From Nocardioides psychrotolerans (GTDB taxonomy: Bacteria; Actinomycetota; Actinomycetes; Propionibacteriales; Nocardioidaceae): 64,000 nucleotides of DNA. The translations under genes were made by a program, and so were the position numbers. Position 1 is the stretch's first letter; every line of letters starts with the position of its first letter. This document shows positions 1-64,000 of the stretch, one piece after another. The DNA is taken from the NCBI RefSeq assembly GCF_900113685.1, contig NZ_FOQG01000001.1:186001-250000 (forward strand), written 5' to 3'. The notes under the pieces are model-generated. The model had not been told where the DNA came from. It made no database searches and was given only the letters and a program-made list of their open reading frames with translations.

Positions 1-143
1 GCGAAGCGGGCGGCCAGCGACGCGAGGGGGCGGGTGGCCTCGGCCGGGGTGAACAGCCGCGCCGAGAGCCCGGGGGTGCGTGCCAGCGACTCGCCGAACC
101 GCTCGATGTCGACCACGTCGATGCCGACGCCGATCACGGGCAC
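1..143 (-). CDS. acpS: Holo-[acyl-carrier-protein] synthase, N-terminal part (cut by window edge)
   Basis: Transfers the 4'-phosphopantetheine arm of CoA to acyl carrier protein, activating it for fatty-acid synthesis in the cytosol. Only the first 47 codons are inside the window. They contain [14 protein letters not shown], the AcpS N-terminal signature, whose first Asp binds Mg. A GTG start is chosen because AGGTGG lies 7 nt upstream; a second GTG two codons in is also possible. The gene follows glmS by 19 bp on the same strand, so the two are probably co-transcribed. It is a different PPTase type from the Sfp-like gene near 8 kb. Confidence 0.9.
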
Positions 144-162
144 GACGACTCCACCTCGCGAC

Positions 163-2007
163 TCACTCGACCGTCACGGACTTGGCCAGGTTGCGCGGCT
201 GGTCGACGTCGTGGCCCATGGCGGTGGCGAGCTCGCAGGCGAAGAGCTGGAGCGGCACGATCGCGACGAGCGGCTGGAGCAGGACGGGGACCTTCGGCAG
301 CCGGATGAGGACGTCGGCGTAGGGCTCGATCTTGGTGTCGCCCTCCTCGGCGAGGCAGATCGTGCGGGCCCCCCGGGCGCGGACCTCCTGGATGCCGCTG
401 ATCATCTTCTCGTGGAGCTGGTCGCGACCCTGGGGTGGGACGACGCACAGCACCGGCATGCCCTCCTCGATCAGCGCGATCGGGCCGTGCTTGAGCTCCC
501 CGGCGGCGAAGCCCTCGGCGTGGATGTAGGCGAGCTCCTTGAGCTTCAGCGCGCCCTCGAGCGCGACGGGGTAGCCGGCGTGGCGGCCGAGGAAGAGCAC
601 CGAGCGGGTGTCGAGGTGGGACCGCGCCAGCTCGTAGACCTGCTCGGCCGACTCCAGCACCGTCGCGATGTGGTCGGGCATCTCCTCGAGCTGGTGGACG
701 ATCTCGGTGATCTCGTCGCCGTAGCGGGTGCCCTTGACCTGCGCGACGTAGAGCGCCAGCAGGTAGCAGGCCACGAGCTGGGTGAGGAAGCCCTTGGTCG
801 AGGCGACCCCGATCTCCGGACCAGCGTGGGTGTAGATGACCGCGTCGGACTCGCGCGGGATCGTCGAGCCGTTGGTGTTGCAGATCGCCAGCACCTTGGA
901 ACGCTGCGTGCGCGCGTGCCGGATCGCCTGGAGGGTGTCGGCGGTCTCCCCCGACTGGCTGATCGCGACGACCAGCGTGGAGTAGTCGAGGATCGGGTCG
1001 CGGTAGCGGAACTCCGAGGCCAGCTCGACCTCGACGGGCGTGCGGGTCCAGTGCTCGATGGCGTACTTGGCGACCATGCCGGCGTAGAACGACGTGCCGC
1101 AGGCGATGATGATGATCTTGGTGACGTCACGCAGCTCGTCGTCGGAGAGGCGCATCTCGTCGAGGTGCAGCAGCCCCGCCGGCGTACGACGGCCCAGCAG
1201 CGAGTCGGCGACGGCGCGCGGCTGCTCGAAGATCTCCTTGCGCATGAACCAGTCGTGACCATCCTTCTCGGCGGCCGAGAGGTCCCAGGTGACGTGGTAG
1301 CGCTTGCCCTCCGAGGGGTTGCCGTCGAAGTCGGTGACCTCGACGCCGTCGCGGGTGATGGTGACGACCTGGTCCTGGCCGAGCTCCATCGCCTCACGGG
1401 TGTGCTCGATGAACGCGGCGACGTCGGAGCCCAGGAAGTTCTCCCCCTCACCGATGCCCACGACGAGCGGGGAGTTGCGACGGGCGGCCACGACGCGCGA
1501 AGGGTCGTGGCTGTCGATCGCGACGAGCGTGAAGGCGCCCTCGAGCTGCCGGCAGACGCGCTGCATGGCGGTCGTCAGGTCGATGCCCGACTCCACCTGC
1601 AGCTCGAGCAGCTGGGCGGCGACCTCGGTGTCGGTCTCCGAGAGCATCACGTGGTCGTCGGCCTCGATGCGGTCGCGCAGCTCGGCGAAGTTCTCGATGA
1701 TCCCGTTGTGCACGAGGGCGACCCGGCGCGCACCACCGGTGTGGGGGTGGGCGTTCACGTCGTTGGGAGCACCGTGGGTGGCCCACCGGGTGTGGCCGAT
1801 CCCCGTTGTCGACGGGGGCAGCGGCGAGGCCGCGACCGCCTTCTCGAGGTTGGCGAGCTTTCCGGCCCGCTTGTCCGAGGCCAGCTCCCCGTCGACGACG
1901 AGGGCGATCCCGGCCGAGTCGTAGCCGCGGTACTCGAGGCGGCGCAGCCCCTCGATCACGACACCCTGGGCCTGCTGGGGGCCGACGTACCCGACGATTC
2001 CGCACAT
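163..2007 (-). CDS. glmS: Glutamine-fructose-6-phosphate aminotransferase (isomerizing)
   Basis: Makes glucosamine-6-phosphate from fructose-6-phosphate and glutamine, the first step toward UDP-GlcNAc and peptidoglycan. The 614-aa protein begins MCGIVGYVG, so Cys2 becomes the N-terminal nucleophile of the glutaminase domain (about residues 2-230). Two SIS sugar-isomerase domains follow (about 290-600), with the family's [11 protein letters not shown] and ESAEQVYEL stretches and the C-terminal end [15 protein letters not shown]. Length matches the family (about 610). The reading frame stays open far upstream, but the start must be at MCGIVG because Cys2 has to become N-terminal. It lies upstream of acpS and is divergent from coaA across 66 bp. 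GlmM, the next enzyme, is encoded 2 kb away. Confidence 0.97.
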
Positions 2008-2073
2008 GGCTTCCACTCTAGAGGTGAGACGCCGCCACTCCGGCCAGGCGGGTGGCCTGCAACAATCGCCGCC

Positions 2074-3060
2074 ATGTCGACAGGCGGGGGCCATCGCAAC
2101 GGTGGCCCCGAGGACTCCCACCGCGAGTTCTCCCCCTACATCGAGCTCGACCGCTCCGCCTGGGCCGCGCTGGCCCATGAGACGACCAACCCGCTGACGA
2201 CCGGCGAGATCCGCAGCCTGCGCGGGCTCGGCGACTCCCTCGATCTCGACGAGGTGCAGGAGGTCTACCTGCCGCTGAGCCGCCTGCTGAGCCTCTACGT
2301 CGAGTCGGCCGGCAAGCTGCACCGCGAGCAGGAGTCGTTCCTGCACCAGCGCACTCCCCCACGAACTCCGTTCGTGATCGGTCTGGCCGGGTCGGTGGCC
2401 GTCGGCAAGTCGACCACGGCGCGGGTGCTCCAGCAGATGCTGGCCCACTGGCCCGAGCACCCCAACGTCGCGCTGATCACCACCGACGGCTTCCTCTACC
2501 CCAACGCCGAGCTCGAGCGACGCGGCATCATGCAGCGCAAGGGCTTCCCCGAGTCCTACGACCGCCGCGCGCTGCTGCGCTTCGTCGTGGACATCAAGTC
2601 GGGCAAGGACGAGGTCGAGGCGCCGACGTACTCGCACCTGGTCTATGACGTCGTCGACGACCAGAAGGTCGTCATCAAGCGGCCCGACATCGTGATCATC
2701 GAGGGCCTCAACGTGCTCCAGCCCGCCCGGGTGCATGACGACGGCCGTGCCGGGCTCAGCGTCAGCGACTTCTTCGACTTCTCCGTCTACGTCGACGCGG
2801 GGACCAGCCACATCCGTGACTGGTACGTCGAGCGGTTCCTGCGGCTGCGCGAGACGTCGTTCCGCGATCCGGGCTCCTACTTCGCGAAGTACGGCGACCT
2901 CACGCACGAGGAGGCCGTGGCCGAGGCGACCCGGATCTGGGACGCGATCAACGGGCCCAACCTGGCCGAGAACGTCCTGCCCACGCGCTCACGCGCCACG
3001 CTCGTGCTGCGCAAGGACCGCGACCACTCGGTGCGCTACGTGCGGCTGCGCAAGCTCTGA
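2074..3060 (+). CDS. coaA: Type I pantothenate kinase
   Basis: Phosphorylates pantothenate, the committed step of CoA biosynthesis. The 328-aa protein has the P-loop [12 protein letters not shown] at residues 103-114, the family stretch TTDGFLYPN, and [12 protein letters not shown]. The length is close to the usual 310-320 aa, with a short polar N-terminal tail. The ATG is the first methionine before conserved sequence ([12 protein letters not shown]). It is transcribed away from glmS and ends against the oppositely oriented hypothetical gene that follows; a short inverted repeat (AGGTCC/GGACCT, 3062-3090) lies between them. Confidence 0.96.
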
Positions 3061-3105
3061 CAGGTCCCGTTCAGAGGCTCCGCTGGACCTCGAGGCAGTG
3101 CTCGG

Positions 3106-3792
3106 CTACCGCAGCACGCGCAGGCTCGCCAGGATCCGCCGGACGGTCGGGTCGGTGGCCGAGCGCGGACCCAGGTCGCGCACCAGCACCGCACTGACGA
3201 CGCCGGCCCGGGTCACGGTGCTGACGACGTGGAGCTCCACCCGTGACGGGGTGCACGGGTCGCGGTCGCCCAACCGGATCGTCGTGCGCGAGACCGCGGC
3301 CGGGGCGCCGTCGGCGAGACGGGTCGTCGTACGACGGGAGCGGAGCGGGTCGCCCGCGATCCCGGCCGTCCACCGCATCACGAGTCGCCGATGGGCCGGT
3401 CGCAGACCGGTGCCGGCGAGCGGTGGGGTGAGCCCGACGAACGCGCGGTTGGACGGCGCCGCGCTCCCGACGCCCGGGCAGTAGCCGTCGTCCAGCACCG
3501 CCGGCCCCGTCACGCCGACGACCGGCCGGCCGTGGCCGTCGGCGTAGAACAAGGTGCCACCAGGAACGGTCCAGCCTTCCGACCGCGGCGGCACGCTGAT
3601 CTCGGCGTACGACGATCGCAGGACCTCCCAGGTCGCCTCCGGCGCTGCGGTCATCACCCGGGCGGGCGCGTCCGGGCGTGCTGCGAGCACCACCGCCGCG
3701 CACCCGATCACGACCAGCGTCGCCGCGATCCCCAGCGGCACGACCAGGCGTGCCGCCACTCGGCCTGCGAGGTGCGCGACGAGGCTGGTCAT
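3106..3792 (-). CDS. Membrane-anchored hypothetical protein
   Basis: A 228-aa protein of unknown function. Residues about 14-38 form one hydrophobic segment (LVVPLGIAATLVVIGCAAVV), so the rest is probably outside the membrane. A Cys lies inside this segment, but I do not see a clear lipobox. The exported part has no motif I recognise; two Cys residues (in GYCPG and DPCTPS) could pair. Coding is supported by third-position GC and by fit between coaA and the palindromes downstream of glmM. Function cannot be assigned. Confidence 0.7.
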   Translation of the reverse strand: MTSLVAHLAGRVAARLVVPLGIAATLVVIGCAAVVLAARPDAPARVMTAAPEATWEVLRSSYAEISVPPRSEGWTVPGGTLFYADGHGRPVVGVTGPAVLDDGYCPGVGSAAPSNRAFVGLTPPLAGTGLRPAHRRLVMRWTAGIAGDPLRSRRTTTRLADGAPAAVSRTTIRLGDRDPCTPSRVELHVVSTVTRAGVVSAVLVRDLGPRSATDPTVRRILASLRVLR

Positions 3793-3876
3793 CCTCCACG
3801 TCTACCGCTCGCCGACAGGGAGCGCGACCGCTCCTCCACAGGCTGCCGGGAGCGGGACGTGGACTGGGCGGGCGAG

Positions 3877-3940
3877 TCGGTTGCTTGAGGGGTGTTGCAA
3901 CACCCCTCAAGCAACCGAGTCCCCGGACATCCGGGGACTC
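3877..3940. repeat. Two adjoining palindromes downstream of glmM, probable terminator
   Basis: A perfect 42-bp palindrome (3877-3918, two 21-bp arms meeting at GTTG/CAAC) is followed directly by a second inverted repeat (3917-3927 and 3930-3940, 11-bp arms around a CA loop). They lie between the end of glmM and the start of the hypothetical gene, where a terminator is expected. No T-run follows, as is common in high-GC actinobacteria. The sequence elements GAGTCGG and GTTGCA recur in the long hairpin at 23906-23955. Confidence 0.75.
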
Positions 3941-3963
3941 ATGCAACGGGCAGCCGGCAGCCC

Positions 3964-5310
3964 TCAGAGAGCGAGCTGCCGCCGCACGACCCCGGCGAGG
4001 CGCTCAGCGACATCCCGGGCGAGCTCGGGGGTCGGCGCCTCGACCATGACGCGCACGAGGGCCTCGGTGCCCGACGGGCGCAGGAGGATCCGGCCGGTGT
4101 CGCCCAGCGCGTACTCCTCCTCGGCGACCGCCGCGGCGAGCACGGCGTCCTCGTCGGTGCGGGCCTTGTCGACGCCGGGGACGTTGATGAGGACCTGCGG
4201 CAGCCGGGTCATCACGCCCGCGAGGGAGGCCAGCGACTGGCCGGTCGTGGCCATGCGCTGGAGCACGTGGAGGGCGGTCAGGGCGCCGTCGCCGGTGGTG
4301 GCGTGCTCGCTCATGATCACGTGGCCGGACTGCTCGCCTCCGAGGGAGTAGCCGGAGACCCGCATGGCCTCGAGGACGTAGCGGTCGCCGACCTTGGTCT
4401 GGCGCACCCCGAGCCCGGCGGCCTTCATGGCCTGCACGAAGCCGAGGTTGCTCATCACGGTCGCGACGACGGTGTCCTTGACCAGCCGCCCGGTCTCGGC
4501 CATCGCGAGGGCGAGGATCGCGAGGATCTGGTCACCGTCGACGGTCTCACCTGCGGCGTCGACGGCCAAGCAGCGGTCGGCGTCGCCATCGAGGGCGAAG
4601 CCTGCGTCGGCTCCGTGCGCGAGGACGGCAGCACGGAGCGGGCCGAGGTGTGTGGAGCCGCAGCCGTCGTTGATGTTGAGCCCGTCGGGCGCGTCGGCGA
4701 TGGCGATGACCTCGGCACCGGCCTGACGCAGCGCCAGCGGACCCGACTCGTAGGCGGCGCCGTGGGCGCAGTCGAGGACGACCTTGAGGCCTGCGAGCGG
4801 CCGGTCGAGGGTGGAGACCAGGTGGTCGACGTACTCCTCGACGGGAGTGCCGTAGGGCGAGACGCGGCCGACGTCGCCGGCCGTCGGGCGGACCCAGGGC
4901 CGTTCGAGGTGGGCCTCGATGTCACGCTCGACGGCGTCGCCGAGCTTGACCCCGCCGCGCGCCAAGAACTTGATGCCGTTGTCGGGCATCGGGTTGTGCG
5001 AGGCGCTGATAACCACCCCGAGGTCCGCCCCCAGCGACTGGGTCAGGTAGGCGACGCCGGGAGTCGGCAGGACCCGCAGGCGCAGCACGTCGACCCCGGC
5101 CGAGGCGAGCCCGGCGACGACCGCGTGCTCGAGGAACTGCCCCGAGATCCGGGTGTCACGACCGACGACCGCGAGGGGACGCTCCCCCTCGTAGTCTCCC
5201 CGGTCGACGAGGACACGCGCGGCTGCAACGGAAAGGTCCAGGGCCAGCTCAGCGGTGAGCTCACCGTTGGCCAGGCCCCGGACCCCGTCCGTGCCGAAGA
5301 TGCGCGGCAT
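3964..5310 (-). CDS. glmM: Phosphoglucosamine mutase
   Basis: Interconverts glucosamine-6-phosphate and glucosamine-1-phosphate on the way to UDP-GlcNAc. The 448-aa length is typical. The N-terminus [12 protein letters not shown] is the family signature, the catalytic phosphoserine is Ser104 in ISASHNP, the metal loop is DGDADR, and the C-terminal phosphate-binding loop is [12 protein letters not shown]. It begins 15 bp after rpsI ends and is probably read through from the rplM-rpsI operon, an arrangement common in actinobacteria. Paired palindromes follow its stop codon. Confidence 0.97.
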
Positions 5311-5325
5311 TGCGCCCCTAGGCGA

Positions 5326-5826
5326 TCAGCGCTTGCTGAACTGAGGCGCCTTGCGCGCCTTCTTGAGACCGGCCTTCTTGCGCTCGATGACGCGGGCGTC
5401 ACGCGTGAGCAGTCCGGCCTTCTTGAGGGCCGGGCGGTTGGCGTCGGTGTCGATCCAGTTCAGGCACCGGGCCACGCCGAGGCGAAGCGCGCCGGCCTGA
5501 CCGGTGATGCCGCCGCCGTGGATGCGGGCGATGACGTCGAACCGACCCTCGAGCTGCAGCTCGGCGAACGGCTCGTTCACCACCTGCTGGTGCAGCTTGT
5601 TGGGGAAGTAGGAGTCGAGCGTGCGGCCGTTGACCGTCCAGACGCCGGTGCCGGGGACGATGCGCACCCGGGCCACGGCCTCCTTGCGACGGCCGGTGGC
5701 CGCCGCGGGGATGATGGTCGCCGGGCGGGCGGGGGCGTCCGCGGACGGAGCGCTCTCGGAGCTGTAGGCAACGCCCTGCTCGTCGGTCTCGTAGGTCTCC
5801 TCGACCTCGGTGCTGGTGTCAGCCAC
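5326..5826 (-). CDS. rpsI: 30S ribosomal protein S9
   Basis: Small-subunit protein whose C-terminal tail reaches the P-site tRNA. The S9 core begins near residue 45 ([12 protein letters not shown]), and the basic tail ends APQFSKR. The first 40 or so residues are an acidic, Ser/Ala/Pro-rich extension absent from E. coli S9. GTG at 5826 is preferred: GAGGAAC sits at good spacing upstream, and the in-frame TTG 12 bases earlier overlaps that ribosome-binding site. It follows rplM by 33 bp. Confidence 0.96.
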
Positions 5827-5859
5827 TGTGTTCCTCAACCTTGCTTTCGACGTCGATGA

Positions 5860-6303
5860 TTACTGGGAGATCTGCGAGATCTCGAAGGGGACGGCCTGCT
5901 GGGCCGAGTGGGGGTGGGTCGGGCCGCTGTAGACCTTGAGCTTCTTCATCAGCGCGCGACCGAGCTTGTTCTTGGGGAGCATGCCCCACACGGCCTTCTC
6001 GATCGCCTTGCGAGCGTCCTTGTCGAGGATCTCGCCGATCGGGGTGGAAGTCAGGCCGCCCGGGTAACCGGAGTGGCGGTAGGCCATCTTCGTCGTGCGC
6101 TTGGTGCCGGACAGGTGGACCTTCTCCGCGTTGACGACGATGACGAAGTCGCCGACGTCCATGTGCGGGGCGAAGATCGGCTTGTGCTTGCCGCGGAGGA
6201 GTGTGGCGACCTCGACGGCGAGGCGACCCAGGACGATGTCCTCGGCGTCGATGACGTGCCAGTCGCGCTGGATGTCGCCGGGCTTGGGGCTGTACGTGCG
6301 CAA
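5860..6303 (-). CDS. rplM: 50S ribosomal protein L13
   Basis: Early-assembly large-subunit protein. The 147-aa product begins [20 protein letters not shown] and contains [10 protein letters not shown], both typical of actinobacterial L13. A TTG start at 6303 is chosen because homologues begin MRTYSPK; the open frame upstream is Pro/Gly-rich and does not look like L13. The SD-like AGGAAAG is somewhat distant (about 9-12 nt). First gene of the rplM-rpsI(-glmM) unit; a promoter candidate lies about 165 bp upstream. Confidence 0.96.
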
Positions 6304-6468
6304 GACGCTTCTACTTTCCTTCGTTCGTGGACCCGCCAGGATCGATCCCGGGGGTGGTGGTGCCGCAGCTTCTGACGAACACGGGCCGGCTTGCCACCGA
6401 GGTGGGGTCCGGCACTGCATCACGGTCTCGCAGGCGAGGTCGGGACGCGGCAGGAGTCGCGACCGGCA

Positions 6469-6498
6469 AGACTACGGCTCTCGCGCGTGGCGGGTCAA
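6469..6498 (-). promoter_or_regulatory. Putative sigma-70-type promoter for rplM-rpsI
   Basis: On the minus strand TTGACC (6498-6493) is followed after 18 bp by TAGTCT (6474-6469), a good match to a housekeeping actinobacterial promoter. It faces rplM and would give a leader of roughly 160 nt. Assigned by pattern only. Confidence 0.5.
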
Positions 6499-6583
6499 AA
6501 CGACGTGGGCCGGAGCACACGTCGGTGGACGCTGATGGACACGGGTTAGCGCGCGCGTGGGACAGCGGTTTAGGTTGGAGCGC

Positions 6584-7873
<1,290 letters not shown>

Positions 7874-7894
7874 GCCCTGCGCCTGAGCCGTAGC

Positions 7895-7941
7895 AACGCG
7901 GCCGACGTCGCGCCCGTCCGGGCGCTGACGGCGGCCGCGTT
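7895..7941. terminator. Branched hairpin after citrate synthase
   Basis: A 10-bp outer stem (7895-7904 with 7932-7941, AACGCGGCCG/CGGCCGCGTT) encloses an inner 7-bp stem (7910-7916 with 7919-7925). It begins 22 bp after the gltA stop codon, where a terminator is expected. There is no T-tract. Confidence 0.55.
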
Positions 7942-7999
7942 CGCGTCGGGCCCAGGCCCCGGGGCGTTCGCGCCCGACCCGTTCGACCGGCCCTGACGC

Positions 8000-8503
8000 A
8001 TGACACCCACGGTGCACGTCGCCGCGCTCTGGGGGTCGGGGCACCGGGCGTTCCAGCGGGCCCGGGCGGAGGCCTACCTCGCCGACGAGCTGTGCCTGTC
8101 CCGGGTGGCGCGCCTGTGCGTGCGCTGCGCCAGCCCTGGCCACGGCCGGCCGGTCCCCCTCGGCGCGAGCGACGCGGTTCACCTGAGCCTGGCCTACGCC
8201 GAGGACGTCGTGCTGGTCGCCTGGAGCAGCGCGCCGGTCGGGGTCGACGTGGAGCGAGACGCGCCCGGACGCGGCGCGGGCGACTACGGCGACCTGCGGG
8301 TCTGGACGCGCATCGAGGCCATCGTGAAGACCAGCGGCGAGGGCCTGTCTCGCGAGCCGGTCGACCTGCCGGAGCTGTGGACCTCCCCGCTCCCGCTGCC
8401 CGAGGGCTGGGTCGGCACCGTCGCGTGCGCCGTGCCGGCCGAGCTCAGCTGGCGTTCAGGGCATCCGGCGCATCGGGGAGGTCCGGCAGCTCCTCCTCGT
8501 TGA
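8000..8503 (+). CDS. Sfp-type 4'-phosphopantetheinyl transferase superfamily protein
   Basis: Predicted to load a phosphopantetheine arm from CoA onto a carrier domain. The 167-aa protein shows the superfamily motifs in order: a Cys-containing N-terminal stretch ending GHGRPV, HLSLAYAEDVVLVAW, the Mg-binding GVDVER, and WTRIEAIVKTSGEGL, equivalent to W(T/S)xKEAxxK. It is shorter than Sfp (about 220 aa), with a reduced C-terminal part. ATG 8000 is the earliest start because an in-frame TGA lies two codons upstream. Its last 59 bp overlap the end of the M1 peptidase gene on the other strand. The obvious client is the carrier domain of the adjacent synthetase; that link is inferred from position. 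Confidence 0.85.
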   Translation: MTPTVHVAALWGSGHRAFQRARAEAYLADELCLSRVARLCVRCASPGHGRPVPLGASDAVHLSLAYAEDVVLVAWSSAPVGVDVERDAPGRGAGDYGDLRVWTRIEAIVKTSGEGLSREPVDLPELWTSPLPLPEGWVGTVACAVPAELSWRSGHPAHRGGPAAPPR

Positions 8504-9809
8504 GCCACTGCGCGAAGAGGGCGTCGACGGCCTCGCCCGTGCGGGCCGGGACGTGGGCCGCGACGTGGGCCACGAAGTCGGCGGTGCTGACCGTGCCGCC
8601 ACGGTGATCGGCTACCCAGGCCCGCAGCAGCCCGAAGAAGGCGTCGTCGTCGCCGACAGTGAGCCGCAGCGCGTGGAGGGTGAGGGCACCGCGCTTGTAG
8701 ACACGGTCGTCGAACATCAGCGCCGGCCCGGGATCGGAGAGCAGCAGGTCCTGGTCGAGCCCGGCCAGGCGCTGGTGGTGGACGCGGGCGTGCACGTCCG
8801 CGGTGTCGCCGCCCGACCGCTCCGACCACAGCCACTCTGCGTAGCAGGCGAAGCCCTCGTGCAGCCAGATGTCGCGCCAGGCGCCGAGCGTCACGGTGTT
8901 GCCGAACCACTGGTGCGCCAGCTCGTGGGCGACCAGCCGCACCGACTCCCACTCCGAGGTGAGGAAGTTGCGACCGAAGGTCGAGAGGCTCTGCGACTCC
9001 AGGGGGATCTCGAGGTCGTCGGCGGTGACAACGACCGAGTAGAGCGGGAACGGGTAGTCGCCGAAGAGCTCGGCGAAGGCGGCCAGCATCTCGGGTTGGC
9101 GGCCGAACGCGTCCTCGACGCCGCTGCCCGCGTCGTGGGGGACGACGGCGTACATCGGGACGATCGCGTCGAGCTCACGGACGTCGTAGCGCCCGATCTG
9201 GACGGTGGCGAGGTAGGTCGCCATCGGCTCGTCCTGGAGGTAGGTCCAGGTGACCGAGCTGCCGTGGCGCCTGCGGCTGCCGAGGATGCCGTTGGCGACG
9301 ACGTGGTAGTCGGGGTGGGCGGTCACCGAGATGGCGTAGGAGGCCTTGTCGTCGGGCCGGTCGTTGCAGGGGAACCAGGTCGGGGCGCCGTGCGGCTGAC
9401 CCGCGACGATGACACCGTCGGTCAGCTCCTCCCAGCCGGCGTCGCCGTGGTGCTTCTCGATCAGCGGGCGCGGGTTGCCGGCGTAGGTGACGACCATCGA
9501 GAAGGCCGCGCCCTGCTTGAGGGGCGTGGCCAGCGTGACGACCAGCCGGCCCTCGCGGGTGCGGAACTTCGCCGGCGCACGGCCGTCGACCTTGACCTTG
9601 GTGACGTCGAGGTGGGCGAGGTCGAGGACCACGCGGGTGAGGTCGTCGACGGCGACGGCGTCGATGGTCGAGGTGGCGCGGAGGCGGTTGCCGTCGATGT
9701 CGTAGACGAGGTCGAGGGCGTAGTGGGTGGCGCTCCAGGCGGGGTCGCCGTGGCCGGGCAGGTAGGGGTCGGCGGTGGGCAGGTCGGAGCTGAGTCCGGG
9801 CACCTTCAC
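8445..9809 (-). CDS. M1-family zinc metallopeptidase
   Basis: A 454-aa gluzincin peptidase. The zinc site is HELAH at residues 295-299, with the third ligand Glu318 in LHEGFACYAEWL; the N-terminal beta domain spans about 20-200. Where classical M1 aminopeptidases have GAMEN, this protein has EIPLESQ (about 267-273), a variant I associate with actinobacterial M1 homologues. There is no evident signal peptide. The GTG start overlaps the stop of the synthetase gene (GTGA), indicating translational coupling. Next to a poly-amino-acid synthetase it may hydrolyse the product, but substrate specificity is not visible in the sequence. Confidence 0.9.
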   Translation of the reverse strand: MKVPGLSSDLPTADPYLPGHGDPAWSATHYALDLVYDIDGNRLRATSTIDAVAVDDLTRVVLDLAHLDVTKVKVDGRAPAKFRTREGRLVVTLATPLKQGAAFSMVVTYAGNPRPLIEKHHGDAGWEELTDGVIVAGQPHGAPTWFPCNDRPDDKASYAISVTAHPDYHVVANGILGSRRRHGSSVTWTYLQDEPMATYLATVQIGRYDVRELDAIVPMYAVVPHDAGSGVEDAFGRQPEMLAAFAELFGDYPFPLYSVVVTADDLEIPLESQSLSTFGRNFLTSEWESVRLVAHELAHQWFGNTVTLGAWRDIWLHEGFACYAEWLWSERSGGDTADVHARVHHQRLAGLDQDLLLSDPGPALMFDDRVYKRGALTLHALRLTVGDDDAFFGLLRAWVADHRGGTVSTADFVAHVAAHVPARTGEAVDALFAQWLNEEELPDLPDAPDALNAS

Positions 9810-12800
9810 CGGCCGATCACCCAGGGGCCGATGGGGTTGCCGATCCAGGTCGTCTTGTCGGGCAACGACTCGCCCCTCATCACCAGTGACACGGGACCGA
9901 CCGTAGCGTGCCGCCCGAGCGTCGCCGCTGGGAGGATGACGCTGTTGGGCCCCAGCGTGGAGCCGCGCCGCAGCGTCACGGTGTCCATGCTGAGCATCCG
10001 GTCGTGGAACAGGTGGGTCTGCAGGACGCTGCCCTGGTTGACCGTCACCCCGTCACCGAGCTCCACCAGGTCGGTCTCGGGCAGCCAGTAGGTCTCGCAC
10101 CACACGCCGCGCCCGATCCGCGCCCCCATCGCGCGGAACCAGACGTTGATCAGGGGGGTGCCGGCGACGGCCCGGGCGAACCACGGTGCCGCGAGGACCT
10201 CCACGAACGTGTCCGCCAGCTCGTTGCGCCACACGAACGAGCTCCACAGCGGGTGGGCGCCCGGGCGCACGCGGCCGACGAGCAGCCACTTGGCGGCCAC
10301 CGTGACGGTCGCGGCGAGCAGGCCGCCGACGGCGAGGACGGGACCTGCCAGGAGCACCGCGACGACGACCCCGGAGCCGTCCAGCAGGGCGACGAGCACG
10401 AGGGCCGTGACGGCGGTGAGGCCCATCGCGAGCATCACGGGCAGCAGCCGGCAGAGCTCGACCGCGGCGCGCAGCACCTTCAGTCGCGTCGGTGGGTCGT
10501 AGGTGCGGCCGGCGTCTGCGGTCTCGGGAGCGCGACGCAGGGGCGCCGGCGGGCTGCCCAGCCAGGACTCCCCCGCCTTGGCCGACTTGCGGCGGGGTGC
10601 AGCCGAGAGCACCGCCACCAGGGATGCCTTGGGCACCTTACGACCGGGTGCGGCCATCCCGGAGTTGCCGACGAACGCGCGCTTGCCGACCTTGACCCGC
10701 TCGACCCGCAGCCAGCCCCCGCCCAGCTCGTAGCCGCCGATGAGGGTGTCGTCGGCCAGGAACGCCTGGTCGTTGACGGTCGTCAGCGACGGCACCATCA
10801 GCACCGTCGAAGCCTCCACCCCGTGGCCGATGCGGGCCCCGAGCCGGCGCAGCCACCAGGGGGTCAGCTGGGAGGAGTAGAGCGGGAAGAGCCACGTGCG
10901 AGCGTCGTCGAGCACGCGGACGGTGGCCCACACCGCGAGACCCTGGCGGCTGCGGACCGGGTGGACGCCGGTGGTGATCGCGCGTGCGGCGACCCGCACG
11001 ACGGCCCACACCAGCAGCGCCAGCACCGCGAGCCCCAGCACCGTCGCGAGCGGGAGCCACACGACCAGCCCCAGCGCCTCGTCGTAGGACGTGGGGCGGG
11101 TGAGGGCGAGCAGCGGTGCCACGACTGCCACGACAGCGAGCACCGGCAGCAGGGCGAGCAGCGTCGCGACCGCGCCGTAGGCCAGGAGCCACGCCGGGTG
11201 GTCGGCCGGCTGACCCGCCCACGGGCCGCGGGCCGCGCCGGCGACGCGGACGGCGGGCGAGCCGGACCAGTATTCGCCGGCGGGGACCGGACCGAAGACC
11301 GACGAGCCCGGGGCGACCTCGGCGTCGTCGCCGATGTCGGCCCCCGGGCACATCATCGAGCGGGCGCCGAGGCGGGCCCGGGCCCCGACCCGGATGTGCC
11401 CGACGTGGAGGACGTCACCGTCGATCCAGTAGCCGCTCAGGTCGACCTCGGGCTCGATCGAGCAGCCCTCGCCCAGGGTCAGCCAACCGGTGACCGGCGG
11501 CAGGCTGTGCAGGTCGACGTCGGGACCGACAGCGGCGCCGAGGAGTCGTGCGTAGAGCTTGACGAAGGGTGCTCCGGCCAGTCCGGTCGCGCCGAGCTCG
11601 TCGACGAGCCGGTTGGCCAGCCAGAGGCGCAGGTGGGCCTTGCCACCGCGCGGGTGGTCCCCGGGCGTGACCGGCCGCAGCAGGAGGCGACAACCTGCCG
11701 CCGCGAGAAGCATGCGGCCCGGGGAGCTGACGAACAGCACCCACGACACGGCGACCAGCGCCCACGGGAGCCGAGGCAGCCAGTCGACGCCGAGGAGGGA
11801 CGAGGCGTGGCAACCGAGGGCGATCCAGGTCAGCCAGCGCGGCCCGGCCACGGCGCGCAGCGCCAGCGTGGCGACGACCTGGCCGGCCTGGGTCTTGACC
11901 GGGATCGGCGAGACGGTGCGCTCGGAGACCGGGCCGGCCTCCTTCATCTGGTCGAGGTAGGCCGCCATGGCACCGAGCGTCGGCTTCTCGTAGACGTCGC
12001 CCACCGCGACGTCGGGGAAGCGCGCGCGCAACCGCGACACCATCTGGGCCGCGGTGAGGCTGCCGCCGCCCTCGTCGAAGAAGTCGGCCTCCGGCCCGCT
12101 CACGCTGGCGCCGAGGACGTCGTGCCACAGGGTGGCGATCCAAGCGGCGGTGCCCTCGAGCCCGGCCGGCGCCTGGTCGGGGGCACCCAGCGGCCACGGC
12201 AGCGCGTCGCGGTCGACCTTGCCGGAGGTGCGCGTCGGGAGGGCATCGACGACGGCGAGGCGTGGCACGAGGGCGGCCGGCAGGTCGCGGCGTAGTCGCT
12301 CCAGCGAGGCGGCCTGGTCGAAGGGAGGGTCGGCGGTCGGGTCGATAGCGAGGTAGCCGACGAGGAGCTGGTTGCCGGCGGCCGAGCGTCGTACGGCGGC
12401 GGCGGCCGCGCCGACGCCCGGCAGGCCGAGGAGCGCGCTGTCGATCTCGCCGAGCTCGATGCGTCGGCCGCCGAGCTTGACCTGGTCGTCGGCGCGGCCG
12501 CCGAAGAGCAGCCCCTCGTGGTCGAGCACCACGAGGTCGCCCGAGCGGTAGGCCCGGTCCCAGCCCAGGCTGGGCATCGCGGCGTACTTCTCCGCGTCTT
12601 TGGCGGGATCGAGGTAGCGCGCCAGGCCCACTCCCCCGATGATCAGCTCGCCGGTCTGCCCGGGCTCGACCGGCACGCCGGCGGCGTCGACGACCGCGAG
12701 GTCCCAGCCGTCGAGCGGCAGGCCGATGCGCACGGGGCCCTCGCCGGTGAGCAGCGCCCCGCAGGCGACGACGGTGGCCTCGGTGGGTCCGTAGGTGTTC

Positions 12801-13720
12801 CACACCTCGCGACCCGGGGCGACCAAGCGGGCGACGAGCTCGGCCGGGCAGGCCTCGCCGCCCATGATCAGCAGACGCACCCGCTCGAGCGCCTCGGCGG
12901 GCCACAGGGCGACCAGGGTCGGGACCGTGGAGACGACCGTGACCCGGTTGGCGACCAGCCACGGCCCCACGTCGATCCCGCTGCGCACCAGGGCGCGCGG
13001 CGCCGGCACCAGGCAGGCGCCGTAGCGCCAGGCCAACCACATCTCCTCGCAGGAGGCGTCGAAGGCGACCGACAGGCCGGCCATGACCCGGTCGCCGACG
13101 CCGAGTGGCTCAGCCTGGAGGAACATCCGCGACTCCGCGTCCACGAAGGCCGCGGCGCTGCGGTGGGTGACGGCGACGCCCTTGGGGGTACCCGTCGAGC
13201 CGGAGGTGAAGATGACCCAGGCGTCGTCCTCGAGGCCTGGCTCCTCGGTCTCGCGAGCGGGGCCGGGACGGCGCACGGCGAGGATGAGGTCGTTGCCGAC
13301 GACCGCGGCCACGTCGGCCTCTTTGAAGACGAGGCGGGCCCGCTCGTCGGGGTCGTCGGCGTCGACGGGGACGTAGGCGGCGCCGGCGAGGAGGATGCCC
13401 AGGACGGCGACGTAGAGGTCGCTCGTCCCGGAGCTGACCCGCACCCCGACGTTGTCACCTCGCCCGACCCCGAGGGAGTTGAGCTCGGCGGCCAGCTCGT
13501 CGGCGGCCTCCTCCAGCTCGGCATAGGTGAGGACGCCCGCACCGGCGTCGACCGCGCTGTCGTCGGAGGCCTGGGCGACCGTCTCACGGAAGATGTCCAC
13601 CAGCGTGCGGGCCGCGGGGGCCAGGTCGCCGCGCAGCAAGGGGGCGATCAGGGCCTCAGTCACCTGGGAACGTTGTCGGTCGCAGGTGAACAGCAGGTGT
13701 CGCGGCCACGGACTGGTCAC
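9806..13720 (-). CDS. Pls/PosA-type membrane non-ribosomal peptide synthetase
   Basis: Predicted to activate one amino acid and polymerise it, like epsilon-poly-L-lysine synthetase. In 1304 aa the order is: adenylation domain (about 30-510) with FTSGSTGTPKGV, NTYGPTEATV, YRSGDL and the Lys of SGKVDRDAL; a carrier domain with DFFDEGGGSLTAAQ (Ser attachment, about 560); then six or so membrane segments alternating with three soluble left-handed beta-helix (hexapeptide-repeat) blocks, the last ending GNPIGPWVIGR. No ordinary condensation or thioesterase domain is seen. This A-T-(TM/soluble)x3 layout is that of the Pls family. Aligning the core motifs gives specificity residues D-A-E-S-I-G-T-V-V-K, close to a lysine-type code as I recall it. 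GTG 13720 is chosen because it overlaps the upstream stop codon (GTGA); GTG 13663 is an alternative. Neighbours are an M1 peptidase and an Sfp-type PPTase. Confidence 0.88.
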   Translation of the reverse strand: MTSPWPRHLLFTCDRQRSQVTEALIAPLLRGDLAPAARTLVDIFRETVAQASDDSAVDAGAGVLTYAELEEAADELAAELNSLGVGRGDNVGVRVSSGTSDLYVAVLGILLAGAAYVPVDADDPDERARLVFKEADVAAVVGNDLILAVRRPGPARETEEPGLEDDAWVIFTSGSTGTPKGVAVTHRSAAAFVDAESRMFLQAEPLGVGDRVMAGLSVAFDASCEEMWLAWRYGACLVPAPRALVRSGIDVGPWLVANRVTVVSTVPTLVALWPAEALERVRLLIMGGEACPAELVARLVAPGREVWNTYGPTEATVVACGALLTGEGPVRIGLPLDGWDLAVVDAAGVPVEPGQTGELIIGGVGLARYLDPAKDAEKYAAMPSLGWDRAYRSGDLVVLDHEGLLFGGRADDQVKLGGRRIELGEIDSALLGLPGVGAAAAAVRRSAAGNQLLVGYLAIDPTADPPFDQAASLERLRRDLPAALVPRLAVVDALPTRTSGKVDRDALPWPLGAPDQAPAGLEGTAAWIATLWHDVLGASVSGPEADFFDEGGGSLTAAQMVSRLRARFPDVAVGDVYEKPTLGAMAAYLDQMKEAGPVSERTVSPIPVKTQAGQVVATLALRAVAGPRWLTWIALGCHASSLLGVDWLPRLPWALVAVSWVLFVSSPGRMLLAAAGCRLLLRPVTPGDHPRGGKAHLRLWLANRLVDELGATGLAGAPFVKLYARLLGAAVGPDVDLHSLPPVTGWLTLGEGCSIEPEVDLSGYWIDGDVLHVGHIRVGARARLGARSMMCPGADIGDDAEVAPGSSVFGPVPAGEYWSGSPAVRVAGAARGPWAGQPADHPAWLLAYGAVATLLALLPVLAVVAVVAPLLALTRPTSYDEALGLVVWLPLATVLGLAVLALLVWAVVRVAARAITTGVHPVRSRQGLAVWATVRVLDDARTWLFPLYSSQLTPWWLRRLGARIGHGVEASTVLMVPSLTTVNDQAFLADDTLIGGYELGGGWLRVERVKVGKRAFVGNSGMAAPGRKVPKASLVAVLSAAPRRKSAKAGESWLGSPPAPLRRAPETADAGRTYDPPTRLKVLRAAVELCRLLPVMLAMGLTAVTALVLVALLDGSGVVVAVLLAGPVLAVGGLLAATVTVAAKWLLVGRVRPGAHPLWSSFVWRNELADTFVEVLAAPWFARAVAGTPLINVWFRAMGARIGRGVWCETYWLPETDLVELGDGVTVNQGSVLQTHLFHDRMLSMDTVTLRRGSTLGPNSVILPAATLGRHATVGPVSLVMRGESLPDKTTWIGNPIGPWVIGR

Positions 13721-14169
13721 GTCGGGGCATGCGTCACCCCGTCCCGCAGGGCGCCGGCAAGGACGCCGAAGTCGCCGGCCGTGACCTCGAGGAGCCCACG
13801 GCGGAACGGCAGGCCCCACCTCTGCTCGTCGGTGACGAACCCGAGCATGGGGATGAGCGGGCGGATCGGCACCCGGCCCACCTCCTCGAAGGCGACGCGG
13901 CGGCGCCACGGGTGGAAGTCGTCGCCCATCTGCACCTGGTAAGGCTCGTCGTCGGCGATCTCCCCGAGCGCCGTGAGCTGCTGGAGGGTGACCTGGGAGC
14001 CCATCGAGGGGCGGGGCGAGTAGAACGCGATCAGGTCGCCGCGACCCAGCGCCCGCAGGCGCGTGTCACGCCCGTGGTCGGCCTGGGTGAACCCGCCCTC
14101 GACGCCGAGCAGGACGTGCTCGAGGTTGATCGTGCTGACCCAGTAGCGGCGGGTGTCGAGGTGCGTCAT
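13717..14169 (-). CDS. EVE-domain (UPF0310) protein
   Basis: A 150-aa protein matching the UPF0310/EVE fold, related to PUA domains and thought to bind modified bases or RNA. Visible landmarks are RYWVSTINLEHVLLGVEGGF at the N-terminus, LGRGDLIAFYSPR, QVQMGDDFHPWRRRV and WGLPFRRGLLEV near the end. Its stop codon overlaps the GTG start of the synthetase gene, so it sits in the same transcription unit. A functional tie to that enzyme is not evident; it may be a passenger. Confidence 0.85.
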   Translation of the reverse strand: MTHLDTRRYWVSTINLEHVLLGVEGGFTQADHGRDTRLRALGRGDLIAFYSPRPSMGSQVTLQQLTALGEIADDEPYQVQMGDDFHPWRRRVAFEEVGRVPIRPLIPMLGFVTDEQRWGLPFRRGLLEVTAGDFGVLAGALRDGVTHAPT

Positions 14170-14208
14170 GACCCCAGGCTCGCAGCAGGCACCGACGGTC
14201 GGGCCCGC

Positions 14209-15174
14209 TCAGACCTGGTGCCGGTGAGGGCGTCCCGGGTCGTCGTACGCCGGCTCGCCCTGGTGGCTGCGCAGGGCCTCGAGCTGGGCGCAGATCGCGA
14301 CCCCGAAGAACAGCGAGATCGACGACAGCAGGCTCCACAGCAGGAGTGCCACGATGCCGGCGAGGGGGCCGTAGGTGCTGCCGAAGGAGCCGCTGAGGTT
14401 GACGTAGAGCGCGAGGCCGGCAGCGGCGAGCATGCTGAGCGCGACCGTCACCCCCGAGCCCAGGGCCAGCCAGGACAGGGCGGGCTGACGACGCCGGGGC
14501 GCGTGGTCGAAGAGGACGGCGATCGTGACGACCAGCAGGAGGAGCCCGACCGGCCACCGCGCGACCTGCCAGGCGGTGTGGTGCCCGTCGGACCAGCCGT
14601 ACTCCTCCACCATCGCGTCGCCGAACGCACCACCTGCCACCAGTAGCAGGAAGCCGAGCCCGACCGGGAGGGCCAGGACGCCGGTGAGCACCGCGGCCCG
14701 GCCGTACTTGGCGACCGCCGGCCGGTCGCGGCGGATGCCGTAGATCCGGTTGCTGCCCCGCTCGACCTGCGCCATCGCCGTCGTCATGGAGACCAGGGCG
14801 AAGAGCAGGCCGAGCACCAGCGCGAGCTCGCCGGCGCCCTCAGAGCCGCCCGAGATCGCGTCGACCAGGGCGTCGTCACCGTTGGCGCCCGGGGAGACTG
14901 CGTTGACGGTCGCCGCGACGACGCGCGCCGGCCGGTCCTCGTCGATGTCGGCGGCAAGGCCGGTGACGGCGAGCATGAACGGGACGACCGCCAGGCAGGT
15001 CTGCAGCGCCAGCGCCCGGCTGTTGGTGAAGCCGTCGCCGTAGCGGAAGCGCACGAAGCTCCCGACCAGGACCGCCTTCATCCCGTGGTGCCGTGCCAGG
15101 TGCCAGGCGTCCTCGGCGTCGAGCTCCTCGCCGTCCATCTCGGTCGTGACGGGGACCGTCCGCGCCGTCGTCAT
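14209..15174 (-). CDS. YihY/BrkB-family inner-membrane protein
   Basis: A 321-aa polytopic protein with about six hydrophobic segments (near residues 51-72, 117-138, 164-189, 203-223, 233-258 and 270-303). Family landmarks include FRYGDGFTNSRALALQ before the first segment, ERGSNRIYGIRRDRPAV in the first loop and a final block rich in aromatic and small residues. YihY proteins were once misnamed ribonuclease BN; their role is unsettled. The gene heads the run leading into the EVE protein and synthetase, 39 bp upstream, and is divergent from the HtrA-like gene. Confidence 0.88.
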   Translation of the reverse strand: MTTARTVPVTTEMDGEELDAEDAWHLARHHGMKAVLVGSFVRFRYGDGFTNSRALALQTCLAVVPFMLAVTGLAADIDEDRPARVVAATVNAVSPGANGDDALVDAISGGSEGAGELALVLGLLFALVSMTTAMAQVERGSNRIYGIRRDRPAVAKYGRAAVLTGVLALPVGLGFLLLVAGGAFGDAMVEEYGWSDGHHTAWQVARWPVGLLLLVVTIAVLFDHAPRRRQPALSWLALGSGVTVALSMLAAAGLALYVNLSGSFGSTYGPLAGIVALLLWSLLSSISLFFGVAICAQLEALRSHQGEPAYDDPGRPHRHQV

Positions 15175-15319
15175 GACGGAACCCTATGTCGCCGGTCCCG
15201 CGCCATGTCGCCGGTCCCGCGCCGCTCCCGCGCCGCTCCTCGCGCCGGCTCCGCGCTTCTTGTGGACTCCCCAGCCCGGTCTCAGACTCGTCACAGGGTC
15301 AGCGGACACAGTCGAGGAC

Positions 15320-16585
<1,266 letters not shown>

Positions 16586-16586
16586 G

Positions 16587-16638
16587 CCGGGGTCCCGGGC
16601 CGGGGTCCCGGGCCGGGGTCCTGAGCCGGGGTCCGGGC
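16587..16638. repeat. Four tandem copies of a 13-bp GC-rich unit between convergent genes
   Basis: The 52 bp between the protease stop and the opposing gene's stop are four 13-bp units of the type CCGGGGTCCCGGG, the last two slightly diverged. Within it CTGAGCC and GGCTCAG can form a 7-bp stem, so it may serve as a two-way terminator. Confidence 0.7.
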
Positions 16639-17304
16639 TCAGGCCGGCAGCCCGAGGGCAGCCTGCAGCCCGGGCGCCGACCCGGCCGGCAGCTGCGCCA
16701 GTCGGGCCACGACCACGGCCCGGACCTGCGGGTCCAGGGCCGCGAACGCCTCCGTCGTCTCGTCGTCGCACTCCACCAGGGGCAGCACCTCGGCGAGGTC
16801 CTCGGGGCTGGCCATCTCGAGCACCACGACGAACGCCTCGACCGTGACGGCCCCGAGGAAGTCCACGAGCAGCGCGTGGTGACCACGGCGGAAGAGCTCG
16901 CACGCCACCTGCCCGACGCGCTCGGGCGCGATCGCCCTCACCACCCCTCGTGAGCGCTCGGGGTCCAGGGCCAGGGCGACGTCGCAGAGGTAGGACAGCG
17001 AGAGCCGTCCCACCAGGTCGCGCGCGCGAGCGGGCTCGAGGAGCTCGGCCACCCGCGCCGCGACCGGCGCCGGCAGGAACTTCTCGGCGATCTTCCCGGC
17101 CATCGGACCGGGCAGGCTCGAGGCGAGGCCCGCGATCCGGGTGAACTGGTGCTGCCCCTCGGCGAAGAGTCGATGACTGACCTGGGCGTGCAGGGCGCGC
17201 AGGTCCGGGTCCGGGACACCCGCCAGCTCGTGCAGGTCCGTGGCATCGACACCGAGCAGGTGGGCCAGCCGGGCGAGCGCCGGACGGTGGCTGGGGTGGC
17301 TCAT
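16639..17304 (-). CDS. Hypothetical alpha-helical protein
   Basis: A 221-aa, Leu/Ala-rich, soluble-looking protein without recognised motif. Repeating stretches such as APERVGQVACELFRRGHH and ASPEDLAEVLPLVE suggest a helical-repeat (MgtE-N or HEAT-like) fold, which is a guess from periodicity. It has no membrane segment or signal peptide. The ATG overlaps the stop of the small gene upstream (ATGA), so the two are translated together. Confidence 0.65.
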   Translation of the reverse strand: MSHPSHRPALARLAHLLGVDATDLHELAGVPDPDLRALHAQVSHRLFAEGQHQFTRIAGLASSLPGPMAGKIAEKFLPAPVAARVAELLEPARARDLVGRLSLSYLCDVALALDPERSRGVVRAIAPERVGQVACELFRRGHHALLVDFLGAVTVEAFVVVLEMASPEDLAEVLPLVECDDETTEAFAALDPQVRAVVVARLAQLPAGSAPGLQAALGLPA

Positions 17305-17522
17305 CCGAGCAGCGCCTTCTTGACGATGCCGCGCACCGGCAGTGGAACCCCGCGGATCGCGGCGTCGACCGATGACGAGATGAGGTCGGACTGACGCCGG
17401 CGCGCGGTGTCGACGTGTCCGACCAGCCTCAGCTGGACGTCGTCGGGCAGGGCCAGGACGGTGGCGGGCGGCTCGGCATCGAGGACGTGCGCGAGGGACG
17501 GTTGGCGAGGCATCGCGGGCAT
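17301..17522 (-). CDS. Small hypothetical protein coupled to the downstream hypothetical gene
   Basis: A 73-aa product reading MPAMPRQPSLAHVLDAEPP to VRGIVKKALLG, with no recognised family. Two ATG codons, at 17522 and 17513, share one AGGAAG; spacing is short for the first and long for the second, so the start is uncertain. The stop overlaps the next gene's ATG. Codon use is like neighbouring genes. Confidence 0.5.
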   Translation of the reverse strand: MPAMPRQPSLAHVLDAEPPATVLALPDDVQLRLVGHVDTARRRQSDLISSSVDAAIRGVPLPVRGIVKKALLG

Positions 17523-17599
17523 TCTTCCTGCCAGGGGCGGATGGCAGAGTCGATGGTGACAGCCGGCGATGCCCCGCACAAGGAGCCGGTGCGGGTCGC

Positions 17600-18625
17600 T
17601 CAGTCCAGCCGCTTCTGGAGCTCCCCGAGACGCTCAGCCGCCCGGAAGCCGAGCTGCTCGTTGACGCCGATCATGTGGTCGTTGACCTCGGCGTTCCACG
17701 TCACCACGGACTCCAGGCCCTGGGTCTCGCGCTGGAGCAGCGCCAGGTTGGCCACCTTGACGGCCATGCCGAGGCGGTGCCCGCGATCGGCACGTCGTAC
17801 GAGCGTGCCCCACTGGTAGGCGCGCGTCGGCTCGTGGACGGTGGTGGCGATGTCGGTGTAGGCGACGACCGTGCCCTCGGCGTCCAGCGCGACGGTGTTG
17901 AGCTTGGTGCGGCCCTGCCGACGTCCGAGCTCCTCGCCCTCACGCAGGGCGGCGATGTCGACGGCCTCCGGCTCGCGCTCCATCTCCCCCAGCGGCGCCT
18001 CGGTCATCAGGGTCGTGGCGAGCTCGGCCCAGCCCTGCACGAGGTCGTCGGGCACAGGCCCGACCCACGAGCGCAGGGAGTACGCCGTGTGGCGCGGCGC
18101 CGCCTGGGCGGCCAGGTCGGCGAGCAGCGTGTCGGCGACGGGGAGCCGGAGCACGCGCATGACGTCGCCGAGCGCGAAGGAGTAGCCGTGGGTCCGGGCG
18201 AACTCGATGCCCGGCGCACCGTCACCGGTCGGACCGAGCTCGTGGGGCCAGGCGGTGTCCGAGGCCAGCACCGTGCGGCCATGCTCGCGCGCCGCCTGCT
18301 CCAGGACGGGGAGGAGGGCCGAGCCGTGGCCGCGGCGTTGGTGCTCGGGGGCGGTGTGCACCAGCACCTCGGCCTGGCTGAGGTTGTCGAGCAGCCGCAG
18401 CTGGACGTTGCCGGCGACGACGGCCTCCCCCGCGACCTCGCCGAGGAAGAGCAGCGAGCGGCGCGAGCGCGTGGGTGCCTGGAGCTGCACCCGCAGCTCC
18501 TCGAGCGCCCACGGCGTCGCGAGATCCTCGCGGCCGTGCCGCTCGGCCGCGAGGTAGACCCCGTGCCAGGCATCGAGCGCTGGGTCGTCGAACGGGTCGA
18601 CCGGACGGATCTGGAGATCGCTCAT
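17600..18625 (-). CDS. Tandem-GNAT N-acetyltransferase
   Basis: A 341-aa protein with two GNAT folds. The first, around residues 75-115, has the acetyl-CoA loop type EHQRRGHGSALLP; the second, around 265-330, has RADRGHRLGMAVKVANL and ends NEQLGFRAAERL. Tandem GNAT organisation recalls mycothiol synthase and Eis-like enzymes, but I see nothing that fixes the acceptor. ATG 18625 overlaps the stop of the ABC-F gene (ATGA), and ten further in-frame upstream codons look non-coding. It is probably expressed with the ABC-F ATPase. Confidence 0.85.
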   Translation of the reverse strand: MSDLQIRPVDPFDDPALDAWHGVYLAAERHGREDLATPWALEELRVQLQAPTRSRRSLLFLGEVAGEAVVAGNVQLRLLDNLSQAEVLVHTAPEHQRRGHGSALLPVLEQAAREHGRTVLASDTAWPHELGPTGDGAPGIEFARTHGYSFALGDVMRVLRLPVADTLLADLAAQAAPRHTAYSLRSWVGPVPDDLVQGWAELATTLMTEAPLGEMEREPEAVDIAALREGEELGRRQGRTKLNTVALDAEGTVVAYTDIATTVHEPTRAYQWGTLVRRADRGHRLGMAVKVANLALLQRETQGLESVVTWNAEVNDHMIGVNEQLGFRAAERLGELQKRLD

Positions 18626-20322
18626 CGGAGGCGTTGCACCCTTCCTTCGTCCCACACGGGGCCGTCGGACTCATAGACGTCGCCGTCGGCGCCGTAGACC
18701 AGGAACCGGTCGAAGCCGCGCGCGAACCAGCGGTCGTGGGTGACCGCTACGACCGTGCCGTCGAAGGCCTCGAGGCCCTCCTCGAGCGCCTCGGCGGACT
18801 GCACGTCGAGGTTGTCGGTGGGCTCGTCGAGCAGCAGCAGCGTGGCGCCCGACAGCTCGAGCAGCAGGATCTGGAAGCGCGCCTGCTGACCACCCGACAG
18901 CGACTCGAAGCGCTGGTCGGCAGCGTGGGCGAGCTCGTAGCGGTCGAGCACCCGCGCCGCCTGCTCGCGGCCCATGCCCGAGCGGCCGCGCCCGTCCGCC
19001 TCGCCGTCGCCTCGGTGCAGGATCTCGATCAGCGTGCGGCCGACCAGCTCGGGGTGCTCGTGAGTCTGCACGAACCACCCCGGGCGCACGCGCGCGCCGA
19101 GCTTGGCCTTGCCCTGGTGGATCACCGGCTTGATCTCGACGTCGCCGACCGGCTGGTGCTCGATGTCCGGGTCCGAGCCGCCCGAGGCGAGCAGTCGCAG
19201 GAAGTGCGACTTGCCCGAGCCGTTGGACCCGAGGACGGCGACCCGCTCGCCGTACCAGACCTCGAGGTCGAAGGGCCGCATCAGCCCGGACAGCTCGAGG
19301 TCCTCGCAGACGACCGCGCGCTTGCCGGTGCGCCCGCCCTTGAGGCGCATCGTCACCTGCTGCTCGCGCGGCTGCTCGGTCGGCGGCCCGGCCTCCTCGA
19401 ACTTGCGCAGCCGGGTCTGGGAGGCGCGGTACTGGCTGGACATGCCGTCGTTGTACTCGGACTTGATCTTCAACCGCAGCACCAGCGCCTTGATCTTGGC
19501 GTGCTCCTCGTCCCACCGCCTGCGCATCTCCTCGAAGCGCGCGAAGCGGTCCTTGCGGGCCTCGTGATAGCTCGCGAACCCGCCGGGATGGGTCCACACC
19601 AGGTTGCCCGCGTGACCGAGCTCCACGGTCACGACGCGCGTGGCGGTGTTGTCGAGCAGCTCGCGGTCGTGGCTGATGAACAGGATCGTCTTGCCGGACT
19701 CCCGGATGCGCTGCTCGAGCCAGATCTTGCCGGGGACGTCGAGGTAGTTGTCGGGCTCGTCGAGGAGCAGGACCTCGTCGGGGCCGGCCAGGAGGTACTC
19801 CAGCACCAGCCGTTTCTGCTCGCCGCCCGACAGCGTGCGCAGCTCGCGATACTTCGCCTTGTCGTAGGCCACCGCCAGCGCCTTGATCGTGCAGACGTCC
19901 CAGGTGACCTCGATGTCGTAGCCACCGGCATCGGCGTAGTCCGAGAGCGCCTCGGCGTAGGCCATCTGGGCCACCTCGTCGTCGGTCTCCATCAGCGTCA
20001 GCTCGCACCGGTCGACCAGCGCCGCCGTCTCGCGCACCCGCACCGGGCTGACGCTCAGCAGCAGGTCGGCGACGGTCGGCTCCTCGCCGAGCCCGGCGTT
20101 GACCATCTGCCGCATGACCCCCAGGCCGCCCGTGCGCGTCACCGCGCCGGCGTGCGGCACCAAATCACCGGTGATGATCCTGAGCAGCGTCGTCTTCCCC
20201 GCCCCGTTGGCCCCGACCAGCGCGACCTTGGCACCTTCGCCGACCCGGAACGAGACGTCGTCGAGCAGCACCCGCCCGTCGGGCAGCTCGAACCGGACTC
20301 CACTGACCTCGACGTGTCCCAC
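18622..20322 (-). CDS. ABC-F family ATP-binding protein
   Basis: Cytosolic twin-ATPase of the ABC-F (EttA/antibiotic-resistance) class that acts on the ribosome instead of transporting. The 566-aa protein has Walker A GANGAGKTTLLR (about 36-47), signature LSGGEQKRLVLEYLL and Walker B LLLDEPDNYLD in the first half; a charged interdomain linker; then GSNGSGKSHFLRL, LSGGQQARFQILLLE and LLLLDEPTDNLD in the second. No membrane segments are present, which rules out a transporter. Which tRNA-site function or drug it relates to cannot be told from sequence alone. Coupled to the downstream GNAT gene. Confidence 0.93.
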   Translation of the reverse strand: MGHVEVSGVRFELPDGRVLLDDVSFRVGEGAKVALVGANGAGKTTLLRIITGDLVPHAGAVTRTGGLGVMRQMVNAGLGEEPTVADLLLSVSPVRVRETAALVDRCELTLMETDDEVAQMAYAEALSDYADAGGYDIEVTWDVCTIKALAVAYDKAKYRELRTLSGGEQKRLVLEYLLAGPDEVLLLDEPDNYLDVPGKIWLEQRIRESGKTILFISHDRELLDNTATRVVTVELGHAGNLVWTHPGGFASYHEARKDRFARFEEMRRRWDEEHAKIKALVLRLKIKSEYNDGMSSQYRASQTRLRKFEEAGPPTEQPREQQVTMRLKGGRTGKRAVVCEDLELSGLMRPFDLEVWYGERVAVLGSNGSGKSHFLRLLASGGSDPDIEHQPVGDVEIKPVIHQGKAKLGARVRPGWFVQTHEHPELVGRTLIEILHRGDGEADGRGRSGMGREQAARVLDRYELAHAADQRFESLSGGQQARFQILLLELSGATLLLLDEPTDNLDVQSAEALEEGLEAFDGTVVAVTHDRWFARGFDRFLVYGADGDVYESDGPVWDEGRVQRLR

Positions 20323-20386
20323 GTCGGACGATTGTCCGCTATCCGCTGCCCTGGGTCACGTCGATATGCCGTGGGGTGTCCGGCGG

Positions 20387-20410
20387 GAGGGCCGGCGTAC
20401 GCCGGCCCTC
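20387..20410. terminator. Perfect 24-bp palindrome after the AbiEi-DUF559 gene
   Basis: GAGGGCCGGC and GCCGGCCCTC flank GTAC, four bases from the stop codon of the upstream minus-strand gene. Position and symmetry suit an intrinsic terminator without a T-run. Confidence 0.6.
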
Positions 20411-20414
20411 GTCG

Positions 20415-21284
20415 TCAGCGCTCGGCTGCGGCGAGAGCCGCCACCAGGTCGTCCAGCACCGCCCGGACGTAGGCAGGTGAGCGCATGACCTGCTCCCATG
20501 AGAAGCGCAGCACGATCCATCCGCACACGGTCAGGGCGGTGTCGCGGACGCAGTCGCGCCCGTGGGTCCGGTGGTCGGAGTGGAAGCTCCACGAGTCGGC
20601 CTCGATGACCACGCGGCGCCCCTCGTCCACGAGGTCCGGGTGGAAGGTCTGGCCCCGAGCGACGACAGCGACCTGGGGCCGCACCGAGAGCGCGCCGTGG
20701 TCGAGGATGATCGCGCGCAGCACCGACTCGAACGGGTTGGCCGCTTCGGCGCTCGCCTCACCCGCCACCCGGCGCGCCCCCGGTGCACCTCGTCCTCGCA
20801 GGAGCGCGGCGCCTGACACCAGGTCCGCACGCGTGACGTCCCCCGAGCGGAGCGCCGAGTCGGCCACCGCCAGAGCCTCGTCGAAGGGCAGTCGCCGAGC
20901 GCAGTCGAGCACCGTGCGCCGCTTGCTCGTGACCCCGGCGACCACCTCGCTCGCCTCGAGGTCGGCGTAGACCGCATGCACCCGGACCCGGACCTCAGGG
21001 CTCAACGCGCGGCTGCGGCGGACCGTGACCCAGGCCCGGTCCGGCACGTCCTTGACGGCCCAGCCCCAGTGCTGGGCCGCGCTCAGGTGGGAGAGCACCC
21101 CGGACACCTCACCCGCGATGCGCAGCTGGCCCCGGGCCTGCGGGAGCGCGTAGCGCCCACGAGCCAGCTTCAGCACCGCGCCTCGGTCCAGCGCGGCTCG
21201 GAGGTCACGTCGTCGGGTGGCTGCCCCGATCTCCCGAGCGCTCGCCACGCCTCCGAGCCGACGCAGCGCGGTCTCGACGTCCAT
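20415..21284 (-). CDS. AbiEi-like antitoxin domain fused to DUF559 (Vsr-like nuclease fold)
   Basis: A 289-aa protein. The N-terminal third resembles the winged-helix AbiEi antitoxin domain (DVETALRRLGGVASAREIG ... LKLARGRYALP, then LSHLSAAQHWGW). The C-terminal part carries the DUF559 endonuclease-like fold, with the acidic core FHPDLVDEGRRVVIEADS followed by HRTHGRDCVRDTALTVCGW and LRFSWEQVM. Such fusions are frequent in actinobacteria and their role is unclear. No adjacent AbiEii-type nucleotidyltransferase toxin is present, so a working type IV toxin-antitoxin pair is not supported. It diverges from the acyl-CoA dehydrogenase pair. Confidence 0.82.
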   Translation of the reverse strand: MDVETALRRLGGVASAREIGAATRRRDLRAALDRGAVLKLARGRYALPQARGQLRIAGEVSGVLSHLSAAQHWGWAVKDVPDRAWVTVRRSRALSPEVRVRVHAVYADLEASEVVAGVTSKRRTVLDCARRLPFDEALAVADSALRSGDVTRADLVSGAALLRGRGAPGARRVAGEASAEAANPFESVLRAIILDHGALSVRPQVAVVARGQTFHPDLVDEGRRVVIEADSWSFHSDHRTHGRDCVRDTALTVCGWIVLRFSWEQVMRSPAYVRAVLDDLVAALAAAER

Positions 21285-21424
21285 ACCAAGATCCTGATCC
21301 GGATCGGGGCCTGCCGTCGGAGCCCCTCCACAGGGCTACTTCTACCTGTCAGTAGTTTGGAGGCCTGGTCCGCGCCATGATGGGCCCGGACGAGGTCGAC
21401 GTGACCGACGAGAGGGGCCGATCC

Positions 21425-22600
21425 ATGCAGCTCGAGCTGACCGCCGAGGACCAGGAGTTCCGCGAGGAGATGCGGAAGTTCTTCACCACCGAGGTCTCCG
21501 AGGAGATCCGTCAGGCGGTGATCGAGGGACGTGAGCTCAGCAAGGAGCAGATCGTCGAGAGCCAGCAGACGCTCAACAAGGCCGGCCTCGCCGTGCCTCA
21601 CTGGCCCGAGGAGTGGGGCGGGCGCGGCTGGAGCGAGCTGCAGCGCCACATCTGGCACGAGGAGATGCAGCGCGCCGGGGTCCCGACCCCGCTGGCGTTC
21701 AACGCCTCGATGATCGGCCCGGTGATCGCGCAGTTCGGCACCGAGGAGCAGAAGGCGCGCTTCCTCCCCCAGACCGCCAGCCTCGACATCTGGTGGAGCC
21801 AGGGCTTCTCCGAGCCCGACGCCGGCTCCGACCTCGCGAGCCTGCGCACGACCGCGGTCCGCGACGGTGACGACTGGGTCGTCAACGGCCAGAAGACGTG
21901 GACCACGCTCGGCCAGTACGGCGACTGGATCTTCACCCTGGTCCGCACCGACCCCGAGGTGAAGAAGCAGGCCGGCATCTCGATGCTGCTCATCGACATG
22001 ACCAGCCCCGGTCTCGAGGTCCGCCCGATCCAGCTGATCGACGGCGGTCACGAGGTCAACGAGGTGTGGTTCGAGGACGTCCGCGTCCCCGCCGAGAACA
22101 TGCTGGGCGAGATCAACTCCGGCTGGACCCAGGCCAAGTTCCTGCTCGGCAACGAGCGGGTCGGCGTCGCACCGGTCGGCGCGACCAAGCGCAACCTGTC
22201 CCGCGCCAAGGACCTGGCCAAGGAGACCTCCGACGGCAACGACGGCACCCTCCTGGACGACCCGCTGGTCCGCGCCCGCATCGTCGAGCTCGAGAACGAG
22301 CTGCTCGCCCTCGAGCTGACCGCGCTGCGCGTCGTCGCGCACTCAGCGGGCGGGGAGCCGCACCCGGCCTCGTCGGTGCTCAAGCTCAGGGGCACCGAGC
22401 TCCAGCAGGCCGTCAGCGAGCTGCTCGTCGACCTCGCAGGTCCGGCGTCGGTGGCCTCGGGCGCCGGCGACGGCTCCGACCTCGCCTCGTGGGCGCGCAC
22501 CGTCACGCCCAACTACCTCAACCTGCGCAAGGCCTCCATCTACGGCGGCTCCAACGAGATCCAGCGGCAGATCATCTCCCGCTCGATCCTCGGACTCTGA
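21425..22600 (+). CDS. Acyl-CoA dehydrogenase
   Basis: FAD-dependent alpha,beta-dehydrogenation of an acyl-CoA thioester. The 391-aa protein shows WGGRGWSELQRHIW, the FAD/substrate signatures QGFSEPDAGSDLAS and VNGQKTWTT, and the C-terminal YGGSNEIQRQIISRS. At the position of the MCAD-type catalytic Glu (YEGT) it has Gly, so the base must be elsewhere or supplied by a partner. ATG 21425 follows GAGAGGGG; an ATG 48 bases earlier is possible. Sixteen bases separate it from a second dehydrogenase, as in heteromeric mycobacterial FadE pairs; the substrate is unknown. Confidence 0.92.
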   Translation: MQLELTAEDQEFREEMRKFFTTEVSEEIRQAVIEGRELSKEQIVESQQTLNKAGLAVPHWPEEWGGRGWSELQRHIWHEEMQRAGVPTPLAFNASMIGPVIAQFGTEEQKARFLPQTASLDIWWSQGFSEPDAGSDLASLRTTAVRDGDDWVVNGQKTWTTLGQYGDWIFTLVRTDPEVKKQAGISMLLIDMTSPGLEVRPIQLIDGGHEVNEVWFEDVRVPAENMLGEINSGWTQAKFLLGNERVGVAPVGATKRNLSRAKDLAKETSDGNDGTLLDDPLVRARIVELENELLALELTALRVVAHSAGGEPHPASSVLKLRGTELQQAVSELLVDLAGPASVASGAGDGSDLASWARTVTPNYLNLRKASIYGGSNEIQRQIISRSILGL

Positions 22601-22616
22601 GCCGAAGGGGACAGAC

Positions 22617-23765
22617 ATGGACTTCACGTACGACGACGAGCAGGTTGCCCTCCGCGACGCGGTGCGCGGCCTGGTGGGCAAGGCCTACAACGACTACGAG
22701 CACCGGCGCCAGATCGTCGGTGAGGACCCGGGCTTCGACGAGGAGCAGTGGTCACGCCTGGCCGAGATGGGCGTCCTCGGGCTGCCCTTCTGCGAGGACG
22801 ACGGCGGCGTCGGCGCAGGCCCGGTCGAGATCGGCATCGTGTGTCAGGAGCTCGGCCGCACCATCGCCCCGGAGCCGTTCCTGGCCTCGGTCGTGCTGGC
22901 CGGCGGTCTGGTCTCCGCGGCCGGCACCGCCGAGCAGCGCGGCGAGGTGCTCGGCGCCCTGTCCGCCGGCGACAGCGTGCTGGCCTTCGCCCACGACGAG
23001 CCCGGCCGCCGCTGGGGCCCCACGGCCCAGAAGGTCACGGCCACGCAGGACGGCGACTCCTGGGCGCTCACCGGTGTCAAGGAGCCGGTCCTCCACGGCG
23101 CCCGCGCCGACGTGCTGGTCGTGAGCGCCGCGCTGCCCGACGGTGGCACCGGCCTCTTCCTGGTCGCCGGCGACGCCGACGGGCTCGCGCGCGAGGGCTA
23201 CTCGACGTACGACGGCGGGCGGGCCGCTCGCGTCGCCCTCGACGGCACCGCGGCGACCCCGCTCGGCGAGGCCGGAGCGGATCTCACGGCCACGATCGCG
23301 ACCGTCCAGGACATCACCCGGATCATGGCCGGCAACCAGTCGCTCGGCGCGATGCAGACGCTGCTCAAGGCGACCACCGACTACCTCAAGAGCCGCAAGC
23401 AGTTCGGCGTCACGCTCAACACCTTCCAGGCGCTGACGTTCCGGGCCGCCGACATGTACACCTCGCTCGAGCTGACCCACAGCCTCGTCGACTGGTCGAC
23501 CATGGTCATCGCGGCCGGGTCTCCCGAAGAGGTCGCGGCTGCCGCGGCCCGCGCCAGCCTGCAGGTCAGCCGGGGCGGGCGTCACGTCGGCCAGGAGGCG
23601 ATCCAGCTCCACGGCGGGATCGCGATGACGGCGGAATACAACGTGGGCATGTTCGTCGCCCACCTCACCGCGCTCGACCACCTGCTCGGCGACGGCAACC
23701 ACCAGGTCGGCGTGCTCTCCACCAAGGTCGGCGACTACGAGCTGATCGACCCGCTCGACGTCTGA
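22617..23765 (+). CDS. Acyl-CoA dehydrogenase, partner subunit
   Basis: A 382-aa acyl-CoA dehydrogenase-fold protein beginning MDFTYDDEQVALRDAVRGLV, with RKQFGVTLNTFQALTFRAAD and QLHGGIAMTAEYNVGMFVAH near the C-terminus. The middle beta domain is divergent. GGGGACAG lies upstream of its ATG. The tight spacing after the first dehydrogenase and the different consensus of the two argue for an alpha2beta2-type complex as known for FadE26-FadE27, though I cannot name the substrate. Confidence 0.88.
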   Translation: MDFTYDDEQVALRDAVRGLVGKAYNDYEHRRQIVGEDPGFDEEQWSRLAEMGVLGLPFCEDDGGVGAGPVEIGIVCQELGRTIAPEPFLASVVLAGGLVSAAGTAEQRGEVLGALSAGDSVLAFAHDEPGRRWGPTAQKVTATQDGDSWALTGVKEPVLHGARADVLVVSAALPDGGTGLFLVAGDADGLAREGYSTYDGGRAARVALDGTAATPLGEAGADLTATIATVQDITRIMAGNQSLGAMQTLLKATTDYLKSRKQFGVTLNTFQALTFRAADMYTSLELTHSLVDWSTMVIAAGSPEEVAAAAARASLQVSRGGRHVGQEAIQLHGGIAMTAEYNVGMFVAHLTALDHLLGDGNHQVGVLSTKVGDYELIDPLDV

Positions 23766-23905
23766 AATCGCCTCGACGCGGCGGTCACGGGAGCAGCAGA
23801 CTCATCCTGTGACCGCCGCCGGCGCGGCGTGATTCAAGGCCGACCACGCCACCGCGCGGCTCGAGATGTTCCTCGACGGCGGCGGCACCTCCGACTGACC
23901 AGGGG

Positions 23906-23955
23906 CCGAGTCGGCGCGATGTTGCACGCCGGCCTGCAACATCGCGCCGACTCGG
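23906..23955. terminator. Long hairpin between convergent genes (21-bp arms)
   Basis: Perfect 21-bp arms (23906-23926 and 23935-23955) around an 8-nt loop lie between the acyl-CoA dehydrogenase stop and the opposing methyltransferase stop. It would terminate transcription from both sides. It shares GAGTCGG and GTTGCA with the 42-bp palindrome at 3877-3918. Confidence 0.75.
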
Positions 23956-23959
23956 CGGG

Positions 23960-24556
23960 TCAGGCCCGGCGCGTCTCCAGCACCCGGAAGGCCTTGGCGC
24001 TGGCCAGCCGCGTGGTGGGGTAGCCCTGCTCGCCCAGCCAGCGCTGCAGCGAGTCGGCGCCGAGGAACTTGCCGACGACCATGACCGCGCGACCACCGGG
24101 CGCGAGCCGCGGCAGCCAGGTGAGCAGCAGCGCGTGCAGCGCCTCCTTGCCGATGCGGATCGGCGGGTTGCTCCAGATCTCGTCGTACGACGCGTCGGCG
24201 GCGACGCCGTCCGGGGTCGTCGCGGTGAACCGGTCCGCAAGCCCCAACGCAGCGGCGTTCTCGGTGGCGAGGAGGACCGCCCGTTCGTTGACGTCGACCG
24301 CGGTCACGACCGCGTCAGGCACCGCCGTGGCGATGGCCAGGCCGATCACGCCCCAGCCGCAGCCGAGGTCGAGGATCCGCCCACCGGCGGGCGGCGCGGT
24401 CTCTCGGAAGAGGATGGCGGTGCCGATGTCGACGCGGCCCTGGGCGAAGACGCCCGACCCGCTGGTCAGGCGCAGCTCGTGGCCCCACACCTGAGCCACC
24501 ACGGGCGCGCGCTTGAAGGCCACGCTCGGGTCGGCCGAGAAGTAGTGCTCATCCAT
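23960..24556 (-). CDS. RsmC-like class I SAM-dependent methyltransferase
   Basis: A 198-aa protein matching the MTS domain of 16S rRNA guanine-N2 methyltransferases. It has SAM motif I ILDLGCGWGVIGLA, acidic motif II VTAVDVNERAV and the N6/N2-type catalytic NPPIRIGKEALH. E. coli RsmC carries an additional N-terminal half that is absent here. Starting at MDEHYFSADPS (24556) overlaps truA's end by 8 bp; a start 27 bases earlier is possible. The target, rRNA or tRNA, is inferred from the family and from pairing with truA. Confidence 0.85.
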   Translation of the reverse strand: MDEHYFSADPSVAFKRAPVVAQVWGHELRLTSGSGVFAQGRVDIGTAILFRETAPPAGGRILDLGCGWGVIGLAIATAVPDAVVTAVDVNERAVLLATENAAALGLADRFTATTPDGVAADASYDEIWSNPPIRIGKEALHALLLTWLPRLAPGGRAVMVVGKFLGADSLQRWLGEQGYPTTRLASAKAFRVLETRRA

Positions 24557-25337
24557 CGCGTCTCGCTCTCGTCGTGACGGCACGTGACGCCAGCTCGTCG
24601 TCGGGAGGGTAGGCGACCTCCTCGAGCGTCAGCCCCTGGGCTTCTGCGACTACTACGCTCGCGTCGCGCTCGGTCACCGCCAGGATCGCAGCCGGCCAGG
24701 CGATCTCCCGACGCCCCTCCCCGACCGCCAGCAGGCAGCCGACCAGCGAGCGCACCATGCCGTGGCAGAACGCGTCGGCGCGCACGTCGGCGACCGCCAG
24801 CCCCTCGGGCGAGCGCGACCAGTGCAGGTCGAGCAGCGTGCGGATCGTGGTGGCACCCACGCGGCGGCGGCAGAAGGCAGCGAAGTCCTGCTGCCCCAGG
24901 AGGTGCTGGGCCGCATCGTTCATCGCGTCGAGGTCGAGCTCGCGCTCCCAGACCAGCACGTGCGAGCGCACGAGCGGGTCGACGAGATCCACGCGGTCGG
25001 CGATCCGGTAGGCGTAGCGCCGCCACAGCGCCGAGAAGCGGGCGTCGAAGCCGGGCGGGGCCTCGACGACCCGGTGCACCCGGATCTCCGACGGCAGCAC
25101 CCCGTTGAGCCGGCGCTGCAGCTGCGGGTGGAGCTCGGCGACGTCGCAATGGACGACCTGCCCGCGGGCGTGGACCCCGGTGTCGGTGCGGCCCGCGCAG
25201 ACGGTGTCGATGCGGTCGAGGCGGAGAACGGTGGTGAGCGCTGCCTCGAGGTGGCCCTGCACGGTCCGCAGGCCCGGCTGCGTCGCCCAGCCGTGGAAGG
25301 CCCCGCCGTCGTAGGCGAGATCGATCCGCAGGCGCAC
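24549..25337 (-). CDS. truA: tRNA pseudouridine synthase A
   Basis: Isomerises uridines 38-40 of tRNA anticodon stems. The 262-aa protein begins MRLRIDLAYDGGAFHGWATQ, and the catalytic Asp lies in AGRTDTGVHARGQV (about residue 52). Later blocks include HFDARFSALWRRY-type sequence (DARFSALWRRYAYRI) and HGMVRSLVGCLLAVGEG. In many actinobacteria truA directly follows rplQ; here about 4.3 kb of other genes intervene. The downstream methyltransferase overlaps it. Confidence 0.96.
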   Translation of the reverse strand: MRLRIDLAYDGGAFHGWATQPGLRTVQGHLEAALTTVLRLDRIDTVCAGRTDTGVHARGQVVHCDVAELHPQLQRRLNGVLPSEIRVHRVVEAPPGFDARFSALWRRYAYRIADRVDLVDPLVRSHVLVWERELDLDAMNDAAQHLLGQQDFAAFCRRRVGATTIRTLLDLHWSRSPEGLAVADVRADAFCHGMVRSLVGCLLAVGEGRREIAWPAAILAVTERDASVVVAEAQGLTLEEVAYPPDDELASRAVTTRARRDG

Positions 25338-25519
25338 CCGCAGAGCCTAGTGGGTGACGTCGGTGGTCAGCGCTTCGGGAGGAACCGCAGGGTGGAGGCA
25401 CAGCCTCGGGCGACATCCGCGCAGGATCGATGAAGCGGGTCGCGGCCGCGACCGGCGAGGGCTCCTCGGTGGTGCCCCTCGTGCACGCCTACCTCGCGCC
25501 GGAAGGCTGAGCCAGCGCC

Positions 25520-26395
25520 CTAGAGCTCGTGGCGGTACGGCGGGTCGGCGCCACGTCGCGAGACGGTCACCGCTGCGGCGGCCGCTGCGTGCGCCAACGC
25601 CTTCTCCGGCGCCACCGCGAGGTCGTCCCACTGGTCGCCCCACAGGGCGTCGATGAGGCCGGCCGAGAACGTGTCGCCGGCACCGATCGTGTCGACGACG
25701 TGGGTGCGGACGGCGGGGACGGTCACCTCGCGCTCATCGGTGAACCACGTCGAGCCGGACTCCCCGCGCGTCACGGCCACGGCGCGCGGACCGAGGGACA
25801 GCAGGTGCCGCGCCGCGTCAGTGACCGACCACGACGGATAGAGCGCCTCGAGGTCCTCGTCGCTGGCCTTGACCAGGTGGGCCAGGGCAGCGACCCGCTC
25901 CACCTGCCCCACCACGTCGCCGCCCGTGCCGGTGATGGCGGGCCGCGCGTTGACGTCATAGCTGATCGTGGCGGTGGCGCGCAGCCGCTCGAGCAGCCTC
26001 AAGACGTCCGCGGCACCGGGCTGCAGCACCGCCCCGATCGAGCAGACGTGGACCGTGACGGGCGCGACCTCACCGACCGGGTGGAAGCGCCAGTCGAGGT
26101 CGAACTCGTAGGAGGCCGACCCGTCGGCCGCGATCGTGGCCCGTGCCGTCGACGTGCGCTCGAGTGCGTGGGGGTCCACGGCGAGCTCCACACCCGACCC
26201 GCCGAGGTGCGCCGCGATGGCGCGGCCACGGTCGTCGTCGGCGTACGACGTCACGAAGCGCACGCGGCGCCCGAGCCGGGCGAGCGCCACCGCCACGTTG
26301 GCTGCGCTGCCGCCGGGGCGTTCGTTGTCGCGGCCGTCGGGCTCGACCACGATGTCGACGAGCGACTCACCGACGACGAGGGCGTAGGGCTCCAT
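25520..26395 (-). CDS. PfkB-family carbohydrate kinase (fructokinase-like)
   Basis: ATP-dependent sugar kinase of the ribokinase fold. The 291-aa protein has the first PfkB signature region (RPGGSAANVAVALARLG) and the second, DTIGAGDTFSAGL, with the catalytic Asp of GAGD. The substrate is not readable; length and motifs suit fructokinase or a related sugar kinase. The gene is divergent from the GntR regulator 51 bp away, which might control it. About 180 bp without a convincing gene separate it from truA. Confidence 0.88.
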   Translation of the reverse strand: MEPYALVVGESLVDIVVEPDGRDNERPGGSAANVAVALARLGRRVRFVTSYADDDRGRAIAAHLGGSGVELAVDPHALERTSTARATIAADGSASYEFDLDWRFHPVGEVAPVTVHVCSIGAVLQPGAADVLRLLERLRATATISYDVNARPAITGTGGDVVGQVERVAALAHLVKASDEDLEALYPSWSVTDAARHLLSLGPRAVAVTRGESGSTWFTDEREVTVPAVRTHVVDTIGAGDTFSAGLIDALWGDQWDDLAVAPEKALAHAAAAAAVTVSRRGADPPYRHEL

Positions 26396-26446
26396 GCCCG
26401 AATCTCTACCACGTCAGGGAAGGCGTGGGCTCGCTATCGTCCTGGC

Positions 26447-26827
26447 ATGACCGTCCTGCCGCTCGACCCGGCGCTGCCGGAGCCACCGTTCGAGCAGCTG
26501 CGCACCCAGATCGCGGGGCGGGCGTCCGACGGGGACCTCCCGGCCGGCACCAAGCTGCCCACGGTCCGGGCGCTGGCCGAGCAGCTGGGTCTCGCCCCCA
26601 ACACCGTGGCCCGCGCCTACAAGGAGCTCGAGGCCGACGGGGTCGTCGTGACCGAGGGACGCCGCGGCACCTTCGTGGCAGCAGCCGCCGGTGACGGCAC
26701 CCCGGCCGACGTGGCAGCGGCCGCCGCGGAGCTCGCGACGGCCGCCCGCAGGTCCGGTCTCACCCTCGCCCAGACCCAGCGACTCCTCGACGCGGCCTGG
26801 GCGGGGCCTCAATCGGCCCGCACGTAG
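26447..26827 (+). CDS. GntR-family transcriptional regulator (YtrA-like, short)
   Basis: A 126-aa DNA-binding protein. The winged helix spans about residues 12-80, with PPFEQLRTQIAG, the GntR hallmark LPAGTKLPTVRALAEQLGL and NTVARAYKELEADGVV. The remainder is a short helical tail and lacks a FadR/HutC effector domain, which is the YtrA pattern. A TATCGT box ends 6 nt before the ATG, so the message may be leaderless. Plausible targets are its own divergent region and the PfkB kinase gene. Confidence 0.9.
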   Translation: MTVLPLDPALPEPPFEQLRTQIAGRASDGDLPAGTKLPTVRALAEQLGLAPNTVARAYKELEADGVVVTEGRRGTFVAAAAGDGTPADVAAAAAELATAARRSGLTLAQTQRLLDAAWAGPQSART

Positions 26828-26946
26828 AGCGCGATCGCCAGCTCGGCGTCGGCCGACGCGGGACCCTCGACCCGGCGGGTGTTGCTCTCATGCCTGTCAC
26901 CACCCGGTGGACCCTGCCCAAGGTTGCCCCGGGCAGGATGGAGGAC

Positions 26947-27912
26947 ATGCGACACGTGATCTACGGGGCAGGTGCGGTCGGCGGCGTGATCGGTGCCAAC
27001 CTGCACCTCGGCGGGGTGCCGGTCACGCTGGTGGCCCGCGGCGAGCACCTCGCGCGCATCCGCACCGATGGCCTGGTCCTGGACCGCCACGACGGGCGCC
27101 ACGTGGTCCGGGCGGCCGCGGTCGACAGCGCGGCAGCCGTCGACTGGGCGCCCCACACGGTCGTGCTGCTGTGCGTCAAGAGCCACCAGACCGACGCGGC
27201 GCTCGACGACCTGGTCGCCCACGCACCGCCCGACGTGCCCGTCGTCTGTGTGCAGAACGGTGTCGCCAACGAGCGTACGGTTCTGCGGCGCTTCCCCGCG
27301 ACGTACTCGGTCTGCGTCATGCTCCCCTCCACCCACCTCGAGCCCGGCGTCGTCGTCCAGCACTCCCGGGGCGCCCCCGGCATCCTGGACATCGGCCGGG
27401 TGCCCGGCGGCGTCGACGACGTGACGGAGGCAGTCAGCGCTGACCTGCACCGCGGCGGCTTCGCGTCGGTGCCGCGCCCCGACATCGCCGCCTGGAAGCA
27501 CCGCAAGCTCCTGGTCAACACCGTCGGCGACGTGCGTGCCCTCTGCGGTCCCGCCCCCGAGCGCGACGTCCTTGCCGCCAGGGTGCTCGCCGAGGGTGAG
27601 GCCGTGCTCTCTGCCGCACGCATCCCGGTCGTGACCAGGGCCCAGGACGACGAGCGACGCGGCGACCTGCTCCGTGACCGCACCGACGCAGACCTCCTCC
27701 ACCGGGGCAACTCACTGTGGCAGAGCCTGAGCCGCGGGCTCGACTCGGAGATCGACTACCGCGCCGGCGAGATCGTCCTGCTCGGCCGGCTGCACGACGT
27801 CCCCACCCCCGCCAACGAGGCCATGCTCCGCGCCGCGCGCGACCTGGCCGGCTCCGACTCGCCGCCGCACCCCCTCGATGCAGCCGCCCTCCTCGCGTCC
27901 CCCAGCGGCTGA
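26947..27912 (+). CDS. Ketopantoate reductase-family (ApbA/PanE) protein
   Basis: NADPH-dependent 2-dehydropantoate 2-reductase family. The 321-aa protein opens with the Rossmann motif VIYGAGAVGGVIGANL, has VLLCVKSHQT and VVCVQNGVANER at the cofactor lip, and WKHRKLLVNTVGDV, which carries the usual catalytic Lys. ATG 26947 follows GGAGG. CoaA, another enzyme of the pantothenate/CoA route, is 24 kb away, but many paralogues in this family do not act on ketopantoate, so no symbol is given. Confidence 0.85.
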   Translation: MRHVIYGAGAVGGVIGANLHLGGVPVTLVARGEHLARIRTDGLVLDRHDGRHVVRAAAVDSAAAVDWAPHTVVLLCVKSHQTDAALDDLVAHAPPDVPVVCVQNGVANERTVLRRFPATYSVCVMLPSTHLEPGVVVQHSRGAPGILDIGRVPGGVDDVTEAVSADLHRGGFASVPRPDIAAWKHRKLLVNTVGDVRALCGPAPERDVLAARVLAEGEAVLSAARIPVVTRAQDDERRGDLLRDRTDADLLHRGNSLWQSLSRGLDSEIDYRAGEIVLLGRLHDVPTPANEAMLRAARDLAGSDSPPHPLDAAALLASPSG

Positions 27913-28046
27913 CGCTGCCCCGGATCGACGTGCGAGACGTCAGCTCTGTGGTGCGAGGTGCGAGCGGAGCTGGCCCCGAACTGCCACCAGGCGCAGGTCT
28001 GGACGTGCCTGTGGCCCCGCCGACGGCGGGGTGTGGGGCGATGGAC

Positions 28047-29336
28047 TCAGGTCTCGCCCGGTGGTGCGCTGGGCGTCGTGACGGGGGTGGTGCCGGTGCC
28101 GTCGACGCGGAAGTAGAGCCGGTTGGGTGATCGCCACACGTAGGCGCCTTGGTCGATCGTGTCGTAGGTCCATCCGGAGTGGGTCTTGGCGCGGTGGTGC
28201 CCTCGACACAGGGGTGCGGTGTTGCACGAACACGTGGTGCCGCCCTGGTCGTGGGGGGTGACATGGTCGATGTCACAGGACCTGGCGGGTCTCTTGCACC
28301 ACGGGAACACGCAGTGGTGATCGATCAGCTCACGCTGGACCCGGAGGCGCTCGGGGATCTCGCAGGCCTCGACGTGGACATGCTCGGCGAGGTCGATCAC
28401 TGGCTTCACGGTCACCTGGACATCGGGGCTGGTGCACCAGTCGCGGACGCGATCGACCCAGATCGGCGACCTGGTGTTCGCCACCCGGCCCAGGCACCCG
28501 CCGACGTCGCCGTCCAGGGCTGCCTCGGTCAGGTGGACGTGGAGCACGACCCGGCTCCGCGGAGGCGTCCCGGTCGTCGACGGCTCGTCCTGGTCGAAGG
28601 GGAGGGACTGGGTGCCGCGGGCGAGGTCGCCGGCGGCGATGGAGCGGCGTACGTCGTGGGACTCCTCGCACCCCGCCACCCCGAGCAGGGCGGCACCACG
28701 GTTCAGCGCATCGTCGAGGTCGAGCGCGTCACGCAGGTCCAGGGTGCCGGTGAGGTCGACGGTGCCGTTCACACCGATGTCCTGGGTGTGGATCGACACG
28801 TGGCGGCCATCGGCTGCTTCCCTGGCCTTCTTCTCTGCCTCGGCGGGGTCGAACCGGGTGCGGGCTTCCTCGACGAGGCGCTTGAGCTGGAGGTAGGACA
28901 CCTTGTGCGCCACGTGGGCGACGTGGCGGTCCACAAACCTGGCACCCGCTGCGGGCAGACACATCGTCTGCTCCGCGACCGACCGGGCCCTCCAGAACGG
29001 GAGGTCGCCGGCGATGACGCGCCCCCAAAGCCGGGGGAGCCGGTAACGGGTCTCGAGGACGGACCCGACCTGACGCTTCCCGGCATCGGTCGAGAGGCCG
29101 AGGGCGGCGCAGAGCTCCATGACCGCGAACTCGAGGACCCACGGTGCACCGTCGCCGGCGAGCGGGATCCCGTGGTCACCGAAGGACGCGGCGCCCTCGT
29201 CGTCGGTCTGATGGATCACACACCAGTCGATGATCGCCAGGACGGCTCGAATCTCGGCTGCGAGCTGGTCGGTGCGCGCAGCGCGGACAGCGGTCAGGAC
29301 GTTGGTGCTGTCGTCGCGTCCGGGCTGCTCGGTCAT
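28047..29336 (-). CDS. DUF222/13E12-type HNH endonuclease
   Basis: A 429-aa protein of the actinobacterial multicopy DUF222-HNH family (13E12 repeat type). Residues about 20-330 are the helical DUF222 region; the C-terminal HNH nuclease reads CVFPWCKRPARSCDIDHV, then QGGTTCSCNTAPLCRGHHR and KTHSGW, including the Cys pairs that hold zinc. ATG 29336 is chosen at MTEQPGRD; the open frame continues upstream but is unlike the family. These genes vary in number between genomes and are often near rearrangements; a gene fragment lies just beyond its 5' end. Confidence 0.9.
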   Translation of the reverse strand: MTEQPGRDDSTNVLTAVRAARTDQLAAEIRAVLAIIDWCVIHQTDDEGAASFGDHGIPLAGDGAPWVLEFAVMELCAALGLSTDAGKRQVGSVLETRYRLPRLWGRVIAGDLPFWRARSVAEQTMCLPAAGARFVDRHVAHVAHKVSYLQLKRLVEEARTRFDPAEAEKKAREAADGRHVSIHTQDIGVNGTVDLTGTLDLRDALDLDDALNRGAALLGVAGCEESHDVRRSIAAGDLARGTQSLPFDQDEPSTTGTPPRSRVVLHVHLTEAALDGDVGGCLGRVANTRSPIWVDRVRDWCTSPDVQVTVKPVIDLAEHVHVEACEIPERLRVQRELIDHHCVFPWCKRPARSCDIDHVTPHDQGGTTCSCNTAPLCRGHHRAKTHSGWTYDTIDQGAYVWRSPNRLYFRVDGTGTTPVTTPSAPPGET

Positions 29337-29465
29337 AGATCTATTGAAGCCGTGGCCACCGACAATAGACCCCGTTCCGGAGGCCCGGATCTCGTCTGAT
29401 GAGACGACAAACGAAACTTCTTTCGAATCACTTTCCCGCGGCCGCTCGAGCGATGACGACCGTCC

Positions 29466-29528
29466 TCCCCCGGCCACGGTGGGCTCCGCGGTGCTGGTCG
29501 CCTCGGCACCATGGCGATCCGCGTGCTG
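29466..29528 (+). pseudogene. Fragment of the GPDPase-membrane-type gene found at 63 kb
   Basis: Positions 29472-29527 align with 63325-63381 of the membrane-protein gene at the right edge: the first 31 bases are identical, followed by two mismatches and one 1-base deletion. The deletion breaks the frame after ATVGSAVLVA. Neither flank continues the match, and the stretch lies in the non-coding gap between the HNH gene and the rplQ terminator, so it is a dead partial copy. Confidence 0.8.
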
Positions 29529-29537
29529 TCCGCAATG

Positions 29538-29575
29538 CCCGCGACCCGCCCGGGAGCACCCGGGCGGGTCGTGGG
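29538..29575 (-). terminator. Terminator hairpin of the alpha operon
   Basis: A 17-bp GC-rich stem (29538-29554 with 29559-29575, one G-T pair) and AGCA loop lie 24 bp past the rplQ stop codon. No T-run follows on the minus strand, as usual in this GC range. Confidence 0.8.
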
Positions 29576-29599
29576 TTGAAGCAGTGGAGCAGGTGGAGC

Positions 29600-30169
29600 T
29601 CAGGCCTTGGCGTCGTCCTCGGAGTCGGCAGCAGGCGCCTCGTCCTCGGTCGGCTGCTCCTCGGCGACGACGCTCGACTCGGGCGACGCCTCGTCAACCA
29701 TCTCGGTCGGCGCCTCGTCGGTGGCGGTCTCCTCGGCGGGAGCCTCCTCGACGGGGGCGGCCGGGGCGGCGGCAGCAGAGGTCTTCTTCGAGGACGGGGC
29801 CTTCGGCGAGTAGGCCTCGGTCACGAGCTCGATGACGGCCATGGGGGCGTTGTCGCCCTTGCGGGGGCCGATCTTCGTGATGCGGGTGTAACCGCCGGGA
29901 CGCTCAGCGAAGGTGGGGCCGATCTCGGTGAAGAGCATGTGCACGACGCCCTTGTCACGGATGGTCTTGAGGACCATGCGACGGTTGTGCAGGTCGCCCT
30001 TCTTGGCCTTGGTGATCAGCTTCTCGGCGTGCGGGCGCAGGGCCCGGGCCTTGGCCTCGGTCGTCGTGATGCGACCGTGCTCGAAGAGCTGGGTGGCCAA
30101 GTTGGCCAGGATCAGGCGCTGGTGGGCCGGGCTGCCGCCGAGGCGGGGACCCTTCGTGGGCTTGGGCAT
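29600..30169 (-). CDS. rplQ: 50S ribosomal protein L17
   Basis: Large-subunit protein near the tunnel exit. The core (residues 1-120) begins [21 protein letters not shown] and includes [17 protein letters not shown]. It is followed by a tail of about 65 residues rich in Ala, Glu, Asp and Pro (from [10 protein letters not shown]), giving 189 aa against about 127 in E. coli. Last gene of the alpha operon, 101 bp after rpoA, with a hairpin terminator downstream. Confidence 0.97.
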
Positions 30170-30270
30170 GTCTTCTCTCGATTCTTCCCGGCCGTGCGAG
30201 GTACCGGGACAGATGGATGTGGTGCAGGTCCACCGACCCGCCGCGAAGGCGACGGGTCAGTGGGTGGTGC

Positions 30271-31287
30271 TCAGTACTGCTCGTCCTCGACGTAGGCGTC
30301 GTCGTCCTCTTCGCCGTAGGCGGCGAGCGCCGTGGCGGGGTCGAAGCCGGGGGCGCTGTCCTTGAGGGACAGACCCATCTCGACGAGCTTGGCCTTGACC
30401 TCGTCGATCGACTTCGCACCGAAGTTGCGGATGTCGAGCAGGTCCTGCTCCGAGCGCGAGATGAGCTCACCCACGGTGTGGATGCCCTCGCGCTTGAGGC
30501 AGTTGTAGGAACGGACCGTCAGCTGCAGGTCCTCGACCGGGAGGGCGAGGTCGGCAGCCAGCTGCTCGTCGACGGGCGACGGGCCGATGTCGATGCCCTC
30601 GGCCTCGACGTTGAGCTCGCGCGCCAGGCCGAAGAGCTCGACCAACGTCTTGCCGGCCGACGCGATGGCGTCGCGGGGCAGGATGGACGGCTTGGTCTCG
30701 ACGTCGATGACGAGCTTGTCGAAGTCGGTGCGCTGCTCGACACGGGTGGCCTCGACCTTGTAGGTCACCTTCAGCACGGGGCTGTAGATCGAGTCGACCG
30801 GCATGCGGCCGATCTCGTTGTCGGCGCCCTTGTTCTGGACGGCGGAGACGTAGCCGCGGCCACGCTCCACGACGAGCTCCATCTCCAGCTTGCCCTTGTC
30901 GGACAGCGTGGCGATCTTCAGCTCGGGGTTGTGTACCTCGACACCGGCCGGGGGCGCGATGTCGGCAGCGGTCACGGCGCCGGAGCCGGACTTGCGGAGG
31001 TACATGGTGACGGGCTCGTCGTGCTCGGAGGAGACGACCAGGCCCTTGAGGTTGAGGATGATCTCGGTGAGGTCCTCCTTCACGCCCTCGATGGTCGAGA
31101 ACTCGTGGAGGACGGTGTCCACCTTGATGCTCGTGACCGAGGCGCCAGGGATCGACGACAGGAGGGTGCGGCGGAGGGAGTTGCCGAGCGTGTAGCCGAA
31201 GCCGGGCTCCAGGGGCTCGATGACGAACCGCGAGCGGAACTCGTCAACGATCTCTTCCGACAGTGAGGGACGCTGTGCAATGAGCAC
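30271..31287 (-). CDS. rpoA: DNA-directed RNA polymerase subunit alpha
   Basis: Assembly platform of RNA polymerase and target of activators and UP elements. The 338-aa protein has the N-terminal dimerisation domain ([25 protein letters not shown]) and C-terminal domain (about 245-310: [18 protein letters not shown] sequence and [15 protein letters not shown]). GTG 31287 is used because homologues start MLIAQRP and AAAGGAAAA lies upstream; the 24 earlier in-frame codons are not alpha-like. The acidic C-terminal end ([13 protein letters not shown]) is usual in actinobacteria. Confidence 0.97.
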
Positions 31288-31355
31288 TGAATTTTTTCCT
31301 TTCCGGACCCACCCGCTATTTGACGGATCCGAACTACGACGGTGAAAAGGAAGGT

Positions 31356-31407
31356 CCACCGGGGGCCGAGGCCCCCGGTGGGGGTAGTCGGGGGCGAGGC
31401 CCCCGAC
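31356..31407 (-). terminator. Twin GC hairpins between rpsD and rpoA
   Basis: Two consecutive stems occupy the rpsD-rpoA gap: a 12-bp stem (31356-31367 with 31370-31381) with a 2-nt loop, and a 9-bp stem (31387-31395 with 31399-31407). The second begins 3 bp beyond the rpsD stop codon. They look like an intrinsic terminator or attenuator, implying a partial stop before rpoA or a separate rpoA promoter. Confidence 0.65.
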
Positions 31408-31410
31408 CGG

Positions 31411-32019
31411 CTACTTCTTGGAGTAGAACTCGACGATCAGCTGCTCCTGGATCGGCATGTCGATCTGCCCGCGGATGGGGACCTGGTGGACCAGGACCCG
31501 CATGCGGTTCGGCAGGGCCTCGAGCCACGCCGGGACGATCCGCTCGCCGAAGGTCTCGCGAGCCACGATGAACGGGGTCATCTCGAGTGACTTCTCGCGC
31601 ACGTCGATCACGTCGTAGGCCGAGACCTGGAAGGACGGGATGTCGACCTTGCGGCCGTTGACCTGGAAGTGACCGTGGTTGACGAGCTGACGCGCGTGGC
31701 GACGCGTGCGGGCGAAGCCGGCGCGGTAGACCACGTTGTCGAGACGGCACTCGAGCAGCTGCAGGAGGTTGTCACCGGTCTTGCCGGTGCGACGCGAGGC
31801 CTCCTTGTAGTAGTTCAGGAACTGCTTCTCCATCACGCCGTAGGTGAAGCGAGCCTTCTGCTTCTCCTGCAGCTGGGAGCGGTACTCGCCCTCCTTGATG
31901 CGGGCGCGGCCGTGCTGGCCGGGAGGGTAGGGACGCTTCTCGAACGCTGCGTCTCCGCCGACGAGGTCGACACCGAGACGGCGCGACTTCCTGGTCATGG
32001 GTCCGGTATAACGAGCCAT
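31411..32019 (-). CDS. rpsD: 30S ribosomal protein S4
   Basis: Primary 16S rRNA-binding protein and translational regulator in several bacteria. The 202-aa product starts MARYTGPMTRKSRRLG; it lacks the four N-terminal cysteines of zinc-type S4 and is therefore the C-minus form. The S4 RNA-binding domain covers about 90-155 (RLDNVVYRAGFARTRRHARQ). It lies 26 bp after rpsK. Confidence 0.97.
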   Translation of the reverse strand: MARYTGPMTRKSRRLGVDLVGGDAAFEKRPYPPGQHGRARIKEGEYRSQLQEKQKARFTYGVMEKQFLNYYKEASRRTGKTGDNLLQLLECRLDNVVYRAGFARTRRHARQLVNHGHFQVNGRKVDIPSFQVSAYDVIDVREKSLEMTPFIVARETFGERIVPAWLEALPNRMRVLVHQVPIRGQIDMPIQEQLIVEFYSKK

Positions 32020-32045
32020 GGGTCAGTCTCCTGTTCTGTCTCGGG

Positions 32046-32450
32046 TCAGACGCGCCGGCGCTTGGGCGGGCGGCATCCGTTGTGGGGGGTGGGGGTGACG
32101 TCCTGGATGGTGCCGACCTCGAGGCCGATCGCACCGAGCGATCGGATCGCGGTCTCGCGGCCGGAGCCGGGGCCCTTGACGAAGACGTCGATCTTCTTCA
32201 TGCCGTGGTCCATGGCGCGACGGCCAGCGGCCTCCGCAGCCATCTGCGCGGCGTAGGGCGTGGACTTGCGCGAGCCCTTGAAGCCGACGGTGCCGGCAGA
32301 GGCCCACGAGATGACCGCCCCGGTGGGGTCGGTGATGGTGACGATGGTGTTGTTGAACGTGCTCTTGATGTGGGCTTCGCCCTGAGCGATGTTCTTCTTC
32401 TCCTTGCGGCGGACCTTCTTGGCGCCGGCCGCGCGTGCCTTGGGAGGCAT
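32046..32450 (-). CDS. rpsK: 30S ribosomal protein S11
   Basis: Platform protein of the small subunit. The 134-aa sequence has a basic N-terminus, [37 protein letters not shown] and the conserved end [16 protein letters not shown]. It follows rpsM by 64 bp in the alpha operon. Confidence 0.97.
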
Positions 32451-32514
32451 ACGGTTCTCCTGTGTTAGCTGGTCTGTGAGTTAGGAAGGCAGTGCGTCGC
32501 GCGAACGCGATCGG

Positions 32515-32889
32515 TCACTTGGCCTTCTTCTTGCCGGCAACCGTGCGCTTCGGGCCCTTGCGGGTGCGAGCGTTGGTCTTGGTGCGCTGACCGCGGACCG
32601 GGAGGCCCTGACGGTGGCGGCGACCCTGGTAGCTGCCGATCTCGATCTTGCGGCGGATGTCTGCCTGGACCTCGCGACGGAGGTCACCCTCGATCTTGAA
32701 GTTGGCTTCGATCTCGTCGCGGAGCTTGACCAGCTCTTCGTCGCCCAGCTGGTGGACGCGCAGGTCGGGGTTGACCCCGGTTGCGGCCAGCAGCTGCTGC
32801 GAGCGGGTACGGCCGATGCCGTAGATGTAGGTGAGTGCGATCTCGATGCGCTTGTCGCGCGGGAGGTCGACACCAACAAGGCGTGCCAT
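32515..32889 (-). CDS. rpsM: 30S ribosomal protein S13
   Basis: Head protein contacting P-site tRNA and the subunit bridge. The 124-aa protein begins [20 protein letters not shown] and contains [32 protein letters not shown] and a lysine-rich tail ending AGKKKAK. The 191-bp gap separating it from rpmJ is the longest inside this operon. Confidence 0.97.
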
Positions 32890-32905
32890 GTGATGGCCCT
32901 TTCTT

Positions 32906-32922
32906 GAAGAGCTTGGCTCTTC
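32906..32922 (-). other. Hairpin immediately upstream of rpsM
   Basis: GAAGAGC and GCTCTTC pair around a TTG loop, 17 bp before the rpsM start codon and overlapping the region where ribosomes bind. Another stem (CCTGGT/ACCAGG, 32954-32969) lies further up in the same 191-bp rpmJ-rpsM spacer. It could modulate rpsM initiation; otherwise the spacer holds no gene. Confidence 0.4.
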
Positions 32923-33080
32923 GGTGGTTCACAGAGGTTTCCTGCGTGACGCGTCCTGGTGGTGACCAGGCTCCGGCCTTCTGCTCCGGAGGTGGTTTCG
33001 GACTGTGCTCGTGAGAGACCCAGACCTAGCGATCACGTTGAGTGGGTGTTCAGTTGTGGTGGTGCGTGCGAGGCAGGGAC

Positions 33081-33194
33081 TCAGCCCTGGCGCTGCTTGT
33101 GACGCGGGTTCTCGCAGATGACCATGACAACGCCGTGACGACGGATCGTCTTGCACTTGTCACAGATCTTCTTGACGCTCGGGCTGACCTTCAT
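33081..33194 (-). CDS. rpmJ: 50S ribosomal protein L36 (zinc-binding form)
   Basis: A 37-aa protein reading [20 protein letters not shown] to [10 protein letters not shown]. Cys11, Cys14, Cys27 and His32 form the zinc knot of type-1 L36. It has AAAGGGTCG upstream and lies 29 bp after infA. Confidence 0.96.
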
Positions 33195-33223
33195 GAGTCG
33201 ACCCTTTCTGGCTAGTCGGCTGC

Positions 33224-33445
33224 TTACTTGTAGCGGTAGACGATGCGACCCCGGGTGAGGTCGTAGGGCGACAGCTCCACCACCACGCGGTCCTCGGGGA
33301 GGATCCGGATGTAGTGCTGGCGCATCTTGCCGCTGATGTGGGCGAGCACCTTGTGTCCATTGCTCAGCTCCACACGGAACATCGCATTGGGCAGGGCCTC
33401 CGTGATGGTGCCCTCGAGCTCGATCACGCCTTCTTTCTTCGGCAT
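33224..33445 (-). CDS. infA: Translation initiation factor IF-1
   Basis: The 73-aa S1/OB-fold factor that occupies the ribosomal A site during initiation. Sequence [40 protein letters not shown] and [11 protein letters not shown] is essentially invariant in actinobacteria. ATG 33445 follows GGAGGAC. First gene of the alpha operon, with a leader of about 180 nt containing an inverted repeat (CCGGTCA/TGACCGG, 33495-33510). Confidence 0.97.
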
Positions 33446-33637
33446 GTCCTCCACAATCTGTTGAAACGGGTGTCTACCGGTGGCCCGGGAACCTCCGGTC
33501 AGGTGACCGGTGGACCTCGTTAGGCCGCTCAGGGCACCTCTTTCCGGACGCACCTGACCTGCTCCGAGGAGACGATCAGAGGCGATCCGGGCAGCCGCGA
33601 GGCACCACGGAACAGACCCACGTTGGGCCGACACGCC

Positions 33638-33643
33638 AGTTTA
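33638..33643 (-). promoter_or_regulatory. Candidate -10 element for the infA (alpha) operon
   Basis: TAAACT on the minus strand, preceded by CTCG, is the best -10-like box in the 250-bp gap upstream of infA. A convincing -35 at 17-18 bp is not visible (TTCGTG at 19 bp is the nearest), so the assignment is tentative. Confidence 0.35.
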
Positions 33644-33697
33644 CGAGATATCGGCTGGGAAACACGAATCGGGCAGGCGAACGGCCCCCGCGGCCCC

Positions 33698-34744
33698 TCA
33701 CGCAGCAAGCAGGCGCAGCGTTTCGATGCGCGCAGGTGACGCGTCGGTCGCCGTGCCCGCGGTCGCGCCGGCCACCGGGTTGACCATCACCTCGTCGACG
33801 CCGTACGACGACGCGAGGTCGGCGAGCTGCGCGCGCCCCTGCTCGGCGTCGCCGATCACCCACCGGGTGCGCATCGCGTCGATCATCCCCCGGTGCGCCT
33901 CCGGCACCTCCGCGGCGAGCGCCTCCTCGACGGTGAGCTGGGCAGTCAGCGGCTGACCCGTGCGCAGGGCGACCATCTGCAGCAGCTGCGGCAACGCGAG
34001 CCGCTCGGCCTCCTCGGTCGTCTCGGCCACCGCGGCGTTGACGGTCAGGAAGGTCCGCGGCTCGGCCAGCTCGGGCGAGGGGCGGAACTGCGAGCGGTAG
34101 AGCTCGAGCGCCTCCGCGGTGCCCTGACCGGAGAAGTGGTGGGCGAAGACATAGGGCAGCCCCTTCTCGGCAGCGAGACGGGCCGAGTAGTCGGATGAGC
34201 CGAGCAGCCAGATCTGCGGCACCGACCGGGCCTCGGGCGTGGCGCGCAGCAGGTGCTGGCGGCCCTGGAGCGCCAGGCCGACCCCGGTCGGCTCCATCAT
34301 CGCCAGCACGTTCTCGACGTACTCCGGGAAGCGGCTGACGGCCTCGTCACTCACGCCACCGGCGCCGTGCCGCAGCGCCCAGCTGGTCACCGGATCGGTG
34401 CCCGGCGCGCGGCCGATGCCGAGGTCGACGCGGTCAGGGTAGGCCGCCTCGAGCAGGGCGAACTGCTCGGCAATCACCAACGGCGCGTGGTTGGGCAGCA
34501 TCACGCCACCGGAGCCCACCCGGATCCGCTGGGTCGCGGCGGCGATCATCGCGATCAGCACCGGCGGGTTGGTCGACGCGATGGCCGCCATGTTGTGGTG
34601 CTCGGCGACCCAGAAGCGGCGGTAGCCGAGGTCGTCGGCGGCCCGGGCCAGGTCCAGCATCGCGGCAAGCGCGTCGCTGGTCGACTGGTCGCTGCGGACG
34701 GGCACGAGGTCGAGGACGGACAGGGCGGGCGCGGAGGAAGACAT
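33698..34744 (-). CDS. LLM-class flavin-dependent oxidoreductase (luciferase-like)
   Basis: A 348-aa TIM-barrel flavoprotein of the bacterial luciferase family, probably an FMNH2- or F420-dependent monooxygenase/oxidoreductase. Landmarks are [42 protein letters not shown] and [14 protein letters not shown], which match the MsnO8-like subgroup. ATG 34744 is chosen over the GTG nine bases earlier. It is not obviously tied to the ribosomal genes on one side or to the transglutaminase-like operon on the other. Substrate unknown. Confidence 0.92.
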
Positions 34745-34824
34745 CAGCTTCACAACGCCGGGTCGGCGTCCGGAATTCCGACCTCGCGCGTGACGGAAGT
34801 TCGAGGGTCAGCGAGAACTCCCCC

Positions 34825-34847
34825 TGGAAGTGACGACGTCACTTCCA
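34825..34847. repeat. 11-bp-arm palindrome across the stop codon of the transglutaminase-like gene
   Basis: TGGAAGTGACG and CGTCACTTCCA surround a single A, and the stop codon lies in the right arm. It could be a terminator for the operon or an operator for the LLM gene 80 bp further on. Confidence 0.5.
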
Positions 34848-37091
34848 CCAGGTGCGCAGGCTGAGGGCCGCGCGGACCCGGCGACGGCGGGTGACGCCCT
34901 GCGACATCCGGCGGCGCTCCGCGTCCACCTCCTGCCAGTACGACGACGCAACGCCCTCAAGGGGCTGGCTGGGGCCGAACACGTGGCGGTCGGCGAGCGC
35001 GGCGAGCCCGGGCGCCTGCGGGGAGGAGACGCGGAAGGACTGCTCGCGCCGCGTCCAGCCGGCGCCCACCGGGACCGGCTGCCCCAGGTCGCGGGCGTGG
35101 TCGACCAGCTCGCGCCAGCCACCGACGATGCGGGCCGTGACCCGCTCGGCCGAGCGACGCCGGCGTCGACGCAGTGCCTTGGCGAGCACGACCGACGACA
35201 GCACGAGGACGACCGCCACCAGCGGCAACCCGACGTAGAGCAGGACGGCGCGCAGCCACGCGGGGAACCCGCCACCGGCGTCCTCCTCGCGGTCGCCCTT
35301 GCGCGCGTTGAGCTCGGCGTCGTTCTGCTCGGCCAGGGTGGACGGCGGCGGGATCGGGGCGGGGGGTGGCACGACGGTGCCGCTCATCTCCTGCTCGGCG
35401 ATCGGCGGTTGCTCCGCAGGGCGGTCGGTGTCCATGAACGACTCGGTCGGCAGCACCCGCCAGGAGCCGTCGGCGACGCGCAGCTCGACCCAGGCCTGGA
35501 CATCCTTGCCTTCGACGACGCCGTCGTCGGGGACGACCGCGCCGAGGACGACCCGCGCGGGGACGCCGATCTTGTTGGCGACCAGCGCCATCACCGCGGC
35601 GTACTGCTCGTCGTTGCCGACCATGATCGGGGCGTTGACGAACTCCTCCGACAGCCGCCGCACGTAGTGGCCGGCGTGGTAGATCTTCTCGCTCGACAAG
35701 ACGCCGTCGGAGTACTTGCCCTCGCTCTTGAGGTGCTCGGCGGCCGCGAACACCCGCTCCATCAGCTCCGAGGCGCCGGCGGTCCACTGCACGGCCTGCG
35801 TGTGCAGGAAGCCGGCCGCGAGGGCCGCGTCGGTCAGGTCGCCGCTGGGGGCCGAGGTCTCACCGACCTCCTCGGCGGGCCGGACGGCGGTGAAGTGGTA
35901 GACGTCGCCGGGGGCGAGGCCGGAGGGCACGACCCCGGTCGAGGTGGCGAGGTTGTAGCGGAACGACTCGGCCATGTCCTGCACGGCGTCGTCCGAGGCG
36001 CCTTCGTCGAAGTGCATCGACTGGAGCGACCCGACGGTGGGCAGCCACACGCCGGAGTAGCCCTCGCCCAGGGTCACCGTGACGTCGGCGCGCTCGCCGT
36101 CGACGGGGTTGTCGATCGTCGAGGAGACCCGCTGGAAGGTGTCGAGGGTGCTGCCCGGGACGGTGTCCTCAGCGGCGCCCCACACCACCCCGTCGTAGTC
36201 GTCGAGCGTCGCGATCCGCACCCGCGACCCCTCGGGCGCCCCGTCGATGGTCATCAGGGTGACGTCGTGCAGGTTGACCGCGTCGGGCTCGGGCATGGCG
36301 ACGTAGCGACGGAAGGAGGAGAGCGGCGAGGGGTACTGGCCGATGTCGAACGGCGGCTGGACGTAGGTGCGCAGGACCACCCGCTCGTCGTCGGCGCCCG
36401 CGACCCAGGTGGTGACCGGCAGGGCCGCGGCACCGGCCAGACCGAGCATCGCCGAGCCGACGAGCACCCGACGGGCACGTCCGGCGCCGCCGCGGACCGG
36501 TCCCGTGCTGCGCTGCATGCGCACGACGAGCCATCCCAGCGCCAGCACCGCCAGGACGACGCCCTGGAGCCACAGCGACGACGGACGTCGTACGCCGAGC
36601 AGGATGACCGCGACCAGCAGCGCGATGGGTGCCACGAGGGGCAGCATCGAGCGGAGCCAGGCCGGCCCCGAGCGGAGCCGGGCCGTGAGGGTCCCGAGGA
36701 GACCCGCGACCAGGCCGAGCAGCCAGGGCAGCACGAGCAGCGGGCCGTCGCCGTCGACGGGCGGCAGCGTGGTGAGCAGGTCCTTCCACCCGAAGAGCAC
36801 CTGGTCGCCCAGCTCGGCGACCGTGCCGGGACCCGGCGGCGACCGCAGCGCCAGCGGGCCACCCACCAGGACGAAGACGACGATGGTCAGGACGACCGCC
36901 GAGACGGTCGGCCAGCCGAGGCTCGAGGTGACGTGGGCGATCGTGATCGCGAGGAGAACCCCGAGGAGGCCGACCACGAGGAAGCCGATCCCGGTGAAGG
37001 TCGTGCCCAGCCCGGCCAGCGCCGCGGCGCACGTGGCGGTCAGCAGCACGGCGTCGACCAGGTGGGCACGGGTGGGGAGGAGACGGTTCAT
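34839..37091 (-). CDS. TgpA-like membrane protein with degenerate transglutaminase domain
   Basis: A 750-aa integral membrane protein: about six N-terminal helices (residues 10-230), a large external region with a transglutaminase-core-like domain (about 480-560), and one more helix (about 630-655) before a basic cytoplasmic tail. The core is recognisable from NDEQYAAVMALVANKIGVPA and VQAWVELRVADGSW. The expected catalytic Cys, His and Asp are replaced by Asp494, Gln532 and Leu547, so it is unlikely to be an active transglutaminase or protease. ATG 37091 overlaps the DUF58 stop codon (ATGA). With DUF58 and MoxR it forms the common MoxR-DUF58-TgpA trio. Confidence 0.9.
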   Translation of the reverse strand: MNRLLPTRAHLVDAVLLTATCAAALAGLGTTFTGIGFLVVGLLGVLLAITIAHVTSSLGWPTVSAVVLTIVVFVLVGGPLALRSPPGPGTVAELGDQVLFGWKDLLTTLPPVDGDGPLLVLPWLLGLVAGLLGTLTARLRSGPAWLRSMLPLVAPIALLVAVILLGVRRPSSLWLQGVVLAVLALGWLVVRMQRSTGPVRGGAGRARRVLVGSAMLGLAGAAALPVTTWVAGADDERVVLRTYVQPPFDIGQYPSPLSSFRRYVAMPEPDAVNLHDVTLMTIDGAPEGSRVRIATLDDYDGVVWGAAEDTVPGSTLDTFQRVSSTIDNPVDGERADVTVTLGEGYSGVWLPTVGSLQSMHFDEGASDDAVQDMAESFRYNLATSTGVVPSGLAPGDVYHFTAVRPAEEVGETSAPSGDLTDAALAAGFLHTQAVQWTAGASELMERVFAAAEHLKSEGKYSDGVLSSEKIYHAGHYVRRLSEEFVNAPIMVGNDEQYAAVMALVANKIGVPARVVLGAVVPDDGVVEGKDVQAWVELRVADGSWRVLPTESFMDTDRPAEQPPIAEQEMSGTVVPPPAPIPPPSTLAEQNDAELNARKGDREEDAGGGFPAWLRAVLLYVGLPLVAVVLVLSSVVLAKALRRRRRRSAERVTARIVGGWRELVDHARDLGQPVPVGAGWTRREQSFRVSSPQAPGLAALADRHVFGPSQPLEGVASSYWQEVDAERRRMSQGVTRRRRVRAALSLRTWWK

Positions 37092-38287
37092 CGCGCGCTC
37101 CAGTGGAGCAACCCGGGCAGGTCCTCCAAGGTCCCGACGCGCAGCACCGTGAGCCCGCCGGTCTCGGTGACCGTGGCGGTCGCGGTGGCCTCGACGACGA
37201 TCGCGATGCGCCGGACCTCGGGCGGGAACGCGGCCGAGGCGCGCAGGACGTCCTCGAAGGGCGCCGCGCCACCGGTGACGAGGAAGAGCAGGCTGGTGTC
37301 GTGGGCGATGTCGGCGGCCCTGCGGGCGGCCGGGATCAGCCCGACCCGGCCCGTCACGGCGCGACACACGGCATCGAGCGCGAGGTGGCCGTCGACGCCC
37401 GAGGACGCGTGGTGGCCACAGACGAAGGATGCCTCGAAGTCGTCGAGCACCGCACGCACGATGATCGAGGCGGTCGCCGACATCGCGGTCTCGAACTCGT
37501 CGGCGCCGCGCTCCCCCGGCGCCCAGCTGGACGGCTGGTCGTCGACCACGATCGTCGCGTGGCTGCGGCGGGTGTCGAGGTATTGCCGCACGAGGAGCTG
37601 GCTCACGCCGCCCGAGGCCATCACCTTGGCCGAGGACCGCCAGTGGACGTGGCGCAGGTCGTCGCCGGCGACGTACTCGCGCAGGGTGTGGAAGGCCAGG
37701 TCGCTCTGCGAGATCGACTCGGTCTCGACGCCCTCGAGGTCGCGGAGCAGACCGGCTCCGAGCGCGTCGAGCGGGATCATCGCCGGGCGGACCAGGATCT
37801 CCTGCAGGTCGGTCCACTCGGTGTCGCGCGAGACCAGGCCGAGCGGGTCGCCGCGGCGGGTGGTCGCCGGGCCTACGCCGATGACGCCGCGTCGCTCGGT
37901 GCGGACGGTGAAGGTCTCCTGGTGGGTGGCGCCGGCCGCGAGGGCGGGGATGCCGTAGCGGTGGACGGCGTCGCCGACCGGCAGGTCGAAGACCGTCGGC
38001 AGCATCCGGCCGGCCGCGAGGTTGGTGACGTCGATGCTCGCGGCCACCGTCGCCCCGGCAGCGACCCGCGCCGGCTCGAGCACCAGGTCGACCCGCACGC
38101 GCGTGCGCCCGACCAAGAACGGCAGGGACACCCCGAGCAGCAGCAGGCACGCCACGCCGATGACGGTGAGCTCACGCCAACCGGCCGTCGCGCCAGCGGC
38201 GAGGGCGAGCACCCCGAGGGCGAGCACCAGCCACCCGAGGGGCTTGACCACCCCCCGGACCTCGTCCCAGCGCTGCTTCACCCTCAT
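37088..38287 (-). CDS. DUF58 domain-containing membrane protein
   Basis: A 399-aa protein with two N-terminal membrane helices (about 15-35 and 38-60) and a DUF58 domain identified by YVAGDDLRHVHWRSSAK (about 210-227). DUF58 proteins have a vWA-like fold and act with MoxR ATPases as chaperone-client pairs. The MoxR gene ends 7 bp upstream of its start, and the transglutaminase-like gene overlaps its end. The order and coupling support a single complex at the membrane. Confidence 0.93.
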   Translation of the reverse strand: MRVKQRWDEVRGVVKPLGWLVLALGVLALAAGATAGWRELTVIGVACLLLLGVSLPFLVGRTRVRVDLVLEPARVAAGATVAASIDVTNLAAGRMLPTVFDLPVGDAVHRYGIPALAAGATHQETFTVRTERRGVIGVGPATTRRGDPLGLVSRDTEWTDLQEILVRPAMIPLDALGAGLLRDLEGVETESISQSDLAFHTLREYVAGDDLRHVHWRSSAKVMASGGVSQLLVRQYLDTRRSHATIVVDDQPSSWAPGERGADEFETAMSATASIIVRAVLDDFEASFVCGHHASSGVDGHLALDAVCRAVTGRVGLIPAARRAADIAHDTSLLFLVTGGAAPFEDVLRASAAFPPEVRRIAIVVEATATATVTETGGLTVLRVGTLEDLPGLLHWSAR

Positions 38288-38294
38288 CCGACGC

Positions 38295-39263
38295 TCACGC
38301 CACCCGGTCGGTCGGCGGGGCGACGGAGTCGAGCAGGCGGGTGATGACGGTGTCGATCGAGACCCCGCTGAACTGGGCCTCGGCGTCGAGCAGCAGCCGG
38401 TGGCACAGCACCGGGACGGCGAGATCCTTGACGTCGTCGGGCACGACGTGGTCCCTGCCGTCGGCGGCCGCCCAGGTCTTGGCGACCCGGATGAAGGCCA
38501 GGCAGCCGCGCGCGGAAAGGCCGAGCTTGACGTGGGGCTGGCGCCTCGACTCCTCGGCGATCTCCGCGACGTAGCCGATGACCGCCGGGTCGACGTAGAC
38601 CTCGTCGGCCAGGCCGCTCATCTGGGCGATCGTGGCTGACGTGATGACGGGGGTGACGAGCGCCGCCCGGTCCCGCACCTTGGCGTTGACGAGCAGCTCG
38701 ATCGTCGCGGCCTTGTCGGGGTAGCCGACCGAGCTCTTCATCAGGAACCGGTCGAGCTGGGCCTCGGGCAGCCGGTAGGTGCCGGCCTGCTCGATCGGGT
38801 TCTGCGTGGCGATGACCATGAACGGGCGGCCGACCTCGTGGGGTCGGCCGTCGACGGTGACCCGGCCCTCCTCCATGACCTCGAGCAGCGCCGACTGGGT
38901 CTTCGGCGAGGCGCGGTTGATCTCGTCGGCCAGGACGATGGTGTGGAAGATCGGTCCGGGGTGGAACTCGAAGGTGCCCTTGTGCTGGTCGTAGACGGTG
39001 ACGCCAGTGACGTCGGAGGGCAGTAGGTCGGGGGTGAACTGGATCCGGGCGTGGCTGCCCTGGACGGTGTTGGCCAGCGCCCGCGCGAGCATCGTCTTGC
39101 CCGTTCCGGGGACGTCCTCGAGCAGCAGGTGGCCCTCGGACAGCAGGCAGGTCAGCGCCAGCCGTACGACGTGGCGCTTGCCGAGGACGGCCTTCTCCAT
39201 GTTGTCGGTGAGCTGGTCGAAGGTCTGCTTGAACCAGGCGGCCTGGTCGTGGGTGATCGTCAC
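38295..39263 (-). CDS. MoxR-family AAA+ ATPase
   Basis: A 322-aa AAA+ ATPase with Walker [17 protein letters not shown] (about 44-59), Walker [20 protein letters not shown], sensor [13 protein letters not shown] and a C-terminal lid. MoxR ATPases help assemble or mature partner protein complexes, often with vWA/DUF58 proteins. GTG 39263 with GAGGACC upstream is preferred; the long open frame before it overlaps the next gene. It starts 8 bp after the giant Ig/FnIII gene ends, so it is in the same operon. Confidence 0.94.
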
Positions 39264-39271
39264 AGGGGTCC

Positions 39272-42200
39272 TCAGGAGTTGGGCCAGTTGTAGTGGTTGG
39301 ACTCGACGCCGTCGCAGACCACCCAGACACTGCGGTCGGGGTAGCCGAAGTAGGGGCCGGGCTGCACGATGCGGTTGGTCGCGATGGGGCGCGTGGCGTA
39401 GGCGCCGTCCACGCTGTCGTAGAAGGTGCAGTTCATCGGGTTGTAGTCCCAGTTCTCGCTGGTGAAGAGGATCTTCCCGCAGGAGGGGTGCAGGCAGTCG
39501 GTGCCCGTGCCGCCGGTGTTGCACGACGGGTCGTCGGTGCCGTCGTTGCACCGGTCGCCGCGCTGGATGGCGATCGACGGCTTGGGCGCGTCCTCGGTCG
39601 TCGGGCTCCTGGCCTGGCGCGAGCCGGGGCCGCGCTTGGGGCTGGAGTCGGTGAGCGTGACCGTCAGCTGCTCGTTGGCGCTGTTGCCGATGTCGACCGC
39701 GGCGGTGCGGAAGGTGTGGACGTCGACCCCGTCGAGGGTGAACGTCTCCTTGCTGCGCTTGTCGCTGTCGACGCTCATCGCGGCCGGGTCGCCGTCGGCG
39801 TCGACGGTGATCTCCCACGACACTTTCCTGCCGTTGACGATCGGCTCCATCCGCAGGACGTCCTCACGGGTCAGCGGACCGTAGGTCTGCAGCGGCTTGC
39901 CGGTCGATCGCGAGCAGGCGCCCGCCTCGTTGCAGACCTCGAGCTCGATCGTGTAGGGGTGGTCGTTGGAACCCACCAGGATCTGCCGCTCCTGGGGCCC
40001 CGTGGCGCTGAGCTGGTCCACCACCGCCCCGTCGGAGTAGATGGTCACGTCGGACTGCGCTCCCCGCGAGGCCGGCACGGTGAACTGCACGATGCCGGTG
40101 TTGTCGCTGCCCGTGGGTCGCAGGGTGAAGTCGCCCCACTCCGCCGGCTGGCCGACGGCGCTCCACGGCGCTGCCGGCCCGGTCGCGGTGCGGCCCTTGC
40201 CATTCTTGTTGGTCGCTCGCACGGCGTAGGAGTAGGTCCGCCCGTCGTAGACCATGCCGGCGTTGTCGCAACGGGTCGCGACGATGTCGGTGCAGTTGGG
40301 CAGCGCCTTCTGGTCGCGCAGCACGGTGTAGCGCACCGGGTCGGGTCCGTTGGGGTCGACATCTGGCCAGGTGAGCGTCACCGCGCCGCTGTCACCCGGC
40401 GTGCGCTGGTCGGTGATCGTAGGCGCCGCGGGCGCGCCGGGGGTGCCGACCGACTGGAAGGCTGCGGAGCGTCGGGCCGGCCCGATGTCGAGAGCGTTCT
40501 CCGCGGCCACCGAGAACGTGTATTCCACGTTGTTGTCGAGACCGGTGATCGTGATGTTGGGCCGCGTCGAGCTCTTGGACCCACCGGGCCACGAGACGAG
40601 GTAGCGCCGGATGTCGGAGGTCTGGGTGGTCGGCGGGGTCCACGCGATCACCAGCACCCGGTCACCCTCGCGCACCAGCCTGATCGGCCCGACCAGGCCG
40701 GGCTTGCGGTCCGGCGTCGCCTGGGCCGACCCGGTGCTCCACTCCGACCAACCGACGCGGTTGTGCGCGCGCACCTGGAAGGAGTACGCCGTGCCGTTGG
40801 TGAGGCCGCGGATCTCGCAGGTGGTGGTGCCGCACTGCTGCGTGGCACCGCCTCGCGCGCTGCGGACCTCGTAGCGGTCGACCGGGGCACCGTTCGCGTC
40901 GGGTGCGCGCCAGGACAGGGCGACCTCCTCGTCACGCACGGTGCGTCCGGGCACCGGCGCCGTCGGGGTGTCGGGCACGTCGAGGACGTCGAGGGAGATG
41001 CGGCCCTCGACCAGCCGCTCCGGTCCGGGGTCGCCCGCCACGTCGCTCATGACGACCCGGAACTGCGCCTGCCCGTCGACGCGCTCCCCCGTGGTCAGCG
41101 TGACCCGGGAGCCCTCGGCGGTGATGTCGACGTCGAGACCGGTGATCTGGGTGGCTTCGACGACGGTGGGCTCGGGGTTGCTGACGCCGGGGCGCAGGTA
41201 GGCCGCGAGGTCGATGGTCCGGGTCTCCCCGGCGCGCATGTCGTCGACCCGGATCGGGGTGAGCGAGGGCGGCGGCGACTTGGCCACGAGCAGCTGGAGG
41301 CGCCCGGGCCTGCTGTCGCCGGTGGTCACGAGCAGGGTGCCGCGGCTGCCGGGCTCGGCGGTCGACTCGGCGGCGACCTCGATCGCCGGGCCGCTCGGGG
41401 TGATGATCGCGAGCCCGTCGCTGGAGGTCTCCCAGTCGGCGTCGAAGTCGAGCCCACCCGCGTCGTCGGGGTCGGGCGTCCACACGTGGCACAGCGAGGC
41501 GATGTCGAGGTCGAGCGACTGGCCCTGGGCAATGCGCACCGCCTCGTCGGGGCAGCGCAGGATCGGGGTCTCGCCCCCCACCTGGACCGGCACCGACAGC
41601 ACCGCGCGGATGCCGTCGGGGTCGTCGACCGAGGTGCCCGTGGTGACCTCGAGGACCACGGCGCCGGGACCGACGTACGACTCGGCGGCGGTGAGCTCGA
41701 AGGCGCGGTCTCCGGTGACGCCAGCGACCAGGTTGGCGCTGGGCGAGGACCAGATGCGGTTCTTGAGGGTCAGCTGGACCGGGCCGCCGGCCGGGTTGAC
41801 GACGTAGTCGTTGGGGTCGAAGGAGTCGGTGTCGCCCGAGGCGAGCTCGATCAGGGCCCCGGCGTCGACATAGGGCGCGTCGGCGCGCAGGGCCGGCACG
41901 AAGAGCGAGCCGGTGGCCACGCCGCCGTCGCCGTCTCGGACGCGGAACGGCACGACGATCGGCTGCTCGGCGCGGTCGACGGTGATCGTGCCGCCCTCGG
42001 CCGAGGCCGCGATCCCCGACGGCGCGACGACCTCGGTGACGCGCAGGGCCGAGGCCGGGCCGTCGGGGTCGTAGGCGGTGTCGAGGACGTCGACGACGAC
42101 GCCGTCGCCGTCGCCGTCGCTGTCACCGGACTCACCGAACGCGTCGAAGACCACCGGCGGGTTGTTGAAGGGCTCGCTGGTGCGCAGCGTGACCGTCGCC

Positions 42201-45200
42201 TGCGAAGCGGCGAGACCGTTGCCGAGGCGGTAGACCACCTCGACGTTGCGGCCGGACCCGTCGGTGGGGGCCTCGAGCACGACAGGGCCCTGGGGGCTCT
42301 CGAGGCTGACGCCGGCCGGGGCGTCGAGCAGCTCGACCGTGACGCGGTCGCCGTCGGCGACCAGGTCGTTGGCGAGCACGTCGACGGTGGCGACGCGGCC
42401 GGGCTCGACCGTGATCGTGTCGGCGACGGCCAGCGGCGGCTGGGGGGTCGCCGGCTGCACGATCGCGATCCGCACGGTGCCGGTCGCCTCGGCGCCCTGG
42501 GGGTCGGTGACGGTGTAGGTGAACTCGTCGGTGCCGACGCTGCCGGGGTAGGCCTGGTATCGCAGCGAGTTGGCGCCGTAGGAGACCAGCCGGCCCAGCG
42601 CGGGGGCGCTCGAGATGCCGGTGAGGGTCACGGGGTCGCCATCGGGGTCGACGCCCGCGCCGGGGACCTTCAAGGTGATGGCGTCACCCGAGACCGCGCG
42701 TCCCTCGAGCGCCGGCGGCTCGGGAGGCTGGTTGGCGCGGCTGCCGGGGACCACGGTGATCTCTGCCTTGCCGGGCGCGGTCTCCCCCGCCGTGTTGGTC
42801 GCCAGGTAGCGCACCGTGAAGGTCTGCGCGTCGTCGATCCCGCGCGGGGCGACGTAGCGCAGGAACCGCCCGGCGACGTACGCCGAGCCGGTCGGCACGT
42901 CGTCGTCACCAGGAGGCAGCACCGTGAGCGAGCCGGCGGTCTCTCCGGCCACGTCGCCGACCAGGCTGAGCTCGTCGCCGGCGGGGCTGAAGTCGTTGTC
43001 CAGGACCGGGATCGACGCACCCGTGCCCTCGCGCACGATCACCCGGTCGACCTCCGTGACCGGCGAGTTGTCCTGGGGAGCAGGGCGCTGCGTGACGACG
43101 ACCTCGCCCTCGATGCCCGACCGGGTGCCGTTGCTGATGCGGTAGCGGACCAGCTGGGTGCGCGGCGCCAGGGTGCCCTGGCGGGCGGAGAGCCTCAGCC
43201 ACCGACCCTCGACCACGGCGACGTCGAGCTGGTTGTCGGTCTCGGCCTCCCCGGACTGGACGACGAGCAGACCGCCGGTGGGGTCGACGTCGTTGGCGAG
43301 CACGTCGACCAGGGTCGCGGCCTGGCCGTAGACGGTGATGCTGTCCGGCATCGCGACCGGCGCCTGGGGCGGCTTCTCGGCGGCCCGCACGTCGACCCGG
43401 ATGCGCCCGCGGGCGAAGGGGGCGTTGCCGTACTTGGCGTCGTAGTCGAGGAAGTAGGTCTGGGGCTGCGCGGAGCGGAAGGTGATCGTGCCCCCGACGA
43501 GGTCGGTGCGGACGTCGGCGCCGCTGGTCGCGGCCACCTTGCCGGCGAGCTCGAGCACCGCGTCGGGCGTCACCGGGTCGGAGCCCGGGAGGTCGTTGCC
43601 CAACGGGCGGATGGTGATCGGCTTGCCGGCCTCGCCGGCGATCACGTCGGGCTCAGCGACCGCCGGGAAGGCCTGGCGGTCCTTGATGCCCTGCACCTGG
43701 AACGTCAGCTCGTCGGTGACGGGGTCGCCGATGTCATCGGTGACGTCGTAGGCAACCGTCACGACACCCGCCTTGATCGGGGCGGTGAAGCGGATCCGCC
43801 CACCGGACGTCACCCGGGCCGTGGCGCCGCTGCGCTCGCCCCCCTCGGCCTTGGCCGCCGACACCGACAGCGGGTCGCCGTCGGACTTGTCGCGCCAGTC
43901 GGGCAGCACCGGCACGTCGAGCGTGCCGCCGGCAGGCACGTTCCACACCCGCGGTTCGAAGCCCTCGCGCAGCTGGGGCGCACCGTCGACCTGTGGGCCG
44001 CGCGGCCGCACGGTGACCGTGGCGTGCGCGGCGACGTCCTGGCGACCGTCGTCGATGTAGTAGTCGAAGGTCGTCACGCCCGCCTGGTCCGGCATCGTGA
44101 CCTGCACCGTCTGACCGTCGGGGCTGATCGTCACGTCCGAATCGGAGCCGGTGATGTCCTGCACGGAGCGGATCGAGAGCAGACGCCCCTCGGGGGCGGT
44201 GTCGTTGTCGAGTGGGTGCAGGACGGTCGTGCGGCCCAGCCGGGCGCCGAGGTCGTCGGGCTTGGCCTCGGGCGGACGCCGGTCACCCTCGGCCTCCTCC
44301 TCGTTCTCCTCGTTCTCGTCGTCGTCCTTCACCTTGTTCTTGAAGGCGTCCCAGTTGTCGAGCCGGGTCGGCTCGTCGGAGTCGATGTTCCACACCGCGC
44401 CCGACGAGCGGTCGTTGAGCAGGATCTCGCCGCGGTTGACGCGGAAGACCAGGTCGCTGGAGTCGGTGCCGAGCGGGTTGACCACCGGCTCCTCGTCGCC
44501 GCAGACGGTGGCGACTGCGCCCACCCCGCCCGACCACGCGCCGTAGTGGCAGGCCCCGAGGCGCACCGGGGCGGTCGGCCGTCCGCCGACGCCGTCGGCC
44601 AGCGTGGTCTCCTCGCCCGACTCCAGGTCGATCGCGAGCAGCCGGTCGGAGGTCGCCACCAGCACCGACGAGGCGTCGGGGCCGGGCTGCTGCAGCACCG
44701 ACCCGACCGGTACGTCGGTCCCCGCGCCGCCGATGACGGTCAGGGAGCCGGACTGGGTGTCGAGCACGACCGGGGTGTCGCCCACGGCGGTGACGGTCAC
44801 CGACGCCTCGACGGCGCCGGGCAGGTCGCTCGTGCGGGGCTTGGCGAAGCCGGCGTCGGTCTGCGCGATGCGGGTGACGGTGTCGTCCTCGGCCGAGACG
44901 GTGACGATCTCACCGTCCTCGGTGACCGTCAGCGCGCCGTCGACGCCGGTCGTGGCGAGCGGTGGAGCCTGGGAGTCGAGGTTGCCCACCACGGGCACGC
45001 CGAGGTCGGCGTCGGCCAGCTCGGCCCACAGCGAGCCGGTTGCCGGGTCGAGGACGGCGATCGTCCCGCCGGCCAGCTGCACCTGGGCGCCGCCCGGGAT
45101 CGTGGCGCCGTCGCCGTCGGGGTGCTCCACGCTGGCCGGGTCGATCGCCGCGAGCGCGCCCGACGAGATGTTGACCGCCACGACGGAGGCGCCGTCCTGG

Positions 45201-45451
45201 ACGATGTCGAGCTGGGCGTCGAGCTCGGCGAAGAGCGCCCCGTCGATCTGTCCGATCGGCTTGTTGACACGGCCGTAGAACCCGTCGCGGGAGTTGGTGA
45301 CCCAGATGCCGCCGTCGTTGAGCTGCGCCTCGTGCGTGCGATAGCCGTCGGCCTGCACGGCAGCCGCGACCACCCCGGCGACCACCATGAGCAGCGCGAG
45401 GTTGGAGGCGATGGCGATCCGGTGTCGCCGGATCGTCCCCGAGAGCGGCAC
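39272..45451 (-). CDS. Giant membrane-anchored Ig-like/fibronectin type III protein
   Basis: A 2059-aa surface protein. A short basic N-terminus (TIRRHRIAIAS) and one membrane helix (about 12-35) are followed by an external domain (about 40-370), an acidic linker (about 375-388, rich in Asp/Glu), at least five Ig/cadherin-like repeats marked by VDVLANDVDPTGG, VPVLDNDFSPAGD and related motifs (about 400-1490), three fibronectin III domains (about 1490-1760) and a Cys-containing C-terminal domain with CLHPSCGKILFTSENWDYN (about 1990-2010). GTG 45451 has GGGGAG 9 nt upstream; a TTG 30 bases earlier is possible. It is divergent from the FHA-kinase pair and precedes MoxR. The role is unknown; the architecture suggests a cell-surface scaffold or adhesin. 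Confidence 0.9.
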   Translation of the reverse strand: MPLSGTIRRHRIAIASNLALLMVVAGVVAAAVQADGYRTHEAQLNDGGIWVTNSRDGFYGRVNKPIGQIDGALFAELDAQLDIVQDGASVVAVNISSGALAAIDPASVEHPDGDGATIPGGAQVQLAGGTIAVLDPATGSLWAELADADLGVPVVGNLDSQAPPLATTGVDGALTVTEDGEIVTVSAEDDTVTRIAQTDAGFAKPRTSDLPGAVEASVTVTAVGDTPVVLDTQSGSLTVIGGAGTDVPVGSVLQQPGPDASSVLVATSDRLLAIDLESGEETTLADGVGGRPTAPVRLGACHYGAWSGGVGAVATVCGDEEPVVNPLGTDSSDLVFRVNRGEILLNDRSSGAVWNIDSDEPTRLDNWDAFKNKVKDDDENEENEEEAEGDRRPPEAKPDDLGARLGRTTVLHPLDNDTAPEGRLLSIRSVQDITGSDSDVTISPDGQTVQVTMPDQAGVTTFDYYIDDGRQDVAAHATVTVRPRGPQVDGAPQLREGFEPRVWNVPAGGTLDVPVLPDWRDKSDGDPLSVSAAKAEGGERSGATARVTSGGRIRFTAPIKAGVVTVAYDVTDDIGDPVTDELTFQVQGIKDRQAFPAVAEPDVIAGEAGKPITIRPLGNDLPGSDPVTPDAVLELAGKVAATSGADVRTDLVGGTITFRSAQPQTYFLDYDAKYGNAPFARGRIRVDVRAAEKPPQAPVAMPDSITVYGQAATLVDVLANDVDPTGGLLVVQSGEAETDNQLDVAVVEGRWLRLSARQGTLAPRTQLVRYRISNGTRSGIEGEVVVTQRPAPQDNSPVTEVDRVIVREGTGASIPVLDNDFSPAGDELSLVGDVAGETAGSLTVLPPGDDDVPTGSAYVAGRFLRYVAPRGIDDAQTFTVRYLATNTAGETAPGKAEITVVPGSRANQPPEPPALEGRAVSGDAITLKVPGAGVDPDGDPVTLTGISSAPALGRLVSYGANSLRYQAYPGSVGTDEFTYTVTDPQGAEATGTVRIAIVQPATPQPPLAVADTITVEPGRVATVDVLANDLVADGDRVTVELLDAPAGVSLESPQGPVVLEAPTDGSGRNVEVVYRLGNGLAASQATVTLRTSEPFNNPPVVFDAFGESGDSDGDGDGVVVDVLDTAYDPDGPASALRVTEVVAPSGIAASAEGGTITVDRAEQPIVVPFRVRDGDGGVATGSLFVPALRADAPYVDAGALIELASGDTDSFDPNDYVVNPAGGPVQLTLKNRIWSSPSANLVAGVTGDRAFELTAAESYVGPGAVVLEVTTGTSVDDPDGIRAVLSVPVQVGGETPILRCPDEAVRIAQGQSLDLDIASLCHVWTPDPDDAGGLDFDADWETSSDGLAIITPSGPAIEVAAESTAEPGSRGTLLVTTGDSRPGRLQLLVAKSPPPSLTPIRVDDMRAGETRTIDLAAYLRPGVSNPEPTVVEATQITGLDVDITAEGSRVTLTTGERVDGQAQFRVVMSDVAGDPGPERLVEGRISLDVLDVPDTPTAPVPGRTVRDEEVALSWRAPDANGAPVDRYEVRSARGGATQQCGTTTCEIRGLTNGTAYSFQVRAHNRVGWSEWSTGSAQATPDRKPGLVGPIRLVREGDRVLVIAWTPPTTQTSDIRRYLVSWPGGSKSSTRPNITITGLDNNVEYTFSVAAENALDIGPARRSAAFQSVGTPGAPAAPTITDQRTPGDSGAVTLTWPDVDPNGPDPVRYTVLRDQKALPNCTDIVATRCDNAGMVYDGRTYSYAVRATNKNGKGRTATGPAAPWSAVGQPAEWGDFTLRPTGSDNTGIVQFTVPASRGAQSDVTIYSDGAVVDQLSATGPQERQILVGSNDHPYTIELEVCNEAGACSRSTGKPLQTYGPLTREDVLRMEPIVNGRKVSWEITVDADGDPAAMSVDSDKRSKETFTLDGVDVHTFRTAAVDIGNSANEQLTVTLTDSSPKRGPGSRQARSPTTEDAPKPSIAIQRGDRCNDGTDDPSCNTGGTGTDCLHPSCGKILFTSENWDYNPMNCTFYDSVDGAYATRPIATNRIVQPGPYFGYPDRSVWVVCDGVESNHYNWPNS

Positions 45452-45589
45452 GATCGTTTTCTCCCCATGAAGATTCCCCAAGAACTTTCACCCTAGATGG
45501 TGCCTCACCGGGGCACTATTTGCCGCCTGCTGACCGACACCGTTCCTGATTCGCGACAATGGGGTCGACTCGGGAAAGGGGCCACAGCG

Positions 45590-46762
45590 GTGGAGGTGCG
45601 GTATGCGCCGGGCACAGGTCTGCTCCTGGCCGCCGGGCAGCGGTGGCTGCTGGTCGACGCTTCGTCGACCCCCGCGCTCGTCGACCGGCTGTGGGACCTG
45701 CTCACCGCGCCCGCCCCGGCGCTCGAACGGGTCACCGAGGTGCTGCTCGAGACCCTGGGCGACGACGCCTCGTTCGCGATGGTGGACGCGACGCCCGGGA
45801 GCCCCGGTGTCGTGAGCCGAGGTGCTGCCCGGGTGACCTCAGCCGACGGTGTCCGCTCGCTCGCGCTGCGAGCAGGACATGCCGCCGGGAGCCTGCGGCT
45901 GGTGTCGGGCGTGGTGCCGGCCGACGCGGCCGACCTGCTCCCCGCAGTCGGCTCGCCGGTGTCCGTGGTCCAGGCTGCCCCGGCTGTCCCGGCTGCTCCC
46001 CCCGTGCCCGGCCTCATCGACGGCATCCCGGCCGAGATCCTCGCCGGCCGAGTCCCCGAGCCCGCACCGCGACCCGTCGCAACGGCCGCCCCGGCCGCAC
46101 CCCCATCGGAGCAGCACACCGTGCGCCGCGAACCCGCCGCAGACCCCGGGAACGCCGACCACGACGGGCACACCACGTTCCGGCCCGCCGGCCCTGCGCC
46201 GACCGGCCCACCGACAGGCCCACCGACGGGCCCGCCCACCGGTCCACCCGGCGATCCCGCCGGGCACCACCTCCACCAGCACACCCACGAGACGGTGCTC
46301 GCGGTCCGCTGCCCGGTCGGCCACGTGACCGCCGCCTTCACCCCGACCTGTCGGGTGTGCGGCGCTGCGGTGCCGCCCCAGGAGCCACAACGGCTCCCCC
46401 GACCCCAGCTCGGCCTGGTCCGCCTGCCCCACGGCGACACCGTGCCCCTGGACCGGGGCGTGGTGTTCGGTCGCCGGCCCACCGCTGATGCGGAGAGCAC
46501 CGCCTGGCCGCACCTGGTGCGCCTGCCCCAGGGCTCGTCGTACGTCTCGAGGACGCACCTCAAGCTCGAGCTCGACGGCTGGCTGGTGCTCGCCACCGAC
46601 CTCGGCTCCCGCGGCGGCACCACGCTGCGGGTGCCCGGGCGGACGCCCGAGCGGATCCGCGCGCACGAGACCTACGTGTGGGAGCCGGGGCAGGTGCTCG
46701 ACCTCGCCGACAGCTACGAGATCCTCTACGAGACGACCACCGACCCCGGAGGCACCCCGTGA
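45590..46762 (+). CDS. FHA-domain protein
   Basis: A 390-aa cytosolic protein. The C-terminal FHA phosphothreonine-binding domain (about 300-375) shows GVVFGRRP, YVSRTHLKLEL and DLGSRGGTTL. Before it are a short Cys motif (VRCPVGHVTAAF then CRVCG, zinc-ribbon-like) and a TGPP repeat encoded by a 12-bp tandem repeat. GTG 45590 is favoured by GGGAAAGGGG upstream and by the start of ordered sequence (VEVRYAPGTGLLLA). The stop overlaps the kinase start (GTGA). It probably binds phosphorylated targets of that kinase. Confidence 0.9.
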   Translation: MEVRYAPGTGLLLAAGQRWLLVDASSTPALVDRLWDLLTAPAPALERVTEVLLETLGDDASFAMVDATPGSPGVVSRGAARVTSADGVRSLALRAGHAAGSLRLVSGVVPADAADLLPAVGSPVSVVQAAPAVPAAPPVPGLIDGIPAEILAGRVPEPAPRPVATAAPAAPPSEQHTVRREPAADPGNADHDGHTTFRPAGPAPTGPPTGPPTGPPTGPPGDPAGHHLHQHTHETVLAVRCPVGHVTAAFTPTCRVCGAAVPPQEPQRLPRPQLGLVRLPHGDTVPLDRGVVFGRRPTADAESTAWPHLVRLPQGSSYVSRTHLKLELDGWLVLATDLGSRGGTTLRVPGRTPERIRAHETYVWEPGQVLDLADSYEILYETTTDPGGTP

Positions 46763-48159
46763 GCGGTCCTCAGATCCCCGGCTACACCTACCTCGAGCAC
46801 CTAGGTCGGGGTGGGTTCGCCGACGTCTACCTCTACGAGCAGGAGTGGCCGCGGCAGCGCGTCGCCGTCAAGGTGGTGCGGTCCGACGTCCCACTGACCG
46901 ACCGTGAGAAGTCGCTGTTCACCGCCGAGGCCAACGCGATGGCGCAGCTGTCCGACCACCCCTACATCGTCAGCGTGATCACGGCGGGGGTCACCGAGGC
47001 GAGCTCGGGCGGACGTCCCTACCTCGTCATGCGCTACTGCCCGCCGCCCGACCTCGGCGTGCGGGTGCGGACCGCGCCGATGCAGGTCGCCGACACGATC
47101 TCCACCGCGGTCAAGCTGGCGAGCGCCGTCGAGACCGCCCACCGCTCGGGGATCATCCACCGCGACATCAAGCCCAGCAACGTGCTGGTCACGACCTACT
47201 CCGAGCCGGCGCTCAGCGACTTCGGCATCGCCGGTCGCGTCGCGGACATCGCGGGCGAGAGCGAGGTCCGGATCTCCTTCCCGTGGTCCCCGCCCGAGCT
47301 GCTCGACGGTCGCTCCAACGGCTCGGTCACCTCCGACGTCTACTCGCTGGGTGCCACCATCTGGAACCTGCTGACCGGGCGGTCGCCCTTCGCGATCCCG
47401 GGCGGGGACAACTCGCCCCGGGGATTGAGCGCCCGCATCCTGCACGCCCCGCCGCCGTTGACCCGACGTCCGGACGTCCCCGCCTCGCTCGAACGACTGC
47501 TCCAGCAGTGCCTGGCCAAGCAGCCCGAGCACCGCCCGCAGTCGGCCCTGGAGCTGGCCCGGGCCCTGCAACGGATCGAGACGGAGGCGGGCTATGCCCG
47601 CACGCCGATCGCCGTCGAGGGCGACCGTCCGGCCCCCGGCGTCTTGCCCCCGGTTTCCGACGACCCTGACACGACCCACGTCAGGCCGATGACGGTCATC
47701 TCGTCGTCGGGTCCCCGCGGGGCCAGCATCGAGACCGGGCCGGCGACGGAAGCGGGCCCGACCCGACGCTCCAGCGTCGTGTGGGCCGTCGCCGGAACCG
47801 CGGTGCTCGCCGTCGTCGGTGTGCTGCTCGCGGTCAACCTGGCCGGCGGCAACGACGCGGAGGAGCCCATCACCCGGCCGACCACGTCCTCCACCCCGTT
47901 GGGCGTCGCGCCCGAGGCCCCCACCCGGGCGCCGACGGTCACGGGCGCCCGGTCCGAGGACCGGGTCACCTTCACCTGGCGGTCACCCGATGCCGGACAG
48001 GCCGGGGACACCTGGGAGTGGAAGCGCACCGACACCGGCGAGAGCCGCCGCACGTCGGACACGACGCTGGCGGTCGCCTCGTCGGGGCGGACCTGCCTCC
48101 AGGTGCGCCTGATCCGGGGCAGCTATGCGTCCCCGTGGGCCGAGGACTGCGTCGACTGA
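46759..48159 (+). CDS. Transmembrane serine/threonine protein kinase
   Basis: A 466-aa PknB-type kinase. The kinase domain (about 8-275) has GRGGFADVY, VAVKVV with the ATP Lys, HRDIKPSN and DFGIAG. The activation segment is unusual, with ISFPWSPPELL in place of the common GTxxYxxPE. A membrane helix (about 338-360, AVAGTAVLAVVGVLLAVNLA) leads to a 90-residue external domain that looks fibronectin-III-like (RVTFTWRSPD ... two Cys near the end). GTG 46759 overlaps the FHA stop codon. It likely senses the envelope and phosphorylates the FHA partner or MoxR-cluster proteins; this is inferred from position. Confidence 0.93.
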   Translation: MSGPQIPGYTYLEHLGRGGFADVYLYEQEWPRQRVAVKVVRSDVPLTDREKSLFTAEANAMAQLSDHPYIVSVITAGVTEASSGGRPYLVMRYCPPPDLGVRVRTAPMQVADTISTAVKLASAVETAHRSGIIHRDIKPSNVLVTTYSEPALSDFGIAGRVADIAGESEVRISFPWSPPELLDGRSNGSVTSDVYSLGATIWNLLTGRSPFAIPGGDNSPRGLSARILHAPPPLTRRPDVPASLERLLQQCLAKQPEHRPQSALELARALQRIETEAGYARTPIAVEGDRPAPGVLPPVSDDPDTTHVRPMTVISSSGPRGASIETGPATEAGPTRRSSVVWAVAGTAVLAVVGVLLAVNLAGGNDAEEPITRPTTSSTPLGVAPEAPTRAPTVTGARSEDRVTFTWRSPDAGQAGDTWEWKRTDTGESRRTSDTTLAVASSGRTCLQVRLIRGSYASPWAEDCVD

Positions 48160-48188
48160 GTCGCCGCAGCCCCCGACTCACCGGACGG

Positions 48189-49175
48189 TCAGGCCGCCGC
48201 CCTCTCCCGGTCGCGCTTGTCCTTCTGCAGGCTCAGCACCGCGGTGAGGATGAGGGTCACGATGATGACGCCCAGGCTGACCAGGGAGGTGATCTCCGGC
48301 ACGGGGACGTTCTCGCCACCGTTGATGAAGCCCAGCTCGTTCTCGTGGAGCGCGTGCAGGACGAGCTTGACGCCGATGAAGGCAAGGATGAACGAGAGGC
48401 CCAGCGAGAGGTAGACCAGACGCTTGAGCAGGCCACCGAGCAGGAAGTAGAGCTGCCGAAGACCCATGAGGGCGAACACGTTGGCCGTGAAAACCAGGTA
48501 GGGCTCCTGGGTGATCCCGAAGATCGCGGGGATCGAGTCCAGCGCGAAGAGGATGTCGGTCGTGCCCAGGGCGATGACGACGATCAGCATCGGCGAGACG
48601 ACGCGAGCGCCGTTCTCCTTGTACCAGAGCTTGAGGCCCCGGAACTCCTCGCCGACGTTCATGTGGGACTGGGCGAACTTCACGACCGCGTTGTCCTCGG
48701 GATGTTCCTCGTCGTGGGAGCGGTAGCTCTTGACGAGGGTGTAGGCCGTGTAGACCAGGAACGCGCCGAAGATGTAGAAGACGAAAGAGAAGTTCTCGAT
48801 CAGCTGGTAGCCCAGCGCGATGAAGATCGCGCGGAAGATGAGGGCCAGGATGATGCCGACCATCAACGCTTCCTGCTGGTACTGCCGCGGCACCTTCAGG
48901 GCGGCCATCAAGATGATGAAGACGAAGAGGTTGTCGATCGAGAGGCTGTACTCGGTCAACCAACCGGCGAAGAACTCGATGCCGTAGTCGTGCCCGTGGA
49001 ACAACCACACCCAGACGCCGAACACGACCGCCGCGCTGATGTAGACGGAGAGCGCAATGGCGCACTCACGCATCGTCGGCTCGTGCGGGTCACGGGCGAT
49101 GACCACGACGTCGAAGAGCAGCACGGCGACCGTGACACCGATCGTGATGGCCCATTCGAGGGTCGAAACTTCCAC
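48189..49175 (-). CDS. TerC-family integral membrane protein (Alx-like)
   Basis: A 328-aa protein with about nine membrane segments. Family signatures are EYSLSIDNLFVFIILM with its acidic metal-site residues and TTDILFALDSIPAIFGIT, the symmetric counterpart. TerC/Alx proteins export manganese or load it onto exported proteins. GTG 49175 follows GGAG at 7 nt. A probable yybP-ykoY manganese riboswitch in the leader supports the Mn role. It lies convergent to the kinase gene. Confidence 0.95.
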   Translation of the reverse strand: MEVSTLEWAITIGVTVAVLLFDVVVIARDPHEPTMRECAIALSVYISAAVVFGVWVWLFHGHDYGIEFFAGWLTEYSLSIDNLFVFIILMAALKVPRQYQQEALMVGIILALIFRAIFIALGYQLIENFSFVFYIFGAFLVYTAYTLVKSYRSHDEEHPEDNAVVKFAQSHMNVGEEFRGLKLWYKENGARVVSPMLIVVIALGTTDILFALDSIPAIFGITQEPYLVFTANVFALMGLRQLYFLLGGLLKRLVYLSLGLSFILAFIGVKLVLHALHENELGFINGGENVPVPEITSLVSLGVIIVTLILTAVLSLQKDKRDRERAAA

Positions 49176-49204
49176 AGGGAACTCCGATGAGATGAGGGGA
49201 CGTC

Positions 49205-49312
49205 AGGGCTCCAGAGGTCTCTTCCGCCGCCCTGGGACGACCCACGGCCCCGGACCGGCGCATGGCGACGATCGTGCTGACGAGACCGCAGCGAAAGGAA
49301 TACTCCCCCCTG
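49205..49312 (-). promoter_or_regulatory. Probable yybP-ykoY (manganese) riboswitch in the TerC leader
   Basis: Read on the minus strand, the leader of the TerC gene contains GGGGGAGTATTCC at its 5' end and GAAGAGACCTCTGG at its 3' end about 80 nt later, with paired segments between. GGGGAGTA and GAGACC match the conserved halves of the yybP-ykoY Mn2+ aptamer as I recall it, and the class typically precedes TerC/Alx genes. Boundaries are approximate. Confidence 0.65.
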
Positions 49313-49361
49313 CGACCGACATCCTTCCACGCACGCAAGGGGGGAAGGGAATTGAGAGCCG

Positions 49362-50180
49362 TCAGCGTCCGCCGTACGGGACGCCCAGCTCCCGCAGGGC
49401 GGCCTCTCCCCCGTCGAGCGCGGTGAGCACCCAGGCTCCCTGCGGGGTGAGGGTGAAGGTGTGCTCGAAGTGGGCTGCCCAGGAGCCGTCCTCGGTGACG
49501 ACCGTCCAGTCGTCCTCAAGGACGACCGTCTCCTTGCTGCCCAGCGTGATCATCGGCTCGACCGCCAGGGCCAGGCCCTCGACCAGCTTCGGGCCGCGAC
49601 CGGCCCGGCCGTAGTTGGGCACGTTGGGAGGCTGGTGCATCTCGGTGCCGATGCCGTGCCCGGTGTAGTCCTCGAGGATGCCGAAGCTGCCCCGGGAACG
49701 CACGTGCTGCTCCACGGCGAAGGAGATGTCCGTGACGCGGCCCCCGAGGCGGGCAGCGGCGATGCCGCGCCACATGGCCTCCTCGGTCACCGTCATCAGA
49801 TGCCGTACGTCGCCGTGAACCTCGCCGAGCGCGACGGTGATGGCAGCGTCGCCGTGCCAGCCGTCGACGATCGCGCCGCAGTCGATCGAGACCACATCGC
49901 CGTCGGCGAGCACCCGACTGCCCGGCATGCCGTGGACGACCTCGTCGTTGACAGAGGAACAGATCGTCCCGGTGAACCCGTGGTAGCCCTTGAACGACGG
50001 CACCCCGCCGGCCGAGCGGATGTTGTCCTCAGCGATGGCGTCGAGCTCGCCGGTCGTCATGCCGGCACGCACGCTGGAGCGCAGCAGCTCGAGCGTCTCC
50101 CCCACCAGCAGACCGGCGCGACGCATCAACCCGATCTGCTCGGGAGTCTTGATCTGGATCCCACGGTCGAGGAGTCCCAT
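49362..50180 (-). CDS. map: Type I methionine aminopeptidase
   Basis: Removes the initiator methionine from nascent proteins. The 272-aa protein shows the five metal ligands in context: DCGAIVDGWHGDAA (two Asp), GHGIGTEMHQPPNV (His), LAVEPMITLGS (Glu) and the final FEHTFTLT (Glu). The N-terminal extension is short and lacks a zinc finger. It is the last gene of the spc-secY-adk-map series, 22 bp after adk. Confidence 0.97.
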   Translation of the reverse strand: MGLLDRGIQIKTPEQIGLMRRAGLLVGETLELLRSSVRAGMTTGELDAIAEDNIRSAGGVPSFKGYHGFTGTICSSVNDEVVHGMPGSRVLADGDVVSIDCGAIVDGWHGDAAITVALGEVHGDVRHLMTVTEEAMWRGIAAARLGGRVTDISFAVEQHVRSRGSFGILEDYTGHGIGTEMHQPPNVPNYGRAGRGPKLVEGLALAVEPMITLGSKETVVLEDDWTVVTEDGSWAAHFEHTFTLTPQGAWVLTALDGGEAALRELGVPYGGR

Positions 50181-50202
50181 CGCCGCTGTCAGCTCCGCGC
50201 GG

Positions 50203-50778
50203 TCAGCTTTCGGGCACTTCGTCGAGAGCTTCGAAGATGCGCATGGTCACGTCGGCGACCTCGCCCATCCCATCGACCTCGACGAGGAGCCCGCGGTTGC
50301 GGTAGACCTCGATCAACGGCTCGGTCTGCTCGGCGTAGACCTCCTGGCGACGGCGGATGACGTCCTCGGTGTCGTCGGCTCGCCCCTCGGTCTGCGCGCG
50401 TTGGAGCAGCCGCTGCACGATCTCCTCCTCATCGACCGTGAGCACCACGACGGCGTCGAGCTTGTGTCCGGTGAACGTGATCATCCCGTCGAGCTCCTCG
50501 ACCTGCGCAACGGTGCGGGGGTAACCGTCGAGGAGGAAGCCCGAGACCGCGTCACTCTCGTCGATGCGGTTGCGCACCATCGCATTGGTGACCTCGTCGG
50601 GGACGTAGTCACCGGCGTCCATGAAGCGCTTGGCCTCCACGCCGAGCTCGCTGCCCCGGGAGACGTTGGCCCGGAAGATGTCGCCGGTCGAGATTGCGGG
50701 GATCTTGAAGTGCCCGGCGATGAACTTCGCCTGCGTGCCCTTCCCGGCTCCGGGCGGGCCCATCATGATGAGGCGCAT
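50203..50778 (-). CDS. adk: Adenylate kinase
   Basis: Equilibrates ATP and AMP with ADP. The 191-aa short form begins MRLIMMGPPGAGKGTQAKFI (P-loop), followed by ISTGDIFRANV (AMP site) and FLLDGYPRTVAQ. The short lid has no zinc cysteines. ATG 50778 is used because the P-loop must be near the N-terminus; a start 36 bases earlier is open. It lies 87 bp after secY. Confidence 0.97.
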   Translation of the reverse strand: MRLIMMGPPGAGKGTQAKFIAGHFKIPAISTGDIFRANVSRGSELGVEAKRFMDAGDYVPDEVTNAMVRNRIDESDAVSGFLLDGYPRTVAQVEELDGMITFTGHKLDAVVVLTVDEEEIVQRLLQRAQTEGRADDTEDVIRRRQEVYAEQTEPLIEVYRNRGLLVEVDGMGEVADVTMRIFEALDEVPES

Positions 50779-50865
50779 GTGCGAGGGAGTCTCCTTGTCG
50801 TGGCTGGTGAGCACAGTCTCGCATGGCCCTGGACGCGTCGGCGCCCGGTCCCACGCAGGGAACCG

Positions 50866-52164
50866 TCAGCGCAGGAAGCCCTCGTAGTTGCGCTGCTGGA
50901 GCTGGCTCTCGATCTGCTTCACGGTGTCCAGCGCGACGCCGACCATGATCAGGATCGAGGTGCCACCGAACGGGAAGTTCTGGTTGGCGTCGATGAGGAC
51001 CAGCGCGATGAGCGGGATCAGCGAGATCAGGCCGAGGTAGAGCGCACCCGGGAAGGTGATCCGCGAGAGGACGTAGGACAGGTAGTCCTCGGTCGGCTTG
51101 CCGGCCCGGATCCCCGGGATGAAGCCGCCGTACTTCTTCATGTTGTCGGCCACCTCCTGGGGGTTGAAGGTGATCGACACGTAGAAGTAGGTGAAGAAGA
51201 CGATGAGGGCGAAGAACGTCGCCATGTAGACCGGGTGCCCGCCGGAGACGAAGTACTTCGAGATGAAGTCGACCCACGGCGACGGGCTGTTCTGGTTGAA
51301 CTGCACCGCCATGGCCGGGAGGTAGAGCAGCGATGAGGCGAAGATGACCGGGATGATGCCGGCCTGGTTGACCTTCAAGGGGATGTAGGTCGAGCTCCCG
51401 CCGAACATCTTGCGACCCACCATGCGGCGGGCGTACTGGACCGGGATCCGGCGTTGCGCCTGCTCGATGAAGATGACCGCCGCGACGACGACGAGGCCGA
51501 CGGCGATGACGATGGAGAAGATCCACCAGCCCTGGCTCTTCTGGACGTCCCAGAGAGCCGCCGGGAACGTCGCGACGACCTGCGTGAAGATCAGGATCGA
51601 CATGCCGTTGCCGACGCCGCGGTCGGTGATGAGCTCACCGAGCCACATGATGACGGCCGTGCCGGCGGTCATGGTCATGACCATGACGAGGAAGGTCGAG
51701 GTGCTCTGGCTGTGCAGGAGCGGCTCGGTGCAGCCCTGGAGGAGGTTGCCCGAGCGGGCCAGCGCCACGATGCCGGTCGCCTGGAGCAGCGCGAGGCCGA
51801 GCGTCAGGTAGCGGGTGTATTGGGTGATCTTGGTCTGCCCGGACTGGCCCTCCTTCTTCAGCGCTTCGAGCCGCGGGATGACCACGACGAGCAGCTGAAG
51901 GATGATGCTGGCGGTGATGTAGGGCATGATCCCCAGCGCGAAGATGGTGAGCTGTAGCAGCGCACCGCCGGAGAACAGGTTGATCAGGTTGTAGACGCCC
52001 TCGTTGTTGGCGTCGTTGCTGAGACAGCTCTGGACGTTGGCGACGTTGACGCCCGGGGCTGGAATCTGGGACCCCGCCCGGAAGATCACAATGACCAGCA
52101 GGACGAACAGCAGCTTGCGCCGCAGGTCGGGAGTCCGGAAAGCGTTCACGAACGCGCTGAGCAC
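50866..52164 (-). CDS. secY: Preprotein translocase subunit SecY
   Basis: Channel subunit of the Sec translocon. The 432-aa protein has ten membrane helices; recognisable pieces are FRAGSQIPAPGVN (first helix end), GIMPYITASIILQLL (helix 2), the cytosolic loop RRIPVQYARRMVG and GLISLIPLIALV. GTG 52164 is preferred, with AGAGGA upstream; an in-frame TTG 18 bases earlier is possible. A 180-bp structured gap follows rplO. Confidence 0.97.
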   Translation of the reverse strand: MLSAFVNAFRTPDLRRKLLFVLLVIVIFRAGSQIPAPGVNVANVQSCLSNDANNEGVYNLINLFSGGALLQLTIFALGIMPYITASIILQLLVVVIPRLEALKKEGQSGQTKITQYTRYLTLGLALLQATGIVALARSGNLLQGCTEPLLHSQSTSTFLVMVMTMTAGTAVIMWLGELITDRGVGNGMSILIFTQVVATFPAALWDVQKSQGWWIFSIVIAVGLVVVAAVIFIEQAQRRIPVQYARRMVGRKMFGGSSTYIPLKVNQAGIIPVIFASSLLYLPAMAVQFNQNSPSPWVDFISKYFVSGGHPVYMATFFALIVFFTYFYVSITFNPQEVADNMKKYGGFIPGIRAGKPTEDYLSYVLSRITFPGALYLGLISLIPLIALVLIDANQNFPFGGTSILIMVGVALDTVKQIESQLQQRNYEGFLR

Positions 52165-52189
52165 GAGATCCTCTTTCTCCAAGCAAGTA

Positions 52190-52239
52190 ACGGGCCCTGG
52201 TCAGGACAAGCGAGTCCACAGCCGTGGACAAGGGCCCGT
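52190..52239 (-). other. Nested inverted repeat in the secY leader
   Basis: ACGGGCCCT (52190-52198) pairs with AGGGCCCGT (52231-52239); inside, GTCCAC (52214-52219) pairs with GTGGAC (52224-52229). It starts 26 bp before the secY GTG, on the transcript between rplO and secY, and could attenuate or separate secY expression. Confidence 0.55.
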
Positions 52240-52281
52240 GGAAGCCTAACAGGCAGTGTTCGGGCGATCACAGGGCGCACG

Positions 52282-52327
52282 AGGGGCGCGGCCCCAACTC
52301 CCCGTGAGGAGTGGGGGCAGCGCCCCT
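52282..52327 (-). terminator. Imperfect GC hairpin after rplO
   Basis: AGGGGCGC (52282-52289) pairs with GCGCCCCT (52320-52327), and the interior can extend the stem imperfectly. It lies 18 bp past the rplO stop codon. Probably a partial terminator inside the long operon. Confidence 0.55.
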
Positions 52328-52344
52328 GACCGTGCGTGTGCTGG

Positions 52345-52785
52345 TCAGACCAGCGTGGCGGAACCGCCGGCGGCCTCGATCTTGTCCTTGGCCGAACCGG
52401 AGAACGCGTTGACGCTCACCTCGACCTTGACCGAGATGTCGCCCTGCCCGAGGACCTTGACCAGCTGGCCCTTGCGGACCGCTCCGCGGGCCACGAGCTC
52501 CTCGACGGTGACAGCGCCACCCTCGGGGAACAGCTCGCTGATGCGGTCGAGGTTGACGACCTGGAACTCCACCTTGAACGGGTTCCGGAAGCCCTTGAGC
52601 TTCGGGAGCCGCATGTGGATCGGCATCTGGCCACCTTCGAAGGCGACCGGAACCTGGTAACGGGCCTTGGTGCCCTTGGTGCCGCGACCGGATGTCTTTC
52701 CCTTGGAGCCCTCACCACGACCAACACGGGTCTTGGCGGTCTTGGCTCCGGGAGCCGGGCGCAGGTGATGAAGCTTGAGCGTCAT
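52345..52785 (-). CDS. rplO: 50S ribosomal protein L15
   Basis: The 146-aa protein starts [20 protein letters not shown], continues [18 protein letters not shown] and has [18 protein letters not shown] 52785 precedes these; upstream in-frame codons belong to a shadow of rpmD. It lies 4 bp after rpmD. Confidence 0.97.
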
Positions 52786-52789
52786 GGCT

Positions 52790-52981
52790 TCACTCCCCTC
52801 CGTCGATGCGCTCGACCGCCACGAGGTGACGGACGGTGTGGACCATGCCCCGGATCTCCGGGCGGTCCTCCTTGATGACAACGTCGCCGATCCGCTTCAG
52901 GCCCAGCGAGCGCAAGGTGTTGCGCTGGTTGGCCTTGCAGCCGACCGTGCCCTTCAGTTGCTTGACCTTCAGCTGTGCCAT
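52790..52981 (-). CDS. rpmD: 50S ribosomal protein L30
   Basis: The 63-aa protein has the L30 motif [20 protein letters not shown]. Its ATG shares one base with the rpsE stop codon, indicating coupled translation. Confidence 0.96.
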
Positions 52982-53613
52982 CAGGACCTCACCGCCGCAG
53001 CGTCAGCAGCCTCGGCGATGCCCAGGGCCTTGGCACGGAGGAGCGCCGCCGGAGCGACGTCCTCGACCCGGAGGCCACGACGGGCAGCAACTGCCTCGGG
53101 CTCCTCGAGCATGCGCAGGGCCTCGACCGTCGCGTGGACGATGTTGATCTGGTTGGACGAGCCCAGCGACTTGCTGAGGACGTCGTGGATTCCGGCGCAC
53201 TCGAGCACCGCACGCACCGGACCACCGGCGATGACGCCGGTGCCGGGGGCCGCGGGACGCAGGAAGACGACGCCAGCCGCCTTCTCGCCCTGGACCGGGT
53301 GCGGGATCGTGCCCTGGATGCGAGGGACGCGGAAGAATGCCTTCTTCGCCTCCTCGACACCCTTGGCGATCGCTGCCGGGACTTCCTTGGCCTTGCCGTA
53401 ACCGACGCCGACCATGCCCTCACCGTCACCGACGATCACGAGGGCGGTGAAGCTGAAGCGACGACCACCCTTCACGACCTTGGCAACTCGGTTGATCGCA
53501 ACGACGCGCTCGATGTAGGCGGTCTTGTCGGCGGCCTGACCACGACGATCGTCGCGACCACGGCCCCCCGACTGGCGCTCGCCACTGCGCTGTCCGCGCT
53601 GGGCTCCGCTCAT
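52981..53613 (-). CDS. rpsE: 30S ribosomal protein S5
   Basis: The 210-aa decoding-fidelity protein has the double-stranded RNA-binding fold ([32 protein letters not shown]) and [15 protein letters not shown]. The N-terminal 35 residues are an Arg/Gly-rich extension. ATG 53613 at MSGAQRGQR is chosen; an upstream open stretch is unlike S5. Confidence 0.97.
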
Positions 53614-53647
53614 GAGTCTTTCCTCTTCTCTTGCTTGTCCATGGCGA

Positions 53648-54031
53648 TCAGAAGGTGAGGCCGCCCTCGCGGGCGCCATCAGCTAGGGCCGCGATGCGGC
53701 CGTGGTACTTGTTGCCGGCGCGGTCGAAGACCACGCCGTCGACACCGGCAGCCTTGGCGCGCTCGGCAACGAGCTCGCCCACCTTCTTGGCCTTGGCAGT
53801 CTTGTCCCCGTCGAAGGAGCGCAGGTCGCCCTCCATGGTCGAGGCGTAGGCGAGCGTCTTGCCCACCAGGTCGTCGACCACCTGGACGGTGATGTGCTTC
53901 GTCGAGCGGGTGACGACCAGGCGCGGACGCTCGGTGGTCCCGGAGATGCGCTTGCGGCCACGGACCTGGCGACGCAGACGCGACTTGGTTCGAGCAGCTG
54001 TGTGCTTGTTCTGCTTCAGCGAGATCGCCAT
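53648..54031 (-). CDS. rplR: 50S ribosomal protein L18
   Basis: The 127-aa 5S rRNA-binding protein shows [20 protein letters not shown] and the conserved end [19 protein letters not shown]. It begins one base after the rplF stop codon. Confidence 0.97.
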
Positions 54032-54032
54032 G

Positions 54033-54572
54033 TCACTTACCGGCCTTTCCGACCTTGCGGCGGACCTGCTCGCCGGCATAACGGACACCCTTGCCCTTGT
54101 AGGGCTCGGGCTTGCGGAGCTTGCGGATGTTGGCCGCAACCTCTCCGACGAGCTGCTTGTCGATGCCGGCGACGCCCAGCTTGGTCTGGCTCTCCACGTT
54201 GAACGTGATGCCTTCGGGCGCGTCGAACACGATCGTGTGGGAGTAACCGAGCTGGAACTCCAGCTGGGTCGGGCCCTTGGACAGGACGCGGTAACCCACG
54301 CCCACGATCTCGAGCTTCTTCTCGTAACCCTCGGTCACACCGACCACCATGTTGCTGATGAGGGTGCGGGTGAGGCCGTGCAGGGCCCGGCTCTGACGCT
54401 CGTCGTCGGGACGCTTGACGTCCAGGACGTCGTCGTTGCGCTCGATGGTGATCGGCGCCGCGACGGTGTGCGACAGGGTGCCCTTGGGGCCCTTGACGGT
54501 CACGTGAGCGGCATCGATGGCCACATCGACCCCGGACGGGACCGGGATGGGGAGCTTGCCAATGCGCGACAT
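54033..54572 (-). CDS. rplF: 50S ribosomal protein L6
   Basis: The 179-aa protein at the GTPase-associated region begins [15 protein letters not shown] and ends with the L6 signature region [22 protein letters not shown] 54572 is preceded by GAGAAGGAGAA. Confidence 0.97.
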
Positions 54573-54600
54573 GTTGGTGTTCTCCTTCTCGGTCTCGGGG

Positions 54601-55008
54601 TTACCAGACGTAGGCGAGGACTTCCCCACCCACGCCCTTCTGGTTTGCCTGGCGGTCGGTCAGCAGGCCCTGGCTCGTCGAGATGATCGCGACGCCCAAG
54701 CCGCCGAGCACCTTCGGGAGACCCGTGTGCTTGGCGTAGACCCGGAGACCGGGCTTGCTGATGCGGCGAACACCTGCGATCGAACGCTCGCGGTTGCGGC
54801 CGTACTTCAGAGTGATGGTCAGCGTGCGGCCGACCTCCCCCTCGGCGGGCTCCCTCACGTCGAACGACGTGATGTAGCCCTGCTGCTGGAGGATCTCGGC
54901 AACGCCCTGCTTGAGCTTGCTGTACGGCATGGTCACCGCATCGTGGTACGCCTGGTTGGCGTTACGCAGACGAGTCAGCATGTCTGCGATCGGGTCAGTC
55001 ATCGTCAT
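54601..55008 (-). CDS. rpsH: 30S ribosomal protein S8
   Basis: The 135-aa primary rRNA-binding protein begins [20 protein letters not shown] and ends [12 protein letters not shown], with [15 protein letters not shown]. Bacterial S8 often regulates the spc operon; no S8 target mimic was identified here. A second ATG two codons in is possible. Confidence 0.96.
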
Positions 55009-55081
55009 GGCCGGGTGGCCCTTTCTGTCTGTGGTTTCGCGTCCATCTCGTGGGCGCGACCTTCAGCGGTTGTGGTGAGTG

Positions 55082-55267
55082 TTACCAGGAGGACTTGGTG
55101 ACGCCGGGCAGCTCGCCCCGGTGGGCCATCTCGCGCAGGCAGATACGGCAGAGGCCGAACTTGCGGTAGACGGCCTTGGGACGCCCGCAGCGCTGGCAGC
55201 GGGTGTAGCCGCGCACCGCGAACTTCGGCTTGCGAGCAGCCTTGACCTTGAGCGCGGTCTTTGCCAT
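55082..55267 (-). CDS. rpsN: 30S ribosomal protein S14, zinc-binding type Z
   Basis: The 61-aa protein contains [22 protein letters not shown], two CxxC pairs that bind zinc, the short S14 form common in Gram-positives. It begins one base after rplE ends; 73 bp separate it from rpsH. Confidence 0.96.
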
Positions 55268-55268
55268 G

Positions 55269-55859
55269 TCAGTTCTCCTTGAAGGGGAAGCCGAGCTGCT
55301 TGAGCAGCGCGCGGCCTTCCTCGTCGTTGGTGGCGGTGGTGACGACCGTGATGTCCATGCCCCGCGTGCGGTCGACCTTGTCCTGGTCGATCTCGTGGAA
55401 CATGACCTGCTCGGTCAGGCCGAAGGTGTAGTTGCCGTTGCCGTCGAACTGCTTCGGCGAGAGGCCGCGGAAGTCGCGGATACGAGGAAGCGACACGGAC
55501 AGCAGACGGTCCAGGAACTCCCACATGCGGTCACCACGCATGGTGACGTGGCAGCCGATCGGCATGCCCTCGCGCAGCTTGAACTGGGCGATGGACTTGC
55601 GCGCCTTGGTCACCGACGGCTTCTGGCCGGTGATGGCGGTGAGGTCCTTGATGGCACCCTCGATCAGCTTGGAGTCACGAGCAGCCTCGCCGACACCCAT
55701 GTTGACCACGATCTTGGTCAGACCGGGGACCTGCATGACGTTGGCGATCTCGAACTCCGACTTGAGCGAGGGAAGGATCTCCTCGCGGTAGCGGGTCTTG
55801 AGTCGTGGAGTGACCTTCTCGGCCGGAGCCGTGGTGGCCTCGGGGGTCTCAGTCGTCAT
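55269..55859 (-). CDS. rplE: 50S ribosomal protein L5
   Basis: The 196-aa 5S rRNA-binding protein carries an Ala/Thr/Pro-rich N-terminal tail of about 18 residues before [14 protein letters not shown]. Conserved blocks are [16 protein letters not shown] and LRDFRGLS-type sequence ([15 protein letters not shown]). Its start overlaps the rplX stop by one base. Confidence 0.97.
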
Positions 55860-56230
55860 CAGATGTCCTTGCCGGTCTTGCGCGAGATGCGCACGCTGCG
55901 CGTCGAGGGGTACGTCGAGCCGTCGGGACGACGCTTCGTGACCTCGTCGCGGCGGAAGCCGATGCGGGTGACGCCGTCACCCTCGACGAGCATCACGTTG
56001 GAGACGTGGATCGGGGCCTCGGTCGTGATGATGCCGCCGGTCGTGCCTGCGCGGCCGCCCTGGTTGACGACCTTCGTGTGCTTCTTGATGCGGTTGACAC
56101 CCTCGACGATCACCCGCTGCTCCTCGCGGAGCACCTTGATGATCTTGCCTTCGGCGCCCTTGTCCTTGCCGGCGATCACCTTGACGGTGTCGCCCTTCTT
56201 CAGGTTCACAGTGGTCTTGTCCTTCGCCAT
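55859..56230 (-). CDS. rplX: 50S ribosomal protein L24
   Basis: Assembly initiator of the large subunit, with the KOW motif [20 protein letters not shown] (about 11-30) and [12 protein letters not shown]. The 123-aa length is a little above the usual 105. Confidence 0.97.
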
Positions 56231-56232
56231 GG

Positions 56233-56601
56233 TCAGAGCACCTCCGGCGCGAGCGAGATGATCTTCATGAACTTCTTCTCGCGCAGCTCGCGGCCCACGG
56301 GGCCGAAGATGCGGGTGCCTCGGGGCTCGCCGTCCGCCTTGAGGATCACGGCGGCGTTCTCGTCGAAGCGGATGTAGGAACCATCGGCGCGGCGACGCTC
56401 CTTGACGGTACGAACGATGACGGCCTTGACGACGTCACCCTTCTTCACGTTGCCACCGGGGATCGCGTCCTTCACGGTGGCGACGATGACGTCGCCGATA
56501 CCGGCGTAGCGTCGACCAGAGCCTCCGAGAACACGGATGCAAAGGATCTCCTTCGCACCGGTGTTGTCGGCGACCTTGAGTCGCGACTCCTGCTGGATCA
56601 T
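56233..56601 (-). CDS. rplN: 50S ribosomal protein L14
   Basis: The 122-aa protein begins [20 protein letters not shown] and has [12 protein letters not shown] and the [15 protein letters not shown] block. It is 89 bp after rpsQ, a spacer with no gene and no strong hairpin that I can see. Confidence 0.97.
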
Positions 56602-56690
56602 CAGTTTCTCCTTGTCGAGCTGGTTCTCGCCGCTATCTGGGAGCGACGAGCCTTGCCGAACTTTTAGTCAGTTGCGGGCTGGGCCCGTGG

Positions 56691-56978
56691 TTACTTGGCC
56701 TTCTCGAGGATCTGCACGACGCGCCAACGCTTGGTGGCCGACAGCGGACGGGTCTCCATCAGGAGGACCCGGTCGCCGATGCCGCACTCGTTCTTCTCGT
56801 CGTGCGCCTTGAGCTTGCTCGTGCGGCGCAGGACCTTGCCGTAGAGCGCGTGCTTGACACGGTCCTCGACGGACACGACCACGGTCTTGTCCATCTTGTC
56901 GCTGACGACCAGGCCCTCGCGGACCTTACGGGCGTTGCGCTCGTTGGTCGCAGTGTCAGTGGTGGGCTGCTCGCTCAT
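56691..56978 (-). CDS. rpsQ: 30S ribosomal protein S17
   Basis: The 95-aa OB-fold protein contains [20 protein letters not shown] and [21 protein letters not shown] polar N-terminal tail of about 15 residues precedes the core. ATG overlaps the rpmC stop codon by 4 bp. Confidence 0.97.
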
Positions 56979-57220
56979 GCGGACGCCTCTTCCTTCTCGG
57001 TTCCGGGAGCCGTCCGGATGCCGAGCTCGCGCTCACGCACCACGGTGTAGATCCGGGCGATGTCCTTCTTGACCGTGTTGAGCCGACCGTGGCTCTCCAG
57101 CTGGCCGGTGGCTGCCTGGAAGCGCAGGTTGAACAGCTCTTCCTTGCACTCCCGAAGCCTTGCCTCGAGGTCGACGCCGTTGAGCTCGTCGAGCTCGTGG
57201 GCCTTGATGCCCTGAGCCAT
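56975..57220 (-). CDS. rpmC: 50S ribosomal protein L29
   Basis: The 81-aa helical-hairpin protein has [20 protein letters not shown] and [16 protein letters not shown]. Overlaps both neighbours, rplP by one base and rpsQ by four. Confidence 0.96.
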
Positions 57221-57639
57221 CAGAATTCACCCGCCTCTCGCGAGATGAACCGGCACTTCATCGGGAGCTTGTGCATCGCGCGGCGCATGGCCTCACGGGC
57301 AGTCTCTTCGTCGATGCCGGAAAGTTCGAACATGACACGGCCGGGCTTCACGTTGGCGATCCACCACTCCGGGGAACCCTTGCCGGAACCCATGCGGGTC
57401 TCGGCAGGCTTCTTGGTCAGCGGGCGGTCGGGGTAGATGTTGATCCACACCTTCCCACCACGCTTGATGTGACGGGTCATGGCGATACGGGCCGACTCGA
57501 TCTGTCGGTTGGTCACGTAGTGACCCTCGATCGCCTGGATCCCGAAGTCACCGAACGCGAGCGTGGTGCCACCCTTCGCCTTTCCCCGGCGGTTGGGGTG
57601 GTGCTGCTTGCGGTGCTTGACGCGACGGGGCATCAACAT
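57220..57639 (-). CDS. rplP: 50S ribosomal protein L16
   Basis: The 139-aa protein near the peptidyl transferase centre begins [20 protein letters not shown] and includes [20 protein letters not shown]. The start at the first ATG matches actinobacterial L16 (MLIPRRV). Confidence 0.97.
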
Positions 57640-57642
57640 GGG

Positions 57643-58473
57643 TCAGCTCTCCGATCCGGCATTCTCGGTGGCAGCCGGAGCAGCAGCCTCGGCCGGAGCC
57701 TCGGTCGCTGCGGGCGCCTCGCGGTCCGCACGGGTGGGGCGCGAGCCACGGCTCGGACGCTCGCCACCGCGGGCGGGACGAGCACCGCTGCCGCCGCGAC
57801 CGGGGACACCGGCGCGGGCAGCGGCCTGGGCCTGACGCTCGGCACGGGTGCCGGCGACCTCGCCCTTGTAGATCCAGACCTTCACGCCGATGCGGCCGAA
57901 GGTCGTCTTGGCCTCGTAGAAGCCGTAGTCGATGTCGGCACGCAGCGTGTGCAGCGGAACGCGACCCTCGCGGTAGAACTCGGTGCGCGACATCTCAGCG
58001 CCGTTGAGACGACCCGAGCACTGGATGCGGATGCCCTTGGCACCGGACCGCATCGAGGTCTGCATGGCCTTCTTCATGGCACGACGGAACTGCACGCGTC
58101 CGGAGAGCTGCTCGGCGACACCCTGGGCGACCAGCTGAGCGTCGACCTCGGGGTTCTTGACCTCGAGGATGTTCAGCTGCACCTGCTTGCCGGTGAGCTT
58201 CTCGAGCTCGCCGCGGATGCGGTCGGCCTCGGCGCCGCGGCGGCCGATGACGATGCCCGGACGAGCCGTGTGGATGTCCACGCGGACACGGTCACGGGTG
58301 CGCTCGATCTCGACCTTGGAGATGCCGGCCCGCTCCATGCCCTTGGAGAGCAGCCTGCGGATGGCGACGTCCTCGCCGACGTAGGCCTTGTAGAGCTTGT
58401 CGGCGTACCAGCGGGACTTGTGGTCCGTGCTGATACCGAGCCGGAAGCCGTTCGGGTTGATTTTCTGGCCCAT
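57643..58473 (-). CDS. rpsC: 30S ribosomal protein S3
   Basis: The 276-aa mRNA-entry-channel protein begins [14 protein letters not shown]. It has the KH motif [14 protein letters not shown] and [20 protein letters not shown]. Beyond residue about 215 is an Arg/Gly/Ala-rich low-complexity tail of roughly 60 residues that E. coli S3 (233 aa) lacks. Confidence 0.97.
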
Positions 58474-58919
58474 CAGGCACCCTTTCCGTTCTTGTGGGTC
58501 CGCTTCTTCTTGGCGTCAGCCACCACGCCGGCAGGCTGGACCGCCAGGGTGATGTGGCTGGTGCGCTTGTTGATCCGCGTCGCGCGGCCCTGGGCGCGGG
58601 GGCGCCAGCGCTTCATCGTCGGGCCCTCGTCGACCTGGCAGATCGAGACGACCAGGTCGCCCGAGTCCAGACCCTCCGTGGTCGAGGCGTTGGCAATCGC
58701 GCTCTCGAGCACCTTGTAGACGGTCTCGGAGGCGGCCTGCGGCGCGAACTGGAGCAGCGACAGGGCGTCGCCGACGGGAAGTCCACGGACCATGTCGACG
58801 ACACGGCGAGCCTTCATGGGAGTGATCCGCACGAAGCGAGCGCTCGCGAATGCGCCCGGCTGGTCGCCCAGGAGCGAGTCACGACGCGCGCTGGTGCGGT
58901 GGCGTTCGGTGGTGCTCAT
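58473..58919 (-). CDS. rplV: 50S ribosomal protein L22
   Basis: The 148-aa exit-tunnel protein has a 20-residue polar N-terminus, then [20 protein letters not shown]. The tunnel-loop region [20 protein letters not shown] is intact. ATG 58919 overlaps the rpsS stop codon (ATGA). Confidence 0.97.
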
Positions 58920-59197
58920 CGACGGCGTCCCTTCCGGTCTTCCTTGACGTGTCCGCGGTAGGTGCGGGTGGGGGCGAACTCGCCCAGCTTGTGACCGACC
59001 ATGGAGTCGGTGACGAAGACCGGGACGTGCTTGCGACCGTCGTGCACCGCGATGGTGTGACCGATCATGTCGGGCACGATCATCGACCGGCGCGACCAGG
59101 TCTTGATGACGTTGTGGCTGCCCTTCGCGTTCTCGGCGTCCACCTTCTTCTGAAGGTGGTCGTCGATGAAGGGGCCCTTCTTCAGGCTGCGAGGCAT
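58916..59197 (-). CDS. rpsS: 30S ribosomal protein S19
   Basis: The 93-aa head protein reads [20 protein letters not shown], followed by [20 protein letters not shown] and a basic end RKGRRR. It lies 5 bp after rplB. Confidence 0.97.
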
Positions 59198-59202
59198 GTC
59201 GG

Positions 59203-60039
59203 TTACTTCCTACCCTTGCCGGACTTGCGACGACGGATGATCTGGGAGTCGCTGGCCTTGCGCTTGCGCGTGCGACCCTCGGCCTTGCCCCAGGGCGAGA
59301 CGGGGTGACGTCCACCGGACGTCTTGCCCTCGCCACCACCGTGCGGGTGGTCGACCGGGTTCATGACGACACCGCGGACGGTCGGGCGCTTGCCCTTCCA
59401 CCGCATCCGGCCGGCCTTGCCCCAGTTGATGTTGGACTGCTCGGCGTTGCCGACCTCACCGATCGTGGCGCGGCAGCGCACGTCGACGAAGCGCATCTCG
59501 CCCGAGGGCAGACGCAGCGTGGCGCGCGAGCCCTCACGGGCGACGAGCTGGGCCGAGTTGCCGGCGGAGCGCGCCATCTTGGCACCGCCACCGGGACGAA
59601 GCTCCACGCAGTGGATCGTCGAGCCGACGGGGATGTTGCGCAGCGGCAGGTTGTTGCCCGGCTTGATGTCGGCGGTGACGCCCGACTCCACGACGGTGCC
59701 CTGCGTCAGGTCCTTCGGCGCGATGATGTAGCGCTTCTCGCCGTCGGCGTAGTGCAGCAGCGCGATGCGAGCCGTGCGGTTGGGGTCGTACTCGATGTGA
59801 GCGACCTTGGCCGGCACGCCGTCCTTGTCGTAGCGACGGAAGTCGATGATGCGGTAGGCACGCTTGTGACCGCCACCCTGGTGCCGCGTGGTGATGCGGC
59901 CCTGGTTGTTGCGGCCGCCCTTTTTGGGAAGCGGACGCGTCAGCGACTTCTCCGGCGTGGTCCGGGTGACCTCGGCGAAGTCGGCGACGGACGAGCCGCG
60001 ACGGCCCGGCGTTGTCGGCTTGTACTTACGGATTGCCAT
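59203..60039 (-). CDS. rplB: 50S ribosomal protein L2
   Basis: The 278-aa protein needed for subunit joining and peptidyl transfer starts [18 protein letters not shown] and holds the signature [20 protein letters not shown] with the conserved His. The C-terminus is basic ([10 protein letters not shown]). Confidence 0.97.
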
Positions 60040-60068
60040 TTCTCAGTCCTCGTTATCCAGCTGCCCGG

Positions 60069-60374
60069 TCAGGAGACCGGACCTCCGAAGATGTCGATGC
60101 GGTGGCCCTCGGCCAGGCTGACGATGGCGCGCTTGGTGTCCTTGCGCTTGCCGAGCCCGTTCTTGGTTCGGCGCGTCTTGCCCTTGCGGTTGATCGTGTT
60201 GACCGAGGTCACCTTGACGCTGAAGACCTTCTCGACCGCGATCTTGATCTCGGTCTTGTTGGCGTCAGGGCGCACCAGGAACGTGTATTTGTTGGCGTCG
60301 AGGAGGCCGTAGCTCTTCTCGGAGACGACCGGCGAGATCAAGACGTCGCGGTGGTCCTTGTGCAGGGTGCTCAC
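60069..60374 (-). CDS. rplW: 50S ribosomal protein L23
   Basis: The 101-aa tunnel-exit protein that docks trigger factor and SRP contains [20 protein letters not shown] and [20 protein letters not shown]. Starts inside the end of rplD (4-bp overlap). Confidence 0.97.
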
Positions 60375-60994
60375 TTGTCGCCCTCCTCGGCGGTCTCGGG
60401 CTTGCCGTTCACCAGGACGTCGTAGGCGCCCTTGGTGATGACGACGTCGTCGGAGGCCAGCACGTCATAGGTGTTGAGCTGGTCGACGGCCACGATGTGC
60501 ACCTGGGCCGCGTTGCGCAGCGACAGCCAGGTGATCGAGTCAGTGCGCTCGAGCACGACCAGGAAGCGGGTGCGCGGCGACAGGTCGACCAGGGCAGCGA
60601 GAGCAGCCTTGGTCGAGGGCTTGTCTCCGACGACGAGCGACTCCACGACGTGGATGCGCTCGTTGCGGGCCCGGTCGGAGAGGGCACCGCGCAGGGCGGC
60701 TGCCTTCATCTTCTTGGGGGTGCGTTGGTCGTAGTCGCGCGGCTTGGGGCCATGCACGACGCCACCACCGACGAACTGGGGAGCGCGGGTCGAGCCCTGA
60801 CGGGCGCGGCCGGTGCCCTTCTGCTTGTAGGGCTTGCGTCCACCACCGCGGACCTCGCCGCGACGCTTGGTGGAGTGCGTTCCCTGGCGAGCGGCAGCCT
60901 GCTGCGCGACGACGACCTGGTGGATCAACGGGATGTTGACCGCGACGTCGAAGATCTCGGCGGGGAGCTCGACCTTGAGGGTCTTGGTAGCCAT
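60371..60994 (-). CDS. rplD: 50S ribosomal protein L4
   Basis: The 207-aa protein has the tunnel-loop sequence [20 protein letters not shown] and [16 protein letters not shown]. In E. coli L4 also represses the S10 operon through its leader. ATG 60994 is used; the open frame upstream overlaps rplC. Confidence 0.97.
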
Positions 60995-60998
60995 GTGC

Positions 60999-61658
60999 TC
61001 AGACCTCCTGGCTCTTCTTCGCAGCCGAGCGCAGGATGATGACCCCACCCTTGGGACCGGGAACGGCACCCTTGAGGAGGATCAGGCCCTTGTCGGCGTC
61101 GATGGCGTGCACGGTGACGTTCTGGGTGGTGACGGTGTCACTGCCCATCCGGCCGGCCATGCGGACGCCCTTGAAAACGCGGCCCGGCGTGGCGCAGGCG
61201 CCGATCGAACCGGGCTTGCGGTGGTTGCGGTGGGCACCGTGGGAGGCACCGACGCCGTGGAAGCCGTGACGCTTCATGACACCGGCGAAGCCCTTGCCCT
61301 TGCTCGTGCCCGTGACGTCGATGACCTCGCCGGCCGCGAACGTGTCGACGGGCAACTCCTGGCCGATCGCGTAGGACGCAGCGTCGGAGGTGCGGATCTC
61401 GACCACGTGGCGACGGGGCGTGGTGCCCGCCTTGGCGAAGTGACCAGCCTGCGGCTTGGTGATCTTGCGACCCTCGATCTCGCCGAAGCCGACCTGGATG
61501 GCGTTGTAGCCATCGGTCTCGGGCTGGCGGACCTGGGTGATCACGTTGGTCGTCGCAGCGATCACGGTGACGGGAACGATGCGGTTGTTCTCGTCCCAGA
61601 CCTGGGTCATGCCGAGCTTGGTGCCCAGCAGCCCCTTCACGTTCTTCTCAACAGTCAT
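60999..61658 (-). CDS. rplC: 50S ribosomal protein L3
   Basis: The 219-aa protein starts [20 protein letters not shown] and has the central extension [20 protein letters not shown] and [12 protein letters not shown]. The start is fixed by homologues; upstream in-frame codons lie in the 16-bp gap after rpsJ and the end of rpsJ. Confidence 0.97.
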
Positions 61659-61674
61659 GGCTAGTTCCTCGACC

Positions 61675-61983
61675 TCAGAGCTTGATCTCGATGTCGACAC
61701 CGGCCGGGAGGTCGAGTCGCATCAGGGAGTCAACGGTCTTCGGCGTGGGGTCGATGATGTCGATGAGCCGCTTGTGCGTGCGCATCTCGAAGTGCTCGCG
61801 GGAGTCCTTGTACTTGTGCGGCGACCGAATGACGCAGTAGACGTTCTTCTCGGTCGGGAGCGGCACGGGGCCGGCTACCTTCGCACCCGTGCGGGTGACG
61901 GTGTCCACGATCTTGCGAGCCGAGGTGTCGATCACCTCGTGGTCATAGGCCTTGAGCCTGATGCGGATCTTCTGTCCCGCCAT
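61675..61983 (-). CDS. rpsJ: 30S ribosomal protein S10
   Basis: First gene of the S10 operon; also the NusE transcription-antitermination factor. The 102-aa protein reads [40 protein letters not shown] and ends [12 protein letters not shown]. Confidence 0.97.
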
Positions 61984-62291
61984 AGGTCTCTCTCGTCCTT
62001 CTACTGGTCCACGTGCCTGTCCGGAACGTCCTCGGGTTTGAGTCTGTCCCGCCCTGCGCCCACCACCCTCCCCGACCCCCGCGGTTGGGCGTGTCGCGAG
62101 ATTTCCTCGCAACACAGCACGTCCGTCGAGCCAAGGTGTTGGTGGCGCCTGACGGTTCGTCAGGCTGATCGGGTCTCCTGGTGCGGCGCGGGCACAGCCG
62201 ACCACCGAAACGACACTCCGTGAAGAAGCAGGAGACGCGATTCAGAAGTCAAGATGTGCTGCGCCCCGGCAACCCGCCGGAGCAACCGGAC
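61984..62291 (-). promoter_or_regulatory. Long structured leader of the S10 operon
   Basis: This 308-bp stretch between the promoter candidate and rpsJ contains no convincing gene. It holds two clear hairpins: GCCTGACG/CGTCAGGC around GTT (62147-62165), and a 25-nt hairpin at 62091-62115 (GTGT and GCGAG pairing with CTCGC and ACAC across one mismatch). The part nearest rpsJ is pyrimidine-rich on the plus strand. It may mediate autogenous control, by analogy with the L4-controlled leader of E. coli. Confidence 0.5.
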
Positions 62292-62321
62292 TATCTTGGC
62301 AGATGTCCGCGACTGCGCCAA
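62292..62321 (-). promoter_or_regulatory. Candidate promoter of the S10 operon
   Basis: On the minus strand TTGGCG (62321-62316) and AAGATA (62297-62292) are separated by 18 bp. It is the best sigma-70-like pair in the rpsJ upstream region and would give a leader of about 300 nt. Pattern-based only. Confidence 0.4.
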
Positions 62322-62369
62322 ATCGCTTCGGCCCTACCCCGCCGGCGCCCTCCGCACTAGCCTCCCACC

Positions 62370-62528
62370 ATGGCAGACGAGAACACGTTCTACTCCGCCC
62401 CGGACCGTCACGAGGCCTCGCCCGGCATCTACGACGTCCTCGACGTCCCCCTCTCCCCCGCGGTCGGTCGCCTCGGCCGTGCGCTCCCCACCCTCAGCGC
62501 CAACGACAACGGAAAGGGCGGTTCATGA
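62370..62528 (+). CDS. 52-aa small protein coupled to the AhpD-like gene
   Basis: Reads MADENTFYSAPDRHEASPGI and ends GRALPTLSANDNGKGGS. I recognise no family. A TAGCCT box ends 7 nt before the ATG, consistent with a leaderless message. Its stop codon overlaps the ATG of the next gene (ATGA), which supports real translation. The function may be tied to the AhpD-like partner. Confidence 0.55.
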   Translation: MADENTFYSAPDRHEASPGIYDVLDVPLSPAVGRLGRALPTLSANDNGKGGS

Positions 62529-63037
62529 TCATCGACGTCCCCCCGGGCAAGGACCCGATCCTCTACGTGTGGGGAGAGATGGTCCCGGGCATCGGACCGG
62601 CCGCGTCCAGGTTCGCCACCAGCGTCTACGAGCACGGCACGCTGGGCCTGCGCGAGTTCGAAGCGGCCCGGCTGCGCATCGCGCAGCTCAACGGCTGCCT
62701 GTTCTGCCAGGACTGGCGCACCGAGAAGGACGGGGCGAAGGTCGAGGAAGGCTTTGCCGACGCCGTCACCTCGTGGCGCACGACCACCGCCTTCGACGAC
62801 CGGACCCGCCTCGCGGCCGAGTACGCCGAGCGCTACGCCCTGGACCACCACGGCCTCGACGACTCCTTCTGGACCCGGATGAAGATGCACTACTCCGACC
62901 AGGAGGTCGTGGAGCTGTCGATGTGCCTCGGCTCCTGGATCGCCTTCGGCAGGCTCAACCGGGTGCTCGGGCTCGACACCGCGTGCGTCCTGCCCAGTCA
63001 CGTGCGCCAGTCACGTGGGCCCAGCCACCTGACCTGA
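62525..63037 (+). CDS. Carboxymuconolactone decarboxylase/AhpD-family protein
   Basis: A 170-aa all-helical protein. The AhpD-type redox motif CLFCQDWR (CxxC, about residues 58-61) lies after ARLRIAQLNG, and the second half repeats the fold (EVVELSMCLGSWIAFGRLNR). It probably acts as a thiol-dependent peroxidase or related reductase; true carboxymuconolactone decarboxylases lack the CxxC. ATG 62525 is favoured over earlier in-frame codons by the overlap with the small gene and by AAAGGGCGG upstream. Confidence 0.85.
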   Translation: MIIDVPPGKDPILYVWGEMVPGIGPAASRFATSVYEHGTLGLREFEAARLRIAQLNGCLFCQDWRTEKDGAKVEEGFADAVTSWRTTTAFDDRTRLAAEYAERYALDHHGLDDSFWTRMKMHYSDQEVVELSMCLGSWIAFGRLNRVLGLDTACVLPSHVRQSRGPSHLT

Positions 63038-63073
63038 CAAGATGGCGGTCGACGAAGCCGACGAAGGGGAGCC

Positions 63074-64000
63074 ATGTCGGGTTACGACTCCTATCCGCCG
63101 CCGGGCGCACCACAGCCGCCACCACCGCCACTGCCGCCCGGGGCCGGTGCGCCGCCGCCCGGGTGGGCGCCTCCTCCCCCGCCGGGTCCCGCCGGACAGG
63201 GTGGCTGGGCCCCGGCTCCCGGCATGCTCGGCGCGGCGCACAAGCCCGGGGCAATCGCGCTGCGGCCCCTCGGGCTGGGCGACATCTACGACGGCGCGTT
63301 CCGGATCATCCGTTTCAACCCCCGGGCCACGGTGGGCTCCGCGGTGCTGGTCGCCGCGGTCACCATGGCGATCCCCGTGCTCGTCACCGCGCTGCTCACC
63401 TTCACTGTCGGTGCGGTGCTCGACGAGACCGGCGGTGGTGCCGGCAGCGAGCTGATCGGGGGCATCGGCTCCTTCGGCTCCCTGTTCGTCGGGCTGGCGC
63501 TGCTCCAGGTCGGGCTGATCTTCGTGACCGGGATGGTCGCCCACGTCACCCACGCGGCGGCCGTCGGGCGACGACTCAGCCTCGGGGAGGCGTGGGCCGC
63601 CACCCGCGGCAAGCGCTGGCGGCTCCTCGGCCTCACGCTGCTGATCAACCTGGTCTGGATCATGGGCCTGGTCGTCTACGTGCTGGTGTGGTTCGTGCTG
63701 GCGCTCACCACGACCGACGTGCTCGTGCTGGTGGTCTGGGGCGTCATCAGCGTGCCGGCCTACATCGCCCTCATGTGCTGGTTCTGGGTGCGCGTCTACT
63801 ACTTGCCGGCCCCGGCCCTGATGCTGGAGGACGTCGGCGTGCTCGGCGCGATCGGACGCGGCTGGACGCTCACGCGCGGCGCGTTCTGGCGCACCTTCGG
63901 CATCGCGCTGCTCACCGTGGTCGTGGCCTCGATCGCGGGCAACATGCTCGCCGTGCCCGTGACCATCGCCGGTGAGCTGGGCGCGGTCGCCGCCGGGCCG
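63074..64000 (+). CDS. Pro-rich multi-pass membrane protein (GPDPase-membrane-domain-like), cut by window edge
   Basis: The first 309 residues are visible, open to the right edge. Residues 1-60 are Pro/Gly/Ala-rich (PPPPPLPPGAGAPPPGW). From about 68 (LRPLGLGDIYDGAFRIIRFN) the sequence resembles the membrane domain associated with some glycerophosphodiester phosphodiesterases, with at least five hydrophobic segments (about 90-115, 130-155, 182-205, 208-235 and 270-300). No phosphodiesterase catalytic domain is visible in this part. ATG 63074 follows AAGGGGAG. A broken 57-bp copy of part of this gene lies near 29.5 kb. Confidence 0.82.
   Translation, partial: MSGYDSYPPPGAPQPPPPPLPPGAGAPPPGWAPPPPPGPAGQGGWAPAPGMLGAAHKPGAIALRPLGLGDIYDGAFRIIRFNPRATVGSAVLVAAVTMAIPVLVTALLTFTVGAVLDETGGGAGSELIGGIGSFGSLFVGLALLQVGLIFVTGMVAHVTHAAAVGRRLSLGEAWAATRGKRWRLLGLTLLINLVWIMGLVVYVLVWFVLALTTTDVLVLVVWGVISVPAYIALMCWFWVRVYYLPAPALMLEDVGVLGAIGRGWTLTRGAFWRTFGIALLTVVVASIAGNMLAVPVTIAGELGAVAAGP

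Follow-up and report, generated by a model that had tools for sequence, protein, structure and literature searches.

Which polymer would the three-gene pls locus of Nocardioides psychrotolerans make, and what would switch it on? The window, by which we mean the whole 64,000-nucleotide stretch that was analysed, contains three intact open frames encoding a synthetase (pls), an M1 metallopeptidase and a 4'-phosphopantetheinyl transferase (PPTase). A pls gene paired with a peptidase gene is a known kind of locus, and this is a new instance of it in Nocardioides; we found no literature report of such a pls locus in this genus. The new element is the promoter, which combines a PHO-box-like repeat with a -10 element and a GTG start at which a leaderless mRNA is predicted to begin, and which was not part of an earlier, sequence-only reading of this DNA. 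The question is of interest because epsilon-poly-lysine is an antimicrobial polymer whose regulation and natural role have been called less well understood (PMC8117764).

Synthetase architecture and predicted substrate

The pls gene (9806..13663, minus strand) encodes 1285 amino acids from a GTG start. It comprises one adenylation-thiolation (A-T) module. At an E-value threshold of 0.1, the Pfam scan reported an AMP-binding domain with its C-terminal domain, a PP-binding domain, hexapeptide repeats and one sub-threshold DUF, and no condensation or thioesterase family. The adenylation domain spans 12185..13624 by alignment to PDB entry 7wew, and the thiolation (carrier) domain spans 11954..12142 (PF00550, 47.9 bits), with its attachment serine read from the sequence in the motif GGGSL. 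The C-terminal part (9830..11881) consists of three repeats of long hydrophobic helices and a left-handed beta-helix block. This three-fold alternation of helices and beta-helix is seen in the AlphaFold2 model (pLDDT 84, pTM 0.88) and, together with the hydropathy peaks, agrees with the arrangement of membrane segments and beta-helix blocks described in the sequence-only reading. The long helices are predicted to cross the membrane, based on those peaks and on the family. A Foldseek search with the whole chain returned matches to single blocks only, one of them at E ≤ 0.001, and the VIA-align rows for the model cover mainly the middle block and barely test the other two. Single beta-helix blocks resemble hexapeptide acyltransferases.

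We compared the C-terminal half with the TIGR02353 profile ("Pls/PosA family non-ribosomal peptide synthetase"). It scored 681.4 bits against a curated cut-off of 423.1, and the proposal that this half is an unrelated acyltransferase is therefore rejected; the assignment as a Pls/PosA-type single-module synthetase stands. The protein length of 1304 amino acids given earlier does not, as it implies a GTG start at 13720 and the conserved promoter places the start at GTG 13663. The promoter sits inside the extension, within a longer open frame that reaches 13909. The equivalent in-frame stretch has a stop codon in three of ten relatives (L005, L006 and L009) and is open in the other seven, so the stop codons alone are no proof against 13720.

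The adenylation domain shares 312 of 476 aligned residues (65.5%) with 7wew, the solved epsilon-poly-L-lysine synthase of Streptomyces albulus. It scored 618 bits against 7wew and 182 bits against 8g95, the adenylation domain of the ornithine-polymer synthetase PosA. All ten pocket residues (D202, A203, E206, S245, I266, G268, T290, V298, V299 and K482; code DAESIGTVVK) are identical to those of 7wew, and the same code occurs in 81 of 81 aligned sequences, comprising the window and the 80 relatives that ranked best among at least 588. Given the identity of the pocket to that of a lysine enzyme, the proposal of a novel polymer class is rejected. The predicted product is epsilon-poly-L-lysine.

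The coupled peptidase and the phosphopantetheinyl transferase

Directly after pls on the minus strand lies the gene for a two-domain M1 metallopeptidase (8445..9809), which its Peptidase_M1 (PF01433) and M1_N (PF17900) domains and its position downstream of pls mark as a predicted PldII-type epsilon-poly-lysine hydrolase. The zinc-site motif (HEXXH...E) is present as HELAHQ...WLHEGF. By hydropathy the protein has no hydrophobic N-terminal segment, and its best solved relatives are the two-domain zinc metalloproteases 6a8z and 6iff, presumably from Deinococcus. Its GTG start overlaps the TGA stop of pls by 4 nt (GTGA), confirming the start-stop coupling noted earlier. The earlier reading also noted that polymer-degrading hydrolases have been described beside pls in poly-lysine producers, and the arrangement is indeed in print: the pls-pldII pair of S. 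albulus is published as a 4-nt overlap.

All 80 fetched loci, which are the best 80 among at least 588 relatives, have an M1 gene downstream of pls. Measured from the pls stop, its nearest possible start falls at -4 nt in 48 loci, at -1 nt in 16 and within 70 nt in 75; for the remaining five the distance is 297-2106 nt, and there "downstream" does not establish the M1 gene as the next gene. Across 118 Nocardioides genomes, pls and M1 occur in exactly the same 51. Given these two results, the objection that the genes might fail to co-occur in related genomes does not hold. The M1 peptidase likely trims or degrades the polymer.

The third gene (8000..8503, plus strand) is convergent with the M1 gene and overlaps its 3' end by 59 nt. 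It encodes a compact Sfp-type PPTase. The single sequence falls below the Pfam cut-off (13.9 vs 25 bits). A profile built from 18 sequences matches Sfp (E 1.4e-11), and the top structural match of a model (pLDDT 88.6) is also Sfp (E 4e-7), in agreement with the earlier identification of a PPTase converging on the peptidase. Fourteen columns are invariant among the 18 sequences, including G81, D83, E85, W102, E106 and K110. The profile matches 50 of the 51 Nocardioides genomes with pls and 14 of the 67 without it (p 3e-19, uncorrected for ancestry); box counts and promoter conservation, given below, are likewise uncorrected for shared ancestry. No more than 29 candidates were scored in each genome, and absence of the PPTase is therefore uncertain.

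The locus had been described as a self-contained three-gene set with its own PPTase. This holds for the N. psychrotolerans genome, where no second Sfp-type match was found among the at most 29 candidates scored, but does not extend to the genus, as the PPTase adjoins pls in only 17 of the 51 pls-bearing Nocardioides genomes. Two of the fetched loci (L005 and L029) have too little DNA past the M1 gene for this linkage to be judged. The PPTase likely primes the pls carrier, and a second carrier-bearing protein encoded in the genome could also use it. It could be considered as a partner enzyme in heterologous production.

A PHO-box-like repeat upstream of pls

Scans of upstream regions identified a PHO-box-like direct repeat, CGACACC-TGCT-GTTCACC, at 13685..13702 (minus strand). 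It is followed by a predicted -10 element, CAACGT (xAxxxT; 13670..13675), which was recognized in aligned Nocardioides promoters and ends 6 nt before the GTG start. With up to three mismatches over 14 specified bases, the box occurred in 30 of 80 pls upstream regions, compared with 1.27 in shuffles. These regions were the window and 79 of the 80 loci drawn from the best of at least 588 relatives (L004 was dropped as its upstream sequence was too short). The pattern was picked after viewing the upstream sequences, and this count is therefore post hoc. An independent test within the genus found the box at the same threshold in 33 of 43 new Nocardioides genomes, against 0.44 expected. For this set, 49 regions were fetched and five duplicates and one short region were dropped; the N. 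psychrotolerans genome itself and the contig-split G108 were left out. The box lies at the usual distance in 28 of the 33 positive genomes and elsewhere in five.

We aligned 40 Nocardioides promoters, selected for at most four mismatches at the usual distance and including the window and six sequences dropped from the 43-genome set. In this selected set, 37 of the 40 keep the GTTCACC of the second unit intact; the first unit is degenerate. Within the -10 element, position +28 is A in 37 promoters and position +32 is T in all 40, and the start codon follows that T by 6 nt in 29 promoters and by 7 nt in ten. From this geometry, the pls mRNA is predicted to be leaderless from GTG 13663.

Taken alone, the window's own box is not significant (9 matches vs 5.3 expected). 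Elsewhere in the N. psychrotolerans genome, the sole perfect site stands before pstS, a box before ppk lies as far from its start codon as the one at pls does, two sites precede phoU, and a purple acid phosphatase gene shares the geometry with two mismatches. Seven of the ten best sites in the genome were not tied to phosphate genes. The box also precedes pls in other genera, for example Aeromicrobium, Humibacillus and Rhodococcus. At up to three mismatches it was found in none of 32 pls loci from Mycobacteriaceae, Nocardia and Tsukamurella, and in Nocardia promoters a GTTTGCC/GGTAACC variant occupies a similar position. A phylum-wide sample of 15 regions, two of which had no adenylation-domain match and were left unscored, gave the box at this threshold in 2 of 13, and in none of its four large Streptomyces-like genomes. 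In the pls promoter of S. albulus as given in PMC8117764 the box is absent, the best match having five mismatches.

The PHO box is described in the literature as two 11-nt GTTCACC-type repeats. We predict from the shared repeat that PhoP controls pls and that epsilon-poly-lysine is made under phosphate starvation. We found no literature report of poly-amino-acid synthetase genes as Pho regulon members. Cultures of S. albulus are limited in phosphate to obtain the most epsilon-poly-lysine, although the review that describes this gives the nitrogen content of the polymer as the reason (PMC9695796).

Proposed mechanism, alternatives and known systems

On balance we consider it probable, reading from sequence and predicted structure, that the intact pls makes epsilon-poly-lysine, that the coupled M1 peptidase trims or degrades it, that the PPTase primes the synthetase and that PhoP, acting at the PHO-box-like promoter, switches on pls and M1. 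The adenylation domain would make lysyl-AMP and load lysine onto the carrier arm, which the PPTase at 8000-8503 has likely primed. The three helix/beta-helix blocks would then join the carrier-bound carboxyl to the epsilon-amine of the next residue, and the same blocks would pass the polymer out. The M1 peptidase may recycle or limit the product. Bound to the direct repeat, which would overlie the -35 region, PhoP would start a leaderless transcript at GTG 13663. The resemblance of this repeat to those before phosphate-uptake and polyphosphate genes makes phosphate hunger the candidate inducing signal.

The part of this scheme most exposed to an alternative is the regulator. The synthetase and peptidase could be as described and the repeat recognised by some other or overlapping regulator, GlnR- or MtrA-like for instance, with phosphate not the main signal. 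The box-free S. albulus promoter, the Nocardia variant and the degenerate first unit are consistent with this, as are the reported ties of S. albulus pls to acid pH and HrdD. We nevertheless regard it as unlikely, given the perfect box before pstS, the matched spacing before ppk, the two phoU sites and the phosphatase gene. Somewhat less likely still is that M1 is a general cytosolic aminopeptidase whose only link to pls is the shared transcript and for which the polymer is no substrate. The absence of a hydrophobic N-terminus and the kinship with 6a8z/6iff would fit such an enzyme, and inactivating Pld and PldII reportedly left production in S. albulus unchanged (PMC8506220); repressing pldII, however, reportedly altered chain length and tolerance (PMC9223678). 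The identical distribution of pls and M1 also argues against this reading, since M1 paralogues (≤ 42% identity) occur in genomes without pls as well. So does the possible coupling of stop and start, at -4 or -1 nt, in 64 of the 80 loci that ranked best among at least 588 relatives.

The substrate and the activity of the locus are less in doubt. The Pls/PosA family makes several basic polymers and adenylation-domain codes merely predict, so ornithine, diaminobutyrate or beta-lysine might be polymerised instead of L-lysine. We think this improbable in view of the agreement with the lysine enzyme at all ten pocket residues and across the domain. Alanine at pocket position 2, present in the N. psychrotolerans enzyme, is given as the mark of lysine enzymes in PMC10522769, where PosA has Met and the PDAP synthetase Phe; a peptidase neighbour is also reported for pls and not for the three other synthetases compared. 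A silent or decaying relic would accord with the 67 of 118 Nocardioides genomes that have no match above the Pls cut-off, and with C. variabile, in which neither polymer nor, in the proteome, Pls protein was detected (PMC8117764). The open frames and the retained pocket, catalytic residues and promoter make a relic very improbable here.

A conserved promoter of known type names phosphate starvation as a candidate trigger for a gene that 51 of the 118 Nocardioides genomes in the sample carry. A missing trigger has been suspected for C. variabile because no polymer was made in culture (PMC8117764). More tentatively, and with somewhat more doubt than confidence, we suggest that Nocardioides and several further actinobacteria may make epsilon-poly-lysine as a polymer of phosphate starvation. 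Here pls would belong to the PhoP regulon with pstS, ppk and phosphatases under a leaderless PHO-box promoter, the polycation would serve phosphate economy and the coupled peptidase would recycle lysine. The polycation might, for example, gather or balance polyanions (polyphosphate, DNA, wall phosphate) or lyse neighbours.

Among known systems, Pls/PldII of S. albulus shares with the N. psychrotolerans locus the domain layout, the adenylation pocket (7wew) and a peptidase gene that follows immediately and overlaps by 4 nt. It differs in its box-free promoter and in PldII, which is reported outside the membrane, whereas the N. psychrotolerans M1 protein has no hydrophobic N-terminus. The Pls of Corynebacterium variabile (PMC8117764) belongs to a different genus. 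PosA, the delta-poly-L-ornithine synthetase of Acinetobacter, resembles pls in its A-T module and in a C-terminal half whose membrane helices separate three segments, but differs in its adenylation domain (182 bits vs 618 for Pls), in Met rather than Ala in the pocket and in its single-gene operon. The N. psychrotolerans PPTase has the fold and the GxDxE and WxxxEAxxK residues of Sfp and PptT; unlike them, it has only 167 amino acids with a short linker between the two motifs, and its 18-member set has an invariant C-x2-C-x4-HG-x-P stretch. The pls promoter resembles actinobacterial Pho promoters (PHO box; pstS, ppk) in its two GTTCACC-like units 11 nt apart, and its box stands at the same distance from the start codon as that of ppk in the same genome.

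The promoter of pls

Upstream of pls, the predicted epsilon-poly-L-lysine synthetase gene, many relatives carry two GTTCACC-like units spaced 11 nt apart, followed by a -10-like element and then by the start codon. Published accounts give the PHO box of Streptomyces PhoP a pair of direct repeat units, each 11 nt long (PMC7866108), the unit being GTTCACCC with 9 bp separating the conserved CA pairs (PMC7244524). We scored the pattern GTTCACC-N4-GTTCACC (the box) in 290 nt of upstream DNA from 80 sequences, comprising the window and 79 loci among the best 80 of at least 588 relatives. At ≤3 mismatches it was present in 30 of the 80, compared with 1.27 in shuffled sequences and 2.2% of tiled stretches from the same loci; this count is post hoc because the pattern was picked after viewing the upstream sequences. 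For that reason, we retrieved the DNA ahead of pls from 49 additional Nocardioides genomes, which after removal of five duplicates and one short sequence gave an independent set of 43. Here the box was detected in 33 sequences at ≤3 mismatches (0.44 expected), in 17 at ≤2 (0.03 expected) and in 40 at ≤4 (4.85 expected), and 28 of the 33 boxes at ≤3 mismatches sit 80-125 nt before the same residue. Among 40 Nocardioides promoters that were selected and aligned, 37 have an intact GTTCACC as their second unit, 37 combine A at +28 with T at +32, and an RTG start codon begins at +39 (29 promoters) or at +40 (10 promoters).

In the window, the repeat occupies 13702-13685, the predicted -10 element 13675-13670 and the predicted GTG start codon 13663. 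This geometry implies that the pls transcript would be leaderless. Taken alone, the site in the window does not reach significance (9 matches compared with 5.3 expected). An EVE-domain gene (13717-14169, minus strand) sits immediately upstream of pls; the promoter lies directly 3' of its stop codon, and this stop overlaps an alternative GTG at 13720 by 4 nt. An EVE-domain homologue was found ~1 kb upstream of pls in two of the 80 loci (L005 and L006) representing the best 80 of at least 588 relatives.

The box in the genome and across the phylum

Searching the organism's own genome at ≤2 mismatches returned 65 matches, compared with 10 for a reversed control. The single perfect match precedes pstS (TIGR02136), a one-mismatch site precedes ppk, and phoU has a one-mismatch and a two-mismatch site 57-114 nt upstream, beside a divergent histidine kinase gene. 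The remaining seven of the ten best sites were not linked to phosphate genes (Pfam was applied to two of these seven neighbourhoods). A search with stricter geometry gave 8 matches and none in the control: pls with 0 mismatches (by construction), ppk with 1 and six others with 2 each, two of which keep GTTCACC, before a purple acid phosphatase gene and a family-4 glycosyltransferase gene. At these two genes (L173:133-1503, minus strand, and L175:1539-2654, plus strand), the box, -10 and start geometry is close to that of pls.

The Pls cut-off (the TIGR02353 curated score) was passed in 14 of 296 genomes sampled across the phylum. Of 13 scorable pls upstream regions in the phylum-wide sample, two had the box at ≤3 mismatches, and it was absent from the four regions (L154-L157) whose large genomes were judged Streptomyces-like by size and score alone. 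None of the 32 loci of Mycobacteriaceae, Nocardia and Tsukamurella had it at ≤3 mismatches. In Nocardia loci (L034, L047, L050, L076 and others), a GTTTGCC-N4-GGTAACCC variant replaces the GTTCACC repeat ~140-180 nt before the pls anchor residue and is followed by a -10-like stretch containing ACAAC.

Within the open-licence literature, no report combining Nocardioides with poly-L-lysine synthetase or polylysine was found by title or abstract start, and no paper combined the PHO box with poly-L-lysine. A term search of two key papers found no mention of Nocardioides or PhoP.

Synthetase, peptidase and PPTase

The A domain of Pls (gene at 9806-13663, minus strand) is identical at 312 of 476 positions (65.5%) to 7wew, a solved epsilon-poly-L-lysine synthase domain, and all ten residues of its pocket, DAESIGTVVK, are the same. 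This code is common to all 81 aligned sequences (the window and the best 80 of at least 588 relatives), and work on PosA marks lysine enzymes by alanine at pocket position 2 (PMC10522769). For these reasons, lysine is the predicted substrate. The M1 peptidase gene (8445-9809, minus strand) starts inside the synthetase stop codon with a 4-nt GTGA overlap. A same-strand M1 gene lies downstream of pls in every one of the 80 relatives retrieved, the best 80 out of at least 588; its nearest possible start relative to the pls stop is at -4 nt in 48 and at -1 nt in 16. In 75 loci the distance is ≤70 nt, and in the other five it is 297-2106 nt. Among 118 Nocardioides genomes, 51 have pls above the cut-off and the identical 51 have the close M1 form (≥57% identity), while M1 paralogues at ≤42% identity are present also in genomes lacking pls. 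The gene set proposed by the sequence-only reading, a Pls/PosA-type synthetase with an M1 peptidase and an Sfp-type PPTase, was right.

M1 peptidases usually carry a GxMEN motif. Residues 268-274 of the window protein read IPLESQS at this place, and 51 of the 81 pls-linked peptidases that were aligned have (L/I)EAQG there. The altered motif might mark the substrate specificity of these peptidases.

The PPTase gene (8000-8503, plus strand) converges on the M1 gene. Its single-sequence Pfam score is under the cut-off; of four relatives at the same place, two are over, one is under and one has no match. An 18-sequence profile of such genes matches Sfp at E 1.4e-11, and the top matches of the structure model are Sfp, aminoadipate-semialdehyde-dehydrogenase PPTase and PptT. 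Such a convergent gene occurs in 21 of the best 80 of at least 588 loci, and in none of the 45 among them from Mycobacteriaceae, Nocardia, Rhodococcus, Tsukamurella, Williamsia, Tomitella and Speluncibacter. The profile matches 50 of 51 Nocardioides genomes with pls versus 14 of 67 without (one-sided p 3e-19, kinship ignored), and the PPTase adjoins pls in just 17 of the 51. G085, the one genome with pls but no match to the PPTase profile, encodes a second Pls-like C-terminal domain (G085:C14:66963-69020; 427 bits, just over the cut-off).

In the organism's own genome, the profile matches the 8000-8503 gene alone, and an ACPS family search adds one gene, AcpS-like by size, ~8 kb off. Of the three carrier domains that score above the PF00550 cut-off, one belongs to Pls, one to an 89-aa frame and one to an adenylation-carrier-acyltransferase membrane protein, so Pls is likely but not certain to be the client of this PPTase. 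Besides Pls, contig C16 of this genome (L083:1128-3710, plus strand) encodes an 860-aa protein with AMP-binding, PP-binding and Acyl_transf_3 domains, likewise a single-protein ligase-carrier-acyltransferase, adjoining what by eye is an ABC transporter ATPase gene.

Comparison with known loci

The A domain scores 618 bits to 7wew versus 182 to PosA (8g95), the ornithine-polymer enzyme. The S. albulus pls-pldII operon is reported to have a 4-nt overlap, as the window genes do (PMC4361855), and is described as translationally coupled (PMC9223678); a peptidase is also reported as the operon partner of C. variabile pls (PMC8117764). PldII is described as located outside the membrane (PMC9223678), whereas hydropathy gave no hydrophobic N-terminus for the window M1 protein; PldII is compared here by description only. 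The S. albulus pls promoter, as printed in PMC8117764, is without the box that the window promoter carries. According to one review, S. albulus pls is linked with acid pH and HrdD (PMC8506220); for maximal product, phosphate-limited culture was used, for which the reason given in review is the nitrogen content of the polymer (PMC9695796). The gene set is already a known kind, of which the window locus is a further example; its promoter lifts it above one more genome-mined pls, because it offers a specific and cheap test of what turns the genes on.
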